DNA of 64,000 nucleotides, taken from contig NZ_QKMF01000022.1 of assembly GCF_003208435.1 (NCBI RefSeq), positions 1-64,000 of the forward strand. Reading direction: 5' to 3'. Source of the DNA: Pelagimonas varians (GTDB lineage: Bacteria > Pseudomonadota > Alphaproteobacteria > Rhodobacterales > Rhodobacteraceae). Under the pieces are notes generated by a model, which did no database searches, had not been told where the DNA came from, and worked only from the letters and a program-made list of their open reading frames with translations. The translations under genes were made by a program, and so were the position numbers. Numbering within the stretch: position 1 is the first letter of the stretch; each line of letters begins with the position of its first letter. Shown piece by piece: positions 1 through 64,000 of the stretch.

Positions 1-198
1 AATTGTTACGACAATGCCGCCGTCGAGACGTTCTTCAAAACCATCAAGGCTGAGCTGACATGGCGGCATCCTCGGGAGACAAGGCGCAAAGCTGAGATGG
101 CCATCTTCGAATACAGCAACGGATTCTATAACCCACGTCGCCGCCACTCAGCACCGGGCTGGAAAAGCCCTGTCGCTTTCGAAAGCAAAGCGGCGTGA
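1..198 (+). pseudogene. 3' end of an IS3-family transposase (OrfB, integrase core)
   Basis: The open frame enters from the window edge in frame 1 and encodes the last 65 residues of an IS3-family OrfB transposase, ending at TGA 196-198. The piece starts NCYDNAAVETFF and contains the last catalytic glutamate region (VETFFKTIKAEL) and the typical tail FYNPRRRHSAPGWKSPVAFE. In the family this DDE transposase cuts and joins the element ends. I cannot say whether the part outside the window is intact. It faces a second, different IS3-type element that begins within about 60 bases of its stop codon. Confidence 0.85.
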
Positions 199-245
199 AC
201 GAGCACAAGGAGCGCCACAAAAGCGGGACAGGTCCACGCCTCACT

Positions 246-353
246 CTCGCCCTTCGGCTCAAAGTAAAACGGGGACCTTGAGATCGACAACAAGGCACAT
301 TGCTTGCCAACCGACAGGCCTGGCAGGTTCGGTTCAATCATCTTGCGCCTCAC
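246..353 (-). pseudogene. 5' fragment of IS3-family orfB, truncated
   Basis: The minus-strand frame opens with a GTG that overlaps the orfA stop, as in IS3-family elements with paired reading frames. It encodes about 35 residues typical of an OrfB N terminus (MIEPNLPGLSVGKQCALLSI, then SRSPFYFEPKGES). After GES the reading frame runs into the tail of the neighbouring IS and loses all similarity. The catalytic DDE core is therefore missing and the element cannot supply its own transposase. Confidence 0.7.
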
Positions 354-649
354 TTGCCGGTCCAGGGCTTGAGCTTTCTGGCCAAAAAATCGTTGGCGAC
401 GGCCAACTCCCCGATCTTGGCATGGCGGTCTTTGACCTGCTCTTCATCAACCTCCGGTGCCTTCCGGCCGCCACGCTCAAACACGCCTGACGCGCCCTCA
501 AGCAGAGCCCGCTTCCACTGATGGATCATCGTCGGGTGCACGCCAAACCAACTGGCCAGTTCGCTGGCCGGCTCCCCGCCCTTCAGCGCTTCCAATGCGA
601 CCTTGGCCTTAAACTCAGGGTGATGTTTTTCCGTTTCGACATATCTCAT
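350..649 (-). CDS. IS3-family transposase OrfA (helix-turn-helix protein)
   Basis: This 99-residue protein has the OrfA signature: PEFKAKVALEALKGGEPASE, then GVHPTMIHQWKRALLEGA, then EEQVKDRHAKIGELAVANDF, ending RKLKPWTGK. The first part is the helix-turn-helix that binds the element ends; the rest is the leucine-zipper-like dimer region. The start ATG at 649 follows AAGGAG. In an intact element OrfA is joined to OrfB by frameshifting. Here OrfB is truncated, so OrfA alone is probably only a DNA-binding remnant. Confidence 0.85.
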   Translation of the reverse strand: MRYVETEKHHPEFKAKVALEALKGGEPASELASWFGVHPTMIHQWKRALLEGASGVFERGGRKAPEVDEEQVKDRHAKIGELAVANDFLARKLKPWTGK

Positions 650-693
650 CTCCTTCGTATTGAAGATCAGCAGACTAAAAATCGCAGCTTACG

Positions 694-1035
694 TCAGTGT
701 CCGAATTTCGGGGGGTAGCTCAGTTTCGATAGTGCCTCTTCCTCTACACCACAGATTGCTTCAGGATCGGTGTCTTTATTTCTTCGAGCTGACCGCAAGT
801 ATTCCTGTGTTTCCTTGAGGTTACTGTCCAGATATTGGGTAGGGTTCCCTCTAGCTAGGGCAATCTCATCCTTGAACTTGGCAATGAGCGGTGCTGAGCG
901 GGTGATGGCCAATGCCTTGTCTGCCGTTTGGAGGGTTTGCTTGAAGGCTCGCTTCCCAAAGATATGCTGAACGTACGCAGGGATTCCGACTTTTACTGAC
1001 CAAGCCCGGCCCACGCGGATGAGATCGTTCGACAT
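694..1035 (-). pseudogene. N-terminal fragment of a tyrosine recombinase (phage-type integrase)
   Basis: The minus-strand frame starts with ATG at 1035 and reads like the N-terminal domain found in many alphaproteobacterial island integrases: VKVGIPAYVQHIFGKRAFKQ, then TLQTADKALAITRSAPLIAK. The first 105 or so residues are integrase. The last few (roughly YPPKFGH) come from the IS that begins near 712. The catalytic domain with the Arg-His-Arg-Tyr residues is absent. The gene starts 70 bases from the 3' end of a tRNA gene, the usual place for such an integrase, so it probably once mobilised an island that extends left of the window. Confidence 0.7.
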
Positions 1036-1105
1036 TTGTCATCGCCCTGATTGTACCCAAGTTGCAGGGTTATCTATGATATATCAAGGCTGTATGAGGA
1101 AATGG

Positions 1106-1182
1106 TGGTGGCGTGGGGGAGACTTGAACTCCCGACCTATCGATTATGAGTCGATCGCTCTAACCAACTGAGCTACCGCGCC
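1106..1182 (-). tRNA. tRNA with anticodon CAT (elongator Met most likely; Ile2 not excluded)
   Basis: Read on the minus strand, the 77-nt sequence folds as a cloverleaf: acceptor GGCGCGG, D arm GCTC/GAGC, anticodon stem ATCGA/TCGAT around loop CTCATAA (anticodon CAT), T arm GGGAG/CTCCC with TTCAAGT, then CCACGCC, A and an encoded CCA. The acceptor stem has one mismatch, C5 against A68 (counting from 1182). The CAT anticodon fits elongator tRNA-Met or a lysidine-modified tRNA-Ile2; sequence alone does not settle which. It lies just downstream of an integrase remnant, so its 3' half is a likely attachment site. Confidence 0.93.
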
Positions 1183-1352
1183 TTACCGTGCGCGGTGATT
1201 AAGGCAGGCCACGGACGGGGTCAAGCCAATTTCACCAAAAATATCTGCTAAAATTGGTGCCCGCCAAACCTTTGCTTCTCTTCGGCTTCAAATTGAAAAC
1301 CCCCGGTTGCATGTCAGGTGCAAACGGAGGCTAAATCGATCAACGAGAGATG

Positions 1353-2666
1353 TTATCTGACGATTGTTTCGTCGGTAACGAACATGTTGGCCCAAGCGCG
1401 ATCCACCAATTCAGGTGTCATCTTGTAGGGAAGGCCTTCAAAGTCACAAACAGCAATCATCTGATCAATCAAGAAGACTGGCTGATAGTTCGCGTAAACA
1501 TTATTGATCGTTGGGTATTTGGTTTTGAGCAGATGCACGAGGCTGGCTTGATCCAACTGGAGCTTTTTCTTGCGGGCGACCAGTGCAAAGATTTTCAGGA
1601 AGTTTTCCTGACTGGGGCCGTCGATTTTGATTTTGAAAAAGATCCGCCGCAGAGCCGCTTGGTCAAAAATTTCGTTCGGGTGGAAGTTGGTTGAGAAAAT
1701 CACCAAAGTGTCAAAGGGCACTTCGAATTTCTCGCCCGATTGCAGGGCCAGAATATCTTTGCTTTCCTCAAGAGGCACAATCCAGCGGTTCACCAGTTTT
1801 TGCGGCGGTTCTGCCTGACGTCCGAGGTCGTCGACGATAAAAATGCCGCCGGACGATTTTAGCTGCAAAGGGGCCTGATAGGTCCGGGCTGTCGGGTTGT
1901 AGACAAGGTCCAGCATATCAAGCGACAGCTCGCCGCCCGTGATAACTGTGGGGCGCTGACAGTAGACATAGCGGCGGTCAAACTGCGCGCGCCGGCGAAG
2001 CTGGTTCGGGTTCTCTTCATCCTCGGTTGCTTTGGAATGCACAATCGGATCGTAAACCGTGATGACCTGCCCGGAGTATTCGATCGCGCGCGGCACATAG
2101 ATTTTGTCGCCCATCGCGTCCCGAATCCCGTTCGAGATCGACGATTTCCCGTTGCCGGGCGGGCCATACATCAAGATCGAGCGACCAGACCCAACGGCCG
2201 GACCGAGGTTGCCAATCAAACTGTCTGGCAAAATCAGATGCCCCATGGCACCGGTCAGTTGTTCGCGGGTGATTTGGATGTTGCGGATTGATTGACGCTG
2301 CATCTGTTCACGATAACTTTCGAGCGGAATGGGCATCGGTCCAAAATATTCCGATTGCGCCAAAGCATCCAGCGCCCGCGCCTTGCCGCTATCGGTCAGT
2401 TGATAAGGCATTTCGCTGCTGACTTCTCCGGCAGCCCCAAGAGTGCCCATAGCTTCCAGCAGACCTTGGGCTCGGGCCATATCGATCAGCTCTTGGGTGA
2501 TCGGGACGGGCAGGGCAATCGACTTTGCCAACTCAGTGACTTTGTTGATGTTCTTGCGAAACTGCGTTTTCAGCAGAATGTCCCGCATCATGACGACGGT
2601 CAGCCCGACGTCATCCAAAGTCTTGGGGGAAGGGGGCGCCATCACTGCGCCGGTCTGCATGTTCAT
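1353..2666 (-). CDS. AAA+ ATPase at the end of the tad pilus locus
   Basis: This is a 437-residue protein with a P-loop GPPGNGKSS (about residues 168-176) and a Walker B strand IFIVDDLGRQ. It then has the sensor-1 type segment LVIFSTNFHPNEIF and arginines in AALRRIFFKI, as in AAA+ ATPases of the MoxR-like type. An N-terminal region of about 160 residues precedes the ATPase. I chose the ATG at 2666 because AGGACG stands nine bases upstream; an open frame continues 23 codons further but lacks a good ribosome site. It is the last gene of the tad run, 119 bases after cpaA, with a palindrome in the gap. A role as an assembly or remodelling ATPase for the pilus is inferred from position only. Confidence 0.8.
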   Translation of the reverse strand: MNMQTGAVMAPPSPKTLDDVGLTVVMMRDILLKTQFRKNINKVTELAKSIALPVPITQELIDMARAQGLLEAMGTLGAAGEVSSEMPYQLTDSGKARALDALAQSEYFGPMPIPLESYREQMQRQSIRNIQITREQLTGAMGHLILPDSLIGNLGPAVGSGRSILMYGPPGNGKSSISNGIRDAMGDKIYVPRAIEYSGQVITVYDPIVHSKATEDEENPNQLRRRAQFDRRYVYCQRPTVITGGELSLDMLDLVYNPTARTYQAPLQLKSSGGIFIVDDLGRQAEPPQKLVNRWIVPLEESKDILALQSGEKFEVPFDTLVIFSTNFHPNEIFDQAALRRIFFKIKIDGPSQENFLKIFALVARKKKLQLDQASLVHLLKTKYPTINNVYANYQPVFLIDQMIAVCDFEGLPYKMTPELVDRAWANMFVTDETIVR

Positions 2667-2757
2667 TGCTCGCGTCCTGCCACTTGGGGGTTGTGGGATC
2701 TTTGACAAGTAATATGCAGGGGATTTGTGGCGCAAAATGGGCTTCGCAGGGGAAGTT

Positions 2758-2777
2758 GCGGGGCACGTGTACCCCGC
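2758..2777. repeat. 20-bp near-perfect palindrome between cpaA and the AAA+ ATPase gene
   Basis: The sequence GCGGGGCACGTGTACCCCGC is self-complementary except at a few central positions. It lies in the 119-base gap after cpaA, about 90 bases before the ATPase start. As RNA it would form a strong hairpin, but no U run follows, so it is not a typical terminator. It could be an operator, an attenuator or an RNA-stabilising structure. Confidence 0.5.
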
Positions 2778-2785
2778 TTACCAGA

Positions 2786-3280
2786 TTAGCGACCGTAGAG
2801 AGCCGCCAAAACGAGATAGAGAGCAAGCGTGCCGCCAAGAGCCATGCCCATTGGGAATTTCGCACCCGAACTCCAGCTTTTCCATTCGGGGGCCATACGG
2901 CGCAGGGCAGTGGATTTTGCCAAACGGTGGGTTACAAACGCTGCCAAAAGGTTGGCGGCAAACAACGCCATGACAAACCGCAAGTCGCCAAGGTGAATAA
3001 TGGGGGCAGCTGCGGCGGCGAATTTGGCGTCACCTGCCCCTAAGGCTCCGCCAGCATTCAGTGCAATTCCTGCGATCAAGACCACGATCAAATGCACATA
3101 GCGCCAAAGGTAGGCATCCAACGGCAGTGTGATGAAGCCCACAACAACAAAGACACCAAACAATGCCATCACGGCATGGTTGGGGATCTTCATCCCCTTC
3201 ATGTCCGTGTACATTATGTACAAGCAAATCGGCAGCACAAATGGGGCAAACCAAAGGGCTGTATAGGCGGTCATTGACAT
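2786..3280 (-). CDS. cpaA: Prepilin peptidase CpaA/TadV
   Basis: This 164-residue inner-membrane aspartic peptidase cleaves the short leader of Flp-type prepilins. The two catalytic aspartates of the family are visible: D26 in YTDMKGMKIPN and D84 in GAGDAKF. About five hydrophobic segments cover most of the chain. The length fits the CpaA/TadV subgroup, which lacks the methylation domain of PilD. It stands 12 bases after the tadD-like gene in the same direction. Unlike the usual tad order, it is far from the pilin genes, at the other end of the locus. Confidence 0.92.
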   Translation of the reverse strand: MSMTAYTALWFAPFVLPICLYIMYTDMKGMKIPNHAVMALFGVFVVVGFITLPLDAYLWRYVHLIVVLIAGIALNAGGALGAGDAKFAAAAAPIIHLGDLRFVMALFAANLLAAFVTHRLAKSTALRRMAPEWKSWSSGAKFPMGMALGGTLALYLVLAALYGR

Positions 3281-3292
3281 GGGATTGCCCCC

Positions 3293-4144
3293 TTAAGCGT
3301 CTTCGAGCGCATCTAGGGCGCGGCTGGCGGCATCAAAGTGGCGCGGATGCGTGTCCACGGCTTCACGAAGCAAGCCTTTGCCCAATTCGACGTCGCCGCG
3401 CTTGATTGCGGCCAATCCCATTGAGTGCAAAAGTTCGGCCCGTTCGATTTGGGTCATCGGGACAACCGGCAGGGTGTAGTTGCCCTGCGCTCCGCGCGCC
3501 AAAACAAGGTTGTTTTTGGCGGTGAATAGCGTGGTGTCTTGGCGAATAGCGTCCGAGAACAAGCGTTCGGCTTCGGAATAGTCGCCACGGGTCAATTTGG
3601 AATAGCCCCAGTTGTTCAGAACTGATGCCGGTTTGGTGGTCAGGCCGACTGCAATCTCGTAGAAACTGTCGGCTTTATTCCAATCTTCGTTCCCGTCGGC
3701 AATCATTGCTTCTAGGCGGTAGCGCTTAAAGGTTTCATAGGTCGGCGGAACAGCATTCAAAACGCTTTCTGCCTTGGCCCAGTCATTTGACCGGATCAAC
3801 GCATCGGCCAAATTCACCCGGTCTTCGCTGGTGCTGTCAGGGTGGGCGACGACTTTTGCCCAAGCCACAGACCCTTCGGAGACGCGTTTGGCGCGGACCA
3901 AAGACAGGGCCAAACCACGCGTCAAATCGATGCGACTGGGGTCGGATGCCGATGCGCGCTGAAAGTATGCGACCGATTCATTGGGATCGCCCACAGTTAA
4001 CATAACATCGTTGAGGTCGGATTCATCGACCACGTTTACGCCTTGAAACTTGCGTTCCATTTCTGCGACGTCGATGTCTTTTTCACAGCCTGACAGCGCG
4101 GCAATGCCTGCCGCGGCCAAACATAGATATGTAATGTGGCGCAT
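3293..4144 (-). CDS. tadD: TPR lipoprotein of the Tad system (TadD-like)
   Basis: This is a 283-residue lipoprotein: a short signal peptide ends in LSGC, so Cys20 would be lipidated. The rest is a series of tetratricopeptide-like helices, for example NNWGYSKLTRGDYSEAERLF and RAELLHSMGLAAIKRGDVEL. TadD in other systems is an outer-membrane pilotin-type lipoprotein needed for secretin function. It lies between a second TPR lipoprotein gene (15 bases upstream) and cpaA. Which of the two is the true TadD equivalent cannot be settled from the sequence; this one is the longer. Confidence 0.8.
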   Translation of the reverse strand: MRHITYLCLAAAGIAALSGCEKDIDVAEMERKFQGVNVVDESDLNDVMLTVGDPNESVAYFQRASASDPSRIDLTRGLALSLVRAKRVSEGSVAWAKVVAHPDSTSEDRVNLADALIRSNDWAKAESVLNAVPPTYETFKRYRLEAMIADGNEDWNKADSFYEIAVGLTTKPASVLNNWGYSKLTRGDYSEAERLFSDAIRQDTTLFTAKNNLVLARGAQGNYTLPVVPMTQIERAELLHSMGLAAIKRGDVELGKGLLREAVDTHPRHFDAASRALDALEDA

Positions 4145-4159
4145 TGTGCCTGCGTCCTT

Positions 4160-4738
4160 TTACTGCTCTGCCTCATCTATTGGCGCGCTGCGGATCGTAT
4201 ATTGCCCGCTGCCTCGTCGCACCAAAATGTAGTCTTGATCTACGCCCTCACCATAAACAGAATTTTCTTGTTTTGCGAGCGCCAAGCGCAAATTGTCGCG
4301 GATTGCGTCACTTTCGCCATTGTCCATGGCATATGCGCGACGCAATATTTCAACAGCTTCTGCTGTTTCACCCTTTTCTATCAGTAAAACACCCAGATTG
4401 TTCCATGCTTCGGGCCAGTCGGGTTCGTCTATGATGGCGCGGCGCAAAAGGGGTTCAGCCTGTCCAAGGCGTCCAAGCGCCATATTGGCCGATCCAAGGG
4501 CGAACAAGACTTCGCCGGTCAACCCCTGTTCTCCGGCGGCGCGGGTAAAGGCATCCAACGCCAATTCAGGTTGGTTGGCGTCCATCAATCGGTGACCTAC
4601 GATCAAACCGTCAACGGCTTCGCCTTTTGGATCCAAGGTTGGTGCAAATGGAGTGGCGTCAGGCACGTCTTGGCCGCCCGGATCACAGGCGGCCAAAAGG
4701 CTAAGAAGGATGGCGGTGCCAAGAGGTGCCCGTCTCAT
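4160..4738 (-). CDS. Second TPR lipoprotein in the tad locus
   Basis: This 192-residue protein has a signal peptide ending LLAAC, giving a lipidated Cys18. At least three TPR units follow (VLFALGSANMALGRLGQAEP, AWNNLGVLLIEKGETAEAVE and neighbours). I chose the ATG at 4738, directly at the start of the signal peptide; it lies just after the tadC stop. Tad loci often carry one TPR protein (TadD), and two in tandem suggests a divided or duplicated role in secretin assembly. That role is inferred from position and fold. Confidence 0.8.
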   Translation of the reverse strand: MRRAPLGTAILLSLLAACDPGGQDVPDATPFAPTLDPKGEAVDGLIVGHRLMDANQPELALDAFTRAAGEQGLTGEVLFALGSANMALGRLGQAEPLLRRAIIDEPDWPEAWNNLGVLLIEKGETAEAVEILRRAYAMDNGESDAIRDNLRLALAKQENSVYGEGVDQDYILVRRGSGQYTIRSAPIDEAEQ

Positions 4739-4739
4739 A

Positions 4740-5711
4740 TTATTGTCCGATGCTGCCCATCTGTGTGATGCCAACCGCAGAGGGTCCAACCAGAATGATC
4801 AACAACGGCGGCACTGTCAGCATCATAGTTGTAAGCGTCATCTTTGTCGGCAGTTGGTTTGCTTTTTCTTCAGCGCGCATGACCCTTTTGTCACGCATTT
4901 CGTTGGCATAAACCCGTAGAGCGTCGGCGATCGAGGTGCCAAACGTTTGCGCTTGATTTAAAACGGTCACAAAGGAACTGACATCCTGAACGCCGCAACG
5001 CTCTGACATATCGTTCAGAACTTGGGATTTGTCTTTACCGGCTTTCATTTCATGGCTGATGATTTCAAATTCTTCGGCCAAAGACGGGAAGGAAGGTTTT
5101 AGCTCCCGAGCAATCCGGATGATCGACTGATCCATTGACTGACCGGCTTCAACGCAGACCAGCATCATGTCGAGCGCGTCCGGAAACCCGCCCTGAATTT
5201 CTTCATGGCGCTTTTCAACCCGCTTGGAGATCCACCATTTCGGGAACAGGTAGCCTGCTGCGCCGGGGCCAAGAATATACATAATCTTTTGCTGCATCGT
5301 TGCGTCTGGACCATTCACGAAGAGCAAGAAATAGACCACACCTGCCGCCAGAAACCCCAAGCCCAAAACCATCTGGGCAAAGAAGTAGATCTGGACCGAA
5401 TCTTTGGACCGATAGCCCGCCTGGAGCATCTTCATCCGAATATCGGAGAGTTCTTTTTCATCCTGCGGTTCCAGAAACTGAGAATATTTGTTCAGCTTGT
5501 CGTTCTTTTTCTTGTCACGCAGAACTTCGCGTTTTTCGGCGTCCATCCGTTCGCGATTGGACTTTTTCAATTTGTCCATCGGGTCGGGTTTTTGACTGAG
5601 CAAAAGTGGAATGGTGGCGAGGATAAGGATGAAAGCCAATCCGGCAACCAGTATCAGCGGGCCAGCAGGGCCAAGCAGATCCGTGATCATTGTGTTGATT
5701 TTTTCAAACAT
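4740..5711 (-). CDS. tadC: Tad pilus inner-membrane platform protein TadC
   Basis: This 323-residue protein of the GspF/TadC family pairs with TadB as the membrane platform of the secretion motor. It has N-terminal hydrophobic segments, a charged linker rich in Lys and Asp (KKSNRERMDAEKREV) and the GspF-like core with GFPDALDMMLVCVEAGQSMD. Two hydrophobic C-terminal helices end in VPPLLIILVGPSAVGI. It starts 12 bases after tadB, consistent with co-translation. Confidence 0.92.
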   Translation of the reverse strand: MFEKINTMITDLLGPAGPLILVAGLAFILILATIPLLLSQKPDPMDKLKKSNRERMDAEKREVLRDKKKNDKLNKYSQFLEPQDEKELSDIRMKMLQAGYRSKDSVQIYFFAQMVLGLGFLAAGVVYFLLFVNGPDATMQQKIMYILGPGAAGYLFPKWWISKRVEKRHEEIQGGFPDALDMMLVCVEAGQSMDQSIIRIARELKPSFPSLAEEFEIISHEMKAGKDKSQVLNDMSERCGVQDVSSFVTVLNQAQTFGTSIADALRVYANEMRDKRVMRAEEKANQLPTKMTLTTMMLTVPPLLIILVGPSAVGITQMGSIGQ

Positions 5712-5723
5712 AATATGGCTCCC

Positions 5724-6689
5724 TTAGACCTTGATGTTCACAAGTGCGCGCATCACAAAAATGTTCAGCGTCAGCATGATACCCACGATAAAGCAGGCAG
5801 GAATGAACCATTCGTGGTCCAGCACTTCGTCATAGTAGTCAGGCTTTGCAACCTGGATAAAGATCAAGGCACCAAGCGGGAAACTGGACAGAAACTTGCC
5901 TGACCATTGTGCTTCGGCAGTGATCGCTTTGACACGGCGGAACAAACGAAAACGGGCACGGATAACTTTGGCCAGGCCTTCAAGGATTTCGGCCAAATTA
6001 CCACCGGCTTGCTGTTGAATGGCCACGGCCACCGCAAGAAAGCGCAAATCTTGCATATCAAGTCGTTCGGCCATGTGCTTGAGCGCCTCACCAACATCGC
6101 GGCCATAGGTGGCTTCGTCGGCGATGACACCGAACTCGGTGGCAAGCGGGTCTTTGATTTCCTTCGAAACAATTGTGATCGCAGAGCTAAAAGGGTGGCC
6201 TACGCGCAGGCTTCGAACCATCAATTCTACAGCATCAGGCAATTGTTCTTCGATCATGCTCAGGCGTTTGTTGGCTTTGTGGCTGACCCACATATAGACG
6301 CCGCCAACGCCCATCACGGCCCCCATCACAACGCGAATGGGCAACGAGGCTTCGGTGCCGATGGTCAGTCCCAAAAATGCCCCGACGCCGGCCACACCCA
6401 TGACCATAATCAACTGCTGCGGGGTAAAGGCGATTGATGCTTTTTGTGCCTTGTCGGCCAAAAGTGAATACAGCGGCAGCGAGCGCGATTGCATGTGCTG
6501 GTCCATCTCCTTGCGGAGTTTTGCCAGAACATCTTCGCGGCGCTCGCCCTTGTCGAGCATTTCAAGACGGCGGTTGACCTTGTTGGACAGGCTGATCGAC
6601 TTGCCAAACGCGACCAGATAGACCCCGTTGACCATGACCAGCACGCCAATAAAGATCATGCCATAGATAATTGGTTCTGCGCTCAACAT
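5724..6689 (-). CDS. tadB: Tad pilus inner-membrane platform protein TadB
   Basis: This 321-residue GspF-domain membrane protein has an N-terminal membrane segment, a Lys/Arg-rich cytosolic stretch, two membrane helices around 90-130 and the signature QLPDAVELMVRSLRVGHPFS. The second half includes QQQAGGNLAEILEGLAKVIR and C-terminal helices. It lies six bases after tadA. TadB and TadC together are thought to couple ATP hydrolysis by TadA to pilin insertion. Confidence 0.93.
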   Translation of the reverse strand: MLSAEPIIYGMIFIGVLVMVNGVYLVAFGKSISLSNKVNRRLEMLDKGERREDVLAKLRKEMDQHMQSRSLPLYSLLADKAQKASIAFTPQQLIMVMGVAGVGAFLGLTIGTEASLPIRVVMGAVMGVGGVYMWVSHKANKRLSMIEEQLPDAVELMVRSLRVGHPFSSAITIVSKEIKDPLATEFGVIADEATYGRDVGEALKHMAERLDMQDLRFLAVAVAIQQQAGGNLAEILEGLAKVIRARFRLFRRVKAITAEAQWSGKFLSSFPLGALIFIQVAKPDYYDEVLDHEWFIPACFIVGIMLTLNIFVMRALVNIKV

Positions 6690-6695
6690 CGGCTT

Positions 6696-8144
6696 TTACT
6701 CCTCACGGAAGGGTTCATAGATCGAGGAGGGCACATCAAAGCCCCACATCCGGAAGCGTTCCGAAAACGCTGACCGAACGCCGGTGGCTGTAAAGTGGCC
6801 AAGGATCTTATTGTCAGGGGTCAGGCCAACGCGCTGAAAGCGAAAGATTTCTTGCATCGAAATCACATCGCCTTCCATCCCGGTGATCTCGGTGATCGAG
6901 GTCATCCGGCGCGAGCCGTCCTGGAGACGGGAGGCCTGAACGATCAGGTTTACAGCCGAAGAAATCTGCGCGCGCATCGCTTTGAGCGGCATTTCGATCC
7001 CGGCCATGGCAATCATGTTTTCCAAGCGGGCAACGCCGTCACGGGCGCTGTTGGCGTGAATTGTGGTCATTGATCCGTCGTGGCCAGTGTTCATGGCCTG
7101 CAACATGTCGATGACTTCTTCACCACGGGTTTCGCCAACGATAATCCGGTCCGGTCGCATCCGCAGGGCGTTTTTCAAACAATCGCGCGGGGTTACGGCC
7201 CCTTTGCCTTCAACGTTTGGCGGACGGCTTTCCATCCGGCCAACGTGAGACTGTTGGAGTTGCAGTTCCGCGGTGTCTTCAATCGTCAAAATACGTTCGG
7301 CGTTGTCAATAAACGAGGAAAGCGCGTTTAGCGTGGTGGTTTTACCCGAGCCGGTACCGCCTGAAACGATGATGTTCAAACGGGTCGCGACGGCGGCCTG
7401 TAGATACACGGCCATCTCTTCGGTAAAGGCTCCGAAATCAACCAGATCGTCGATGCCCAGCTTGTCTTTTTTGAACTTACGAATGGATACAAGTGAACCG
7501 TCAATCGCGACCGGCGGCACCATAGCGTTAAATCGCGATCCGTCTTGCAAACGCGCGTCAACATACGGGTTGCTTTCATCGACGCGGCGGCCAACGGCGG
7601 ACACGATTTTGTCGATGATCCGCATCAGGTGCTTTTCATCCTTGAACGTGACATCCGACAGGCTGAGTTTACCGTTTTGTTCGATAAAGATTTGCTGCGG
7701 ACCGTTAACCAGAATATCCGAAATGCTTTCGTCCTTGAGCAATGGCTCAAGCGGGCCAAGACCCTTCACTTCGTCATAGAGGTCGGCGATCATGGTGCGC
7801 CGTTCATCACGGTTTAGCACAATGCCTTTTTCCTGGAGCACCTCGGTGGTGATTTCGTTGATTTCTTCGCGCAGCTCTGCCTCGGTTGCGCCGTCCAGCG
7901 CCGCAAGGTTGAGATTTTCCAGCAAGGCGCGGTGCATCTCCAGCTTGATTTCACCCAAACGCTCTTTGCGTTTTTTCTCTTTGTCAACCGGTGCGGCCTG
8001 CGCGGCGCGCTTTGGCACGGCTTGGCGGCCGGGTTGCTCAGCTTTGCCTGCAACGGCATTTGGTGCCGCAGTTGCCTTAGCAGGAGCTTTGGTTTGTACC
8101 GGAGCAGCCTCGGACACTTGGTTTTTCTTGTAGCGCGAAAACAT
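6696..8144 (-). CDS. tadA: Tad pilus assembly ATPase TadA/CpaF
   Basis: This 482-residue secretion ATPase of the PulE/VirB11 superfamily powers pilin polymerisation. The P-loop GGTGSGKTT is at 262-270, followed by the Asp box ([10 protein letters not shown]), the Walker B region around [11 protein letters not shown] and the His box with [14 protein letters not shown]. The first 60 residues are Ala/Pro/Lys rich and likely disordered. The start ATG at 8144 follows GAGGAAAA. The gene sits between cpaE/tadZ (14 bases) and tadB (6 bases), the canonical order. Confidence 0.96.
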
Positions 8145-8158
8145 TGATTTTCCTCGTA

Positions 8159-9406
8159 TCAGGCGGCTTCAGCGTCAGAATTGCCAACAGCATCTAGCTG
8201 CAGGGCCAATTTGACGAGTTCTTTGCGGAGCGGGTTTTTTGGCACATGGTGTGCAAGTGGCAGACCGTGATCGCAGGCTTGCGCCACCGGCTTTCCGCCA
8301 TCGGGCAATTGCAGTTCCAAAGTGATCCCAAGGCCATCAGCCATGCGTTTCACGCGGCCTTTGCCCTGCAAATCGGTGAATTTCGGGGCGTTGTTCAGAA
8401 CGAACCGGAGTTTCTCAAACGGCAGGTCTTCGGATTGAAGGGCACGTTTCAGACGGATGGTGTTTTGCGCTGACCGCATGTCCAACCCGACAACGGCGAA
8501 ATAAACCTGTGCTTCGTTCAGGACGGTTTCGGTCCATTGCACGATGGTGCCGGGCATGTCCACGATCACATAGTCAAAGTGGTCGCGTGCGACATCCAAG
8601 ATGCGCTGCACGTCGGCGGGGCCGATCATATCCAGCGGCAAAACATCCGAGGGCGAGGTAAAGACCTGCATTTTGTCCTCAAAGCTGACAAGCGCCTGAC
8701 CAAAGCTGTCGCCGTCCATGCTTTCGATATCAGACAGCAATTCCAGCACAGATTCGCGGCGCGGCAAGTCCAGATAAGTTGCGACCGATCCGAACTGCAG
8801 ACCCAAATCGATCAAGCAGACTTTCGGCTGTTTTTCTTTACGGCATTCGCTCAGCTCATACGCGAGGTTCACCGCCATTGTTGTGGCTCCGACGCCGCCT
8901 GCAATCCCTTGCACTGCGATCAATACACCGTCACCGCCACCGCTCAGCTTAACGCCTGCGGTTTTACCTTCGGTGGGCACCTCGACTGCGGGGGCAGGGG
9001 GGGTGCGCAGACGCTGGACAGCGGCGGCCAATTCCCCTTCAGGTAATGGATACGGAACAAATTCATCCGCACCTTGGCGCAAGAGTTGATGCAACGAGGC
9101 AGGCGTGACGTCTTCGGCAATCAAGACGACTTTGATACCGCGCTCTTTGGCTCCGCTGATGATGCCGGATAGTAAAGAAATGTCGGGTTCATCGATGGCG
9201 TCAATCGCCATGGCCACAAATTCCAGCCCCGCAGCGTCTTTTTGCCCCAAAAAAGCCAGCGCTTCTTCAAAGCCCAGATCCCCCCAGTCCTCACCAAGGA
9301 TGGTTTCCATGTCTTCGATCAAAAGATCGAAGTTTTGCACATCGCGGCTGATCGTACAGGCCACAATGGGCGATGGGTCGGCGGGGGTCGCGGTCGTGCT
9401 CGTCAT
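8159..9406 (-). CDS. cpaE: Pilus localisation protein CpaE/TadZ
   Basis: This 415-residue protein has a receiver-like N-terminal domain and a MinD/ParA-like ATPase domain. It places the pilus machinery, usually at a cell pole. The P-loop reads GGVGATT (170-176), so the usual signature lysine of GGxGKT is replaced by Ala; such atypical loops are known in the TadZ group. Further ParA-type elements are CLIDLGLQFGSVATYLDL and YVIVDMPGT. The ATG at 9406 follows a GAGG sequence; an extension of 22 codons upstream is possible but less likely. A terminator stands between it and the upstream OmpA-type gene, so it probably has its own promoter within 9407-9590. Confidence 0.9.
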   Translation of the reverse strand: MTSTTATPADPSPIVACTISRDVQNFDLLIEDMETILGEDWGDLGFEEALAFLGQKDAAGLEFVAMAIDAIDEPDISLLSGIISGAKERGIKVVLIAEDVTPASLHQLLRQGADEFVPYPLPEGELAAAVQRLRTPPAPAVEVPTEGKTAGVKLSGGGDGVLIAVQGIAGGVGATTMAVNLAYELSECRKEKQPKVCLIDLGLQFGSVATYLDLPRRESVLELLSDIESMDGDSFGQALVSFEDKMQVFTSPSDVLPLDMIGPADVQRILDVARDHFDYVIVDMPGTIVQWTETVLNEAQVYFAVVGLDMRSAQNTIRLKRALQSEDLPFEKLRFVLNNAPKFTDLQGKGRVKRMADGLGITLELQLPDGGKPVAQACDHGLPLAHHVPKNPLRKELVKLALQLDAVGNSDAEAA

Positions 9407-9591
9407 TGCCTCAGTCCTCTTTTGCGGGTGCATTCGAAAACGGGGGTAAGATTGCCGGTCTAAGCCACCCATTTTCGGACCCGTGGCACCGACTCAATGC
9501 GGTGCCCTAATCCTTCGAAGCTGAAACTGACTGGCAAAGGCGGCAACATTGGGGCCAAAAAGCCGAAATTGTGCGGTATTTCTGGACGGTC

Positions 9592-9620
9592 AAAAGAAAA
9601 GGCACCCGCGAAGGGTGCCT
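9592..9620 (-). terminator. Rho-independent terminator after the OmpA-type lipoprotein gene
   Basis: An 8-bp perfect stem (9600-9607 with 9613-9620, AGGCACCC/GGGTGCCT) is followed on the minus strand by TTTTCTTTT. It lies 27 bases past the OmpA-type stop codon and divides cpaB-cpaC-ompA from cpaE onward. Confidence 0.8.
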
Positions 9621-9646
9621 AAGGGTTTTGTGGGTGTTCAGGACGG

Positions 9647-10336
9647 TTATTCTCCGCCGCCGAGCCCGCTTTCGACACCAAAATCACTGCCGCTGATGCC
9701 GTTCAGACCCGTCGTAGGCTCACCGCTGCGGACATATTCTCGGTAAACGACTTCGGCATATTTGCCATCCATCACAGTCGGATGGCGTTCGTAAAAGCCG
9801 GATACTTCGGTCACGGTACGACGGTTGCGGCGCTCCTGGCCTTCTGTCACAACCAAAGGCTGGGTTTCGCCATAGCTGACCATGGCCTCAAGCCGGCTGC
9901 GGTCAATCCCTTGAGACACAAGGTAATTCACAGCGGTTTTGGCGCGCCGCAATCCGAGGCTTTTGTTGTAGCTTGCGTTGCCTACCTTGTCGGTGTGCCC
10001 ATAGACGCGAAACCGGACTTCGGGAAATTGCCGAATCCAATGCGCTTGCGCGCGCAGTGTTTCGGCAGCACCGGGGTCCAAATGCGCGCTGTTGAAGGCA
10101 AAATTGACTGTGGTTAACACTTCAGACGCAAATCGCTGCGACAGGTCATATACATATTGCTTTTCGCCGGTCATCAACTGGGTGTTGTTCATCGTGGCGT
10201 TGCCAAAATTCCCGGTGTCAATCAACGCGCCGGCTTCCCGGCCGAATGCATTGTCTACTGGATCCCCGACAGGGCTGGTGCCGCAACCTGCCAAAGCAAG
10301 GCTGATGGTGATGCCGGTTAAAGTCGTCCTGATCAT
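9647..10336 (-). CDS. OmpA-domain lipoprotein in the tad locus (position of RcpB/CpaD)
   Basis: This 229-residue protein has a lipoprotein signal peptide ending LALAGC (Cys18). A C-terminal OmpA-like peptidoglycan-binding domain begins near NFAFNSAHLD and includes RVYGHTDKVGN and SYNKSLGLRRAKTAV. The expected function is anchoring the outer-membrane secretin to peptidoglycan. I used the ATG at 10336, 17 bases after the cpaC stop, because the signal peptide begins there. In many tad loci this place is held by RcpB or CpaD; here no gene of that family is seen and this protein may stand in for it. That replacement is inferred from position. Confidence 0.85.
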   Translation of the reverse strand: MIRTTLTGITISLALAGCGTSPVGDPVDNAFGREAGALIDTGNFGNATMNNTQLMTGEKQYVYDLSQRFASEVLTTVNFAFNSAHLDPGAAETLRAQAHWIRQFPEVRFRVYGHTDKVGNASYNKSLGLRRAKTAVNYLVSQGIDRSRLEAMVSYGETQPLVVTEGQERRNRRTVTEVSGFYERHPTVMDGKYAEVVYREYVRSGEPTTGLNGISGSDFGVESGLGGGE

Positions 10337-10353
10337 CTGTCCCAAGCCTCCAC

Positions 10354-11772
10354 TCAATCCATCACATAGCCGTAGGAGCCGGTGAAATCTTGTTTTGCAA
10401 CTTCACTAACTGCCTTGGATTTGGGAGTGCCTACCACGCGACCGCGCAGGAACAAGTCCCGTTCTGAAGGGGGCACAACCCGATCGGTTGGCAGGGCCAA
10501 AGCCTCGCCTCTGGTTGGCGTTACGAGGTGCGGTGTTACGATAATCACAAGCTCGGACTGTTCGCGCTGGTATTCCGCACTGCGAAACAATGCACCAAGT
10601 ACAGGGACATCCCCGAGCCATGGAACCTGACCGTTCAAATCGGTGAAGTCATCCATCAGCAGGCCGGCAATGGCAAAGCTTTCGCCGTCACGCAGTTCAA
10701 CCGTGGTTTGGGTTTCGCGACGCTTGAAGGCGTTGATCGCAATATCCGACAGTTGGATCGAATTGGCGGTGTCAATCGAGGAGACCGCGGCCTCTAGCTC
10801 AAGATTGATGAGGTCGCCGTCGATCACTCTGGGTATAAAGTTCAGCTCAACCCCAAAAGGCTTGAATTCAATAGTGATGGTGTCGTTTTGTTGCGCAACC
10901 GGGATCGGGTATTCGCCGCCGGCCAGAAATTTGGCTTCTTGACCGGATAAGGCCACCAGGTTTGGTTCGGCCAGTGTGCGCACAACCCCTTTGGATTCGA
11001 GCGCCTCAAGCAAAATCCCGATTTCTAGGCCCCCGGCGTTAAACCCGAACATGACAGCGCCTTCGACATCGATACCCTCAGGCTGTAGCTTGTCGGCGAC
11101 ATTATCCAAATGCGCGTAGGGGGCTGCGTTCCCGGTGCCAAGTTCAAGGCCAAGATCACCGCCCAAAACCGATCCACCGGTGGCAAGCGAGGTGCGTAGG
11201 GTCTTTGCTACGGAACGCTGCATCTCGGCAAAGCGCACCTTTAGCATGACTTGCTGCACACCGCTGACTGTCATCAGGTTCGACACCCGGTCGGGCGCAT
11301 AGCGTTCGGCAAGATCCAAGGCGCGCTGCATACGGGCGGTCGATGTGGCCGATCCCGAAAGCACGATGCCATCATTGGCGGACCGAACTTCGATTTTTTC
11401 GTCCGGTAAAATCTGGCGCAACCGCTCTTTGAATTCGGTAAGATCGGCTGCGACCACCACGTCGACATTTGAAATCAGCTGGCCTTGGCCATCCAAAATC
11501 GTCAGTGTCGTCACCCCTGGAGATTTGCCCAGAACGTAGATCGAGCGATCTGACAACGACGAGATATCCGCAATTTGCGGATTGGCGATCGAGAGTTCCG
11601 CAAAGGGAACATCGCTTTCAACCACCACAGCTCGGTTCATTGGCACCTTAAGTTGTTGCTCGGATCCTTTGCGAACAACGCGCAGGGTATCCGCCTGTGC
11701 AATTGTCGCCACCGGAGCAACGGCCAACGTCAGCCCCAGAAGGGCCGCCTTTATGAAACGGTCAATTTTCAT
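10354..11772 (-). CDS. cpaC: Tad/Flp pilus outer-membrane secretin CpaC/RcpA
   Basis: This 472-residue secretin forms the pilus channel in the outer membrane. A cleavable signal peptide (MKIDRFIKAALLGLTLAVAP, cut after about AQA) precedes the pilus-specific N domain and a BON-like region. The secretin core ends with VPWLGDVPVLGALFRS and SELVIIVTPHLV, the family hallmarks. The ATG at 11772 has GGCAGG upstream and begins the signal peptide. The gene follows cpaB after 217 bases that hold a terminator, so it may have an additional promoter. Confidence 0.94.
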   Translation of the reverse strand: MKIDRFIKAALLGLTLAVAPVATIAQADTLRVVRKGSEQQLKVPMNRAVVVESDVPFAELSIANPQIADISSLSDRSIYVLGKSPGVTTLTILDGQGQLISNVDVVVAADLTEFKERLRQILPDEKIEVRSANDGIVLSGSATSTARMQRALDLAERYAPDRVSNLMTVSGVQQVMLKVRFAEMQRSVAKTLRTSLATGGSVLGGDLGLELGTGNAAPYAHLDNVADKLQPEGIDVEGAVMFGFNAGGLEIGILLEALESKGVVRTLAEPNLVALSGQEAKFLAGGEYPIPVAQQNDTITIEFKPFGVELNFIPRVIDGDLINLELEAAVSSIDTANSIQLSDIAINAFKRRETQTTVELRDGESFAIAGLLMDDFTDLNGQVPWLGDVPVLGALFRSAEYQREQSELVIIVTPHLVTPTRGEALALPTDRVVPPSERDLFLRGRVVGTPKSKAVSEVAKQDFTGSYGYVMD

Positions 11773-11923
11773 GTGACCTGCCTTTCGATCACGCCTCTTT
11801 CGCAGGTCTTGATGCCTGCATTTGGGTTGAATCTGCGCCAGTTTTGAATTTTTTGCAAGAATCAATGACTTCGCGTGACATATTTATGTGGAGAAAGCGC
11901 AACATGGTGTCTTTTGGGTGCGC

Positions 11924-11952
11924 AAAAACGGACACTCGATTTGAGTGCCCGT
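11924..11952 (-). terminator. Terminator-like hairpin after cpaB
   Basis: A 9-bp stem with one wobble pair (CGGGCACTC/GAGTGTCCG, 11929-11951) is followed on the minus strand by TTTTT. It stands in the gap between cpaB and cpaC and would lower read-through into the secretin gene. Confidence 0.7.
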
Positions 11953-11989
11953 TGTCGTCAAGGTGTTGAAATCGCCTGCGTTCGTGTGA

Positions 11990-12847
11990 TCAGTTGGTGC
12001 AGGGGATCGGGATCTCAGTTTTTTCCACGCCGCGGCGAACAATGCGCGTACAAGTCTGTAGTGCGCGCGGGGCAACATCAGGCGCGGTCTTTTGTAGGCC
12101 CAGCAAGGACAGCTGGTCGACCTCGACAGCCTCGGCAACGGTATCGTCATTGCTGGCCATCAAGGACAGCGACAATTGACCGGTTTTTTGGGCCTGAGCG
12201 AGCGACGCAACCTGCTGTGGGCTTGCGGCGACGGTCACAGTGCGGGCAATCGTGGTCGAACCGCTGTCGGTCTCCGACATCTGGTCAATTGCAATAAGGC
12301 GGACACCGGTCTGGATCAGTTTGGTAACATCGCCTTGGGGTAAATTGGGGTCGTTGCCCGGAATCCGACCAGTCCAATAAACGTCCACACGGTCGGAAGG
12401 GCGCAAGAAACCGGACACGCCCGAGGCAACATCAACCTTGATCGCATAGGCGCGCTGCCCTCTCTCAAGGCGTGACGTCAGGCCTGCATCTCCACCGGGA
12501 TCAGACACCTTGAGCGACATAAGCGCTTCGAATTTCTCGATTTGTCGCATCGCCACTCGGGGGGGCTCACCAACAACATTAAATGGGGTCTCTTCGTCGA
12601 AGTGTCCCTCTGGCAGCAGTGCTTTGGGCCAGGCGGACAGTTGGACGTCCTCAGGCATGATGACTTCGCCATACGCTATGGCGCGGGTCGTGACATAGAT
12701 TTCCTGCGTGGGAACAGCAGCGGTTGTTTTGGCGCGTTCCTGTTGCAGAGCATTTTCATAAGCGCCGATGTAGTTCTGCGCCATGTAGACGGCAAAGCCG
12801 GCCAGGCCCAGTCCTGCTATCAGCACCAATCCGAATACAAGTCGCAT
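11990..12847 (-). CDS. cpaB: Flp pilus assembly protein CpaB/RcpC
   Basis: This 285-residue protein has one N-terminal membrane anchor (VFGLVLIAGLGLAGFAVYMA) and a SAF domain (IYVTTRAIAYGEVIMPEDV). The RcpC-type C-terminal domain includes RGQRAYAIKVDVASGVSGFL and DRVDVYWTG. It is a periplasmic partner of the CpaC secretin. The start ATG at 12847 is fixed by GAGGTGG just upstream; an in-frame ATG four codons earlier overlaps that ribosome site. It is the first gene after the pilins. Confidence 0.92.
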   Translation of the reverse strand: MRLVFGLVLIAGLGLAGFAVYMAQNYIGAYENALQQERAKTTAAVPTQEIYVTTRAIAYGEVIMPEDVQLSAWPKALLPEGHFDEETPFNVVGEPPRVAMRQIEKFEALMSLKVSDPGGDAGLTSRLERGQRAYAIKVDVASGVSGFLRPSDRVDVYWTGRIPGNDPNLPQGDVTKLIQTGVRLIAIDQMSETDSGSTTIARTVTVAASPQQVASLAQAQKTGQLSLSLMASNDDTVAEAVEVDQLSLLGLQKTAPDVAPRALQTCTRIVRRGVEKTEIPIPCTN

Positions 12848-12978
12848 TTTCCACCTCATTTATTATTCGGAATCGCGAACACTATGTGTGCAATCCGATA
12901 CCAAATATTGTCGATAATTGTGGCCAAATCAGGCCGGGTTTTAGGTGCTTCCGTGTCTGCATCAGGCAAGGCTGCCAA

Positions 12979-13011
12979 ATTAAAGGCTGCCCCCCAGAGA
13001 AGGGAGCAGCC
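12979..13011 (-). terminator. Terminator after the first Flp pilin gene
   Basis: The stem GGCTGCtCCC with GGGggCAGCC (12985-13011) is followed on the minus strand by TTTAATTT. It lies about 35 bases past the stop of the pilin at 13045-13224, before cpaB. Confidence 0.65.
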
Positions 13012-13044
13012 GTCGATGTATGGGTGTGTAGGGAATGGGATTAT

Positions 13045-13224
13045 TTAGAAGTCGTTTTCTGCGGCAATCGCTCCGCCGGCTGCGTTCATCAGTGCCATCG
13101 AGTTGTCTTCAATCATGAAGAACGAAATGGCGGACATGCCGACGACTGCGGCTGTTAGAACAACCCAATCAACTGATACTGCGCCGGATTGGTCGTTGCG
13201 GAATGCCATAATAATTTTTAGCAT
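13045..13224 (-). CDS. Flp-type pilin, divergent copy (too short for most gene finders)
   Basis: This 59-residue prepilin reads MLKIIMAFRNDQSG, then AVSVDWVVLTAAVVGMSAIS and ends AAENDF. A short basic leader ends in Gly and the hydrophobic stretch that follows is the pilin helix. CpaA should cut after G14. The residues at +5 and +6 after the cut are Asp-Trp, where classic Flp pilins have Glu-Tyr. GGAAAGGG upstream is the ribosome site. It differs from the two neighbouring pilins in the middle and could be a minor or alternative subunit. Confidence 0.88.
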   Translation of the reverse strand: MLKIIMAFRNDQSGAVSVDWVVLTAAVVGMSAISFFMIEDNSMALMNAAGGAIAAENDF

Positions 13225-13250
13225 TTTAAGCCCTTTCCTGCTTTGATATG

Positions 13251-13289
13251 AAAACGGCCCCTTTGGCGGAAAAAATTACCAAAAGGGCC
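13251..13289 (-). terminator. Terminator between Flp pilin genes
   Basis: The minus strand has GGCCCTTTTGG paired with CCAAAGGGGCC (13279-13289 with 13256-13266), followed by GTTTTC. It lies 20 bases past the stop of the middle pilin gene and would make that pilin's transcript largely separate. Confidence 0.7.
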
Positions 13290-13309
13290 AAATCTTTTAT
13301 ACGACTGAC

Positions 13310-13489
13310 TTAGAAGTCGTTTTCTGCGGCAACAGCTGCACCAGCGGCGGTTACGAGAGTGTTGGCGTTAGTTTCAATCGCGGTGTAGGCGGCGATGGCC
13401 AGGCCAACAACGGCGGCTGTCAGAACAACCCAGTCAACGGTAACTGCGCCAGATTCGTCGGAACGGAAGTTTTTGATCATGTTAAGCAT
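13310..13489 (-). CDS. flp: Flp-type pilin, copy B
   Basis: This 59-residue prepilin (MLNMIKNFRSDESG, then AVTVDWVVLTAAVVGLAIAA, ending AAENDF) has an expected cut after G14. Its core is a single hydrophobic helix. The mature protein carries Asp-Trp at +5/+6. It differs from the pilin at 13601-13780 at one residue (Met4 versus Leu4), inside the leader, so the mature pilins are identical. GGAGAAAA precedes the ATG at 13489. Confidence 0.92.
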   Translation of the reverse strand: MLNMIKNFRSDESGAVTVDWVVLTAAVVGLAIAAYTAIETNANTLVTAAGAAVAAENDF

Positions 13490-13600
13490 TGGATTTTCTC
13501 CGGTAGCCCCAGCGGGGCGAATATAAGGGAACTTCTGGGATTGGGAGGCGCGCCGCATAGAGCGCGCCGATCTTTAGACGATCAGCAGATCGCCACCAAA

Positions 13601-13780
13601 TTAGAAGTCGTTTTCTGCGGCAACAGCTGCACCAGCGGCGGTTACGAGTGTGTTGGCGTTTGTTTCAATCGCGGTGTAGGCGGCGATGGCCAGGCCAACA
13701 ACGGCGGCTGTCAGAACAACCCAGTCAACGGTAACTGCGCCAGATTCGTCGGAACGGAAGTTTTTGATCAAGTTAAGCAT
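13601..13780 (-). CDS. flp: Flp-type pilin, copy A (first gene of the tad locus)
   Basis: This 59-residue prepilin begins MLNLIKNFRSDESG and then matches copy B exactly. Its ribosome site GGAGAGAG is the best of the three pilin genes. As the first gene after the probable promoter region it is the likely major pilin. A GC-rich inverted repeat (GGCGCGC/GCGCGCC, about 13547-13570) between copies A and B could act as an RNA-stabilising hairpin that keeps pilin mRNA abundant. Confidence 0.92.
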   Translation of the reverse strand: MLNLIKNFRSDESGAVTVDWVVLTAAVVGLAIAAYTAIETNANTLVTAAGAAVAAENDF

Positions 13781-14133
13781 TGGTTCTCTCTCCAGAATTT
13801 GTTTTAGGTCTTCACCGGCATGAACGTTGATGGGCCTCTCTCACTTGCCCCGTCCGTTGCGGTATGAAGCACTTATACCCCCCGCATTGGGGCGAGATTT
13901 TGACCCGAATGCAGTGATTTTGGGCTTTCGCAGATAATTGTGCCCAATTCTTGTAACACTATGAATTCAAAGAAAAAGAAAGTTAACGAGTTATTGTTTA
14001 TGTTGGTCTTCCTATCCTTTTGGATAATTAATCATGGCTTAATGTTTGCGATTTGGCGACATAGCTAGAAAAATACACTCAATTGTGCCACAATTGGAAA
14101 AAACCACACCCAAAGCAGGTGCGAGCAGTCAAA
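13781..14133. other. Divergent intergenic region between pilins and the transglycosylase gene
   Basis: These 353 bases hold no credible gene. The half near 13950-14080 is AT-rich compared with its surroundings and should contain the pilin promoter (minus strand), the promoter of the transglycosylase gene (plus strand) and a CtrA-type box at 14028-14042. Confidence 0.6.
14028..14042. promoter_or_regulatory. CtrA-type binding box
   Basis: TTAAtcatggcTTAA is a perfect match to the TTAA-N7-TTAA core recognised by the cell-cycle regulator CtrA in alphaproteobacteria. It lies 248 bases upstream of the first pilin and 92 bases upstream of the transglycosylase. In Caulobacter the pilin gene pilA is a classic CtrA target, so control of the pilins is plausible. 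It is a short motif, so chance occurrence is possible. Confidence 0.5.
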
Positions 14134-14973
14134 ATGGTAACCAAATATATATGCGCGGCCCTTTGCGCGTTCACATTGTGCATGCCGGCTCAGGTGCAGG
14201 CGCAATCGGCGACGGATTTCTCTGCCAAAAGAGTGAAGCCTCCAAAACCGGGTCAACGGCGTATTACGATTCAGGTCCCTCCGCGGGCCAATCCCGCCGT
14301 GCCGCCAAGCCCGAAGCTCAAAGCAGAACCCGTCGTCGCGGGGGCTGTGGCAACTGCCCTAGAGGAAAAAGCCAAGCCGCAGGCGCGTTATGCGTGGTAT
14401 TGGGAGAATGTCTCGCCCAATCTGGCATCCAAGGGCGCTGGCCGGTTGGAGCCTGCACTAACCGGATTAAACAAAGGGCCAGCGGGGCAATCGGTGCCCG
14501 CGCCGCGCTTGCAACACATGCAAGAGATTGCCGCCATACATGGCCGCGATATTTTGCGTGAAACTGTAGGAACCCGCGTGTCGCCTGCTTTGGCTTTGGC
14601 GGTGATATCGGTTGAATCGGGCGGTAAGCCGGATGCGGTCAGCGGTGCCGGCGCCCAGGGGTTAATGCAATTGATGCCCGATACCGCCAAACGATTTGGC
14701 GTTTCCGATAGTCTGGACGCGGCGGATAACATCAAAGGCGGCGTTAAATTCCTCGACTTCTTGATGGAGAAGTTCGAAGGCGATCCAATTTTGACGCTGG
14801 CTGGTTACAATGCCGGTGAAAACTCTATCGGCAAGCACGGCGGTGTGCCGCCCTATAATGAGACGCGCGATTATGTCCCGAAAGTTCTGGCTGCCTTTCA
14901 GGTTGCCAGCGGCTTGTGTCTGACACGTCCGCAGCTGGCGTCTGATGGCTGTGTATTCCAGATTTCGCAGTGA
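14134..14973 (+). CDS. Secreted lytic transglycosylase (SLT, GH23 type)
   Basis: This 279-residue periplasmic enzyme cleaves peptidoglycan. The signal peptide MVTKYICAALCAFTLCMPAQ is cut near VQAQ. A Pro/Lys-rich linker follows and the SLT domain starts around residue 140. The catalytic glutamate is E161 in ISVESGG. GAGAQGLMQLMPDTAKRFG and TLAGYNAGENSI are the other family motifs. I used the ATG at 14134, which starts the signal peptide; an upstream in-frame ATG would give a charged leader instead. It is transcribed away from the tad locus and may open the wall for pilus assembly, which is inference from position. It ends exactly where the convergent FAD gene ends. Confidence 0.9.
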   Translation: MVTKYICAALCAFTLCMPAQVQAQSATDFSAKRVKPPKPGQRRITIQVPPRANPAVPPSPKLKAEPVVAGAVATALEEKAKPQARYAWYWENVSPNLASKGAGRLEPALTGLNKGPAGQSVPAPRLQHMQEIAAIHGRDILRETVGTRVSPALALAVISVESGGKPDAVSGAGAQGLMQLMPDTAKRFGVSDSLDAADNIKGGVKFLDFLMEKFEGDPILTLAGYNAGENSIGKHGGVPPYNETRDYVPKVLAAFQVASGLCLTRPQLASDGCVFQISQ

Positions 14974-16386
14974 TTAGCGCAAGACAGCGCCAGGGTTCAT
15001 AATGCCAACCGGATCAAGCGCTGCCTTGATCGCGCGCATGGTGGCCAACTTGGCTGGATCGCCATAACGCTCCAGATCCGAGACCTTGAAACGCCCGATA
15101 CCGTGTTCCGCGCTGACAGATCCGTCGAGCGCATCCACCAAGTCGTGCACGCAGGTTTTGATCGCATCACGTTGGTCATTATATGCGGCGGGGGTGCAGC
15201 CTTGTGCCGGAAAAACGTTGTAGTGCAAATTTCCATCGCCCAAATGTCCAAAACAGTTAATGCGAAAATCCCCGATTCCGGCCAGAGCCTGACCGGCGCG
15301 GGTGATAAAATCGGGCAGGCTGCTTAGCGGGACAGAAATATCATGGCTTGAAATGGACCCGATCGCGCGGTTGGCCTCGGGGATGTGTTCGCGCATATCC
15401 CAAAAGCTTTGGGCCTGTGCCAAGGATTGCGCAATCAGCCCGTCGCTGACCAGATCATCAGCAAATGCCTTTTCAAAAATGTCTTCCAGCGCCTCTTGTG
15501 GTGACAAGCCTGCGGGTAGGCTGATTTCCAACAAGACAGTCCAATCGGGGGCCGTTGCCCAAGGCTGGCGGATGTTGGGGAGGCATTCAGTCAGAAAATC
15601 AAAACCGGTGCGGTGCATCAGTTCAAACCCGGTGACAGTGTCTCCCAATTTGTCGCGGGCCATCGCCAGAAGGGTTAATGCGGCTTGCGGCGAGGCAACG
15701 GTTAGTAAAGCGGTGCCTGTTTCTGCCGGGCGGGGGAACAGTTTCAGGCTGGCGGCGGTGATTATGCCCAATGTACCTTCAGCGCCCATTAATAAATGTC
15801 GTAAATCATAACCGGTGTTGTCTTTGCGCAAGCGTTTGAGGCCATGCCAGATGGAACCGTCTGGCAAAACCGCCTCTAGCCCCAAAACCAAATCACGGGC
15901 ATTGCCATAGCGCAGAACGTTGGTTCCGCCTGCGTTGGTCGACAGTAAGCCGCCTATGCGGGCCGATCCTTCGGAGGCAAGAGAGAGCGGGAACAATCGG
16001 TCTGCTTGTGTGGCAGCGGCTTGCACATCCGACAGAATCGCCCCGGCCTCAACCGTGGCGACGTTTTCCAAAGGGTGGACCGCACGGATTTTGGTCATCC
16101 GTTCCAAAGATACGAGCAACGGAGCAGGGCCTTGGGGGGCAACCTGTCCGCCAACCAATCCGGTACCGCCCCCATAGGGGACCACGCCAACCGTTGCGGC
16201 AGTGCAGGCCTTGATGATCTGGGACACTTGCTCGGCGGTTCGGGGTAGGGCGACCCATGTGGAACAGCCCTGCCATTGCCCGCGGGGTTCTTCGAGGTAT
16301 CGCGGTTCGGCCCGGCGCAACGTATCATCAGTTAAGGCTTGGGCCAATGTTTGTGCAAATGTGTCGTCAGCTGCTGCAAGGGGCAT
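14974..16386 (-). CDS. FAD-linked oxidase, D-lactate/D-2-hydroxyacid dehydrogenase type
   Basis: This 470-residue flavoprotein of the GlcD/D-2-hydroxyglutarate dehydrogenase family oxidises a D-2-hydroxy acid to the keto acid. The N-terminal PCMH-type FAD domain has VVPYGGGTGLVGGQV, RIGGLLSTNAGGTNVLRYGN and the glycines that bind FAD. The C-terminal FAD-oxidase domain has NCFGHLGDGNLHYNVFP and VSAEHGIGRFK, including the metal-binding histidines. Substrate cannot be told from sequence. The stop codon touches that of the convergent transglycosylase with no gap. It stands 33 bases after the GNAT gene and may be the last gene of that run. Confidence 0.88.
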   Translation of the reverse strand: MPLAAADDTFAQTLAQALTDDTLRRAEPRYLEEPRGQWQGCSTWVALPRTAEQVSQIIKACTAATVGVVPYGGGTGLVGGQVAPQGPAPLLVSLERMTKIRAVHPLENVATVEAGAILSDVQAAATQADRLFPLSLASEGSARIGGLLSTNAGGTNVLRYGNARDLVLGLEAVLPDGSIWHGLKRLRKDNTGYDLRHLLMGAEGTLGIITAASLKLFPRPAETGTALLTVASPQAALTLLAMARDKLGDTVTGFELMHRTGFDFLTECLPNIRQPWATAPDWTVLLEISLPAGLSPQEALEDIFEKAFADDLVSDGLIAQSLAQAQSFWDMREHIPEANRAIGSISSHDISVPLSSLPDFITRAGQALAGIGDFRINCFGHLGDGNLHYNVFPAQGCTPAAYNDQRDAIKTCVHDLVDALDGSVSAEHGIGRFKVSDLERYGDPAKLATMRAIKAALDPVGIMNPGAVLR

Positions 16387-16419
16387 GTCAGGTTCCTTTG
16401 ATCGAAAAGACGCGCAGCG

Positions 16420-17007
16420 CTAAAGGCCCGCGTTGCTTTTGCCGCGTCGGTCCATTCTGAGCGCGGCATAGAGAACATGCGTGCGCCAGCGCCCGTTAAT
16501 CTGCAAATAGCTTTGCGCCACGCCTTCGTATTTGAAATGGGATGCCTCAAGCAACCCGCGTGAAGCCGCATTTTCAGGCAGACACGCGGCCTCGACCCGA
16601 CTTAGGCCCAGCTTTTCAAAACCGTGATGCACAACAGCCGAAATCGCCTCGCGCATGTATCCGTTACGGGCGTAGGGCTCTCCGATCCAGTATCCAAGCG
16701 TACCTGCCTGTGCAGGGCCGCGCCGGATATTGTCCAAGGTGATTGCCCCAAGCAGGGTGTTGTCATCGCGCCGGACCAAAAAGAGCGGGACGGCGCTGCC
16801 CCCTGAGATCGCACGCGAGGCCCAGTAAACCCGGTTTGAAAACCCTTTGCGACTAAGGTGATCGGCAGACCAGCTCGGTTCCCACGGGCTCAGGAATTCA
16901 CGGCTTTGCGCACGCAGGTTTGACCATTCAGCATAGTCGCCGTGGACAGGCGGTCGAAGTGTCAGGCGCTCGGACTCGAGCTTTAACTTGCGCCGAAGTC
17001 CAAGCAT
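16420..17007 (-). CDS. GNAT acetyltransferase, RimJ-like
   Basis: This 195-residue protein of the RimJ/RimL group of N-acetyltransferases acetylates protein N termini or small amines with acetyl-CoA. It has RLTLRPPVHGDYAEWSNLRA at the N terminus, LGYWIGEPYARNGYMREA (acetyl-CoA-binding loop region) and LSRVEAACLPENAASRGLLE, all typical. Its start overlaps the stop of the M16 peptidase by one base, so the two are translationally coupled. Ribosomal protein S5 is the known RimJ substrate, but the real substrate here is unproven. Confidence 0.85.
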   Translation of the reverse strand: MLGLRRKLKLESERLTLRPPVHGDYAEWSNLRAQSREFLSPWEPSWSADHLSRKGFSNRVYWASRAISGGSAVPLFLVRRDDNTLLGAITLDNIRRGPAQAGTLGYWIGEPYARNGYMREAISAVVHHGFEKLGLSRVEAACLPENAASRGLLEASHFKYEGVAQSYLQINGRWRTHVLYAALRMDRRGKSNAGL

Positions 17008-18269
17008 TAAGCGCCCCTGCGTGCCTGTATGTCCGCCAAGCCCGGAGCCTTGGACACCGGCCCATATAGCGCAAGGGACGGTGCTGCGCTGGTCACCTGC
17101 ACCTGAGCAAAGCCTAAAACATCGGTTAAGGTGACAGCGTCAATACGCGCCACAGTGTCCTTGATCGGAGGAACATTACCCCAAATTTGCACCATACGCG
17201 CCATGCGCTCAGCCCGGCTGGACGGGCTTTCCAACCCCATCAAAAGGCCAGCTTTCATTTGTGCGCGGGCGCGGTCAATCTCGGCCTGGGTCATGTCATC
17301 GGCTGCGCGCTTCATCTCGTCTATGGTGAGCATCGCCAAATCGCCAAGTTCTTCGCCGCTGGTGCCGGCATAGATCGTCGTCATGCCGGTGTCGGCATAA
17401 GCACCGCTTTGGGCAAAAATCGTATAACAAAGCCCGCGTTTTTCGCGGATTTCCTGAAACAACCGCGAAGACATCCCGCCGCCCAGCACGCTGCTATAGA
17501 TCTGTGCAGCATAAAAGTTGTCGTCGCGATAGCCGGGCCCTTCAAAGGCCAAAGCTATGTGCGCCTGTTCCAGATCCTTCAGCTCGCGGCTTTCGCCGCC
17601 TAGATACCGCGCCTTGTCGAAAGCGGGGGCTTGGCGGGCCGGAATATGTCCAAACAGCGTTTCTGCCTGTGCCACCAATGTGTCGTGGTCCACACCGCCA
17701 GCTGCGGACAGGATCATCTGATCGGGGCCGTAGTGTTCGGATATAAAAGTCGACAGGTCTTCGCGGCCAAAGCTGCGCACCATGTCGGATTCGCCCAAAA
17801 TTGTGCGGCCAATCGGCTGATCGGGATAGGCTTTTTCTTGCAGCCAATCAAAGATCACGTCGTCGGGGGTATCGCGGGCCTGCCCGATTTCTTGCAAGAT
17901 CACATGACGCTCTGTCTCGATCTCTTTTTGATCGAACACGGGGTTCAGCAGAATATCAGCGATCACATCCATCGCCAATGCGGTGTCTGCAGCCAAAACA
18001 CGGGCGTAATAGGCGGTGACTTCGCGCGAAGTGTAAGCGTTGATATAGCCGCCGACATCTTCGATTTCTTCGGCGATTTGCAACGCGCTGCGGCGCTTTG
18101 TGCCTTTAAAGGCCATATGTTCAAGGAAATGCGCCACGCCGTTTTGCTCGGGGCGTTCATTTCGACCGCCTGCAGTGACCCAAATGCCAAGAGCGGCAGA
18201 TTGCAGCCCCGGCATGTGTTCGGTCACAATACGAAAACCATTGGATAGCGTGGCGAGTTGGACGGTCAC
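17007..18269 (-). CDS. M16-family zinc peptidase (processing peptidase-like)
   Basis: This 420-residue metallopeptidase is related to mitochondrial processing peptidase beta. The inverted zinc motif HxxEH is at H47-F-L-E50-H51 in GVAHFLEHMAFKGT, with the distal Glu region in ETERHVILQEIGQARDTPDD. The second domain includes GGGMSSRLFQEIREKRGLCY. The start is a GTG at 18269 that overlaps the thrC stop (GTGA), so translation is coupled. Conserved linkage to thrC is known in Rhodobacteraceae; its substrate is not. Confidence 0.9.
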   Translation of the reverse strand: MTVQLATLSNGFRIVTEHMPGLQSAALGIWVTAGGRNERPEQNGVAHFLEHMAFKGTKRRSALQIAEEIEDVGGYINAYTSREVTAYYARVLAADTALAMDVIADILLNPVFDQKEIETERHVILQEIGQARDTPDDVIFDWLQEKAYPDQPIGRTILGESDMVRSFGREDLSTFISEHYGPDQMILSAAGGVDHDTLVAQAETLFGHIPARQAPAFDKARYLGGESRELKDLEQAHIALAFEGPGYRDDNFYAAQIYSSVLGGGMSSRLFQEIREKRGLCYTIFAQSGAYADTGMTTIYAGTSGEELGDLAMLTIDEMKRAADDMTQAEIDRARAQMKAGLLMGLESPSSRAERMARMVQIWGNVPPIKDTVARIDAVTLTDVLGFAQVQVTSAAPSLALYGPVSKAPGLADIQARRGA

Positions 18270-19654
18270 GTGGCAATACGCTCCTGAATGAGAGTTTCGA
18301 GTGCGGTCAGGTCGTTGGGGACCTGCGTTACTCGTTCCGAACGCTCATAAAGGTCCGCCATGCGATTGGGAAGAGGCGGCCGAATGCCGCTGGCTTTTTC
18401 CACGGCATCGGGGAATTTTGCCGGATGCGCCGTGGCCAGCGAGATCATTGGCGTGCTCGGGTCGCGGGTCTCTTCGCCAATCTTTGCGGCAATGGCGGAA
18501 TGCGGGCACAGCAGCTCGCCCATGGTGGCGTTGGCCTCGGCGATGAATTCCAGTGTTTCCTCTTCTGAGACACGGCCCGAATCAAAGTGTTCGCGCAGTG
18601 CCTGTAGCGCGCCTTGGCTGACGTCGAAGCCGCCATTGCCCAGCTCGTCCATCAATTGGGCCACTGCGGTCCCGTCGCGGTCATAGGCAAAATACAAGGC
18701 GCGTTCAAAGTTGGAACTGACTTGGATATCCATTGACGGGCTGATTGACGGCGCGACTTCGCCTTTTTGATAGGCACCGGTGCTCAGGCAGCGATGCAAG
18801 ATGTCGTTTTGGTTGGTCGCAACAATCAAGCGATCAATAGGAAGTCCCATTTGCTTGGCAATATAGCCTGCGAAAATATCGCCGAAATTGCCTGTTGGTA
18901 CGGTAAAGCTGATCTTGCGGTCAGGTGCCCCAAGGCTGGCTGCGGCGGTAAAATAGTACACCACCTGCACTAGAACACGCGCCCAGTTGATCGAGTTCAC
19001 GCCAGCCAGTTTCACACCATCGCGAAATTCGAAATGGTTAAACATGTCCTTCAGGCGGGCCTGACAATCGTCAAAATGTCCGTCCATTGCCAGCGCGTGC
19101 ACGTTGGATTCGGGCGGGGTGGTCATCTGGCGGCGCTGTACTTCGGACACGCGGCCATGTGGGTAGAGGATAAAGACATCAACCGCATCCAGCCCCTTAA
19201 AGGCTTCGATTGCGGCAGATCCGGTGTCGCCCGACGTGGCACCCACGATGGTCACCCGTTCTTGGCGCTTTGTCAGTTCAACCTGAAACAGCTGGCCGAT
19301 CATCTGCATGGCAAAGTCTTTGAACGCCAAAGTCGGGCCGTGAAATAGTTCGAGCAAGAAATGGTTGGGTGCCAGTTGCACCATGGGCGCGCGGGCGTTG
19401 TGGCCAAATCCGGCATAGGCGCGCTCAATACAACCGCGCAGCTCATCATCGTCAAAGCTTTCACCGACGAACGGCTGCATCACGCGAAACGCGGTTTCCT
19501 CATAGCTCAGCCCTTGCAGCGCACGAATTTCATCGGCGGAGATGGTCGGGATTTGCGCTGGGACATACAGGCCACCGTCACGGGCAAGGCCGGTCAACAT
19601 CGCATCGGCAAAGCTGAGTTCTGGCGCATTGCCACGGGTCGAGACATATTTCAT
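18266..19654 (-). CDS. thrC: Threonine synthase
   Basis: This 462-residue PLP enzyme converts O-phosphohomoserine to threonine. The PLP lysine is K112 in HGPTLAFKDFAMQ. VTIVGATSGDTGSAAIEAFK is the phosphate-binding region and FTVPTGNFGDIFAGYIA another family mark. The ATG at 19654 overlaps the surf1 stop (TGATG) and starts MKYVSTRGNAPELSF, the usual N terminus. It is embedded among oxidase assembly genes, so threonine synthesis would be co-transcribed with cytochrome oxidase genes. Confidence 0.96.
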   Translation of the reverse strand: MKYVSTRGNAPELSFADAMLTGLARDGGLYVPAQIPTISADEIRALQGLSYEETAFRVMQPFVGESFDDDELRGCIERAYAGFGHNARAPMVQLAPNHFLLELFHGPTLAFKDFAMQMIGQLFQVELTKRQERVTIVGATSGDTGSAAIEAFKGLDAVDVFILYPHGRVSEVQRRQMTTPPESNVHALAMDGHFDDCQARLKDMFNHFEFRDGVKLAGVNSINWARVLVQVVYYFTAAASLGAPDRKISFTVPTGNFGDIFAGYIAKQMGLPIDRLIVATNQNDILHRCLSTGAYQKGEVAPSISPSMDIQVSSNFERALYFAYDRDGTAVAQLMDELGNGGFDVSQGALQALREHFDSGRVSEEETLEFIAEANATMGELLCPHSAIAAKIGEETRDPSTPMISLATAHPAKFPDAVEKASGIRPPLPNRMADLYERSERVTQVPNDLTALETLIQERIAT

Positions 19655-20334
19655 CAAGTTTGCCTTTGTTGCAGCAGGCGCCGTATCCAGACGCCAGTCA
19701 TCAGGAGCCATATGCCAGCCAGAGAGAACCAGGTGATGGCATATTGCAAGTGGTCATTCGTCACGCCAGAGCTGTCGACGGGCAGGGGCAAAAGCCCCGG
19801 ATCCGGCGGTGACATGGTGCGTGTGATAATAAGGATTGGTTCGGTCTTCAACTGTTCGGACATCTGCGCAATGTCACGGGCGAACCATGTGTTGCCCGCC
19901 ACGTCATTTTCAGGGGTCGAACTGTTGCGATCATCGGTCCAATGCAGGTTTCCGGTGATCCGCGCGGGCCCGATATAGCGCGGATCGGACTTTTCTTCGG
20001 TCGGAATAAAACCGCGATCAAGCAAGACACGGCGGCCGTCTGTTGTGAAAAAAGGAGAGATCACGCGCCAACCGGGCCCGCGCCGCTTGACCGAGACCAG
20101 CACATACAGCGTGCCTTCTTCGACGGTGCCCTCTAAAGCAACCGGCACGTAACGCTGTTCAGATGGGGAGATCATCGTGGGCAGAGGCTGTGTGTCGCCG
20201 GCTATTACGCGATCGATGTCGTCCAAGACAGCCGATTTCCACGCCAGTCTTTGAACCTGCCACGTCCCGAGCGTGATCAAAATGGCGGCCCCGATCAGGC
20301 CAATCAGCAGGGGGGCGATGATCCGCTTCATCAT
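19654..20334 (-). CDS. SURF1-family cytochrome oxidase assembly protein
   Basis: This 226-residue membrane protein helps insert heme a into subunit I. It has one N-terminal membrane helix (IIAPLLIGLIGAAILITLGT) directly followed by WQVQRLAWK, which is typical. The periplasmic domain has RYVPVALEGTVEEGTLYVLV and RVLLDRGFIP, and a C-terminal helix is close to QYAITWFSLAG. The start is one of two adjacent ATGs (20334 or 20331), nine bases after AGGG. It follows ctaE with a strong hairpin in the gap. Confidence 0.92.
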   Translation of the reverse strand: MMKRIIAPLLIGLIGAAILITLGTWQVQRLAWKSAVLDDIDRVIAGDTQPLPTMISPSEQRYVPVALEGTVEEGTLYVLVSVKRRGPGWRVISPFFTTDGRRVLLDRGFIPTEEKSDPRYIGPARITGNLHWTDDRNSSTPENDVAGNTWFARDIAQMSEQLKTEPILIITRTMSPPDPGLLPLPVDSSGVTNDHLQYAITWFSLAGIWLLMTGVWIRRLLQQRQT

Positions 20335-20362
20335 AATGTCATTCCCTGAGGTTCCAACGAGA

Positions 20363-20395
20363 AAGGCGCGCCGCAATGGGCGCGCCTTGTTTTTT
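20363..20395. terminator. Strong hairpin between ctaE and surf1
   Basis: A perfect 10-bp stem AAGGCGCGCC/GGCGCGCCTT (20363-20372 with 20379-20388) has a six-base loop. On the plus strand it is followed by GTTTTTT, the form of a terminator. On the minus strand, the coding direction here, the following run is only TTTCTC. It may lower read-through from ctaE to surf1 or stop antisense transcripts. Confidence 0.55.
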
Positions 20396-20432
20396 CATTC
20401 CATGGGTTGGGTTTCAACCTCAATCGGATGTC

Positions 20433-21239
20433 TTAGCCGCCCCAAACGTAAACGGCGCAGAATAGGAACAACCAAACCACGTCCACAAAGTGCCAGTACC
20501 AAGCCGCAGCTTCAAACCCGAGGTGGTTGGTGGCTGTGAAGTGGCCGCGCAAGACGCGAAGCAAGCAGATGAACAAGAAAATGGTGCCGACAACAACGTG
20601 GAAACCGTGGAAACCGGTCGCCATGTAGAAGTTCGCGCCATAGATGTTGCCCGAGAAGCCAAAGGCCGCGTGGCTATATTCATATGCTTGGAAAACGGTG
20701 AAGATCAGGCCAAGAACGATGGCAATTACCAGACCGGACTTGATGTCTTTGCGGTTGTCTTCGTGAACCAGCGCGTGGTGCGCCCAAGTGGCCGCAGCGC
20801 CTGAGCATAGCAAAATCAAGGTGTTGATCAGCGGAAGGTGCCATGGGTCAAAGGTTTCGATGCCAGCCGGGGGCCAAATGCCATCAATTGCAGGGCTATT
20901 GCCGCCTGGGTCCATGGGGTACATGGCGTGCTTAAAGAAGCTCCAGAACCATGCGAAGAAGAACATGATTTCGGACATGATGAACAAGATAAAGCCATAG
21001 CGCAGGCCAATCAGCACCACCGGCGTGTGATCGCCAACCTGGTTTTCAGTAATTGTTTCTGACCACCAGCCAAACATGACGTATAATACGCCAACGAGGC
21101 CGATCAGGAACATCCATGGGCCATTTTCATGCATCCACATGACGGCGCCGAATAGCATGACAAACCCGAATATTGAGCCCAACAAGGGCCAGATAGAGGG
21201 GTTCAGAATGTGATAGTCGTGGTTCTTGGCGTGGGCCAT
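20433..21239 (-). CDS. ctaE: Cytochrome c oxidase subunit III
   Basis: This 268-residue protein with seven membrane segments is subunit III of an aa3-type oxidase. It has [20 protein letters not shown] at the N terminus, [18 protein letters not shown] and, near the end, [20 protein letters not shown] and [19 protein letters not shown], all family signatures. It lies 19 bases after ctaG in the order known from Paracoccus and Rhodobacter. Confidence 0.97.
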
Positions 21240-21258
21240 CGTCTGTCCTCGTTTGGCG

Positions 21259-21843
21259 TTAGTTCACGGACGTTGTATCGTCCGTTGTTTCGATAAGAGC
21301 GGCCTGCGCTTGGTCGGGCAGGTCGATCTGATAAAAGGTGTAGGAAAGCGTAATGTGGTTGGTGTGTTTGGCATCATTGTCGTTCACGATGTCAGGATCG
21401 ACAAAGAACACCACCGGCATCTGCACACGCTCACCGGGCTGTAACGTTTGCTCGGTAAAGCAAAAGCATTCAATTTTGGAAAAATAGCCACCCGCACTGT
21501 AGGGCGTCACATTGTATGATGCTTGGCCCGCAACCGGTTTATCGGTCGGGTTATAGGCCTCATAAAAGGCCATGCCTTCGGCACCTATGCGCAGTTCCAT
21601 TTCCAACTGCATGGGTTTGAATTCCCATGGCATGTCACGTTCCAAAGATGCGTCAAAGCGCACTTTGATGGTCTTATCCAGAATTTCGCCAGTGGTTGCG
21701 CTAGCTACACCTGTGGTGCCGCCAAAGCCGGTGACCCGGCAGAACCAGTCATAAAACGGCACCGATGCCCAAGCCAAAGCCCCCATCGTGACAACAACGC
21801 CAACCAATTGGAGTACCGTTTTGGTTTTGGGATCAGTTGCCAT
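21259..21843 (-). CDS. ctaG: Cytochrome c oxidase assembly protein CtaG (Cox11, CuB insertion)
   Basis: This 194-residue protein has one N-terminal membrane anchor and a periplasmic domain that delivers copper to CuB of subunit I. The copper-binding motif CFCFTEQTL is present, as is [18 protein letters not shown] near the membrane. The ATG at 21843 lies within the end of the preceding small gene (11-base overlap), so the two are coupled. Confidence 0.96.
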
Positions 21844-22000
21844 TGGCCGCCGCCTCAGGTTGCATCTGGAAACTCGGGCTGGAGATTTTCACAACCGTCA
21901 GGCCCAGCACAATGGCGACAAACGCAGCCAAAGTCAGGCCAAGCCCGATGTTGCGGGTCTTACGGCGTTCATGCAGTTCGTGTTGTTTGGTCAGGCTCAC
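21833..22000 (-). CDS. Small single-span membrane protein between ctaB and ctaG (GTG start)
   Basis: This 55-residue protein starts with GTG at 22000 and reads [20 protein letters not shown], then [19 protein letters not shown] and ends AAANGN. A charged cytosolic head of about 17 residues, one membrane helix and a short tail are visible. Its start overlaps the ctaB stop (GTGA) and its end overlaps the ctaG start by 11 bases, so it is locked into the operon. Small proteins at this place (sometimes named CoxF) are known in Rhodobacteraceae oxidase clusters. A role in assembling the oxidase is inferred from position. Confidence 0.82.
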
Positions 22001-22932
22001 AGAGCAACTCCGAATTTGTCGAGACCGGCTTCGATCAGAATGGCACCGAAATGTGCAAAGAGATAGAGCAGGGAAAGTTTAAAAAACTTGCGTTCTACGG
22101 CAAAGTTATCTGCTTCGGCCATGTCTTCGTCGCGGCGATAGATGTCAAATGCGCCTTTCAGGAAGAGGGCATTCAGGACAACTGCAACTGTCAAATAGAC
22201 CGTGCCGCCAACCTGCGTAAAGCCAAGCGCGATGGCAAGGATCGCCAGCAAGACTGTGTAGCCAAGGATATGGCGGCGGGTGGCGGGGCGGCCATGGGTG
22301 ACGGTCAGCATTGGCACGCCTGCGTCGTCGTAATCGCTGCGCATGAACAGGCACAGGGCCCAGAAATGCGGCGGGGTCCACATGAATGTCAGGCAAAACA
22401 TCAGGACAGAGGCCGTCGTAATTTCACCGGTCGCTGCGGCCCAGCCGATCATCGGGGGGAAGGCCCCGGCGGCACCGCCAATAACGATGTTCTGAGGCGT
22501 CAGACGCTTCAGCCACATGGTGTAAATCACAACGTAAAAGAAAATAGTAAACGCCAGCAATCCACCAGCCAACCAATTGGTGGCGAGGCCAAGGAAAACG
22601 CAGGAAAACACAGACAGTGTCAGGCCAAATCCGAACGCCTCTTCGCGGGAAATCTTGCCCGCGGGGATGGGACGGCTTTGAGTGCGGCGCATGACAGCAT
22701 CGATGTCTGAATCGTACCACATGTTCAACGCGCCTGACGCACCGCCGCCAATCGCGATGAACAAAATCGCGCAAAAGCCGATAAACGGGTGCACCGGAGT
22801 AGGGGCCGCCAGCAAACCCACAAAGGCTGTAAACACAACAAGCGACATCACACGAGGTTTGAGCAAGGCAAAAAAATCGCCGAACTGGGCCTCGTTTTCA
22901 ATTGGCTTGGCGTCAAAGCTGGTGTCGCTCAT
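21997..22932 (-). CDS. ctaB: Protoheme IX farnesyltransferase (heme O synthase)
   Basis: This 311-residue UbiA-family membrane enzyme adds a farnesyl group to heme B, the first step to heme A. The prenyl-diphosphate motif is [19 protein letters not shown], the second Asp-rich region is in [15 protein letters not shown], and about eight or nine membrane helices are visible. I chose the ATG at 22932 (MSDTSFDAK). A longer frame exists, but its first codon is TTG and it has no better ribosome site. Confidence 0.95.
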
Positions 22933-23017
22933 GGGGTATTGTCCGCTCGGTCGTTTCAGTGCGTCGTCTAGGATCGGTAGCGATGTCAAGGTGGGCGCAA
23001 TGGTAGCGCCGACCTTG

Positions 23018-23042
23018 ATTTTTTAAAGTGGGGCAAAGCCCC
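23018..23042 (-). terminator. Weak terminator between ctaC and ctaB
   Basis: On the minus strand a short stem GGGGC-TTT-GCCCC (23030-23042) is followed by ACTTTAAAAAATC. It lies about nine bases past the ctaC stop. It would give more subunit II mRNA than downstream ctaB mRNA. Confidence 0.45.
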
Positions 23043-23050
23043 AAGCTGGC

Positions 23051-23929
23051 TTAGTTGGTCAAGAAGGCGCTGACATCAACATAATCTGCACCGCCTTTGT
23101 TGGCCTCGAACCAAGCTTCATAAGCCGCTTGGGACACCACTTTGACAGTGATGGGCATATAAGCGTGGGCAATGCCGCAAAGCTCGGAGCACTGACCAAA
23201 ATAGATGCCTTCGCGCTCAGGTGTGAACCAAAGCTCAGCTGTACGGCCAGGAACGGCGTCCTGCTTTACGCCAAAGGCTGGAATGGTCCAAGAGTGGATC
23301 ACGTCCGCGCCAGTGATGCGCATTACAATTGTTTTGTTCACTGGAACAACAATCGCAGTGTCGGTGGCCAACAGGAATTCGTCTTTGGAATAGCCTGCTT
23401 CAACCAGTTGTGCTTCGACATCAGCCGACATGCGGTTTTCGCCGCCTGTGGCAGGTGAGCCGATCATGTAGCTTTCAAACGCCAGCTCTTCTTCGCCAAC
23501 ATATTCATAGCCCCAGTACCATTGGTACCCTGTGACCTTGATTGTGATATCCCCTTCAGGGATTTCTTGCTGGTTGAAAAGCACTGGCAGGGAGAAGGCG
23601 CCAATGACAATCAAAATCGCGATAGGAGCAAGCGTCCAGATGATTTCGATTGGTGTGTTGTGGGTAAAGCTGGCCGGATTTGGGTTGGCGCGGCGGTTGT
23701 GGCGGACCATCACATAAGCGATCAGGCCAATCACAAAGAGGCTGATGATCGTGATGATGACGAGCAGCAGATTATCAAGGCCCTGCAGCTGTGTTGCCAG
23801 ACTGGTTGCAGCAGGCTGAAAGCCCATCGCGCCATCAACAGGCTTCCCCACCACTTCGAGGTCTTGCGCCAGGGCCGGCGCGGCAAGAACGGTGGCCGTC
23901 AGGCCCGTCAGCATGGTCTTCAATTGCAT
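23051..23929 (-). CDS. ctaC: Cytochrome c oxidase subunit II
   Basis: This 292-residue subunit carries the CuA centre that takes electrons from cytochrome c. The signal peptide is cut near ALAQ (about residue 21) and two membrane helices lie at about 51-75 and 96-118. The CuA ligands are all present: H212, C247, E249 (backbone), C251, H255 and M258 in [14 protein letters not shown]. The aromatic patch [10 protein letters not shown] is intact. It is the first gene of the cluster. Subunit I (ctaD) is not in the window, which is usual in Paracoccus and Rhodobacter. A perfect FNR-type box lies about 160 bases upstream. Confidence 0.97.
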
Positions 23930-24084
23930 ATCTCACCCTGATAGGTTGCGAATTTGTTTGTTTACAGAAAAGAGCGGGCCTCGGTGAAAACCGATTCCCG
24001 CGCCTCCCATTGCGTTCTGGGTGTTTAAAATCATATTCTGATGCACCTATAAAGTACCCCCCTTGCGGCAAAGCGCCGCTTTTT

Positions 24085-24098
24085 TTGATCCAGATCAA
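24085..24098. promoter_or_regulatory. FNR/FnrL box between ctaC and tldD
   Basis: TTGATccagATCAA is a perfect match to the TTGAT-N4-ATCAA consensus of FNR-family oxygen sensors (FnrL in Rhodobacteraceae), and the symmetry extends one more base on each side. It is centred about 162 bases upstream of the ctaC start and 19 bases upstream of the tldD start. Regulation of the aa3 oxidase genes by oxygen state is the likely role. Because it sits almost at the tldD start codon, it would repress rather than activate tldD if it acts there. Confidence 0.65.
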
Positions 24099-24110
24099 AT
24101 CGAGGCCCCC

Positions 24111-25532
24111 ATGAGTGACGCTCCATTCCGTCCATTTGAGACACATCTTGACCTAGAACGCAGCACATCTTTGCTGCGCGAAGCCCTGTCCGGGGCCGAA
24201 GATGGTGAGTTGTTTTTGGAGCGTAAGCGCTCGGAAACATTGGTGTTTGACGATGGCCGGGTTCGAACTGCCAGCTATGATGCTTCCGAAGGGTTTGGCC
24301 TGCGTGCCGTCAACGGAGAGGTGGCGGGCTATGCCCATGCAACAGAAATCAGCGAATCTGCTCTAAAGCGGGCATCCGAGACTGCGCGGCTCGCTGTTGG
24401 CCAAGGTGGCGGCACAATGGCACCGCCGCCCAGCGGAACCAACCGCCGTCTTTATACGGATTCCGATCCGATTGCAGGTGCGGATTTTCCGGTAAAGATT
24501 GAAACGCTTCGCGAAATCGATGCCTTTGCAAGGGAAATGGACAGCCGTGTTGTGCAAGTCACGGCAACGATTGCCGCCTCGCTGCAAGAAATCGCGATTT
24601 TGCGGCCCGAAGGCGGGCTGGTCACGGACGTGCGCCCGATGACGCGTGTCAATGTCAGCGTCATCGTCGAAGAGAATGGCCGCCGCGAATCCGGCACCGC
24701 AGGCGGCGGAGGCCGTGTTGCCTTGGACGGATTGCTGGATTCGCGCGACTGGCAGTCAAAGGCACGCGAAGCGTTGCGGATTGCCTTAGTCAACCTTTCG
24801 GCTGAACCGGCACCGGCTGGCGTGATGGACATTGTGCTAGGCCCCGGTTGGCCCGGTATTTTGTTGCACGAAGCCATTGGGCACGGGCTGGAAGGGGATG
24901 CCAATCGCAAGGGGGCGTCGGTTTTTGCCGGTTTGATGGGGCAGCAAGTTGCGGCCAAAGGGGTGACGGTGCTGGATGACGGCACAATTCCTGATCGCCG
25001 TGGTTCCATTTCGGTGGACGACGAAGGCACACCATCTGGCAAAAACACTTTAATCGAAGACGGTATTCTGGTCGGTTACATGCAAGACCGGCAAAATGCC
25101 CGCTTGATGGGGGATGTTCCAACGGGAAACGGCCGCCGTGAAAGCTTTGCGCATGTTCCGATGCCGCGCATGACCAACACATATATGATGGGTGGCAAGG
25201 ATGATCCGGCCGATATTGTGGCTGGTTTGGAAGACGGCATTTGGGCTGTCGGCTTTGGCGGTGGTCAGGTTGATATTACCAATGGAAAGTTCGTGTTTTC
25301 CTGCACCGAAGCCTACCGTGTCAAAAACGGCAAGGTTGGCGCACCCGTCAAGGGGGCGACGTTGATCGGCGACGGCGCCAATGCGTTGAAACGCATTCAG
25401 GCGCTTGGCAATGACATGGCGCTTGATCCGGGCATGGGCAATTGCGGCAAGGCCGGTCAATGGGTGCCGGTCGGGGTTGGACAGCCCACCGTACGTATCG
25501 GTGGCCTAACTGTTGGCGGAGCTGGCAGTTAA
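24111..25532 (+). CDS. tldD: Metalloprotease TldD
   Basis: This 473-residue protein forms with TldE/PmbA a zinc protease that trims unfolded peptides. In other bacteria it matures microcin B17 and degrades CcdA. The zinc motif HExxxH is at H253-E254-H258 in LLHEAIGHGLEGD. The C-terminal third contains GIWAVGFGGGQVDITNGKFV and the Cys/Gly-rich DPGMGNCGKAGQWVPVGVGQ. I chose the ATG at 24111, which gives the usual N terminus; the upstream open frame crosses the FNR box. It diverges from ctaC. Confidence 0.94.
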   Translation: MSDAPFRPFETHLDLERSTSLLREALSGAEDGELFLERKRSETLVFDDGRVRTASYDASEGFGLRAVNGEVAGYAHATEISESALKRASETARLAVGQGGGTMAPPPSGTNRRLYTDSDPIAGADFPVKIETLREIDAFAREMDSRVVQVTATIAASLQEIAILRPEGGLVTDVRPMTRVNVSVIVEENGRRESGTAGGGGRVALDGLLDSRDWQSKAREALRIALVNLSAEPAPAGVMDIVLGPGWPGILLHEAIGHGLEGDANRKGASVFAGLMGQQVAAKGVTVLDDGTIPDRRGSISVDDEGTPSGKNTLIEDGILVGYMQDRQNARLMGDVPTGNGRRESFAHVPMPRMTNTYMMGGKDDPADIVAGLEDGIWAVGFGGGQVDITNGKFVFSCTEAYRVKNGKVGAPVKGATLIGDGANALKRIQALGNDMALDPGMGNCGKAGQWVPVGVGQPTVRIGGLTVGGAGS

Positions 25533-25611
25533 AGCATTCGATTATGAATGAACTGAATGGGAACGATTCTTCCCAAGCATGTGTTTCAGGGTTCAGAGCC
25601 CGAAATTTGGG

Positions 25612-25649
25612 GTCTTTGGCGCGGTTTTCTTGCGCCAAAGACGTTTTTT
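25612..25649 (+). terminator. Rho-independent terminator of tldD
   Basis: An 11-bp perfect stem GTCTTTGGCGC/GCGCCAAAGAC (25612-25622 with 25632-25642) is followed by GTTTTTT. It lies about 80 bases past the tldD stop and isolates dprA from tldD. Confidence 0.9.
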
Positions 25650-25712
25650 CACAAAAAGAGAAGTACGTAATTTCAACGCTTTGTAGATAAATCTCACAGA
25701 AAGTTTAGACAA

Positions 25713-25729
25713 TTTACCGGTGGTTAACC
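25713..25729. promoter_or_regulatory. CtrA-type box upstream of dprA
   Basis: TTTAccggtggTTAACC fits TTAA-N7-TTAAC with one mismatch (TTTA for TTAA). It is 43 bases before the dprA start, where a promoter would lie. A further TTAAC half-site is at 25746-25750. In Rhodobacter capsulatus, competence genes including dprA respond to CtrA, which makes the match meaningful. Confidence 0.5.
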
Positions 25730-25771
25730 CTCTGCGCGCTACCTCTTAACGTGCAAGAAGACGGGGACAAG

Positions 25772-26989
25772 ATGCGCGACAACAGCTACTCTTCCACTCA
25801 CCCCCCACTCCCACCCACCACGGAAGATGACCGTGTGTCTTGGCTTCGTCTCTTGCGATCGCGCCGGGTTGGGGTTGCCACCTTTTGGCGTTTGCTCTCA
25901 GAACATGGATCAGCCCAAGAGGCTTTGAAAGCGTTGCCCGATGTGGCCCGCTCTGCCGGTGTGAACCGATACGAGGTTTGCCCAGAGGGGGTTGTTTTTG
26001 CGGAACTCAAGGCGGCGCGCTTGCGCGGTGCCCGTCTGATTTGCCAAGGCGACGCGGATTATCCGACAGATTTGGCAACTCTAGCCGATGCGCCGCCGAT
26101 GCTTTGGGTGCGAGGGGATGCATCCGCTATGGCGCGCCCGATGGTGGCTTTGGTAGGGGCTCGGAATGCATCGTCACTGGGGCTGCGCATGGCGCGGTCC
26201 TTGGCAGGTGGCTTGGGGCAGGCAGGGTATTGCGTTGTGTCAGGTCTGGCGCGCGGCATTGATACGGCCGCCCACCTGGAAGCGTTGGATCATTGCACTG
26301 TCGCCGTCATGGCGGGCGGCGTGGATGTTCTCTATCCTTCGGAAAACACACGCTTGGCAGAAGATATCATTGCCAAAGGCGGCGCGTTGATCAGTGAACA
26401 ACCGATGGGCATGCAGCCGATGGCGCGGCATTTCCCAATGCGCAACCGAATTGTTTCCGGTCTCAGCCGCGCAGTTGTTGTGGTCGAAGCCGCAGCAAAA
26501 TCCGGATCTTTGATAACGGCACGCTGCGCTTTGGATCAGGGACGCGAAGTGCTGGCAGTACCGGGCCACCCGATGGATGCGCGTGCCAGCGGATGCAATA
26601 TTTTGATCCGCGATGGGGCGCGTTTGGTTCGAAACACAGATGATATTCTAGAGGCTCTGCCGCCTGACATCCAAGCGCCGCAACTAGATTTACCGGGGTT
26701 TGAGGAGCCTGCTGTTCAAGAGGCTGCCAAGCCGCAAGGCATACTGCAAGGATTGCCACCGGGACCGGAACCAACCCGTACGCTGCGCGAAACCGCAGCT
26801 TTGCATCTACAAATACTGGACCGCTTGGGGCCCTCACCTTTGGCGGAAGATCAGTTGATCCGTGATTTGGGGCAGACGTCCGGTGCGGTGTCTCCGGTTC
26901 TCACGGATCTTGAGCTAGATGGCCGTGTCCAGCGCAAACCGGGGGGCTTTTTGTCTTTGGTCCCCGGGGCTGATGACACACGGCATTAG
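25772..26989 (+). CDS. dprA: DNA processing protein DprA (Smf)
   Basis: This 405-residue protein binds incoming single-stranded DNA and loads RecA during transformation or gene-transfer-agent uptake. A helical N-terminal region is followed by the Rossmann-like core with VALVGARNASSLGLRMARSL, SGLARGIDTAAHLEAL and AVMAGGVDVLYPSEN, and SGSLITARCALDQGREVLAV. A C-terminal winged-helix-like domain (LHLQILDRLGPSPLAEDQLI) completes the family layout. ATG 25772 follows GGGGACAAG. The stop is two bases from that of the convergent secreted protein. Confidence 0.95.
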   Translation: MRDNSYSSTHPPLPPTTEDDRVSWLRLLRSRRVGVATFWRLLSEHGSAQEALKALPDVARSAGVNRYEVCPEGVVFAELKAARLRGARLICQGDADYPTDLATLADAPPMLWVRGDASAMARPMVALVGARNASSLGLRMARSLAGGLGQAGYCVVSGLARGIDTAAHLEALDHCTVAVMAGGVDVLYPSENTRLAEDIIAKGGALISEQPMGMQPMARHFPMRNRIVSGLSRAVVVVEAAAKSGSLITARCALDQGREVLAVPGHPMDARASGCNILIRDGARLVRNTDDILEALPPDIQAPQLDLPGFEEPAVQEAAKPQGILQGLPPGPEPTRTLRETAALHLQILDRLGPSPLAEDQLIRDLGQTSGAVSPVLTDLELDGRVQRKPGGFLSLVPGADDTRH

Positions 26990-26991
26990 GA

Positions 26992-27435
26992 TCAGTTTGA
27001 GCAATATTCCAAAATCACGGGATGCCACTTTGTGCAGAACATCGGATCTGCCCACCACACATCTGTTGCCCCATAGGTTTGATGGGTCGCGACCCATGTC
27101 CGGCCGGATTTTTCAAATAGGGCTTGCATGTCTGCGCCACCCCAAAAATCACGATCTTCAAACTCTCGCATGCGGGGGTTTAGATCGTCAAACCCGATCG
27201 CCGAACCGCCGGGCCGCACAGGTGTTAGCATACCAAATGCCACATCGCCCTCAACGCGCAGCTCTTGAACAACAAAAACAACGGGTGCGCCAAATGCGAA
27301 TTCGGCGTGTGGGCGCAAGGCATCCATCAAATCGGCCCGCAGGGCGGTGCCGCGGGCTGGCTCTTCCCATGCTTGTGCTTGAAATGGCATCGCAATTGCC
27401 ATTGTTAGTGCCAAAGCCAAAGTCATATATCGCAT
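26992..27435 (-). CDS. Secreted protein of unknown function
   Basis: This 147-residue protein has a clear signal peptide (MRYMTLALALTMAIAMPFQA, cut after AQA). The mature part of about 125 residues is acidic and Trp/Phe rich, with two cysteines near the end (C134 and C145) that could pair in the periplasm. I do not recognise a family. The ATG at 27435 is firmly set by AGGAGG. The longer open frame upstream is not supported. It faces topA divergently and dprA convergently. Confidence 0.8.
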   Translation of the reverse strand: MRYMTLALALTMAIAMPFQAQAWEEPARGTALRADLMDALRPHAEFAFGAPVVFVVQELRVEGDVAFGMLTPVRPGGSAIGFDDLNPRMREFEDRDFWGGADMQALFEKSGRTWVATHQTYGATDVWWADPMFCTKWHPVILEYCSN

Positions 27436-27600
27436 CGGGATACCTCCTTGTTTGGCATCAACCAATAGACCCTCGTCTTGGTTATTTCCATGTGGTTTGG
27501 TTGCCCACATTGACAATTCCCCCTTGCACCGCGCATTGTGCGCGGCCATATGCGACCCGCAAGAAGGTCCGAGAATTATTACCAAGAGGTCCAGAGTAAG

Positions 27601-30309
27601 ATGCCTGTCGTTGTTGTAGAATCCCCGGCTAAAGCCAAGACAATCAACAAATATCTCGGCTCCGATTACACGGTTCTGGCCTCCTATGGGCACGTCCGGG
27701 ATCTGCCGCGAAAAGGAATGGCCGTCGACGCCGACGACGATTTTGCCATGACTTGGGAGATCCCGACCGATTCGCGTAAACATGTCGCAGCCATCGCAGA
27801 AGCGCTGAAAACCGACGATGAACTGATCCTCGCAACTGACCCGGATCGTGAAGGCGAGGCGATCAGCTGGCACCTGAAAGAGGCGCTGACCAAGCGTCGG
27901 TCGATCAAGAAATCGACCCATGTCAGCCGTGTCACTTTTAACGCCATTACCAAAGCCGCCGTAACCGAAGCTATGGCCAATCCGCGCGACATCGACACGC
28001 CGCTGGTCGAGGCCTATTTGGCCCGACGCGCGCTGGACCGGTTGGTAGGTTTTGGCCTGTCGCCCGTTCTTTGGCGTAAGCTGCCGGGTGCTAAGGCCGC
28101 AGGCCGCGTGCAATCGGTATCGTTGCGCCTGATCGTTGAACGCGAGATGGAAATCGAAGCCTTTAACCCGCGAGAGTATTGGACCGTAAGGGCGCAGCTT
28201 ACGACGCCGCGAGGCCAAAGCTACGAGGCCCGTCTGACCAGCCTGGCGGGCAAGAAACTCGATAAATTTGACCTTGAGAATGCCACGCAGTCTGAATTGG
28301 CGGTGCAGGCGATTGCCTCGCGGACGCTAAAGATCACCAGCGTTGAAGCCAAGCCTGCCAGCCGGAATCCATCGGCACCTTTCATGACCTCGACCTTGCA
28401 GCAAGAAGCGAGCCGTAAATTCGGAATGGGGGCCCGTCAAACCATGAACGCGGCCCAGCGTTTGTATGAAGCAGGGCACATCACGTACATGCGGACGGAT
28501 GGCATCGATATGGCCCCGGAAGCTGTGACGGCGGCCCGCGATGCGATTGCGGATCGCTATGGCGCGCAATACGTGCCGGACAGCCCGCGGGTTTACAAAA
28601 ACAAGGCCAAGAACGCCCAAGAAGCGCACGAATGTATCCGCCCGACGGATATGACCCGTGACGCAGTTGCCCTGAAACTGACGGATGACGACCAGCGCAA
28701 GCTTTATGATCTGGTTTGGAAGCGGACATTGGCCTGCCAGATGGCCAGCGCCAAATTGGAACGCACCACGGTTGAGATCGGGAGCGATGATGGGCAGGTT
28801 GGTCTGCGTGCAAGCGGCCAAGTTGTTCTGTTTGATGGCTTTTTGAAAATCTATGAAGAGGGCCGCGACGAGCCGGTCGAAGATGACGACAAGCGCCTGC
28901 CGCAAATTATGATGGGCGAGGCCGCCGGTTTCGGGGCCGGTGCCATGCAATCGGCCTATGACAAAGCGTCTGGTACCGGTGGTGCCTTGGTAGATGATGG
29001 CAAAATGCAAAGCTGTGACGCCGCAGTGCTGTCCAAAGACGCCGCTGTTTTGGCCTTGCAGAGCTTCACCCAACCGCCGCCCCGCTACACCGAAGCAACG
29101 CTTGTGAAACGCATGGAAGAATTGGGCATCGGACGACCCTCCACCTATGCGTCGATCCTGACCCGTCTCGAAGAGCATTCCTATGTTCGCAAGGAACAAA
29201 ACCGTCTGTTCCCCGAGGAGCGCGGCCGGATTGTGACGATCTTCTTGCTCAATTTCTTCAAGAGATACGTTGAATATGACTTCACCGCCGCCTTGGAAAG
29301 TGAGTTGGATCACGTTTCAGCTGGCGAAACAGAATATGTTGACGTCCTGACCAAGTTCTGGCGCGATTTCTCGGTTGCGATTGCGGAAACCACGGAACTG
29401 CGTGTGTCCGAAGTTCTGGATGTTTTGGACGATGCTCTGGCTCCTCAACTGTACCCACCGCGCGAAGACGGCAGTGATCCTCGGATTTGCCAGAAATGTG
29501 GCACGGGTCAATTGCATTTGAAGACGTCGCGCACTGGTGGTTTTGTCGGGTGCGGCAACTATCCTGAATGCACCTACACCCGTCCCATTGCGGGCGAAGG
29601 TGCAGAAGGCGAAGAGAAGCTGCTTGGCGAAGATGCAGGTGACGAGATCTGGCTGAAGGACGGGCGCTTTGGCCCCTATGTTCAGCGCGGGGATGTGACA
29701 CCCGAAAATAAAAAACCTAAGCGGACATCCTTGCCGCAAGCCCGTCATGGTGGATGGCCCAAGGATGAAACGACGCTGGAACAAGCGATACAATTGCTCA
29801 GTCTGCCGCGCAATGTTGGGGATCACCCCGAGGGTGGGCGCATCAGTGGTAATTTGGGGCGTTTCGGACCCTATATCATGCACAAACTGCCCGGGGATGA
29901 AAAACCGGTGTACGTCAACTTCAAACAATACAACGAGATGTTTGAGGTGGGGATGAACCATGCGGTCGAATTGCTTGCGCATAAACGCGCAAACCCGGGT
30001 CGCGGCCGCGGTGCGGCTGCCAAAGCGCTTCGCGAATTGGGCGATCACCCCGACGGCGGGGCAATGAGCATCATGGAAGGGCGCTACGGTCCGTATGTAA
30101 AGTGGGAAAAGGTCAATGCCACGATCCCGAAGGGTACGGAACCCAAGGATGTGACCGTCGAAATGGCGGTTGAGTTGATCACAGAAAAGACCAACAAAGC
30201 CCCAAAGAAAAAGGCTGCCCCAAAGAAGAAGCCGGCAGCTAAAAAGCCGGCGGCCAAGAAAACCACCGCTAAAAAACCTGCCGCCAAGAAGGCCGAAGGG
30301 GAGGAATGA
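27601..30309 (+). CDS. topA: DNA topoisomerase I
   Basis: This 902-residue type IA topoisomerase relaxes negative supercoils. The Toprim domain starts PVVVVESPAKAKTINKYLGS and has ATDPDREGEAISWHLKE. The catalytic tyrosine is Y296 in ITYMRTDG. One four-cysteine zinc finger follows (CQKCGTGQLHLKTSR and CGNYPEC), then several alphaproteobacterial C-terminal repeats containing GRFGPY. The tail of about 40 residues is almost only Lys, Ala and Pro, likely a DNA-binding arm. The start ATG at 27601 gives the standard N terminus. Confidence 0.97.
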   Translation: MPVVVVESPAKAKTINKYLGSDYTVLASYGHVRDLPRKGMAVDADDDFAMTWEIPTDSRKHVAAIAEALKTDDELILATDPDREGEAISWHLKEALTKRRSIKKSTHVSRVTFNAITKAAVTEAMANPRDIDTPLVEAYLARRALDRLVGFGLSPVLWRKLPGAKAAGRVQSVSLRLIVEREMEIEAFNPREYWTVRAQLTTPRGQSYEARLTSLAGKKLDKFDLENATQSELAVQAIASRTLKITSVEAKPASRNPSAPFMTSTLQQEASRKFGMGARQTMNAAQRLYEAGHITYMRTDGIDMAPEAVTAARDAIADRYGAQYVPDSPRVYKNKAKNAQEAHECIRPTDMTRDAVALKLTDDDQRKLYDLVWKRTLACQMASAKLERTTVEIGSDDGQVGLRASGQVVLFDGFLKIYEEGRDEPVEDDDKRLPQIMMGEAAGFGAGAMQSAYDKASGTGGALVDDGKMQSCDAAVLSKDAAVLALQSFTQPPPRYTEATLVKRMEELGIGRPSTYASILTRLEEHSYVRKEQNRLFPEERGRIVTIFLLNFFKRYVEYDFTAALESELDHVSAGETEYVDVLTKFWRDFSVAIAETTELRVSEVLDVLDDALAPQLYPPREDGSDPRICQKCGTGQLHLKTSRTGGFVGCGNYPECTYTRPIAGEGAEGEEKLLGEDAGDEIWLKDGRFGPYVQRGDVTPENKKPKRTSLPQARHGGWPKDETTLEQAIQLLSLPRNVGDHPEGGRISGNLGRFGPYIMHKLPGDEKPVYVNFKQYNEMFEVGMNHAVELLAHKRANPGRGRGAAAKALRELGDHPDGGAMSIMEGRYGPYVKWEKVNATIPKGTEPKDVTVEMAVELITEKTNKAPKKKAAPKKKPAAKKPAAKKTTAKKPAAKKAEGEE

Positions 30310-30313
30310 TTTC

Positions 30314-30340
30314 AATGCCCGGTTAACCGCCGGGCATTTT
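30314..30340 (+). terminator. Rho-independent terminator of topA
   Basis: The stem AATGCCCGG/CCGGGCATT (30314-30322 with 30330-30338) with a seven-base loop is followed by TTTT. It starts five bases past the topA stop codon. Confidence 0.88.
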
Positions 30341-30401
30341 GATTTCCCATTTCGACCTTGTTCAAGTGCCAAGGCATTGCGTTCTCTTTTGAAGAACCGG
30401 G

Positions 30402-30432
30402 CCGCTCCGGTGTCTACGGAGCGGATTTTTTT
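30402..30432 (+). terminator. Second strong terminator 90 bases after topA
   Basis: A perfect 8-bp stem CCGCTCCG/CGGAGCGG (30402-30409 with 30417-30424) is followed by ATTTTTTT. No gene ends between it and the topA terminator. It may be a back-up terminator or the end of a short non-coding RNA starting after 30340. Confidence 0.8.
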
Positions 30433-30824
30433 ATCAACTTGCGCGTGGATGATTCTTTGTCATGGCACCGTCTGGGTCTGATTTTCCGTTTTCCAGTTGG
30501 TCAGAACCCTCTGGACGCTGGGACGCTGATTTTCACCAAGAATTCCTGAGTTTTGGGTCTGGTCTGCCTTGAAATCTGGATCGGGTCACTGTCCTTAATA
30601 GACTAAATAGGTTGGTGAATTTCGCTTTATCTGGAGTAAATCAACCTTTGAGTGTTTTCTGATATTGAATACGCCCACTTAAATTAAGCGGGAATTTCGC
30701 CATATAGATGTACAATTTTGGGTTGAGCTGATCTCCGCCTTTGCTGCGTTGCGGCGAACTAGTTGACAGGTTAACTATCTGGCGTCACAACTCCTTGCAT
30801 CCACGTGTTCCAAGGGAGGACATC
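30433..30824. other. Intergenic region upstream of scoA
   Basis: I see no credible gene here. The stretch 30600-30720 is AT-rich. A TTGACA lies at 30763-30768, 57 bases before the scoA start, without an obvious -10 element. CTGCgttGCGG at 30743-30753 is one base from the CTGC-N3-GCAG pattern seen in front of phaP. Confidence 0.45.
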
Positions 30825-31529
30825 ATGAAAAAAGTATACGGCTCGGCCGCAGAAGCGCTCGACGGCGTGCTGCAGGACGGGATGCTGGTTGCGTCAGGCG
30901 GATTTGGTCTATGCGGCATCCCAGAATTGCTTCTTGAAGCGATCAAGCAAAGCGGTGTCAAAGATCTGACTTTTGCGTCTAACAATGCAGGTGTTGATGA
31001 TTTTGGCATCGGTATTTTGTTGCAGACCAAGCAGGTCAGCAAAATGATCTCGTCCTATGTGGGTGAAAATGCAGAGTTCATGCGCCAGTACCTGAGCGGA
31101 GAGTTGGAGCTTGAATTCAACCCTCAGGGCACTTTGGCGGAACGTATGCGCGCTGGCGGGGCCGGTATTCCCGGGTTCTACACCAAGACCGGTGTTGGTA
31201 CTGTCATTGCCGAGGGCAAGGACCACAAGGATTTCAACGGCGAAACCTACATTATGGAAGAAGGCATCGTTGCTGATCTGGCCATTGTGAAGGCATGGAA
31301 AGCTGATGAAACCGGCAATCTGGTGTTCCGTAAAACTGCGCGCAATTTCAACGCCCCGGCCGCGACTTGCGGTAAACTGTGCATCGTTGAAGTCGAAGAA
31401 ATCGTGCCGACAGGCTCGCTTGACCCCGACACTATCCACCTGCCAGGTATCTATGTGCATCGCATTATTCAGGGCGATCACGAAAAGCGGATTGAACAGC
31501 GTACTGTACGCAAGCGGGAGGACGTATAA
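30825..31529 (+). CDS. scoA: Succinyl-CoA:3-ketoacid CoA-transferase subunit A
   Basis: This 234-residue alpha subunit of SCOT moves CoA from succinyl-CoA to acetoacetate. It has [20 protein letters not shown] at the N terminus, [20 protein letters not shown] (CoA-binding glycines), and [20 protein letters not shown] later. GGGAGGACATC precedes the ATG at 30825. Its stop overlaps the scoB start by one base. Together with phaZ nearby it would return PHB-derived acetoacetate to acetyl-CoA. Confidence 0.95.
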
Positions 31530-32155
31530 TGGGTTGGGATCGTAACCAAATGGCGGCCCGCGCCGCACAAGAATTGCAAGATGGCTGGTATGTGAACCTT
31601 GGTATCGGCATCCCGACATTGGTCAGCAACTACATCCCCGAAGGGGTTGAAGTGACCTTGCAGTCTGAAAACGGCATGCTGGGAATGGGTCCGTTTCCCC
31701 TTGAGGGCGACGAAGACGCAGATCTGATCAACGCTGGTAAACAGACCATTACCGAACTGCCTCAGACAGCCTATTTCGACAGTGCGCAAAGCTTTGCGAT
31801 GATCCGTGGTGGCAAGATTGCTATGGCGATCCTTGGCGCGATGGAAGTTGCTGAAAACGGCGATCTTGCGAACTGGATGATCCCCGGCAAGCTGGTCAAA
31901 GGCATGGGCGGCGCGATGGATCTGGTTGCAGGTGTTGGCCGCGTCGTGGTCGTGATGGACCACACCAACAAACACGGTGTGTCCAAGGTTCTGAAGGAAT
32001 GTACGCTGCCCCTGACAGGTCAGAAAGTTGTTGACCGTATCATCACCAACTTGGGTGTGATGGATGTTGTCGAAGGCGGATTGAAGTTGGTGGAACTGGC
32101 CGATGGCGTCAGCGAAGAAGAGTTTCGTGCCGCGACCGAAGCCACACTGGTTTAA
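31529..32155 (+). CDS. scoB: Succinyl-CoA:3-ketoacid CoA-transferase subunit B
   Basis: This 208-residue beta subunit carries the catalytic glutamate E47 in [12 protein letters not shown], the SENG motif of the family. [16 protein letters not shown] and [20 protein letters not shown] are further signatures. It ends 22 bases before a strong terminator. With scoA it forms a two-gene operon. Confidence 0.96.
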
Positions 32156-32177
32156 TCGACAGTTAGCGAAGAATACG

Positions 32178-32209
32178 AAGGCCGCAGCGGGATTGCTGCG
32201 GCCTTTTTT
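32178..32209 (+). terminator. Rho-independent terminator of scoAB
   Basis: An 11-bp perfect stem AAGGCCGCAGC/GCTGCGGCCTT (32178-32188 with 32195-32205) has a six-base loop and ends in a T run. Confidence 0.92.
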
Positions 32210-32232
32210 CTTTGTTTGGCGGAGCTGAACAG

Positions 32233-32595
32233 TCAGGGTAAATCTAACGACCCGCTGATCCGGCCGTCTTCCAGCATCACTTGGACGCCGGGCAAGGGAC
32301 CAAGACAAAGCGCACCACCGGGGCTTTCACTTGTGCCGTTTGGGCAGGTATTTCCGGTTTTGGGGCAGGCGCAGGCGGCTTCACGAACAGTGCATCCCGC
32401 GCGGCAGGCCTGAGCTGACACGATCAACGTCAATGGCCGCATCCCATCCAATTCAAAACCAGCCGCCGCAAGACGGGCTTCGACACTTGCAATGGTGGTT
32501 GGGTCCAGATTTTGCCATCTTAGATTGCGCTCTTGTGCCGAAGTGGGGAGCGCGGCTGATATGGAAAGGACTAGGGTTGCGACCAAGCGAAGCAT
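32233..32595 (-). CDS. Secreted cysteine-containing protein of unknown function
   Basis: This 120-residue protein has a signal peptide MLRLVATLVLSISAALPTSA cut before QERN. The mature domain of about 100 residues holds six cysteines clustered in the middle and end (ACRAGC, ACACPKTGNTC and LCLG), which suggests disulfide bonds. I do not recognise a family. The ATG at 32595 follows GGAGG. It converges on scoB. An 18-bp perfect palindrome lies 44 bases upstream of the start. Confidence 0.75.
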   Translation of the reverse strand: MLRLVATLVLSISAALPTSAQERNLRWQNLDPTTIASVEARLAAAGFELDGMRPLTLIVSAQACRAGCTVREAACACPKTGNTCPNGTSESPGGALCLGPLPGVQVMLEDGRISGSLDLP

Positions 32596-32638
32596 TATGT
32601 GCCTCCGGAATTTTTCTAATGCCTGCCAATTAGAGCAC

Positions 32639-32656
32639 TGTGCCGCCGGCGGCACA
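32639..32656. repeat. 18-bp perfect palindrome upstream of the secreted protein gene
   Basis: TGTGCCGCCGGCGGCACA is fully self-complementary over 18 bases. It stands 44 bases before the start at 32595, where an operator would lie, and between that gene and the phaP terminator. I cannot name the protein that binds it. Confidence 0.55.
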
Positions 32657-32696
32657 AAGTGGCATGATTGACGGTCAGACATTCCATACCGTTGTC

Positions 32697-32733
32697 GCAA
32701 AAAAAAGGCAGGCTCCGCTAAGGGAGCCTGCCT
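32697..32733 (-). terminator. Rho-independent terminator of phaP
   Basis: An 11-bp perfect stem AGGCAGGCTCC/GGAGCCTGCCT (32706-32716 with 32723-32733) is followed on the minus strand by a run of T (complement of the A run 32699-32706). It lies about 70 bases after the phaP stop. Confidence 0.9.
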
Positions 32734-32801
32734 CTAGGAAATTGCGCCAGATTGGGAGGAGGGGCGCAATTATCCTGATCAACCCCGAAGGGTTGGTATA
32801 C

Positions 32802-33242
32802 TTATGCAGTCGCTTTTTTCGCGGCTTTGGAAACGTCGTCAGTTGCTTTTTTAACTGCGGCAGTTGCATCTTCCTGCAGGTCTTTGCCAGCGGCCATCAG
32901 CAGCTCAACAGTGTCCATCTGAACTTTTTTCGCGATTTCAGCGAAGGCAGCCATGTTTTCGGCAGCAACTTCGGCCTGAGCGGATGCGAAATCGGTTGCG
33001 GCTTTTGCGTAGTCAGCTGGGTCTGCTTTTACGGCAGTCATTTCGGCCAGTTTGGCCAAAGTGTCTTTTGTCCAAGAAGCGGACAGCTCGGAAGACTTTT
33101 CAGCAGCTTGCAGCGCAACGCCGGCCAGCTTTTCGTTCATGGTCGCTTGCGATTTGAACGCGTCTTCCATGGCTTTTGTGTCTACGGGGAATGCACCCAA
33201 AGCGTCTTTGAGTACAGCGGTGAAATCTTGTGCTTGTGCCAT
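32802..33242 (-). CDS. phaP: Phasin (PHB granule-associated protein)
   Basis: This 146-residue, mostly helical, Ala-rich protein coats polyhydroxybutyrate granules and limits their size. It starts MAQAQDFTAVLKDALGAFPV and has heptad-like segments through the middle. It ends in a Lys/Ala-rich tail (AAVKKATDDVSKAAKKATA), as in alphaproteobacterial phasins. It lies 122 bases after phaC on the same strand; the gap holds two matches to the PhaR operator pattern. No phaR follows it. Confidence 0.9.
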   Translation of the reverse strand: MAQAQDFTAVLKDALGAFPVDTKAMEDAFKSQATMNEKLAGVALQAAEKSSELSASWTKDTLAKLAEMTAVKADPADYAKAATDFASAQAEVAAENMAAFAEIAKKVQMDTVELLMAAGKDLQEDATAAVKKATDDVSKAAKKATA

Positions 33243-33310
33243 TTTACAAATCCTTGTCTCCGCTGCTCCCGGGCCCACCCCGTTCGCTGCGTCTGAAAAC
33301 AATATGCATG

Positions 33311-33349
33311 CTGCGGTGCAGCATTTCAAGTGAAATTTCTGCACCGCAG
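33311..33349. promoter_or_regulatory. Two PhaR-type operators upstream of phaP
   Basis: CTGCggtGCAG (33311-33321) and CTGCaccGCAG (33339-33349) both fit CTGC-N3-GCAG, the TGC-rich pattern described for the repressor PhaR of Paracoccus denitrificans in its phaC-phaP gap. The two sites are inverted copies of each other, so the region could also fold as a long RNA hairpin after phaC. No U run follows, which favours the operator reading. Confidence 0.65.
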
Positions 33350-33364
33350 CGAATAATTTGTAAG

Positions 33365-35167
33365 TTACTGTTTTTGCTTTACAGCTTTAATCTGAACATA
33401 GGTTCCGGGGGCTGGTCCAAGAGATGGGTAGGCAGAATCACCCGGGATGCGGGCCTCTGTTTTCTTGCCAGAGCGTTTATTCAGCCAAGCTTCCCACTGA
33501 GGCCACCACGATCCATCATGCCGCGTAGCGGTATCCTTCCAGCTGTCGAAGTCACCAGACAGGTCGGCGTTCAGGAAGTGACCGTATTTCACTTTGCTTG
33601 GTGGGTTCACGATGCCAGCAATATGACCGGATTCGCCCAAAACAAAGGTTTTAGATCTCGATCCCATTTGCTGTACGCCGCGATAAACATCACGGGCCGC
33701 AGCAATGTGGTCGGTCTCGGTGGCAATGGACATCAACGGAACATCGACATCCTTAAGGGCCAGCGTTTCGCCAAAGAGTTCAAACGTACCTTCGGAGAAT
33801 TCGTTGCGCTGACACAGACCGCGCAAATACTGCATGGTCATCTTGCCCGGCAAATTGGCTCCGTCGCCGTTCCAATACAGCAAATCAAAGGCGGGCGGCG
33901 TTTCGCCCATCATGTAGCTTTTGATCGCGGGACCATAGATTAAGTCGTTTGACCTAAGATAGGAAAAGGTCCGTGCCATGATAAAGGATGACAGCATCCC
34001 TTTGTTGTCGATTTCCTCTTCGATGCCGTCGATAAAATCATTTTGCAAGAAGGGGGTAAATTCACCTTGATCGCTAAAGTCGGTTAGCGTCGTAAAAAAG
34101 GTCGCGGATTTGACCAGTTTTTTCTTGCGCTTTTTCAGCAAAGCCAAGGTCAGCCCAAGGGTTGTACCTGCAATACAATATCCAACCGCATTGACCTGCT
34201 CGGTTCCGCAGATCTCACGCGCGACATTCATCGCGGTCATGTACCCCTCTTCGATGTAGTCTTCGAGACCGACGTCCGAATAGGCTTCGTCGGGGTTGAT
34301 CCAGCTGACGACGAACAAAGTGTATCCTTGATCAACGATCCAGCGAATGAGGCTGTTCTTTTCTTTGAGATCCAGAATGTAAAACTTGTTGATCCAAGGC
34401 GGGAACAAGACAATGGGCAGTTCCTGAACCTTTTCAGTGGTCGGAGAATACTGGATCAGTTCCATCATGCGGTTGCGATAGACAACCTCGCCTTTGGCGG
34501 TGGCAATGTTGCCGCCGACATTAAAGGCGCTTTCATCCACCAGCCGCACGATCATCTCGCCGTTGTTGGCTTCGACATCTGCCACCAGATTTTCCAACCC
34601 TTTGACCAGGCTTTCACCATCCGTTTTTATCGCCTTTTCCAAGGCGTCGGGGTTGGTGGCAAAAAAGTTGGTCGGGGCCAGCATGTCTGTGATTTGCTGG
34701 GCAAAGAAACGCAAACGACGTTTTTCAGTCGGGTCAAGATCTTCGATGTTCTCAACCGCTTTGCGAATGGCTTCGCCGTTGATCTGATACTGTTGCTTGA
34801 TAAAATTGAAGTAGGGGTTCGAGTTCCACAAAGGGTTCGCAAAACGGCGATCATCGGGAACAATATTATCAGGCGCTTCCATTCTTCCGCCGGAGAAGGC
34901 TTTTTGGGCCTCAGCGAAATGCTGCATGGTTTGCCCCCAATAATGCACTTGCTGTTCGATCAGCTTGGCGGGGTTTTGCAAGGCTTCTTGCCAATAGGCC
35001 TGACCGGCCTTCGCATAGAGAGTTGCTTCTGGACCGCTCAGAGATGCCGGAGTTTTTTGTTTCTTGGTTAATGCCGAAACGAGCCGCTGTTGCAGCTCCT
35101 CAATTCTGGCCAAATTCGCTTCCATTCGGGCGCGGCTTTGGCCTGCGTCAAGTTCGTTCGTTGTCAT
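33365..35167 (-). CDS. phaC: Class I polyhydroxyalkanoate synthase
   Basis: This 600-residue enzyme polymerises 3-hydroxybutyryl-CoA into PHB. An N-terminal domain of about 220 residues includes the PhaC_N-type segment NPLWNSNPYFNFIKQQYQI. The alpha/beta-hydrolase core holds the triad C331 (GYCIAGTT), D486 (TETDHIAA) and H515 (GESGHIAGIVNPPSK). The lipase box has Ala where most class I enzymes have Gly after the Cys+1 residue. The gene diverges from phaZ across 131 bases and precedes phaP. Confidence 0.96.
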   Translation of the reverse strand: MTTNELDAGQSRARMEANLARIEELQQRLVSALTKKQKTPASLSGPEATLYAKAGQAYWQEALQNPAKLIEQQVHYWGQTMQHFAEAQKAFSGGRMEAPDNIVPDDRRFANPLWNSNPYFNFIKQQYQINGEAIRKAVENIEDLDPTEKRRLRFFAQQITDMLAPTNFFATNPDALEKAIKTDGESLVKGLENLVADVEANNGEMIVRLVDESAFNVGGNIATAKGEVVYRNRMMELIQYSPTTEKVQELPIVLFPPWINKFYILDLKEKNSLIRWIVDQGYTLFVVSWINPDEAYSDVGLEDYIEEGYMTAMNVAREICGTEQVNAVGYCIAGTTLGLTLALLKKRKKKLVKSATFFTTLTDFSDQGEFTPFLQNDFIDGIEEEIDNKGMLSSFIMARTFSYLRSNDLIYGPAIKSYMMGETPPAFDLLYWNGDGANLPGKMTMQYLRGLCQRNEFSEGTFELFGETLALKDVDVPLMSIATETDHIAAARDVYRGVQQMGSRSKTFVLGESGHIAGIVNPPSKVKYGHFLNADLSGDFDSWKDTATRHDGSWWPQWEAWLNKRSGKKTEARIPGDSAYPSLGPAPGTYVQIKAVKQKQ

Positions 35168-35298
35168 TGATGCAAATTCCCCCTATCTTCGCATCTGCAG
35201 CATAACGTCGACTTGCCATTGCGGCAAAGCGACTAATTGGCTCGGGGCGATCGGCGCGAAAGAATGCGCCACCTTTGACACGGTAAGGAGTGGCAAGC

Positions 35299-36591
35299 AT
35301 GCGTTATATGGCGACCTATGATTTGATGGAAACGGTGCGCAACACCAACCAATGGCTTGGCGCGACCGCCAAGACGATGGCATCTTATCCTGCGTTTTCT
35401 TTGTTTCCGAACCCGGCGTTGGAATGGGCCGCTGCATGGGGCGAGGTGACTGAGCGCACATTTGAACGCATGGTCGTGAAACCTGATTGGGGCATTCGCA
35501 CCTTTACCTGTGAAGACGGCAAAGACCATCTTGTGAACGTTGAAACCGTGGTCGAAAAGCCATTTGGCGATTTGATCCACTTTGATGTGTCGGGCCGCAA
35601 AGAGCAGCCGCGTAAAATCTTGCTGGTTGCGCCAATGTCCGGGCACTATGCAACACTGCTGCGTTCAACAGTTAAGTCATTGATTGTAAATTGCGAAGTC
35701 TACATTACCGATTGGCACAACGCCCGTGACATTCCTGTGTCCGCTGGCAAATTTGATGTCGAGGACTACACGCTCTACCTCATGGAATTCATGAAGGAAA
35801 TGGGGCCGGATACGCATGTAATCGCGATCTGCCAGCCTGCTCCTTTGACGCTGGCCGCAACCGCCTATCTAGCCGAGATGAACCCGGATGCGCAGCCACG
35901 TACACTGACATTGATCGGTGGCCCCATTGACCCAAGCGCGGCTCCAACCGAAGTGACGGACTTTGGTCACAGCGTCACAATGGGCCAACTTGAAGAAACA
36001 ATGATCCAGCGCGTCGGGTTCAAATTCAAAGGCGTTGGCCGGATGGTTTATCCGGGCCTTTTGCAGCTTGCCTCTTTCATGTCGATGAACGGCGAACGAC
36101 ATTCGCAGGCATTTAAAGATCAAATCATGCGCGTGAGTCGCGGTGAAGCTTCGGATCACGATGCGCACAATAGATTCTATGATGAATATCTGGCCGTGAT
36201 GGATATGCCCGCCGAGTTCTACCTGTCGACGGTTGAGCGGATCTTCAAAAACGGTGAGATTGCGGCCAACGAGTTTGTGGTCGATGGGCACAAAGTTGAT
36301 ATGGGCGCGATCACCAATGTTGCGGTGAAAACTGTCGAAGGGTCCAAGGATGACATTTCCGCGCCGGGCCAATGCGTTGCTGCGCTTGATCTGTGCACCA
36401 GCCTGCCAGACGACATGAAGGCGTCACATCTTGAAGATGGTGCAGGTCACTATGGGATTTTCGCGGGCAAAAGCTGGCGCAATAATATCCGGCCTTTGGT
36501 GCTGGATTTCATTGATGCCAATGCCGGGCCCAAAAAGCCAGTTGTTGCGAAAAAAGCCAAGCTAAAGTCCGTGGGCACCGACGCGGCCTAG
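35299..36591 (+). CDS. phaZ: Intracellular polyhydroxyalkanoate depolymerase
   Basis: This 430-residue enzyme hydrolyses granule PHB. It shows the intracellular depolymerase family features: NQWLGATAKTMASYPAFSLF near the start, LLVAPMSGHYATLLR (oxyanion region) and the presumed catalytic Cys178 in AICQPAP. SHLEDGAGHYGIFAGKSWR near the C terminus holds the catalytic His. No signal peptide is seen, as expected. The ATG at 35299 is eight bases after AAGGAG; a GTG nine bases earlier overlaps that site. Confidence 0.94.
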   Translation: MRYMATYDLMETVRNTNQWLGATAKTMASYPAFSLFPNPALEWAAAWGEVTERTFERMVVKPDWGIRTFTCEDGKDHLVNVETVVEKPFGDLIHFDVSGRKEQPRKILLVAPMSGHYATLLRSTVKSLIVNCEVYITDWHNARDIPVSAGKFDVEDYTLYLMEFMKEMGPDTHVIAICQPAPLTLAATAYLAEMNPDAQPRTLTLIGGPIDPSAAPTEVTDFGHSVTMGQLEETMIQRVGFKFKGVGRMVYPGLLQLASFMSMNGERHSQAFKDQIMRVSRGEASDHDAHNRFYDEYLAVMDMPAEFYLSTVERIFKNGEIAANEFVVDGHKVDMGAITNVAVKTVEGSKDDISAPGQCVAALDLCTSLPDDMKASHLEDGAGHYGIFAGKSWRNNIRPLVLDFIDANAGPKKPVVAKKAKLKSVGTDAA

Positions 36592-36614
36592 TTGACCGGT
36601 AGAAATATTGTTAA

Positions 36615-36642
36615 AAGGGGCGCGCCAATGGCGCGCTCTTTT
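36615..36642 (+). terminator. Terminator between phaZ and apt (probably bidirectional)
   Basis: A 7-bp stem GCGCGCC/GGCGCGC (36620-36626 with 36630-36636) with a three-base loop is followed by TCTTTT on the plus strand and by CCCTTTTAA on the minus strand. It can serve both convergent genes. Confidence 0.75.
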
Positions 36643-36705
36643 CGTTTCGTCCTTTCGCCTCCGGCGACGTCCTCAGGCTGGCGTCCAGCCTAAGGCAAGC
36701 GCCCG

Positions 36706-37248
36706 CTATAGGCCGTCGAATTCGCACAGAACATGGATATCCATTCCCATGGCTTCAAGCTTTTTGCGCCCGCCCAGTTCTGGAAGATCAACGATAAAGG
36801 CGCAGCCGATAATTTCTCCGCCGAGGCGTTCGATCAATTTGATACCGGCCTCTGCGGTGCCACCGGTGGCTAGCAAATCGTCAACAATAAGGACTTTTTC
36901 ACCGGGTTGAATGGCGTCATCGTGGATTTCGACAACGGCTTCTCCATATTCCAGAGTGTATTCTTCGGCGATCACTGCACCAGGCAGTTTGCCCTTTTTG
37001 CGAATCGGAACAAAGCCGGCCGAGAGCTGGTGTGCGACTGCACCGCCAAGGATAAAGCCACGTGCTTCGAGCCCGATCACTTTGTCAAACTGAACGCCTG
37101 CATAGGGGTGCAACAATTGATCGATGGCCATGCGAAACCCGCGTGGGTCGGCAAACAGCGTTGTGACATCGCGAAACAAAATACCTTCGTGCGGGAAATC
37201 CACAATGGTGCGGATGTAGTCTTGGACCTGTGGTTTGCCTGCGGGCAT
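36706..37248 (-). CDS. apt: Adenine phosphoribosyltransferase
   Basis: This 180-residue enzyme joins adenine and PRPP to give AMP. The PRPP motif [16 protein letters not shown] is at about 119-133. [16 protein letters not shown] and [10 protein letters not shown] are the other conserved blocks. GGAGGC precedes the ATG at 37248. It is the last gene of a run starting with mtnP, whose product releases the adenine that Apt uses. Confidence 0.97.
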
Positions 37249-37343
37249 TGCAGCCTCCTGCGCAGTGAAATAAGCCGTGCTGTAATGTCTGAGCGTGGGG
37301 GCGAGCGCAAGGGGTCAGCGGGTCGCGCCCCCAAAGTCCGTGA

Positions 37344-37964
37344 TTAGGTCCGGCGCAATGTTGCGGTGAAAATGCCCATTGCGATCAAGACTGCACCGCC
37401 GCCGCGGGTCAGCGACGTGATAACAGAGGGCCGTGCGATCCAGGACCGCAATCGATCAGCGGCAAGTGCGTAGGCCAAGGCGTTCAGAGTAGCGAGGCCG
37501 ACGAACGTACTGATGAGAATGGAAAACTGGGGCAAAAGGGGCGCTGCGCTGTCGACGAACTGCGGCACAAAGGCGATGAAGAACGCTATGCTTTTTGGGT
37601 TCAAGGCAGTGACGGCGGCATTATGGGCAAAGATACCTTTGGCCGAGATTTCGGTTTCCGGCAGTGTTAACCCATCGGCGGGGGCCGAACGGATCAGTTT
37701 GATACCGAGGTAGACGAGGTATGCCGCGCCAACCCATTTCAGCACCACAAACAACGTGGCCGAGGTTGCCACCAATGCACCAAGCCCAGCCAGCGACAGG
37801 CTCATGGCGATGAAATCGCCCGTGGCCACACCTGCGGCCGAGGCAACGGCAACCGAGCGGCCTTTGGATAGGGCGTAGCTAAGCACCAGCAAAATGGTGG
37901 GGCCGGGGATTAACAGCAAGACACAGGTGGCGGCAACAAAGGCAAGCCATAGATCGAAACTCAT
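37344..37964 (-). CDS. LysE/RhtB-family exporter
   Basis: This 206-residue inner-membrane protein with about six membrane helices exports amino acids or similar amines. It has PGPTILLVLSYALSKGRSVA after the first helix, GAAYLVYLGIKLIRS in the middle and a cytosolic loop before helix 4 (FAHNAAVTALNPKSIAFF), as in the family. The substrate is unknown. It starts three bases after the DUF2927 gene and precedes apt by 95 bases. Confidence 0.9.
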   Translation of the reverse strand: MSFDLWLAFVAATCVLLLIPGPTILLVLSYALSKGRSVAVASAAGVATGDFIAMSLSLAGLGALVATSATLFVVLKWVGAAYLVYLGIKLIRSAPADGLTLPETEISAKGIFAHNAAVTALNPKSIAFFIAFVPQFVDSAAPLLPQFSILISTFVGLATLNALAYALAADRLRSWIARPSVITSLTRGGGAVLIAMGIFTATLRRT

Positions 37965-37967
37965 GGG

Positions 37968-38627
37968 TTACTCCGGTGGGTAGTGGCGCTGCAGGGCCAT
38001 AATATCTTGCGGGCCAAGGGTTTTTGAGGCGTTGCTGTCTTGGGAAAAGATCGACACCCCTTCGTAGGCGGGGTTTCGAATGTCTGTCAATAGGCCAAGT
38101 GATTGGGTCAACTCTTCGAGCATCGCGCTTTCGTAGCTGCGGATATTCAGCCGGTTTCCAAATACGATGGTGCTGCGGAAGATGATTCCGTTGGTGGCCC
38201 AGACACTGACACGGGCCCCATTGACAGTTTGGCCATCGACGCCGTCAATGCCGGTCCCTGATATCGGGGCCGTTCCGTCAGTGTCGATGAAATAGATCCG
38301 AATATCGGCATCGATCTCGCTTGGCACTTGTTCAAGACGCAGGTTGATGTCCGCTCGGTTCAGATGCTGAATTGCCCGGATCAGCGCCGCACGCGCCCGA
38401 TTTCGTTTACCGCCAAAAAAGGCGCGATCCACCGGTTGCAGGCTGACTTGCAGTGTCGATCCGGCAGACCAGCGTAGGGTGTTCTTGGAGCAAGCCCCGC
38501 CGGGCACCGCAGCGCAAGATACCAATCTATAGAAGGCATCGTCGCTGAGCAGCCCGCTGGTTTCGACAAAATCTTCTGCCGCCACCAGACGCGGAAGAGT
38601 TAGGAAAAGAAAAAACCAGCGGAGCAT
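37968..38627 (-). CDS. DUF2927-type secreted protein
   Basis: This 219-residue protein has an N-terminal signal (MLRWFFLFLTLPRLVAAEDF). The mature part resembles the DUF2927 family, with IRIYFIDTDGTAPISG, SVWATNGIIFRSTIVFG and the Glu-rich ESAMLEELTQSLGLLTDIRN, which looks like a degenerate zinc-peptidase-like helix. Its function is unknown. I used ATG 38627, ten bases after the mtnP stop; the longer frame overlaps mtnP. It is translationally close to both neighbours. Confidence 0.75.
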   Translation of the reverse strand: MLRWFFLFLTLPRLVAAEDFVETSGLLSDDAFYRLVSCAAVPGGACSKNTLRWSAGSTLQVSLQPVDRAFFGGKRNRARAALIRAIQHLNRADINLRLEQVPSEIDADIRIYFIDTDGTAPISGTGIDGVDGQTVNGARVSVWATNGIIFRSTIVFGNRLNIRSYESAMLEELTQSLGLLTDIRNPAYEGVSIFSQDSNASKTLGPQDIMALQRHYPPE

Positions 38628-38637
38628 GCGAGGCGGG

Positions 38638-39522
38638 TTACCCTCGAGGGCCCAAAACACGGCCCGCAACGGCGTCCAGCTTTGCAACCAGCGCCGGATC
38701 GCGTTTTTCAGGCGCAGTCATCACCGCATATTCAAGCGCCCGATCACAGCCATGCGGGCAGGACGCACGGGTGACACCAAGGCGGGCAGGCAGGCCGCGC
38801 ACCATCCCGCGCCCTTTTTCGGAATTGCCCATAAGCGTTTTGATGATATCGCTGACGTCGACTTCTCCGTGATCCGGGTGCCAGCTGTCATAGTCGGTGA
38901 CCATGGCGATAGACGCATAGCAAAGCTCTGCCTCGCGGGCCAATTTCGCCTCGGGCATATTGGTCATCCCGATGACGTCTGCCCCCCACTGTTCGCGGTA
39001 CAGTCTGGATTCCGCCAAAGTAGAGAATTGCGGCCCTTCCATCGCCAGATAGGTGCCGCCTTTGTGGATCGTAACACCTGCCTCAACTGCGGCGTCGTAG
39101 CATGCATCGGACAGGCGCGGGCAGGTGGGGTGAGCAACACTGACATGGGCCACACAACCTGCTCCAAAAAACGATTTCTCCCGGGCAAAGGTGCGATCAA
39201 TAAACTGATCTACAACAACAAAATGGCCCGGTGCGAATTCTTCTCGAAAAGAACCACAAGCCGAGACTGAGATGACATCCGTAACCCCAAGCCGTTTGAG
39301 CGCATCGATATTGGCGCGATAGGGCACTGTGGTAGGGCTATGAACATGGCCGCGACCGTGGCGGGGCAAAAAGGCCATTTTAACACCGTGCAATGAGCCG
39401 GTCAGAATTTGATCCGAGGGCACCCCCCAAGGGCTGGCGACATCGACCCAAGATGCATCTTCCAACCCGTCAATGTCGTAAATTCCCGAACCGCCGATCA
39501 CGCCGATCATTGTCTGTGTCAT
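38638..39522 (-). CDS. mtnP: S-methyl-5'-thioadenosine phosphorylase
   Basis: This 294-residue purine nucleoside phosphorylase-family enzyme splits methylthioadenosine, a by-product of polyamine and quorum-signal synthesis, into adenine and methylthioribose phosphate. IGVIGGSGIYDIDGL and PRHGRGHVHSPTTVPYRANI (phosphate site), VISVSACGSFREEFAPG and YLAMEGPQFSTLAES are family motifs. I chose ATG 39522 (MTQTMIGVIGG); the upstream frame is not supported. Confidence 0.95.
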   Translation of the reverse strand: MTQTMIGVIGGSGIYDIDGLEDASWVDVASPWGVPSDQILTGSLHGVKMAFLPRHGRGHVHSPTTVPYRANIDALKRLGVTDVISVSACGSFREEFAPGHFVVVDQFIDRTFAREKSFFGAGCVAHVSVAHPTCPRLSDACYDAAVEAGVTIHKGGTYLAMEGPQFSTLAESRLYREQWGADVIGMTNMPEAKLAREAELCYASIAMVTDYDSWHPDHGEVDVSDIIKTLMGNSEKGRGMVRGLPARLGVTRASCPHGCDRALEYAVMTAPEKRDPALVAKLDAVAGRVLGPRG

Positions 39523-39912
39523 ATTTATGCGCCTGTTGGTGAAATCATTGAAAGCCATTTTGCACATAGCGGCAGAAAAAGAAAAGCCGTGGCCCCTGAC
39601 AGCTGTGTGAACAATTTCCGGCAGATCGCCGTACAACAAGTTTCTGCACGGGATAAAGTGAGCCAAGTGGCGTTGATCGCTGAACAAAACCGGCTCAAAT
39701 TCGTTTGGCCGAAATTGCCAGTTCGGTTTCGACCGGTTTTGGGGTAAGATCGAAGATGGACGCCGGTGCCCCGAGCGGCGATGGCCGTTTCAGGCCTGGC
39801 CGCAACAAAAGGCAGCTTTTCGTTACGAAATCGCAACCGATCGGGCATAAGACTGGCCTTTCGGGCAGCAGTGGAGTAACCGGCCCTGCGCGACCCACGA
39901 ACAGGATACCCT
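39523..39912. other. Divergent intergenic region, mtnP / sulP-type gene
   Basis: No known gene is recognised in these 390 bases. Short open frames on both strands have no ribosome site and no familiar motifs. Promoters for both flanking genes must lie here, but I see no strong consensus element. Confidence 0.5.
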
Positions 39913-41541
39913 ATGAAACGAGCCATTCTGGCTGCTTTTGCCAACCGCCTCGCCATGCCCGATCTAAGTTTGATGCCAAAAGAGGGACTTACTGTGGCCC
40001 GCCTGCGGATCGAACTGCTTGCCGGCTTGACCGTTGCCTTGGCATTGGTCCCCGAAGCCGTCGCCTTTGCCTTTGTGGCAGGGGTCCACCCGCTGGTTGG
40101 GCTTTATGCTGCCTTTATGGTTGGCCTTGTAACGGCGCTGTTTGGCGGCCGTCCGGGGATGATTTCCGGTGCCACGGGCGCATTGGCCGTTGTCATGGTG
40201 GCGCTGGTGGCTCAGCACGGGGTAGAATATCTGTTCGCCACCGTGGTTCTGATGGGGATCTTGCAGGTTTTTGCAGGTATCATGCAGTGGGGTAAATTTA
40301 TTCGCCTTGTGCCGCACCCGGTTATGTTGGGCTTTGTAAATGGCCTCGCGATTGTGATTTTCCTTGCGCAAATGGGCCAGTTCAAGGTGCCCGGATCCGT
40401 GGTGAAAACGGCAGAAGGGATGAGCGCAGGAACATGGCTGACCGGAATGCCGCTCTTCTTGATGTTGGGATTGACCGTTCTGACAATGGCAATCATCTGG
40501 GTGATGCCGCGTATTTCACGCTCCGTGCCCGCGCCTTTGGCTGGTATTGGCATCGTGGCAGCGTTGGTTATTGGCTTTGGCCTTGATGTGCCGCGTGTGG
40601 GCGATATGGCTTCTATCCAAGGCGGGCTGCCGCCGTTTCATATTCCGGAGGTTCCACTTGATTGGGAAACCTTGCAGATCATCTTGCCTTATGCTGTCAT
40701 TTTGGCAGCAATTGGCCTGATTGAATCGCTTCTGACGCTGAACCTTGTCGGTGATATGACCGGTGAGCGCGGCGGTGCCAGCCAAGAATGCATCGCACAG
40801 GGCGGCGCTAACATTCTGACCGGTTTCTTCGGCGGTATGGGCGGTTGTGCCATGATCGGCCAATCAATGATCAACGTAAAATCCGGTGCGCGGACCCGAA
40901 TTTCCGGTATCGCAGCCGCATTGTTCTTGCTGATCTTTATTCTGTTTGCGTCCGGGTTGATCGAATTGATCCCGCTCGCTGCTCTCGTCGGTGTGATGTT
41001 CATGGTTGTGATTGGCACCTTCGCGTGGAATTCCCTGACCATTTTGCGCAAAGTGCCGCTGACAGATGCCTTTGTCATCTTGCTGGTGACTGTTGTAACT
41101 GTAATGGAAGACTTGGCCGTAGCGGTTGTGGTCGGTGTTATCGTCTCGGCTTTGGCTTACGCTTGGAACAACGCGCGCCGTATTCATGCGACCAACCAGA
41201 TGACGGAGGATGGTGCCAAGGTTTATGCCATCGAAGGGCCGCTGTTCTTTGGATCTTCTGATGGTTTCACAGAGTTGTTTGACGTTGGCGGTGACCCTGA
41301 AAAAGTCATCGTTGATTTCAAGCTAAGCCGCGTTGTCGATCAATCGGCATTGCAAGCAATCGAAGCCGTGGCCGGCAAATACGAGATGGCAGGCAAGTCC
41401 ATCCAGCTGCGCCATCTGAGCCGCGATTGTCATAAACTGCTGAACAAAGCGGGTCACTTGATGGTCGATAGTGACGATGACCCCGATTACCAGATTGCTG
41501 CGGATTACGAGGTGCGCACCGGCATCTTGGGCGGACACTGA
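39913..41541 (+). CDS. SulP-family anion transporter with STAS domain
   Basis: This 542-residue SLC26/SulP transporter has about 12-14 membrane segments including VALALVPEAVAFAFVAGVHP (the sulfate transporter signature) and ISGATGALAVVMVALVAQHG. Segment 8-9 has NILTGFFGGMGGCAMIGQSM. The C-terminal STAS domain runs from about residue 430 (VYAIEGPLFFGSSDGFTELF) to the end. Substrates of such proteins include sulfate and bicarbonate; sequence does not decide. CAGGATA stands before the ATG at 39913. Confidence 0.92.
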   Translation: MKRAILAAFANRLAMPDLSLMPKEGLTVARLRIELLAGLTVALALVPEAVAFAFVAGVHPLVGLYAAFMVGLVTALFGGRPGMISGATGALAVVMVALVAQHGVEYLFATVVLMGILQVFAGIMQWGKFIRLVPHPVMLGFVNGLAIVIFLAQMGQFKVPGSVVKTAEGMSAGTWLTGMPLFLMLGLTVLTMAIIWVMPRISRSVPAPLAGIGIVAALVIGFGLDVPRVGDMASIQGGLPPFHIPEVPLDWETLQIILPYAVILAAIGLIESLLTLNLVGDMTGERGGASQECIAQGGANILTGFFGGMGGCAMIGQSMINVKSGARTRISGIAAALFLLIFILFASGLIELIPLAALVGVMFMVVIGTFAWNSLTILRKVPLTDAFVILLVTVVTVMEDLAVAVVVGVIVSALAYAWNNARRIHATNQMTEDGAKVYAIEGPLFFGSSDGFTELFDVGGDPEKVIVDFKLSRVVDQSALQAIEAVAGKYEMAGKSIQLRHLSRDCHKLLNKAGHLMVDSDDDPDYQIAADYEVRTGILGGH

Positions 41542-41545
41542 TATC

Positions 41546-41573
41546 AAAGAGGGGGCCTAGCGCCCCCTCTTTT
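41546..41573. terminator. Bidirectional terminator after the SulP gene
   Basis: An 11-bp stem AAAGAGGGGGC/GCCCCCTCTTT (41546-41556 with 41562-41572) is followed by TTTTCG on the plus strand and by TTTGATAT on the minus strand. It lies between the convergent SulP and acetyltransferase genes. Confidence 0.88.
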
Positions 41574-41600
41574 CGTTTGAACTTTTGATGTGCCTAACGC

Positions 41601-42242
41601 CTATTGCGGCGCGAATACTTTGAGGTCATCTACACTGCCGCCGTTTAGGGCAGCCTGTGCCAAAGCAATGCGATCCAGCGGCCAATTCCACCATTCCAGC
41701 GCATTCAGGTCCGATATCTCGTCGTCTGTATAGCGCATTCGGACCACGCGGGCAGGGTTGCCCGAAACCACTGCGTAGTCCGGCACAGTGCCACGCACAA
41801 CGGATCCTGCCCCCACAATGACCCCGTTTCCGACGTGTGCTCCGGGTAGGATCAATGCCCCATAGCCAATCCAAACATCATTGCCGATGGTCATATCGCG
41901 GGTATCCGGCTGGTACCCCACTCTGGTTTCCGGTGCGAAAACCGCAAAAGGAAAGGTGCTGGGCCCTTTGGTTTCATGGTTGGCAGAACTGGTTATGAAC
42001 CGCACCCCATGGGCGATCTGGCAGAATTTGCCGATTGTCAGCAATTCTTGGCTAAAGGGGAAAAGATAGGGGGCCAGATGCATGGCCCACTCTGCTGGCG
42101 GATCAAAATCGGACGCATAGCTAAAATCGCCAACCCGCATACGCGGATGGCTAACGACTTGATTGAGAAAGACAGTGCCTTTGTGGCCGGTGCCATCAGG
42201 CAGGGTAATTGGATAGGCGCGGGTGGCGTCTGGTAGGGACAT
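41601..42242 (-). CDS. Hexapeptide-repeat acetyltransferase (Vat/XAT type)
   Basis: This 213-residue trimeric left-handed beta-helix acetyltransferase is related to Vat and xenobiotic acetyltransferases. The catalytic His lies in SSANHETKGPSTFPF. Hexapeptide repeats are clear in IGNDVWIGYGALILPGAHVG and the GNGVIVGAGSVVRG that follows. The C-terminal tail has the usual WWNWPLDRI. Members acetylate streptogramins, chloramphenicol or sugars; no resistance is claimed here. Confidence 0.88.
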   Translation of the reverse strand: MSLPDATRAYPITLPDGTGHKGTVFLNQVVSHPRMRVGDFSYASDFDPPAEWAMHLAPYLFPFSQELLTIGKFCQIAHGVRFITSSANHETKGPSTFPFAVFAPETRVGYQPDTRDMTIGNDVWIGYGALILPGAHVGNGVIVGAGSVVRGTVPDYAVVSGNPARVVRMRYTDDEISDLNALEWWNWPLDRIALAQAALNGGSVDDLKVFAPQ

Positions 42243-42354
42243 GATGTCTCCTTTGAAATCTGTGACTGTTCAGCGGTTCAAAGGTTCTGGTCCATCACGC
42301 CCTCCATTGTTTAAACCGAGCATAATCGATGTTGTCCGGTGCCGTCCAGTTCCT

Positions 42355-42936
42355 CTATTCGCCCGGACGCTTTAGGCTGAACACTTCGCGGACGGTGGCG
42401 AAATCGCGATACCCCAGGCGAGACACAGGGTTAAAGCTGAGGACGTCAAAGATACCGTCCCGCAGGCAATCGTCGCGCATATGCACACCGGTGACTTCGC
42501 CGAATACCGCAAAATTTGCCTCGCCTGGAAGTTGGAGGATTTGCGTCAACTTGCATTCCAGTGACGCAGGAGCATCGGCGACGCGGGGGGCGCTGATGGT
42601 TGTGCATTCGGCCTTGGATATACCTGCGGCGTCAAATTCATCGACATCGCGTGGTAGCGCGGCTGAGCTGTCATTCATTTGCTGTTGCAGGGCCTCCGAG
42701 ACAACATTGACGCAAAACACACCGGTTTCACGGATATTGGCGAGACTGTCCTTGGCAGTCGTAGATGAAAACATCACCTGCGGCGGAACATATGCCACGG
42801 CGTTAAAAAAGGAATAGGGGGCAATATTGTCGCCTTCGGACCCACGGGTCGAGATCCAGCCGATCGGGCGCGGTGTGACGATTGCATTGAACGGGTTGTG
42901 CGGCAGGCCGTGGCCTTCTTCGGGGCGATAGAACAA
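42355..42936 (-). CDS. Flavin reductase-like FMN-binding protein (TTG start)
   Basis: This 193-residue split-barrel FMN protein of the flavin reductase family has NPFNAIVTPRPIGWISTRGS, NIAPYSFFNAVAYVPPQVMF, GVFCVNVVSEALQQQMN and GEVTGVHMRDDCLRDG. The frame begins with TTG at 42936, eight bases after AGGAAG; the first residues (FYRPEEGHGLPHNP) match the usual N terminus, so TTG is the likely start. The partner and substrate are unknown. It diverges from a GNAT gene over 30 bases. Confidence 0.87.
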   Translation of the reverse strand: MFYRPEEGHGLPHNPFNAIVTPRPIGWISTRGSEGDNIAPYSFFNAVAYVPPQVMFSSTTAKDSLANIRETGVFCVNVVSEALQQQMNDSSAALPRDVDEFDAAGISKAECTTISAPRVADAPASLECKLTQILQLPGEANFAVFGEVTGVHMRDDCLRDGIFDVLSFNPVSRLGYRDFATVREVFSLKRPGE

Positions 42937-42966
42937 TTTTCGAGCTTCCTATTTGCGCGGGAATTT

Positions 42967-43497
42967 ATGTCGTGTTACGCGGCTTTGCACCCAAATGCAC
43001 GAGAGACTGATTTGTTCACGCTATACCCGGAGCGACCTGAAGATTGGTGGGAGGTCGAAGCCCTCTATGACACCTGTTTTGCGCCTGGCCGGACTGCATT
43101 GTCGTCCTATCGGCTGCGCGAGGACGTGCTGCCTGTGTCGGGCCTGTGCGTCGTTGCACGCGACGAAGCCGGAATATTGGGCGCTGCGATTCGTTATTGG
43201 CCGGTGCTGGTTGGCGGGGCCGAGGTTCTCTTGTTGGGGCCGATCGCTGTTCACCCGACAGCGCAGGGCGAGGGTTTGGGGTCGTCTTTGATTATCGACA
43301 CTCTTGAACGCGCATCAGAAGCGGGACACGATAGGGTGCTTTTGGTCGGTGATGCGCCATATTATAGGCGCTTTGGTTTCAATCCGTTGCAAGGCGTGAT
43401 TATGCCGCCGCCCACAAACCCCGAACGTGTTCTAGGGGCGTCACTGACACCGCAAGCTTGGGCTGGGATCAAGGGGACGGTCGAACGAAAGGCTTGA
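42967..43497 (+). CDS. GNAT-family N-acetyltransferase
   Basis: This 176-residue GNAT protein has VAGDEAG-type strand 4 (CVVARDEAGILGAAIRYWPV), the acetyl-CoA loop IAVHPTAQGEGLGSSLIIDT and DAPYYRRFGFNPLQGVIMPP, typical of the YhbS subgroup. The substrate is unknown. I chose ATG 42967; an upstream GTG would extend the protein into the antisense of the flavin reductase gene. Confidence 0.85.
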   Translation: MSCYAALHPNARETDLFTLYPERPEDWWEVEALYDTCFAPGRTALSSYRLREDVLPVSGLCVVARDEAGILGAAIRYWPVLVGGAEVLLLGPIAVHPTAQGEGLGSSLIIDTLERASEAGHDRVLLVGDAPYYRRFGFNPLQGVIMPPPTNPERVLGASLTPQAWAGIKGTVERKA

Positions 43498-43546
43498 ATT
43501 TGCGCAAAACGTTCACACATCTGTGACATCGCAAGAGGAGCTTTTC

Positions 43547-44293
43547 ATGAGTGAGACAACTTTGCCGACCCATTCATTGCCGGCTGAAATCACTGTGCTG
43601 GCCAATCGCCATCGGGCTGCCAATTCCACAGGAATGCAGGTGTTGCATCTGCTTGGAACACAGGCTGACAGTCTGCTCACCCGGCTGCCTGAAGCGGTAA
43701 AAACCGGCTTGGAGGATGCGACCAGCGGAGCGCTACAGGTGGCATTCCACACGGCCAAGTATTCACGCAGCAAGGTTCCTGACCAGCGCGGCTGGTTAAA
43801 CACGGCTTTTGCTACGGCGATGGGCGCTGTTGGCGGGGCGGGTGGCTTGGTGTCATCACTGGGCGAATTGCCCGTGACAGTGACTGTTTTGATGCGAGCG
43901 ATCCAAGGTATCGCCGTTGAGCACGGGTTCGACCCCGAAGATCCTGAAATTGCGCGTGAATGTTTGACTGTCTTTGCCTCAGCCGGGCCGCTTGAAGCGG
44001 ATGATAGCGCTGATGTTGCGTTTTTGTCGGCGCGTTTGGCATTGACTGGGTCGACAGCGCAGCGCCTGATTGCAGCAATTGTACCGCGAATGTCGGTTGT
44101 GATGGGGCAAAAACTGGCGGCCCAAGCGGTGCCAGTGATCGGTGCGGCTGCCGGCGCGGCAGTAAACTTTGCCTTCACCAGTTACTACCAGCAAATGGCG
44201 CATGTGCATTTTGGATTGCTGGCTTTGTCGCGCGAAACCGGACTGCCAATGGTCACCTTGGTCGGGCAGTTGCGCGATGAGCTGAATAAATAG
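43547..44293 (+). CDS. EcsC-family protein
   Basis: This 248-residue protein is of the EcsC family (named after the third gene of the Bacillus ecs cluster), whose function is not established. Two Gly/Ala-rich hydrophobic stretches (FATAMGAVGGAGGLVSSLGE and VPVIGAAAGAAVNFAFTSYY) suggest membrane association. AGAGGAG precedes the ATG at 43547. It stands alone, 49 bases after the GNAT gene. Confidence 0.82.
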   Translation: MSETTLPTHSLPAEITVLANRHRAANSTGMQVLHLLGTQADSLLTRLPEAVKTGLEDATSGALQVAFHTAKYSRSKVPDQRGWLNTAFATAMGAVGGAGGLVSSLGELPVTVTVLMRAIQGIAVEHGFDPEDPEIARECLTVFASAGPLEADDSADVAFLSARLALTGSTAQRLIAAIVPRMSVVMGQKLAAQAVPVIGAAAGAAVNFAFTSYYQQMAHVHFGLLALSRETGLPMVTLVGQLRDELNK

Positions 44294-44611
44294 AAAAACA
44301 TCCAAGAGGCTTAATCAAATTTTAGGGGAAATACCTTAGGTCTGGTTGGGCAAAAGGGAAATAAACTCCCTTCACCGAATGGGTCTGAACCTTGAAATAG
44401 AACCGGCGCGCAAATGACGAAACAGGCGATACCGGACGTCAGGGAGAAAGCAGATCCACACCACGCGTAGAAAAGCGCGATAGGTGCCGCTGGCCAGAAT
44501 GGTAGGGGCACGCTATGACGTCGAAGACTTTACACCCGGTTATTGGAAGCAATCCACGACCGGGTGTTTTCCATTTTAACCGCAGCCCAAATCGCCGGGC
44601 GGTCGTTGGAA
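44294..44611. other. Intergenic region with one hairpin
   Basis: No gene is recognised between the EcsC gene and the end of ptsP. A perfect 9-bp stem ACACCCGGT/ACCGGGTGT (44532-44540 with 44559-44567) with an 18-base loop is followed by TTTTCC on the plus strand, like a terminator. It lies about 240 bases past the EcsC stop, so a plus-strand transcript seems to end here. Confidence 0.5.
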
Positions 44612-46852
44612 TTATCCGTTTTGGCGCAAATACTCCATCACAGCTGCGCGAACGGATTCGTCGCCTCTTGCACCGGATTCATCGATCACCTTTCGGATCT
44701 CTGCTAGACTATAGCGCATCAGCAAGCTTTTGACCGGACCGATAGAAGCTGGCCGCATCGACAAATTACGCAGCCCCACCGCAGCCAAACACAAGGCTTC
44801 GATAGGTCTACCAGCGTCTTCGCCGCAAAAACTAAGGTGCGTATTTGTGCCTTCGCAACGGCCAACAATACCTTCAAGAAAGCTCAGGAACGAGACGCTT
44901 AGCGTATCATAACGTCTACGAACCCGTTCATTTTCACGGTCGGCAGCAAAGAAAAATTGCTTAAGATCGTTGCCGCCAATCGATAAAAATTCGACTTCAT
45001 CAAAGAATTGTTGCGGGGCATAGGCCAGAGATGGTGTCTCCAACATGGCCCCGATCTCAAGACGCTCCGGCACGGCGTGGCCAAGGCGTTTTTCACGCGC
45101 CAGAACCGTGTCGACTTCATTTCGGGCCAGTTTGTATTCGCTAAACTGCGCGATAAACGGGAACATAATGGTCAGATTCCGGCCTTCGGCAGCCCGAATA
45201 AGGGCCTGTAGTTGCATGCGCATGACTCCGGGTCTGTCCAGGGCCACGCGAATAGCCCGCCAGCCCAGGGCCGGGTTAGGTTCGTCATGCGGCTTCATAT
45301 AGGGCAGCACTTTGTCGGACCCGATATCAAGCGTTCTAAACACCACCCGCTTGCCTTGGGCCGCATCCAGAACGCGTTTGTAGAGCGCGGCGAGTTCGGT
45401 CCGGCGCGGCATTTGGTTGCGAATCAAGAACTGCAATTCGGTCCGAAACAGACCCACACCATTGGCCCCCGAACTTTCCAATGATGGCAGATCTGCCATC
45501 AATCCTGCGTTCATTTGCAAACTGATGTAATGCCCGTCTTTTGTGACGCAGTCTGTATCGCGGATCGAGGCATAGCGTTCTTGCGCCTTGGCCTGCATGG
45601 CCATTTTGTCCTGGAAGGCCGAAATGACCTGTTCATCGGGACGCAGGTGCACAATGCCCTGATCGCCATCCACAAGGATCTGATCGCCGTTCAAAGCTTC
45701 GTTGGTGACCCTGTCTGCGTTGATGATCAGGGGAATGGCCAGTGCCCGCGCCACAATCGCGGCATGTGATCCAACGGAGCCCTCTTCAAGCACGACCCCT
45801 TTGAGACCGCGCCCATATTCCAAAAGTTCTGCCGGCCCAATGTTGCGGGCAATCAGCACAGGATCCGGCGGCATTTCAGAACCGGTTTCGCGGCCCTGTC
45901 CGGTCAAGATCCGCAGCAGACGGTTCGAAAGATCATCCAGATCGTGAAGCCGTTCGCGCAAGTAGCCGTCGGAGATCTGGCTCATCCGCGCCCGTGCTTG
46001 GGATTGTTCTTTTTCCACAGCGGCTTCGGCGGACAAGCCCCGCGATATGTCTTCGGTCATCCGCCGCATCCAACCCTTGGAGTTGGCGAACATGCGATAG
46101 GCCTCTAGCACCTGCATTTGCTCGGCGTCGGCTGATGCGCCTGCCAGCATTTCGTCAACGGATACGCGGAGGGTATCCACAGCTTCTTGCAAGCGGGCGC
46201 TTTCGGTTTCAGGATCGTCTGATACCAAATTTGTGACCACGACGCGTGGTTCATGTAGCCAGACACGGCCCATGGCAGTGCCTTCTTGTCCGGTGCCGCC
46301 GCGCAGCAAGACCGCTTGGGTGTGGCGCGCGCTCAGCGCAGCGCCTTCTCCTACAAAGGCCCCCAGTTCGGTCATTTCGGCCAGAACCATTGCCACAACT
46401 TCTAGTGCATAGACATCGTCGGCGGTGAACTGGCGCTTTTCTTTCGACTGCACAACCAGAACGCCAAGCTTTTCTCCTAGGCGTTGGATTGGGACGCCAA
46501 GAAAGCTGGAATAGATTTCTTCGCCGGTTTCGGGCATAAACCGGAAGCCCCGCTCAGACGGCGCATCTGCGGTGTTCACGACATCGCCGGACCGCGCCAC
46601 GCGGCCTACCAGACCTTCGCCCATCCTCATGCGGGTCTCGTGCACCGCCTCTTGGTTCAAGCCTTGGGTCGCGCACAGTTCTAGGGTTTCACTATCCCGA
46701 AACAGGTAAATCGAGCACACCTCGGTGCGCATAGAATCCGCTGTCAGGTGGGTAATCTTGTTCAGCCGTTCTTGACCCTCGGCCTCTTCGGCCATGGTGT
46801 CGCGCAGCCGCCCCAGCAACTTGCGGCTTTCACTTTCAAGATTATCGGCCAT
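44612..46852 (-). CDS. ptsP: PTS-Ntr enzyme I (PEP-protein phosphotransferase)
   Basis: This 746-residue enzyme I of the nitrogen-related PTS has an N-terminal GAF domain at about 25-160 (KITHLTADSMRTEVCSIYLF). The phosphohistidine domain has H363 in GSVGSHAAIVARALAIPLI, and the PEP-binding TIM-barrel has GLFRTELQFLIRNQMP, PFIAQFSEYKLARNEVDTV and LSFCGEDAGRP. It passes phosphate from PEP to the Npr protein and so links carbon and nitrogen state to transporters and PHB control. The start at 46852 gives the usual MADNLESESRKLL. Confidence 0.95.
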   Translation of the reverse strand: MADNLESESRKLLGRLRDTMAEEAEGQERLNKITHLTADSMRTEVCSIYLFRDSETLELCATQGLNQEAVHETRMRMGEGLVGRVARSGDVVNTADAPSERGFRFMPETGEEIYSSFLGVPIQRLGEKLGVLVVQSKEKRQFTADDVYALEVVAMVLAEMTELGAFVGEGAALSARHTQAVLLRGGTGQEGTAMGRVWLHEPRVVVTNLVSDDPETESARLQEAVDTLRVSVDEMLAGASADAEQMQVLEAYRMFANSKGWMRRMTEDISRGLSAEAAVEKEQSQARARMSQISDGYLRERLHDLDDLSNRLLRILTGQGRETGSEMPPDPVLIARNIGPAELLEYGRGLKGVVLEEGSVGSHAAIVARALAIPLIINADRVTNEALNGDQILVDGDQGIVHLRPDEQVISAFQDKMAMQAKAQERYASIRDTDCVTKDGHYISLQMNAGLMADLPSLESSGANGVGLFRTELQFLIRNQMPRRTELAALYKRVLDAAQGKRVVFRTLDIGSDKVLPYMKPHDEPNPALGWRAIRVALDRPGVMRMQLQALIRAAEGRNLTIMFPFIAQFSEYKLARNEVDTVLAREKRLGHAVPERLEIGAMLETPSLAYAPQQFFDEVEFLSIGGNDLKQFFFAADRENERVRRRYDTLSVSFLSFLEGIVGRCEGTNTHLSFCGEDAGRPIEALCLAAVGLRNLSMRPASIGPVKSLLMRYSLAEIRKVIDESGARGDESVRAAVMEYLRQNG

Positions 46853-46998
46853 GTAGATGCGGCTCCTCACACTCTTCGAACACCAGCTATAGGCGAGTTG
46901 AATAGGGAAGGGAAAGCACAATGCCCCGCTGCAACGCAGCAAAAACATAAGGTTTTTCAGGTTGCTGGCACTTTGGGCAGCAAAAATTCGCTTGGCAT

Positions 46999-47037
46999 CA
47001 AAAATGAGAACGCCGCGCTCATTTCTGTGCGCGGCGT
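46999..47037 (-). terminator. Rho-independent terminator of lysC
   Basis: The minus strand has ACGCCGCGC paired with GCGCGGCGT (47029-47037 with 47010-47018), a 10-base loop and then TCTCATTTTTG. It follows the lysC stop by about 20 bases. Confidence 0.8.
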
Positions 47038-47058
47038 GTCCCTAATAGATTAGGTTGG

Positions 47059-48294
47059 TCAGGCTTTTTCCAACTCGAACGCATCATGCAGCGACTGAAC
47101 AGCCAGTTCCATGTACTTGCGTTCAATCAAAACAGAGACTTTGATTTCCGAGGTCGTGATGACCTTGATGTTGATTCCCTCATTGGACAGAACCTTGAAC
47201 ATTTTGGAGGCCACCCCGGCGTGGCTGCGCATACCAATGCCGACGATTGAAATCTTGGCGACGCTTTGGTCGATATCGACGCCTGAAAAGTTCAGCTCGC
47301 CCGAGGCTTTGATGCCCTCAATAGCCTTTTCCGCCCGTGCGACCTGATCGGTGGGGCACGAAAACGTCATGTCGGTGCGGCCATCTTCAGAAATGTTCTG
47401 AATGATCATATCGACATTGATGCCAGCCTCGGCCAGAGGTCCAAAGATGGCTGCGGCGATTCCGGGGCGATCTGCGACCGAGACCAGCGTCATTTTGGCT
47501 TCGTCCCGCGAATAGGCCACACCGGCCACGACATTGCTTTCCATGATGTCCTCCTCGTCGCAAACGAGCGTTCCGGCTTCGTCCGACTGTTCCTCAAAAC
47601 TGCTCAAAACCCGCAGCTTGACCTTGTAGCGCATCGCCAGTTCAACCGACCGGGTTTGCAGCACTTTTGCGCCCAGCGACGCCAGTTCCAGCATTTCTTC
47701 GAACGCAATCTTATCGAGTTTGCGCGCCTTTTCACAGATGCGGGGGTCAGTGGTGTAAACACCGTCCACATCCGTGTAGATATCACAGCGCTCGGCCTCA
47801 AAGGCTGCGGCAAAGGCGACGGCGGTTGTGTCGCTGCCGCCCCGGCCCAGTGTGGTGATCCGGCCTTCGCTGCTGATGCCCTGAAAACCTGCGACGACGG
47901 CGACTTTCATGCCTTCCTCGAACTTTTGCAGGATATTCGCAGGTGGGATTTCTTCGATCCGGGCACTGGCATGGGCGTTGGTGGTCTTTACCGGCACTTG
48001 CCAACCTTGCCAGCTGCGCGCGGGGACGTCCATTTCCTGCAAGGTCAAGGCCATCAGGCCTGCCGTCACGTTTTCGCCCGAGCTGACAATCGCGTCATAT
48101 TCGCGGGCGTCGAACAGCTCCGAAGTCTCGTTGACATAGCCAACCAGCTTGTTGGTTTCACCGGACATGGCCGAAACGATGACGATCACGTCATAGCCTT
48201 TGGCGACCTCAACACCGACGCGTTTTGCAACGCGGCGGATGCGGTCCAGTGTGGCAACTGAGGTGCCACCGAATTTCATTACGAGAATGGGCAT
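47059..48294 (-). CDS. lysC: Aspartate kinase
   Basis: This 411-residue enzyme makes aspartyl phosphate for lysine, threonine and methionine. The kinase domain starts PILVMKFGGTSVATLDRIRR and has GRGGSDTTAVAFAAAFEAE and CDIYTDVDGVYTTDPRIC. Two ACT domains (about 265-410) provide feedback control by Lys and Thr, for example SYSRDEAKMTLVSV-like and SKMFKVLSNEGINIKVITTS. It forms one route with thrC at 18 kb but is not linked to it. Confidence 0.97.
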   Translation of the reverse strand: MPILVMKFGGTSVATLDRIRRVAKRVGVEVAKGYDVIVIVSAMSGETNKLVGYVNETSELFDAREYDAIVSSGENVTAGLMALTLQEMDVPARSWQGWQVPVKTTNAHASARIEEIPPANILQKFEEGMKVAVVAGFQGISSEGRITTLGRGGSDTTAVAFAAAFEAERCDIYTDVDGVYTTDPRICEKARKLDKIAFEEMLELASLGAKVLQTRSVELAMRYKVKLRVLSSFEEQSDEAGTLVCDEEDIMESNVVAGVAYSRDEAKMTLVSVADRPGIAAAIFGPLAEAGINVDMIIQNISEDGRTDMTFSCPTDQVARAEKAIEGIKASGELNFSGVDIDQSVAKISIVGIGMRSHAGVASKMFKVLSNEGINIKVITTSEIKVSVLIERKYMELAVQSLHDAFELEKA

Positions 48295-48446
48295 GATGCG
48301 CCTTTCCTGTCAGATCGCGCGGCGGTGTACGCGCTGCTGCGCTCATGTGCAAGTGCGCAAAGCGCGCTATCGACCGGTTAGGCGGTCGTTTCAGGCTCTC
48401 AGGGCTTAAAACTTGTCCCGGCACATGAAAATCCGGACCTTCGGCT

Positions 48447-49094
48447 TTAGAACGGATGGTCGCGCCCGTCCCATGTCTCAAAGCAGCCTGATGTTTGCAG
48501 GCTCAGTGCGGCAAAACGTTTGGCCAGACCGTTTGCAGCTTCTAGTTCTGTGATCTCGGCGGTGGTGCCGCCCATATCCGTTTGCACCCAGCCGGGGTGA
48601 TAGACACCGACTGCAATGCCCAACCTGCGCAAATCAGAGGCCAAGTTGCGACCCAGATTCAACGCTGCTGCTTTAGAGGCGCGGTAGATGTATGAGCCGC
48701 CGGGTGCAAGGGTGTCAGATCCCATCTGGCTGCCAATGATTGCAATCTTGGGCGCATTGGACATTTGCAAGTTTGGCAAAAGAGCCTGAACGGTCAAAAA
48801 CACCCCAGTGACATTGACCGAGAAACTATCGGCCCACATCTGTGCGCCATAGCCATCAGCCAGATTTTGCCCCTTGTCCAGAAACACACCCGCATTACAC
48901 ACAAGCGTATCAATCTGCTGACCTTCAAGCTGAATGGCCAAGGCAGAGTGTGCAGCGGGGTCTGTGACATCCAAGGGTAGGTATTCAGGGTGGTTCCGGG
49001 CGGTGCCAAGAACGTGGTGCCCCTGATCCGTTAGGGTCTTGTCCAGCGCCGCGCCAATGCCGCGATTGGCCCCCGTTATCAAAAATGTCGACAT
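48447..49094 (-). CDS. Short-chain dehydrogenase/reductase
   Basis: This 215-residue Rossmann-fold oxidoreductase has the cofactor glycines in ITGANRGIG, the NAG motif in LVCNAGV and the catalytic set S122 (GSQMGS), Y137 and K141 (YRASK). R32/R33-type basic residues after strand 2 (TARNHPEYLPLDV) suggest NADP. The chain fits the sniffer/CsgA-like group. The substrate is unknown. Its start overlaps the stop of the DUF1178 gene. Confidence 0.88.
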   Translation of the reverse strand: MSTFLITGANRGIGAALDKTLTDQGHHVLGTARNHPEYLPLDVTDPAAHSALAIQLEGQQIDTLVCNAGVFLDKGQNLADGYGAQMWADSFSVNVTGVFLTVQALLPNLQMSNAPKIAIIGSQMGSDTLAPGGSYIYRASKAAALNLGRNLASDLRRLGIAVGVYHPGWVQTDMGGTTAEITELEAANGLAKRFAALSLQTSGCFETWDGRDHPF

Positions 49095-49546
49095 CAGTTG
49101 CTTTTCCGTGTTGGTAAAAACGGCAAAGGCATGACGGAAATGCCTTCGTCAACAAGAGCCTTTGCATCCTCCAATTTGGCCTCACCCCAAATCGACCGTG
49201 TGGGGCTGTCGCCGTCATGCATGGCACGTGCCTCAGTGGCGAAATCTTTGCCAACGTAGTCCGAATTCGCCTCAACATGTTGTTTGAGATTGGCAATCGC
49301 CTGTTCGGCTTCGCTGTTTGGGGCGCTCAGGGATGGGGTCTTGTCCGGGATTGGTTCAGGCTTGGGGGCGACCACTTTGGCAACTTTGTTAACCCGCGGA
49401 GCCATCATTGCCTTTGCAACCTTCGCAGAGCCGCAGACGGCGCAGGTTACGTGACCCGCAGATTGCAGTTTGTCAAAGGCGCTGGCCGATTGGAACCAGC
49501 TGTCAAACTGGTGCCCGTCGGCGCATTTCAGGCTGTATTGAATCAT
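49094..49546 (-). CDS. DUF1178-family protein
   Basis: This 150-residue protein has an N-terminal zinc-ribbon-like region: C8 with H11 (LKCADGHQFDSWF) and C36-x2-C39 (TCAVCGSAKVAKAMMAPRV). It continues with a Pro/Lys-rich linker and a C-terminal helical part that includes ARAMHDGDSPTRSIWGEA, the family signature. The function is not known. It overlaps the SDR gene by one base. Confidence 0.9.
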   Translation of the reverse strand: MIQYSLKCADGHQFDSWFQSASAFDKLQSAGHVTCAVCGSAKVAKAMMAPRVNKVAKVVAPKPEPIPDKTPSLSAPNSEAEQAIANLKQHVEANSDYVGKDFATEARAMHDGDSPTRSIWGEAKLEDAKALVDEGISVMPLPFLPTRKSN

Positions 49547-49631
49547 GCACTGCGTTCTGTTTTCGGGCCAACTGTTTGGCGCGTTTCGGTTGTCTCAAAG
49601 ATAAGCATATCACACTTGGGTTCAAGCGGTG

Positions 49632-50828
49632 CTAAACCTTTGCCAAGTGCTGCAGGATCAAAGTGCACAGTGCTTTTGCATCTGTATCGCAGCGCAATGC
49701 TTGTTGCGCTGCCTGTCCTGCGGCGGTCTGCAGTTCTTCGGTTTGTAAACCCGCAAGCGCGGCACACAGCGCATCTGCGGTCTCAATCTGGACGGCAGCT
49801 TGTGCCGCGGCCAAGCGCTGTGCAGAAACGCCAAAGTTGTGCATGTCGGGACCATGAATAAGCGCGGCCCCGAAGGCTGCGGGCTCATATGGGGTGTGGC
49901 CGCCACGGTCGGTGAGCGATCCGGCAATAAATACGCGACCGGCCAACTGATACCAAAACGCCATCTCGCCCATCGTGTCGGCAAGGTAAACTTGGGCTGT
50001 TGCGGCTTGGTCCTGACTGCGCTGGCTGTAGCTAAGGCCGTATTGTTCAATATGCGCGGCGATTTCCTTAGCGCGTCGCGGGTGGCGCGGCGCGAGGATC
50101 AATCGCAATTCGGGATCTTGCTCCAGTGCCTGCTTGTGTGCCTCAAGAACGATTGCCTCTTCGCCTTCATGGGTCGATGCCGCCAACCATGTTTTGCGCC
50201 GGTCAAAGGCTTGGGACAATTCAGGCGGCAGCGGGGCGGTCGGTTTTTGGTACAGTGATTTGAGGTCCGCGACCGGACCGACAGCGGACTGCGGCAAGCC
50301 CAGGTTTTGCAATCTCTGAAGCGACTCCTCGTCTTGTGCCGAAACAAAACTGACTTTGGCTAAGACACGGCGGGGCAGATCCCCAAGTTTCCCCCAACTG
50401 CGGGCCGTCGAAGCGCTCATTCTCGCACCAAGCATCACCGTAGGGCCGGCGCAGGTCAAAATGCGGTGTGGCCAGATTTCGGACTCCAAGGAAATATGCG
50501 CTTGGATGTTCCAGCGCCGCATCATGGATTTCGTCACCCAAGCCAGATCAACGGGTGCCAGACGTGCGCTCACTCTTGGCAGTTCCCAACCGTGCACCAT
50601 GTCGCGCGCAGTTTGAGTATTGCAGGTCACCAGCCAGTTCAGGTCTGGCCGTTCGTGAACAAGGGAAACAAGAATCGGGCGCGCGGAGTTGAGCTCTCCA
50701 TTGGACGCTCCATGAAACCAAACATGCGGGCCTGGGCTGGCAGGGCCGCGCCCAAGTCGGGCTGCGACATGGCCTTTGGTCAGGACTGCCGCAGCAAAGA
50801 TGCTGAGAAGAATGCGATACAGCAGCAT
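49632..50828 (-). CDS. waaA: 3-deoxy-D-manno-octulosonic acid (Kdo) transferase
   Basis: This 398-residue glycosyltransferase adds Kdo to lipid A precursor at the inner membrane. It has an N-terminal membrane anchor (LLYRILLSIFAAAVL), WFHGASNGELNSARPIL with the catalytic Glu, ESEIWPHRILTCAGPTVMLG, and AASTHEGEEAIVLEAHK and PYEPAAFGAALIHGPDMHNF in the C-terminal domain. I chose ATG 50828. The sequence at the waaA signature is more divergent (HGASNGE in place of HAVSVGE), but all conserved blocks are present. Confidence 0.88.
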   Translation of the reverse strand: MLLYRILLSIFAAAVLTKGHVAARLGRGPASPGPHVWFHGASNGELNSARPILVSLVHERPDLNWLVTCNTQTARDMVHGWELPRVSARLAPVDLAWVTKSMMRRWNIQAHISLESEIWPHRILTCAGPTVMLGARMSASTARSWGKLGDLPRRVLAKVSFVSAQDEESLQRLQNLGLPQSAVGPVADLKSLYQKPTAPLPPELSQAFDRRKTWLAASTHEGEEAIVLEAHKQALEQDPELRLILAPRHPRRAKEIAAHIEQYGLSYSQRSQDQAATAQVYLADTMGEMAFWYQLAGRVFIAGSLTDRGGHTPYEPAAFGAALIHGPDMHNFGVSAQRLAAAQAAVQIETADALCAALAGLQTEELQTAAGQAAQQALRCDTDAKALCTLILQHLAKV

Positions 50829-51541
50829 GAAGGCCCCAATTCGTTGCAAGTGTTCCGCCGATGTGACCGCGCCTTGCCGAAATGGCAAGAGCGCTGTGGC
50901 TCTGCTGAGGTGCAGACGGCCGCACATTTTCACATCAGCGGCCCACAGAAGAACGGCTGTGAATAACTCTGTGAGTATCCTGATTGGTGATTGTTTTTGA
51001 ATGCGTTATTGGGATCAGCTGCGTAGGATCGAACTGCATTTTCGAGCTAAAAAATGTGATGCCTGCTCGGAAATAACCATCTTATTGCGACTATATGATC
51101 GAAAAATTCGCAATATTAGGCATCAGAATTTCCCTTTTCCGATATATCCCGGATAAACTATGCACAGGAAAGGGCGACGCTAGGGTTTTCATCCATCGAT
51201 GGTCCTGCTTTGTTGTGTTTTCAGGCCGTTTTTGATTTTTTATCATTTATTAATAGATGTTTGTATCGTTAACTTCATGTTGTTTAACTGTTCGTGGAAT
51301 TCTGCATCTGTTCAAACAGCATATTCGGCACCAAAAACTGAAAAAATCGTCAATGCCTAGTATTTGGCTATCGAATTCCGGCCCCGTCATCACAGCGCAG
51401 AGGGCCGAGAAGCTGACGATATAAGGGTTCAATTTTGCGCGTGTTGCAGCACATCAAAACTTTCTCTTGAATAAAGTACCCAAAAACTCTTAGGATCATT
51501 TTGTGAAATACAATTTCGCATAGTGAAACTGGGAGGATTTC
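50829..51541. other. 713-bp AT-rich intergenic region before the TRAP operon
   Basis: This is the longest gene-free stretch of the window. Its composition is more AT-rich than its surroundings, especially 51050-51340. A 10-bp palindrome CCATCGATGG is at 51193-51202, and two TTAAC half-sites are near 51270-51290. At the right end lies the candidate IclR operator. I see no protein gene and no structured RNA I can name. Confidence 0.6.
51505..51528. promoter_or_regulatory. Two overlapping palindromes just upstream of dctP (candidate IclR operator)
   Basis: GAAATacaATTTC (51505-51517) and TTTCgcatagtGAAA (51514-51528) are both perfect inverted repeats and share four bases. They end three bases before the GGGAGG ribosome site of the TRAP operon, so a bound protein would block transcription or initiation. 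The IclR gene at 54432 in the same operon is the natural candidate. Confidence 0.5.
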
Positions 51542-52588
51542 ATGAAACGATGGCAAACCGCGGCTGTGGCCGCAATTGCAGCGCTTTGCGCAGGCGCGAC
51601 CAGCGCTGAAACAGTCTTGATCCATGGCGAAGCCGGACCGAACAGGGGCGCTCGTGCAAAGGCGATCCAATGGTTTGCGGATGAGGTCGCGGACCGGTCT
51701 GGCGGCGATATGCGCATTGATGTGCAATGGGGCGGCGCGCTGTTCAAAGCCAATGCGGCTTTGCAGTCTATCCATGATGGTGTCGGCGACATGGGGACGA
51801 TCATTTCGGTTTACTATCCGCAAGAATTTGCCAGTTATGGCATCGCGGATCTGCCGCTTGATAATCCGGATGCCTGGGTTGGCATGCGTGCAACCGATGA
51901 ATTGTTTCGGACCAATGCAGCGGTCAAGCAGGTTCTGGACCAAAAGAACCTTGTCTACATTGGCACCTTCACAACCAGCCAGGTCAATATCGGTTGCAAG
52001 GGGACTGCGATCCGGACCGCCGATGACATTGACGGTCTAAAAGTGCGCGGTGTCGGGGCATATGGAAAGGTCTTTGGTGAGATGGGGGCGAACATGGTTC
52101 GCATGTCGATTTATGACGCCTATCAGGGCTTGGACAGCGGATTGATCGATTGTTCGCAAGGGTATTCCTATGCGGTCTCTGCACTCAAGCAGGCCGAGGT
52201 GATGGACAGCTATACTTTGCTCAATTGGGGGCAGGTTGGCGGTGTCGGCACCTTCATGAACAAAGATGCCTTTGATGCGCTGAGCGCAGAGCAACAAGAC
52301 CTGCTGTTGGCAGCCGGATCAGACATGGTGGACTACTTTGGCCAGATTCTAACGGGGGCCAATGCCAAGGCAATCGAAGACATGAAGGCCGGAGGTCTTG
52401 AGGTCATTGAATTGCCCGACGCCGAGCGTGCCAAGCTTTTGGAAAAGGGCGCGGGTCATGTGGACGCATGGGTCGAGACGGCTGGTAAGGCCGGTCTTGA
52501 TGGTGCGGCTTTGTTGGATGAATATCGCGGTTTGCTGGCGAAATATGCCGCAGAACGTGATGCAAAAGGCTACCCTTGGGCGCGCTAA
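51542..52588 (+). CDS. dctP: TRAP transporter solute-binding protein (DctP family)
   Basis: This 348-residue periplasmic receptor captures a carboxylate substrate. The signal peptide MKRWQTAAVAAIAALCAGAT ends near TSA. The conserved Arg of DctP proteins that binds the carboxylate is R169 in DIDGLKVRGVGAYGKV. The chain has QWGGALFKANAALQSIHDGV and YQGLDSGLIDCSQG, both usual. GGGAGG precedes the ATG at 51542. It is the first gene of the catabolic operon. Confidence 0.93.
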   Translation: MKRWQTAAVAAIAALCAGATSAETVLIHGEAGPNRGARAKAIQWFADEVADRSGGDMRIDVQWGGALFKANAALQSIHDGVGDMGTIISVYYPQEFASYGIADLPLDNPDAWVGMRATDELFRTNAAVKQVLDQKNLVYIGTFTTSQVNIGCKGTAIRTADDIDGLKVRGVGAYGKVFGEMGANMVRMSIYDAYQGLDSGLIDCSQGYSYAVSALKQAEVMDSYTLLNWGQVGGVGTFMNKDAFDALSAEQQDLLLAAGSDMVDYFGQILTGANAKAIEDMKAGGLEVIELPDAERAKLLEKGAGHVDAWVETAGKAGLDGAALLDEYRGLLAKYAAERDAKGYPWAR

Positions 52589-52603
52589 ACAAAGGTTGGC
52601 TAA

Positions 52604-53086
52604 ATGCTGAAACGCTTTGAAAATATGTTGCTGGGGCTTGCGGCCCTGGCAGTGTTGGCGATGGGGGCAATGATCACGTTGAACGTGGTCTTGCGCCTCT
52701 TCGGCACATCTTTGCCCGACAGTGTTGTACTGGTCCGCGAGCTGATGGTGGCTGGCATTTTGCTGCCATTGGCGGCGGTCACGGCAGCGCGGGCACATGT
52801 CTGTGTCGAAGTCCTGACCAATCGGCTGCCTGACCGCGTGACGCAGTTCCTGATTTTGATCGGTTGGTTCATAGGGTTGATTGCCTTTGCGCCGATGGTC
52901 TTTGCCGGTTGGCGCGAACTGAGCGCGACTTGGAGCAGTGGCAGCTTTTTCTTTGGCGATTTGTCTTTGCCGAAATGGCCGGGACGTTTGATTTTCTTTG
53001 TGGCGATGGTGGCCTTTTGGCTGCGGCTGTTGCTGGTTTTCAAGACAGATGCGCAGGCCTTCCTGCGCGGTGAAAAGGCGGAATAA
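52604..53086 (+). CDS. dctQ: TRAP transporter small membrane subunit (DctQ)
   Basis: This 160-residue protein with four membrane helices has LRLFGTSLPDSVVLVRELMV and AAVTAARAHVCVEVLTNRLP, typical of DctQ. It bridges the large permease and the receptor. It lies 15 bases after dctP and its stop touches the dctM start. Confidence 0.9.
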   Translation: MLKRFENMLLGLAALAVLAMGAMITLNVVLRLFGTSLPDSVVLVRELMVAGILLPLAAVTAARAHVCVEVLTNRLPDRVTQFLILIGWFIGLIAFAPMVFAGWRELSATWSSGSFFFGDLSLPKWPGRLIFFVAMVAFWLRLLLVFKTDAQAFLRGEKAE

Positions 53087-54424
53087 ATGGACGGAGCAAC
53101 CATTGGCCTGATCGCCTTTGCGGCGGTGTTGGGAATGTTGGCGATACGGGTGCCGATTGCCTTTGCCTTGGCCAGCGCATCAACCTTGGGGACGTTTTTC
53201 ATTTTTGCCACCCGCACGGGGGCCTTTGCGCCCGAACGTGCGGTGCGGCCCACGACATCCCTGGTATTCTCAAATGCCTTTGATCTGGTTCACAACTATA
53301 ACTTGTCGATGATCCCGCTTTTTGTTGCCTTGGGCCATATTGCCTACCGAGCGGGGATCACGACAAATATCTATGAGGCGGCCAAGGTCTGGCTGACCAA
53401 TCTGCGCGGCGGTGTTGCTATGGCCTCGATCGTCGGGTGTGGCGGTTTTTCTGCCATCACCGGCAGCTCGATCGCCTGCGCATCAACTATGGGCCGGATC
53501 TGCACGCCAGAGATGCTGCGCATGGGCTATGACAACCGCTTGGCGACGGCCTCGGTGGCTGCGGGCGGCACGCTTGGGTCCCTGATTCCGCCGTCGGTAT
53601 TGTTCATAATCTACGGTATTTTCACCGAGACATCGGTGTCAAAATTGTTCCTCGCCGGCGTTCTTCCGGGTTTGCTGACACTTGCGGGCTTTGTGCTGGT
53701 GGTGGCTGTCTGGGTGCGCCACGATCCCAAAATCGCACCTGATTCCGGCCTGACTTACAGCCGCGCCGAACGGCTTCAGGCGGCAGTCAAAGCATGGCCG
53801 GCTTTCTTGTTGTTTGCAGTCATCGTCGGGGGTATTTACGGCGGCATCTTTACCGCGACAGAAGCCGCAGCCGTTTCAGTCAGCTTCGCAATCCTCATCG
53901 GTTTTCTGCAAAGGCAATTGACGCTGCAGTCACTTTGGGAATCGCTCAAGGAAACCTGCATTCAAACAGCGGGCATTTTCATTATCGCCGCCAGCGCCAA
54001 GATTTTTGTCGCCTTTATCGCCCTGACCGGCGTTGCCCCGAAACTGGTTGGCATGGTGACCGAAGCAGAACTGTCAGTGGTTGCGCTGATGGCCGCGATT
54101 GCGGTTATCTACTTGCTGCTGGGTATGTTCCTTGATCCCATCGGCATCATGGTGCTGACCCTGCCACTGATTGTTCCACTGGTCGAAGGCTACGGACTTG
54201 ATCTGATCTGGTTCGGTGTAGTGATCATCAAGCTGTTGGAAATCGGGCTTATTACGCCGCCGGTGGGGCTGAATGTGTTTGTCATCGCCGGGGTGGTCGG
54301 AAAAGAGGCCCCGCTGGACCGGATATTTGCCGGGGTTGCGCGGTTTTTGTCAGTGGATTTGATTGTGCTTTTGCTCATCATGTCATTTCCGATAATTTCG
54401 CTGCTTTTACCGACCAGCATGTAA
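53087..54424 (+). CDS. dctM: TRAP transporter large permease (DctM)
   Basis: This 445-residue protein has about 12 membrane helices and forms the sodium-driven permease. Characteristic segments are IPLFVALGHIAYRAGITTNI, AGGTLGSLIPPSVLFIIYGI and LGMFLDPIGIMVLTLPLIVP with the following VEGYGLDLIWFGVVIIKLLE. The start follows dctQ directly. The IclR gene follows after seven bases. Confidence 0.94.
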   Translation: MDGATIGLIAFAAVLGMLAIRVPIAFALASASTLGTFFIFATRTGAFAPERAVRPTTSLVFSNAFDLVHNYNLSMIPLFVALGHIAYRAGITTNIYEAAKVWLTNLRGGVAMASIVGCGGFSAITGSSIACASTMGRICTPEMLRMGYDNRLATASVAAGGTLGSLIPPSVLFIIYGIFTETSVSKLFLAGVLPGLLTLAGFVLVVAVWVRHDPKIAPDSGLTYSRAERLQAAVKAWPAFLLFAVIVGGIYGGIFTATEAAAVSVSFAILIGFLQRQLTLQSLWESLKETCIQTAGIFIIAASAKIFVAFIALTGVAPKLVGMVTEAELSVVALMAAIAVIYLLLGMFLDPIGIMVLTLPLIVPLVEGYGLDLIWFGVVIIKLLEIGLITPPVGLNVFVIAGVVGKEAPLDRIFAGVARFLSVDLIVLLLIMSFPIISLLLPTSM

Positions 54425-54431
54425 GGGGCGC

Positions 54432-55196
54432 ATGATGACTGACCGAAAATTTGCCAACACTCTGGCACGGGGCCTGTCGGTTTTGCGCGCCTTTCGCATC
54501 AGCGATGACGGGCTAAGCCACAGCCAGATTGTGGAACGGACAGGCCTGTCGCCTGCCACGATTACGCGGTTGACCTATACGTTGAAGGAATTGGGATACC
54601 TGAGCCAGAACGGTAATTTATTGCGGCTTGGCCCGTCAGCTTTGGCTCTGGCCAGTGTTGCACAGACTTCGACCTCCTTTTTGGATCTGGCAGAGGCGCC
54701 GATGCAAGAGCTGGCCAACCAGACGCAGACGCTGGTGTTGATGGCGGTGCGCGATGGGGGATCGATGACCTTGGTGCGCACATGGCGGCCGCGCAATGCG
54801 GGTTCCATTTGGCTTGAGACAGGCAATCGGGTGCCTATGGCGCGGTCTTCGACGGGGCAGGGTTTCTTGGCAGGCCTTAGCGAAGGTCGTTTTGCCGCGA
54901 TGGATCCGGACGAAGAGCTGATCCAGCAACGCAAAGACGCCCATGCCCAACTTGCGGCGCAGGGCTTTGTCTTTGTGCAAGGAGAGGCGCGTTTTTCCCA
55001 AACCATCAATGCTGTGTCACGCCCGTTTTTCGCCAGCGATTTGGGTGAACCGGTGGTCTTTGGTTGCGGAGCCACGCCGGCAGAACTGACAGATGAGCGC
55101 ATTTTGGCAGAGGTTGGACCGATGCTGCGCGATGCGATGCGCGATTTAGAACTGAAAACCGGCGGCCGCAGGGCGCTGGACCAATTGAGAACATAG
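54432..55196 (+). CDS. IclR-family transcriptional regulator
   Basis: This 254-residue regulator has an N-terminal winged helix (GLSHSQIVERTGLSPATITR) and a C-terminal effector domain (LAEAPMQELANQTQTLVLMA and RSSTGQGFLAGLSEGRFAAM). It lies between the transporter and the enzymes and so is expected to sense the substrate or its CoA ester. IclR proteins often act as local repressors; overlapping palindromes at 51505-51528 are the candidate target. GGGGCGC stands before the two adjacent start ATGs. Confidence 0.92.
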   Translation: MMTDRKFANTLARGLSVLRAFRISDDGLSHSQIVERTGLSPATITRLTYTLKELGYLSQNGNLLRLGPSALALASVAQTSTSFLDLAEAPMQELANQTQTLVLMAVRDGGSMTLVRTWRPRNAGSIWLETGNRVPMARSSTGQGFLAGLSEGRFAAMDPDEELIQQRKDAHAQLAAQGFVFVQGEARFSQTINAVSRPFFASDLGEPVVFGCGATPAELTDERILAEVGPMLRDAMRDLELKTGGRRALDQLRT

Positions 55197-55207
55197 AAAA
55201 GAACGAC

Positions 55208-57289
55208 ATGACCATTCATTTCGAAATGCACGATGACATTGCGGTTCTGGCAGCGGACAATCCGCCGGTGAACGCATTGGGGTGGGCTGTACGGCAAGGC
55301 CTCCTTGATGGCATCACCCGCGCACAGGCCGAAGGGGCCAAGGCGATTGTCATCTACGGACGCGGCCGAACGTGGTTCGCGGGGGCCGATATCCGCGAAT
55401 TTGGCAAACCCTTGCAAGAACCAAGCCTGCCGGGCCTGTGCAATTTGGTAGAGGCCTGCAAAATTCCTGTGATTGCGGCAATGCACGGCACAGCGCTGGG
55501 CGGCGGGCTTGAGATCGCTTTGGGCTGTCACTATCGCATTGCAGTTCCGACGGCCAAAATGGGTTTTCCAGAGGTGCATTTGGGTTTGTTGCCGGGGGCA
55601 GGCGGCACCCAGCGTTTGCCGCGTGTCACTGGCTATGAACAAGCTATTTCACTGATCACTTCAGGCCGTCCCATTGGTGCTGCCAAGGCTCTGGATCTTG
55701 GGTTGGTCGATAAGGTCGAGGCGGGTGAGCCACTGGCCTTGGGGCTTGCCTATGCCCGCGAACTGCTGGCGCAAGGGGCCGGACCACGTCCGGTCAGCCA
55801 GATGCCTGCCCCGGAGGCCATCGATTTTGACGCGGCCAAGGCGGCCGTGGCGAAAAAAGCGCGCGGCCAGCTGTCACCGGTGGTGGCGGTTGAGGCCATC
55901 GAAGCCTCGTCCAAATTGGCGTTTGCCGAAGGGTTGGCCGAAGAGCGGCGGCTGTTCATGTCTTTGATGGAAACCGATCAGCGCCAAGGCATGATCCACG
56001 CCTTCTTTAGTGAACGGCAGGTCAGCAAGCAGCCCGATCTCGCGGGGGTATCCCCACGTGATATCAACAGTATGGGGGTGATCGGCGGCGGTACAATGGG
56101 GGCTGGCATTGCCACTGCTGCGCTTTTGGCCGGTCTGTCTGTGGTCTTGATCGAGATGACGGATGACGGAGCGAAAGCTGCCAAAGCGCGCATCGCCAGC
56201 AATTTGGCTGGCGCTTTGAAACGCGGCAAAATTGATCAAGCCAAACATGACGCGATCTTGAACGAGGCGCTAACCTGCGCAACAGATTATGCCGCTTTGG
56301 GCGAGGCTGATTTAATCATCGAAGCTGTCTTCGAAGATATGGATGTCAAAAAGCAGGTTTTCGCCAAACTGGATGCCGTTGCGAAACCGGGGGCGATTTT
56401 GGCGTCCAACACATCCTATCTAAATCTGGATGAAATCGCGACTACCACGTCGCGGCCCGCCGATGTCATTGGTTTGCACTTCTTTAGTCCCGCCCATGTC
56501 ATGAAACTGCTCGAAGTGGTGGTGGGCGCGCAAACTGCGCCAGAGGTCATCGCCAGCGGGTTTGCATTGGGCAAGCGGCTTGGCAAAACTTCGGTTCGGT
56601 CCGGTGTCTGTGACGGATTTATCGGCAACCGGATGATGTTCACCTATCGAACCTGTGCCGATCACATGGTGCTGGACGGGGCGACGCCGTATCAGATCGA
56701 TCGTGTGCTCGAAGAGTTCGGGTTTGCCATGGGGCTTTTTGCGGTGGGCGATCTGGCTGGACTGGATATCGGCTGGGCCAATCGCAAACGCCTTGCACCG
56801 TTGCGCGATCCACAAGAAAGGGTGCCGACCTATGCCGACAAGCTGTGCGAGGCCGGGCATTATGGGCAAAAAACCGGACGTGGCTATTACATTTACGAAG
56901 GCCGCGCCAAGGTTGAAAACCCGGATGTCATGCCTTTGGTCGAGGCTGAGCGCTTGGAGCTGGGCATCACACCGCGCAGCTTTTCGGATGCCGAGATTTT
57001 GCGCCGGTACATGGCGGCCATGGTCAATGAGGCGGCCAAGATTGTCGGAGAGGGCATCGCCCGCCGTCCCTTGGACGTCGATATGGTCTCGCTCATGGGA
57101 TACGGGTTTCCGCGCTACAATGGCGGGCCGTTGAAATGGGCCGATCTGCAAGGCTTGCCCGCGCTTTTGGACGATATCAAATCCTACGCAAAGGAAGATG
57201 CGTTCTTTTGGACACCTGCGCCTTTGCTGGAGCAACTGGTCGCACAAGGCCGCACATTTGACGATCTGAACAAGGAAGCCGCGCAATGA
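55208..57289 (+). CDS. Bifunctional enoyl-CoA hydratase / 3-hydroxyacyl-CoA dehydrogenase (PimF/FadJ-like)
   Basis: This 693-residue fusion combines two beta-oxidation steps. The crotonase half has both hydratase glutamates, E102 in GGGLEIALG and E122 in [16 protein letters not shown]. The dehydrogenase half begins at about 288 with the NAD loop [10 protein letters not shown] and has [29 protein letters not shown] and [11 protein letters not shown]. It lies 11 bases after iclR and its stop overlaps the thiolase start. PimF of Rhodopseudomonas palustris has the same fusion. Confidence 0.94.
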
Positions 57290-58458
57290 AACAGGCCGTG
57301 ATTGTAGATGCGGGCCGGACCGGTCTGGCGAAATCCTTTCGGGGATCGTTTAACCAGACACATGGGGCGACGATGACCGCGCATGTCATTGCGGGTCTTA
57401 TGGCCCGCACAGGGCTAGCGGCTGATGCCATCGAAGATGTGGTCATCGGATGCGGTTACCCAGAGGCCGAAACAGGCGGCAACATCGCCCGTCAGGCTGG
57501 ATTTCTGGCGGGGCTTGATAAATCCTCGGCCGGGCAAACGGTCAGCCGGTTTTGCGCGTCAGGTTTGCAGGCGATTGCCACAGCCGCCAATGCAATTACT
57601 CAAGACGGGGCCGGTGCCCAGGTGGCTGGCGGCGTGGAAAGCATCAGCTTGATCCAGCCAAAAATCCGCCGTGTGCCAGAGCCGACCTTGATGGCGAAAA
57701 TGCCCGAAGTGTATCATTCGATGATCGAAACGGCCAATTTGGTGGGCGCGCGGTATAACGTCAGCCGCGAAGACCAAGACGCCTTTAGCCTTGTGTCGCA
57801 GCAGCGGATTGCAGCGGCGCAAGAGGCAGGGGTGTTTGCCAATGAAATCTTGCCGATGCAGACGGTTATGGCCGTCAAAGACCGCGCGACCGGTGAGGTG
57901 TCGCAAGTCGATGCCACCGTTGACCGCGATGAATGCAACCGTCCCGGCACCACTTTGGAGGGCTTGTCGGGGCTTAAGCCTGTGATTGAGGGCGGCTGCG
58001 TCACGGCGGGCAATGCATCGCAACTGTCGGATGGGGCCGCTGCCTTGATTTTGATGGAGGCCTCAGAGGCCGAGGCGCGAGGATTGAACCCTTTGGGCGC
58101 GTTCAAAGGCTTTGCCGTCGCGGGCTGCGGGCCCGAAGAAATGGGCATTGGTCCTGTGTTTGCAGTGCCGCGTTTGCTGGAACGGCACGGGCTAAGAGTC
58201 GATGACATCGACCTGTGGGAAATCAACGAGGCCTTTGCCTCTCAGGCGCTGTATTGCCAACGCACCCTTGGAATTGATCCGGCAAAATTGAACGTCAACG
58301 GCGGGTCCATCGCGATTGGACACCCGTTTGGCATGACGGGCGCGCGGCTTGCCGGGCATCTGTTGCACGAAGGCCAGCGGCGCGGGGCAAAGCTGGGCGT
58401 TGTGTCGATGTGTATTGCGGGCGGCATGGGTGCTGCTGGCCTGTTTGAAATCTACTGA
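57286..58458 (+). CDS. Acetyl-CoA acyltransferase (thiolase, PimB-like)
   Basis: This 390-residue thiolase cleaves 3-ketoacyl-CoA with CoA. The nucleophile C90 is in SRFCASGLQAIATA. The second active-site block is NVNGGSIAIGHPFGMTGARL and the last is SMCIAGGMGAAGLFEIY, which holds the base cysteine. The ATG overlaps the stop of the fused gene (ATGA). It is the last step of each chain-shortening cycle in this operon. Confidence 0.95.
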   Translation: MKQAVIVDAGRTGLAKSFRGSFNQTHGATMTAHVIAGLMARTGLAADAIEDVVIGCGYPEAETGGNIARQAGFLAGLDKSSAGQTVSRFCASGLQAIATAANAITQDGAGAQVAGGVESISLIQPKIRRVPEPTLMAKMPEVYHSMIETANLVGARYNVSREDQDAFSLVSQQRIAAAQEAGVFANEILPMQTVMAVKDRATGEVSQVDATVDRDECNRPGTTLEGLSGLKPVIEGGCVTAGNASQLSDGAAALILMEASEAEARGLNPLGAFKGFAVAGCGPEEMGIGPVFAVPRLLERHGLRVDDIDLWEINEAFASQALYCQRTLGIDPAKLNVNGGSIAIGHPFGMTGARLAGHLLHEGQRRGAKLGVVSMCIAGGMGAAGLFEIY

Positions 58459-58470
58459 GGAGAGCGGAAA

Positions 58471-59667
58471 ATGGACCTGAATTTTACCGCTGAAGACCAC
58501 GCATTTCGCGCAGAGGTCAAAGCCTTTCTGGCGGAAAAGCTCCCCGCCGCTTTGGCGGACAAGGTGCGCCTGAACCAAGGTCTGAGCAAGGAAGACCATG
58601 ACTTCTGGCACAGCCAGTTGAATGCGCGCGGCTGGTTGGCGACCAATTGGCCCAAACGCTTTGGCGGGGCGGAATGGGGCACCGTGCAGCGCCACATTTA
58701 TGAAGAAGAATGCGCCTTGGCCCATGCGCCGCGTGTGGTGCCCTTTGGTTTGGCAATGCTTGGCCCCGTGCTGCAAAAATTCGGGTCCGAGGCGCAGCAA
58801 GCCCATTGGTTGCCGCGCATCCTGAACGGTCAGGACTGGTGGTGTCAGGGCTATTCGGAACCGGGTGCAGGCAGTGATCTGGCAGCGTTGCAAACCCGCG
58901 CCCTGCGCGACGGAGACCACTATGTCGTGAATGGTCAAAAGACGTGGACTACGCTGGGCCAACACGCAAACATGATCTTCTGCCTTGTGCGCACCGATCC
59001 GGATGCCAAAAAGCAAGAAGGCATTTCGTTCTTGTTGATCGATATGGACACCCCTGGAATCGAAGTGCGCCCGATCACACTGATCGACGGCGGGGTCGAG
59101 GTGAACGAGGTCTGGTTCACCGATGTCCGCGTGCCTGTGGAAAATCTGGTTGGCGCAGAAAACAAAGGCTGGACCTATGCCAAATACCTGCTGACGCATG
59201 AGCGCACGAATATTGCCGGTGTCGGCTTTAGCCGTGCAGGTTTGGATACGGTGAAGCGGATCGCCATCCGCGCGCGGTCTGGCGGCAGGCCGCTGATTGA
59301 AAACCCGCATTTCGCGGCAAGGGTCGCGCAGGTCGAGATTGATTTGATGGCCATGTCGACCACGAATTTACGGATCGTGTCCAAAGCGGCTGCGGGCCAA
59401 GCGCCGGGGATCGAAAGCTCGCTTTTGAAAATCAAGGGCACGCAAATTCGTCAGGAAATCACCGATCTGGCCCGCCGTGCGGTGGGGCCACATGCGATGC
59501 CCTTTGCCTCGGACGGGGTGGATGGCAACGCACCGGTGCCCGACCCATTGGATGCTGGGGCCGTTGCGGCCAGCTATTTCAACAACCGCAAACTGTCGAT
59601 CTTTGGCGGATCAAACGAAATCCAGCGCGAGATCTACGCCAAACAAATGATGAGGGACGCGAAATGA
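58471..59667 (+). CDS. Acyl-CoA dehydrogenase, PimC-like large subunit
   Basis: This 398-residue acyl-CoA dehydrogenase introduces the 2,3 double bond with FAD. It has GYSEPGAGSDLAALQTRALR, NGQKTWTTLGQHANMIFCLV and FFDDVRV-like VNEVWFTDVRVPVENLVGAE, and near the C terminus KLSIFGGSNEIQREIYAKQM. The family resembles the large subunit of pimeloyl-CoA dehydrogenase. It is paired with the next gene by a four-base overlap, as pimC-pimD are. It may also belong to steroid or terpenoid degradation families, which share this type. Confidence 0.92.
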   Translation: MDLNFTAEDHAFRAEVKAFLAEKLPAALADKVRLNQGLSKEDHDFWHSQLNARGWLATNWPKRFGGAEWGTVQRHIYEEECALAHAPRVVPFGLAMLGPVLQKFGSEAQQAHWLPRILNGQDWWCQGYSEPGAGSDLAALQTRALRDGDHYVVNGQKTWTTLGQHANMIFCLVRTDPDAKKQEGISFLLIDMDTPGIEVRPITLIDGGVEVNEVWFTDVRVPVENLVGAENKGWTYAKYLLTHERTNIAGVGFSRAGLDTVKRIAIRARSGGRPLIENPHFAARVAQVEIDLMAMSTTNLRIVSKAAAGQAPGIESSLLKIKGTQIRQEITDLARRAVGPHAMPFASDGVDGNAPVPDPLDAGAVAASYFNNRKLSIFGGSNEIQREIYAKQMMRDAK

Positions 59668-60707
59668 ATTTTGAGCTGACCGAAGAGCGGCAAATGCTGC
59701 AAGATAGCCTGCGCCGGTATCTGGCTGGTGCCTCGGGTGATGTCTGGGCCGGTTTGGCCGATCTTGGCGTTATCGGCGCTTTGTTCCCCGAAGAAAAAGG
59801 CGGCTATGGCGGCGCTGGGTTTGATCTGGCTGTGGTGTTCGAAGAACTGGGCCGCGCTGATCTGGACGTGCCGTTGATTGACAATGCACTGCTACCGGGG
59901 CTGCTGATGACGGCGGCCGGACAAGATGTCGAACCGCTGATCGCAGGCGGGCAAAAAATTGCAGTGGCACATGGCGAAACCGCAGCGCGGTATGATCTGA
60001 ACTGGGTGGAAACCCGCGCCGACGGGGATCTGCTGACCGGTGAAAAATGCGTTGTTGTTGGCGGCGAGGCGGCGGATGTGTTGATTGTCTCTGCCCGCCA
60101 TTCGGGCACGGCTGATGTACAAGACGGCATTGGCCTATGGCTCGTGGAGCGCGATGCGCCGGGGCTTCGGTTGCAGGGGTATGAAATCGCGCAAGGGGGC
60201 CGCGCAGCAGAGGTTTCGCTAACCGATACGCCGGGAACACCCTTGATGACTGAGGGGTATGCGGCGATCGTGCAGGCCATGGCCGCCGCGACCTTGGCGG
60301 AAATGGCGCAAACCTTGGGGGCCATGGATGTGGCAGTGGCCATGACCCAAGAGTATCTGACAACGCGCAAGCAGTTTGGTCGCCCGATTGGCAGCTTTCA
60401 GGCATTGTCGCACCGTTTGGTCGATGTGATGGTCGCCGTAGAACAGGCGCGGTCCATGGTTATATTGGCCGCCGCACACCTTGAGGCGGAAGAGCCGGTG
60501 CGAGGCCGTCATATTTCAGCCGCCAAGAACCTGATAGGGCGGTCTGGGCGGTTGGTGGCCGAGGAATGCATCCAGATGCACGGCGGCATCGGCATGACGG
60601 AAGAGTATGCGCTGGGCCGTTATGCAAAACGCATTGTTATGGCGGATCACCGTTTTGGCGATACCGATCATCATTTGGAACAGTTCATCGCACTGGGTGC
60701 CGCATGA
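59664..60707 (+). CDS. Acyl-CoA dehydrogenase, PimD-like small subunit
   Basis: This 347-residue acyl-CoA dehydrogenase is shorter than its neighbour, with FELTEERQMLQDSLRRYLAG at the N terminus and QMHGGIGMTEEYALGRYAKR near the end. The middle beta domain is abbreviated and less conserved than in standard enzymes. Together with the preceding gene it likely forms a heteromeric enzyme. The overlap with both neighbours (ATGA) shows tight coupling. Confidence 0.9.
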   Translation: MNFELTEERQMLQDSLRRYLAGASGDVWAGLADLGVIGALFPEEKGGYGGAGFDLAVVFEELGRADLDVPLIDNALLPGLLMTAAGQDVEPLIAGGQKIAVAHGETAARYDLNWVETRADGDLLTGEKCVVVGGEAADVLIVSARHSGTADVQDGIGLWLVERDAPGLRLQGYEIAQGGRAAEVSLTDTPGTPLMTEGYAAIVQAMAAATLAEMAQTLGAMDVAVAMTQEYLTTRKQFGRPIGSFQALSHRLVDVMVAVEQARSMVILAAAHLEAEEPVRGRHISAAKNLIGRSGRLVAEECIQMHGGIGMTEEYALGRYAKRIVMADHRFGDTDHHLEQFIALGAA

Positions 60708-61471
60708 CAGTGCGCCTTGAACGACAAGGCAGCAGCCTGATCGTGCATAATTCTACTGAAAAACGCGGGGCGATCACGCCTGACCTGTATCAAACGATTG
60801 CTGCGGCGATGGAACAAGCCCGCGCGCCGGATATTCGCTGTGTGATCCTGACCGGTGGCGATTTCTTTTGTGCAGGCGGCAATCTAAAGGTTCTGGCGAC
60901 ACGGGCTGCGCTTGCGCCACAAGAACGGCGGGCCAAGATCGAAATCTTGCATGATGTAATACGCGCCATGCACGCTTGTCCGGTGCCGATTATCGCCGCG
61001 GTCGAGGGCGGCGCGGCGGGGGCCGGCCTGTCTTTGACGCTGGCTTGCGATTTCATTGTGGCGTCCAGGGGCGCGCAATTCACCGCAGCCTATGTCAAAG
61101 CAGGGCTGACGCCGGACGGCGGGCTGACCCATGCTTTGTCGCGGTTGTTGCCGCGGCAAATGGCCATGCAGCTCTGTCTGATTGGCGGGGCCATCAGCGC
61201 TGAACAATTGCACGCGCTCGGCATTGTCTTCCAACTGAGCCCCATAGGGGAAACGCTGGGTGATGCGCATAAATTGGCGGAGCAACTTTCGCGTGGTCCG
61301 GCGCGCGCGCAGGCGCGCATCCGGCAATTACTGAACGAAGCGCAAGACACAACGCTTTCAGACCAGTTGGACCGTGAGGCTGCGTTTATGGCCGAGGCCC
61401 AAGGCGATTCCGAGGCGGCCATCGGCATTCAAGCCTTCATCGAAAAACGCAAGGCAGAGTTCCAGCTATGA
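60704..61471 (+). CDS. Crotonase-family protein, isomerase-like (lacks hydratase glutamates)
   Basis: This 255-residue crotonase has the oxyanion features (FFCAGGNLKVLATR and GGAAGAGLSL). The two glutamates of enoyl-CoA hydratases are absent: Ser110 stands at the first place and Tyr130 at the second by my alignment. An Asp is present at D138 in GLTPDGGLTH, as in PaaG and other enoyl-CoA isomerases. It may therefore move double bonds of unsaturated or ring-derived acyl-CoAs rather than hydrate them. It starts in the stop of the preceding gene. Confidence 0.88.
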   Translation: MTVRLERQGSSLIVHNSTEKRGAITPDLYQTIAAAMEQARAPDIRCVILTGGDFFCAGGNLKVLATRAALAPQERRAKIEILHDVIRAMHACPVPIIAAVEGGAAGAGLSLTLACDFIVASRGAQFTAAYVKAGLTPDGGLTHALSRLLPRQMAMQLCLIGGAISAEQLHALGIVFQLSPIGETLGDAHKLAEQLSRGPARAQARIRQLLNEAQDTTLSDQLDREAAFMAEAQGDSEAAIGIQAFIEKRKAEFQL

Positions 61472-62472
61472 CCATTCTTAACACTGAACTGACCCGTCGT
61501 TTCGGGCTGCGCTTGCCGGTGCTGGCAGGGGGGCTGATGTGGCTGGCTGACGCCGACTATGTTGCTGCGGCTGCCCATGCAGGGGCTTTGGGTTTTTTGA
61601 CCGCCGCCAGTTTTCCCGAGGATGACGCGCTGCGTGCAGAAATTGCCAGAGCACGGGCGCTTTGTGGCGGAAAACCATTTGGGGTTAACGTGTCGATGCT
61701 GCCAAAGCTGGTGCCGGGGGACCGCGCCGAAGCGGTATTTCGCATTTCCGCCGAAGAAGGGGTGACGGTGGTTGAAACCTCTGGGCGCAATCCTGAGCCC
61801 TACATGCCGTTGATACGCGAACTGGGGCTGGTGGTGATTCATAAGGTGCCGGCAGTGCGCTATGCGATCAAGGCGCAGTCGGTTGGTGTGGATATGGTCA
61901 CGATTGTCGGGGCAGAATGCGGCGGTCATCCCGGGATGGATATGGTCGGCAGCTTTGTGAATGCCGCGATGGCAGGCCGTGATTTGGATATTCCATTTAT
62001 CATTGGCGGCGGCGTCGGGCACGGATCGCAGATTGTTGCGGCATTGGCGATGGGGGCATCCGGCGTCGTGATGGGCACCCGCCTGTTGGTCGCTGAAGAG
62101 TTGAACGCACATCAAGATTACAAGCGGGCCATTGCCGAAGCGAGTGAGCGTGACACCGCGCTGACCATGTCATCGGTCCGCAACACGGTGCGCACACTTG
62201 CCAATGAAACAACCGCAGCGGTGACCAAAATGGAAACCGACAACCCGAATGTAACGATTGCGGAATTGATGCCTCTGGTTTCGGGTAAAATCGGACGCAA
62301 GGCCTATGAGACTGGCGATGTTTCACACGGGTTGTTGTCTGCGGGTCATGCCTTAGGCTTGACCAATGCGGTGACGCCGATGGCAGACATATTTGCCGAG
62401 CTGGAGCGGGAAGTGATGGTGTCGCTAGGGCGGCTGGATGGGGCAAGATCCCCAAGCGAAGAGGCGGCATGA
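61468..62472 (+). CDS. Nitronate monooxygenase-like flavoprotein (NPD family)
   Basis: This 334-residue FMN TIM-barrel protein of the 2-nitropropane dioxygenase/nitronate monooxygenase family has the catalytic-type His in GAECGGHPGMDMVGSF, IPFIIGGGVGHGSQIVAALA and GASGVVMGTRLLVAEE. Members oxidise nitronates or act as NAD(P)H-flavin oxidoreductases, and some reduce enoyl thioesters (FabK). Its place inside a beta-oxidation operon suggests reduction or oxidation of a pathway CoA ester; this is inference. Confidence 0.9.
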   Translation: MTILNTELTRRFGLRLPVLAGGLMWLADADYVAAAAHAGALGFLTAASFPEDDALRAEIARARALCGGKPFGVNVSMLPKLVPGDRAEAVFRISAEEGVTVVETSGRNPEPYMPLIRELGLVVIHKVPAVRYAIKAQSVGVDMVTIVGAECGGHPGMDMVGSFVNAAMAGRDLDIPFIIGGGVGHGSQIVAALAMGASGVVMGTRLLVAEELNAHQDYKRAIAEASERDTALTMSSVRNTVRTLANETTAAVTKMETDNPNVTIAELMPLVSGKIGRKAYETGDVSHGLLSAGHALGLTNAVTPMADIFAELEREVMVSLGRLDGARSPSEEAA

Positions 62473-63947
62473 CAATGCGCATTCACGATGTACTGGCAGC
62501 CCAAGCCAAAGCGCACCCACAGGCACCCGCACTGAATGACAGTTTGGGATTTGTTTGGACCTACAGTGATCTCAACCAAACGGTTGAGGCACTGGCGCTG
62601 GAATTGACTGATCTCGGAGTGCAGCGAAATGACCGGGTTTTGCTGGTCATGGAGAACTGCGGACCGGCTGTTGCTATGTTGTTTGCCGCGTCCAAAGTCG
62701 GAGCGGTCCTGATCCCGTTCAATGCCCGCCAATTGAAAGCAGATGTGGCGCGGGTGATCGAACATTCTACGCCCGCTGTTGCCGTGTTCACCAGCGCTGT
62801 GTCGAAAGAAGCGGCGGAACATGCCAAAGACATGGGGGCGACGCCTTTGACGGCGGCGCAGGGCAGTTTGCAGGCCGCCCCGCTGGCATCGGACCCGGCA
62901 GAGGAATTGTGCGATGTCGGCACCATCCTTTACACAACCGGCACAACCGCCGCCCCCAAAGGCGTGATGCTGACCCACGACAATCTGTGTTTTGGCGGCG
63001 GGGTGTCGCGTGATGTCCGCAAGATCACGCCTGCGGATGTGCTCTATGGGGTTTTGCCGATGAGTCACGTCTTTGGCTTGGCATCGGTGGTCATGGCTTC
63101 GGTTTTGTCGGGGGCTTCGATCCGTATCGAACCGCGGTTTTCGCCCGCGAACCTGTACCAAGCGCTGCTTGGCGGTGTCACTCTCTTGTCTTCGGTTCCG
63201 CAAATGCTGGCCCAATTGATGCATTATACGCGCGAACAGGGGCATGAGACACTGCCGGTGGAAACACTGCGCTACATCTCGTCGGGTGCCGCGCCGTTGG
63301 ATATAGATTGGAAGCGCAAGGCCGAAGGGTTCTTTGGGCTGCCGCTGCAAAACGGCTATGGTATGACAGAAGGCACCGCAGGCATTTGTTTGACCCAGCA
63401 CGAAGGGCGCAACGATGATATTTCTGTCGGGCAACCCTTTCCGGGGGTGCAAATAGCGCTTGATAAAGACGCGCCCGGCGGGGGCGGGGACATCGGCGAA
63501 ATATTGGTGGCTGGCGGCGGGGTCATGCAGGGGTATTTTCGAAACCCCGAGGCAACGGATCAAGTGTTTACGGCAGACGGCTGGATGCGCACCGGCGACC
63601 TTGGCCGGCTTGATGCAGGGGGTAACTTGCACATCATGGGCCGCTCAAAAGAGCTAATTATTCATGGCGGGTTCAATGTGTATCCACCCGAAGTCGAAGC
63701 GGCGTTGAATGACCATCCGCAAGTGATCCAATGCGCAGTGATCGGCATCATGGACGCGGGCGATGAAAAAGTTTGTGCCTTTGTCGAAGCTGCCCGCAAT
63801 GACTGGCCGGAAGAGGCAGATTTACGCAGCTTTGCGGCCGACCGTTTGGCTGGCTACAAACGGCCCAGCCGGATTGTTGTGGTCGAAAAATTGCCGGCAG
63901 CACCGACAGGAAAAATCTTGAAAACCGCGCTGCCTGCATTGTTGTAA
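62469..63947 (+). CDS. AMP-forming acyl-CoA ligase (PimA-like position)
   Basis: This 492-residue ligase activates the imported acid with ATP and CoA. The P-loop is ILYTTGTTAAPKGVMLTHDN, the adenylate site is QNGYGMTEGTAG and the C-terminal domain has GWMRTGDLGRLDAGGNLHIM, SKELIIHGGFNVYPPEVE and the catalytic lysine K482 in APTGKILKTA. The ATG overlaps the stop of the flavoprotein gene. It is the last gene of the operon in the window. Confidence 0.94.
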   Translation: MTMRIHDVLAAQAKAHPQAPALNDSLGFVWTYSDLNQTVEALALELTDLGVQRNDRVLLVMENCGPAVAMLFAASKVGAVLIPFNARQLKADVARVIEHSTPAVAVFTSAVSKEAAEHAKDMGATPLTAAQGSLQAAPLASDPAEELCDVGTILYTTGTTAAPKGVMLTHDNLCFGGGVSRDVRKITPADVLYGVLPMSHVFGLASVVMASVLSGASIRIEPRFSPANLYQALLGGVTLLSSVPQMLAQLMHYTREQGHETLPVETLRYISSGAAPLDIDWKRKAEGFFGLPLQNGYGMTEGTAGICLTQHEGRNDDISVGQPFPGVQIALDKDAPGGGGDIGEILVAGGGVMQGYFRNPEATDQVFTADGWMRTGDLGRLDAGGNLHIMGRSKELIIHGGFNVYPPEVEAALNDHPQVIQCAVIGIMDAGDEKVCAFVEAARNDWPEEADLRSFAADRLAGYKRPSRIVVVEKLPAAPTGKILKTALPALL

Positions 63948-63956
63948 AGCCACGGG

Positions 63957-64000
63957 TTAACTGGCGAACACAGCATCCATATCGGCAAAGCCTTTTACCT
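63957..64000 (-). CDS. 3' end of a convergent gene, cut by the window edge
   Basis: On the minus strand the last bases read VKGFADMDAVFAS and then a TAA stop at 63957-63959. The in-frame stop right after a plausible C terminus, facing the ligase gene, suggests a real gene end. The piece is too short to name. Confidence 0.4.
   Translation of the reverse strand, partial: VKGFADMDAVFAS

Follow-up and report, generated by a model that had tools for sequence, protein, structure and literature searches.

The window analysed here (a 64,000 nt stretch of the Pelagimonas varians genome) carries an operon in which a fused enoyl-CoA hydratase/3-hydroxyacyl-CoA dehydrogenase is accompanied by a second, stand-alone crotonase-fold protein (Table 1), raising the question of which reaction this additional enzyme contributes. 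An earlier note on this DNA had proposed that both hydratase glutamates are replaced in the protein, that it holds a PaaG-type aspartate, and that, with hydration already provided for by the fused enzyme, it isomerises double bonds in an unsaturated or ring-derived substrate. The gene boundaries and residues named there proved correct when compared with the open reading frame and the alignments.

Table 1. Genes of the operon around the crotonase, with coordinates as positions in the window
Feature	Coordinates	Strand	Remarks
TRAP transporter solute-binding protein (DctP)	51542..52588	+	
TRAP transporter small membrane subunit (DctQ)	52604..53086	+	
TRAP transporter large membrane subunit (DctM)	53087..54424	+	
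IclR-type regulator	54432..55196	+	
Fused enoyl-CoA hydratase / 3-hydroxyacyl-CoA dehydrogenase (PimF/FadB-like)	55208..57289	+	Glu102, Glu122 kept
Thiolase	57286..58458	+	
PimC-like acyl-CoA dehydrogenase	58471..59667	+	TIGR03204 472.9 bits, below cut-off 623.85
PimD-like acyl-CoA dehydrogenase partner subunit	59664..60707	+	TIGR03203 235.2 bits, below cut-off 652.7
Crotonase-fold protein, Ser110/Tyr130/Asp138 type	60704..61471	+	255 aa
Nitronate monooxygenase (NMO)-family flavoprotein	61468..62472	+	
AMP-forming acyl-CoA ligase	62469..63947	+	

The protein is a member of the crotonase superfamily, with a fold that is predicted at high confidence (AlphaFold2 model from an input of 68 sequences, pLDDT 95.5, pTM 0.92) and a PF00378 (ECH_1) score of 153.6 bits against a cut-off of 27. 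The 50 fold matches listed for the model span Z scores of 28.9–34.9, the top one among them being 4jfc (Z 34.9, rmsd 1.6 over 254 residues, 41 % identity), followed by hydratases and PaaG (3hrx/6slb), tied at Z ~31. Because true hydratases tie with PaaG in this way, the fold alone does not tell an isomerase from a hydratase.

Nine sequences were aligned, comprising the crotonase, Escherichia coli PaaG and PaaF, the hydratase domain of FadB, the fused enzyme of the window and four crotonases from the same genome. Relative to PaaF and FadB, the first hydratase glutamate (GxGxxE motif) is Ser110 in the crotonase and the second, 20 residues on, is Tyr130; the classical glutamate pair (Glu144/Glu164 of the rat enoyl-CoA hydratase) is missing. 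Asp138 matches the aspartate of the LIPDCGG loop in E. coli PaaG, and a phmmer alignment with Thermus thermophilus PaaG (3hrx) runs through this stretch without gaps at an offset of 2, equating Ser110 with Ser108, Tyr130 with Phe128 and Asp138 with Asp136. The last of these is named as the catalytic aspartate of T. thermophilus PaaG in a tropone review (PMC7497051), and a structure with this residue exchanged (D136N) exists as PDB entry 6sla. Both the replacement of the glutamate pair and the PaaG-type loop claimed in the earlier note are thus confirmed. Within its own genome the crotonase is the only protein with the Ser/Tyr/Asp combination (nine crotonases examined, of 17 matches), and two PaaG-like crotonases there display Asn/Phe/Asp at the same sites. 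Two others (G000:C1:432614-433384 and G000:C12:47758-48504; L016 and L004, respectively) combine a glutamate at the second site with an aspartate at the PaaG position, a pattern known from dienoyl-CoA isomerases.

The three residues are widely retained amongst relatives. A set of 87 was considered, made up of 80 loci (the best 80 of 516 matches in a contig scan) and seven sequences from another search; Ser/Tyr/Asp occurs in 74 of these, including all 31 that were scored as lying in pim-like operons, and of the 13 rows without it, three (EEG twice, DYG once) represent different crotonases that the scan picked up. A tree was then built with IQ-TREE from 111 rows, following removal of 6 of 117 sequences that were shorter than 225 aa. 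The window crotonase belongs to a starred 23-row clade (99/96), 19 rows of which are pim-like, window included. A clade of 28 rows (92/83, not starred) contains 20 pim-like rows, mostly betaproteobacterial, and one further pim-like row lies outside both. A starred clade of 41 rows (99/98) holds all 20 rows labelled kinase/ACAD only and two of the three labelled both, with none labelled pim-like only, and three PaaG-like rows form a separate group (100/97). The context labels themselves were assigned across 117 rows as pim-like (40, window included), kinase/ACAD (20), both (3) or none (54), a total that includes seven reference rows whose surroundings were not part of the labelling.

Across the 92 rows of the three clades (23 + 28 + 41, counting the window and 4jfc), Asp138 is kept in 91, the remaining row having Glu, and Ser110 and Tyr130 are each kept in 88. 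There is no glutamate at either hydratase site, be it in the crotonase or in any of the 92 rows. Such retention marks a conserved alternative site, not decay. This count is confined to the clades, leaving aside the tree rows L111, L120, L129, L031, L124-L126, L121, L122, L128, L132, L130 and L133 together with the references, and at least three pairs of rows represent one gene reached twice (L025/L090, L026/L071 and L085/L179, at zero branch length). At position 82, 80 of the 92 rows carry Leu and 12 Phe, with Tyr in none; the four PaaG-like rows (E. coli, T. thermophilus and two from the window's own genome) instead have Gln, Tyr, Phe and Asp at the sites of Gly59, Leu82, Tyr130 and Asp138, respectively. 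Leu82 occupies the position of Tyr80 in T. thermophilus PaaG, a lid that, according to PMC7497051, shuts over the ligand and drives water out.

With regard to the operon, the PimC and PimD homologues score below their model cut-offs, and it is for this reason termed pim-like and not pim. That hydratase activity is already supplied by the fused enzyme, as had been claimed, is very likely given the two glutamates that it retains, and in relatives' pim-like operons both are present in 34 of 35 full-length fused ORFs, the remaining one being unaligned at the sites; in 7 further such operons no full-length fused ORF was found. Nevertheless, the annotation of E. coli FadB includes Delta3-Delta2 isomerase activity as well, so that the presence of a hydratase next door is not enough to identify the crotonase as an isomerase.

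Many alphaproteobacterial operons mirror that of the window, and in betaproteobacteria (Variovorax, Comamonas, Acidovorax and others) a family III CoA-transferase is found near the crotonase, directly after it in L057, L062, L072 and L076 (PF02515 in L062, the one locus for which this was assigned by Pfam). Alphaproteobacterial operons carry the NMO or ligase gene where betaproteobacterial ones have the transferase. The closest solved relative of the NMO-family protein is PA1024 (2gjl), then 6e2a, and no NMO-family gene was seen in several related operons. In many related alphaproteobacterial operons (L054, L055, L058 and others) an ORF of 136–189 aa sits between PimD and the crotonase, which is a hotdog thioesterase (4HBT) in L054, the one scanned, and which is missing from the window. 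Attempts to derive a substrate from the neighbours were uninformative: DctP has no match at E 1e-20 (the best, 4n6d, is at 1.3e-20), and for the ligase a threshold of E 1e-60 gave seven solved sequences, which belong to gramicidin synthase A and to a malonyl/benzoate-CoA ligase chimera.

The distribution of the gene was surveyed in 198 sampled genomes of the window's taxonomic family, at E 1e-75 for the crotonase and E 1e-150 for the PimC homologue. The crotonase is present in 34 (32 over the cut-off of NF046063, its best NCBIfam model) and the PimC homologue in 66; 33 of the 34 crotonase genomes have PimC, and 33 of the 66 PimC genomes have the crotonase, an association with a Fisher p of 4.7e-18, kinship ignored. 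Within these genomes, 28 of 36 crotonase genes lie ≤6 kb from PimC on the same strand, and one of the other eight is at a contig break. Even where PimC is at least 70 % identical, 8 of 33 genomes are without the crotonase. In wider samples, members over the cut-off occur in 19 of 398 sampled phylum genomes and 6 of 240 sampled class genomes. As the crotonase is nearly always found with PimC, and PimC often without the crotonase, the protein is, as judged from sequence and gene order, an accessory step of a pim-like beta-oxidation operon.

The name that databases would assign is a different one. NF046063, 'oxepin-CoA hydrolase, alternative type', matches the crotonase at 318.2 bits (cut-off 300). 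At E 1e-89, roughly equivalent to this cut-off, it recognises 57 of the 68 members in the alignment, the window protein being counted among them. Price 2022 (PMC9007349) reports that H281DRAFT_04594 of Paraburkholderia bryophila and a 97 % identical homologue matter for the use of phenylacetate/phenylalanine, predicts the former from fitness data to be the missing oxepin-CoA hydrolase, and describes lost catalytic residues, with S118 and M135 in place of rat E144 and Q162. We infer that this study was the basis for NF046063, with H281DRAFT_04594 its likely type. A literature search, conducted largely outside subscription journals, yielded Price 2022 as the one paper bearing the tag H281DRAFT_04594, and found neither other genetic data on the wider family nor any paper combining 'oxepin-CoA hydrolase' with 'alternative type'. 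Three loci, L171, L173 and L176, have a serine that is number 118 by the same count (the methionine would be 136, not 135), and all three lie in the 41-row clade; the phenotype behind the name thus appears to belong to the other clade and not to that of the window. The bit scores of NF046063 fail to separate the two contexts, with one gene in pim context reaching 383 bits.

The surroundings of this other clade are distinct, with an APH-type kinase and an acyl-CoA dehydrogenase and/or 3-hydroxyacyl-CoA dehydrogenase nearby (kinase context at L191-L194, L196, L198, L200, L203, L204 and L207-L209, and at L091-L093, L098, L102, L104, L107, L114, L116 and L118); one such locus additionally encodes, by Pfam, a histidine phosphatase and a GST. 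A kinase paired with an ACAD recalls the ACAD10/ACAD11 route for 4-hydroxyacyl-CoA, and this context could bear on the real function of H281DRAFT_04594.

The phenylacetate genes of the carrier genomes were compared likewise. The window's own genome encodes PaaA (540.1 bits, cut-off 280), fused PaaZ (957.4 bits, cut-off 562.8) and a separate PaaG (370.2 bits, over the TIGR02280 cut-off of 345.15), and so, by its genes, has no need for an alternative oxepin-CoA hydrolase. Eight genomes, this one included, hold only pim-type clades: four have fused PaaZ with PaaA, three are without PaaA, and in the last, G419, PaaA occurs with no PaaZ or PacL-like match at E 1e-40, making it the one case that fits the NF046063 name. 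Another of the eight, G109, reaches 289.5 bits, which is below the cut-off, and its second copy was left out of the tree. None of the eight has a PacL-like gene. Amongst 17 genomes with the other clade, three have fused PaaZ and eight a PacL-like gene (ALDH part only, 543–557 bits), two having both. The contrast in PacL-like genes gave a Fisher p of 0.018 at 8/14 against 0/7, a value that belongs to these counts, made before reassignment by the tree, and not to the 8/17 against 0/8 that followed; being confounded by taxonomy, and drawn from genomes chosen for carrying the family, it is only a hint.

The reading that we favour, at a probability of roughly 0.4, is that the crotonase is an isomerase of unsaturated, dicarboxylic or ring-derived acyl-CoA, driven by Asp138. 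The acyl-CoA thioester would bind in the usual oxyanion hole, and Asp138, following the precedent of PaaG, would serve as the single acid/base on the CoA-thioester enolate, moving a proton across the substrate between C2 and C4. A 3-enoyl (or 3,5-dienoyl) CoA would in this manner be converted to the conjugated 2-enoyl-CoA, which the fused neighbour could then hydrate. More tentatively, the substrate may be an unsaturated dicarboxylic or ring-derived acyl-CoA, as suggested by the PimCD-like dehydrogenase pair and by PaaG isomerising 3,4-didehydroadipyl-CoA: PDB entry 6slb is PaaG with trans-3,4-didehydroadipyl-CoA, and proton shuttling by Asp136 in didehydroadipoyl-CoA isomerisation is described in PMC7497051. 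It is this dicarboxylic second substrate of PaaG, together with the hydratase next door and the accessory role, that places the isomerase first. The pim-like setting is in keeping with data from Ralstonia CL21, where PimCD homologues from operons other than that of the window are important for C8-C12 dicarboxylates (PMC12543098).

Several observations speak against an isomerase nonetheless. The tyrosine lid of PaaG is replaced by Leu82 and its Phe128 by Tyr130, with Tyr at position 82 in 0 of 92 rows compared to 4 of 4 PaaG-like ones; the TIGR02280 score of 159.5 bits is far under the cut-off; the genome already has a PaaG above it; and the fused neighbour may, as the FadB annotation implies, render an isomerase redundant. 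Furthermore, a wider relative was read as a hydrolase by the authors of Price 2022 (PMC9007349). The missing lid and the conserved tyrosine at the second glutamate site would leave room for water chemistry, giving rise to the main rival, which is only somewhat less probable: that Asp138, with Tyr130, activates water against a cyclic acyl-CoA which the operon itself produces. The resulting dicarboxylyl-CoA would then be degraded by the PimCD-like dehydrogenases together with the fused enzyme and the thiolase. The pim-like downstream genes suit such a ring-opening hydrolase, as does the reading of the phenylacetate member of the wider family as an oxepin-CoA ring hydrolase (PMC9007349), although that role is itself a prediction, and no ring-forming gene was found in the window operon. 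Its position would be like that of BadI, a member of a different crotonase branch that acts ahead of the pim enzymes. BadI (TIGR03210, cut-off 467.6) is not found over its cut-off in the window's own genome, where the three matches obtained at E 1e-30, scoring 136.7 bits at best, all belong to genes other than the crotonase, nor in 15 of 18 crotonase-carrying genomes searched, one of them falling 1.3 bits short; the remaining 3 of 18, however, hold both. The crotonase as a replacement for BadI was therefore dropped, there being no exclusion either way. A broader combination, in which the Ser110/Tyr130/Asp138 crotonases form a separate catalytic type beside PaaG, the pim-operon clades are ring-opening hydrolases converting alicyclic beta-keto/enol-ether acyl-CoA formed by their own operon to dicarboxylyl-CoA, and 'oxepin-CoA hydrolase' lumps at least two enzymes, is unlikely as a whole.

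The function that the NF046063 name implies, oxepin-CoA hydrolysis in the phenylacetate pathway, is highly improbable. The model score, the Ser/Tyr/Asp site shared with the clade of the three Ser118 proteins, and the gene content of G419 all suit this function, yet they are set against the presence of PaaA, PaaG and fused PaaZ in the own genome, the separation of the 23-row window clade from the 41-row Ser118 clade, the pim-type-only genomes in which fused PaaZ is present (4/8) or PaaA absent (3/8), and a gene that travels with PimC. A hydratase or dehydratase relying solely on Asp138 (with Tyr130), and acting on a 2-enoyl-CoA of an unusual kind, such as a branched one, for which the fused enzyme is poorly suited, is also quite unlikely: the fold is equally near to true hydratases and the water-excluding lid is absent, but so are both catalytic glutamates, in 92 of 92 rows, and the operon's own hydratase keeps its pair. 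There is, finally, only a slim chance of other CoA-thioester chemistry, namely decarboxylation, thioester hydrolysis or dehalogenation-type reaction at a nucleophilic aspartate. An aspartate near the position of Asp138 is the nucleophile of 4-chlorobenzoyl-CoA dehalogenase; no operon gene was recognised that hints at a substrate of this kind.

Returning to the isomerase, the double-bond isomerisation put forward in the earlier note stands as plausible and short of established: the non-classical hydratase site, the PaaG-type aspartate, the operon hydratase with both glutamates and the accessory role remain, whilst Leu82, Tyr130, the FadB annotation and the hydrolase reading of Price 2022 weigh against it. 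Similarly, a pim-like setting, dicarboxylate or ring-derived, is supported by sequence. Taken together, the protein represents a conserved variant within a known superfamily and probably functions as an isomerase or a ring hydrolase, and the NF046063 name is probably wrong for its clade. Under the NCBIfam model on which NCBI draws for its names, such proteins would be labelled oxepin-CoA hydrolase. Should the pim-operon clades act otherwise, this label would mislead the prediction of pathways in many genomes of alpha- and betaproteobacteria, and maps would lack the real reaction, a step acting on unsaturated or ring-derived dicarboxylic acids. The function should be cheap to test, given the conservation of the Ser/Tyr/Asp site, the solved structure of a relative (4jfc) and the clear operon.

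Compared with known systems, the operon most resembles pimFABCDE of Rhodopseudomonas palustris, which includes a PimC/PimD pair, a fused hydratase/dehydrogenase and a ligase. It has counterparts to each, but differs in that its PimC and PimD fall below the model cut-offs. Four loci with PimC over the cut-off contain PimD in 4/4, the fused enzyme in 2/4 and the ligase in 2/4, and no crotonase orthologue in any (tblastn at E 1e-8, loci of 15–19.5 kb), the only match lying within the fused enzyme of one; an identification of the crotonase with R. palustris PimE, which was itself not pinpointed, was dropped on these grounds. The H281DRAFT_04594/NF046063 type has the Ser/Tyr/Asp site in common with the crotonase, which passes the model cut-off, but it apparently belongs to a different clade and differs in operon. 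The crotonase of Polaromonas sp. JS666 (4jfc, titled enoyl-CoA hydratase) is 41–42 % identical and also Ser/Tyr/Asp, though it too is in the other clade, outside those of the pim operons. PaaG, the 1,2-epoxyphenylacetyl-CoA isomerase (E. coli 4fzw_C; T. thermophilus 3hrx/6sla/6slb), shares the fold, the lack of the hydratase glutamate pair, the catalytic aspartate in a PDxG loop and, in T. thermophilus, the serine at the first site, but forms a separate clade whose TIGR02280 model the crotonase does not approach. The Ser110/Tyr130/Asp138 crotonases are a type that has the aspartate of PaaG and not its lid.
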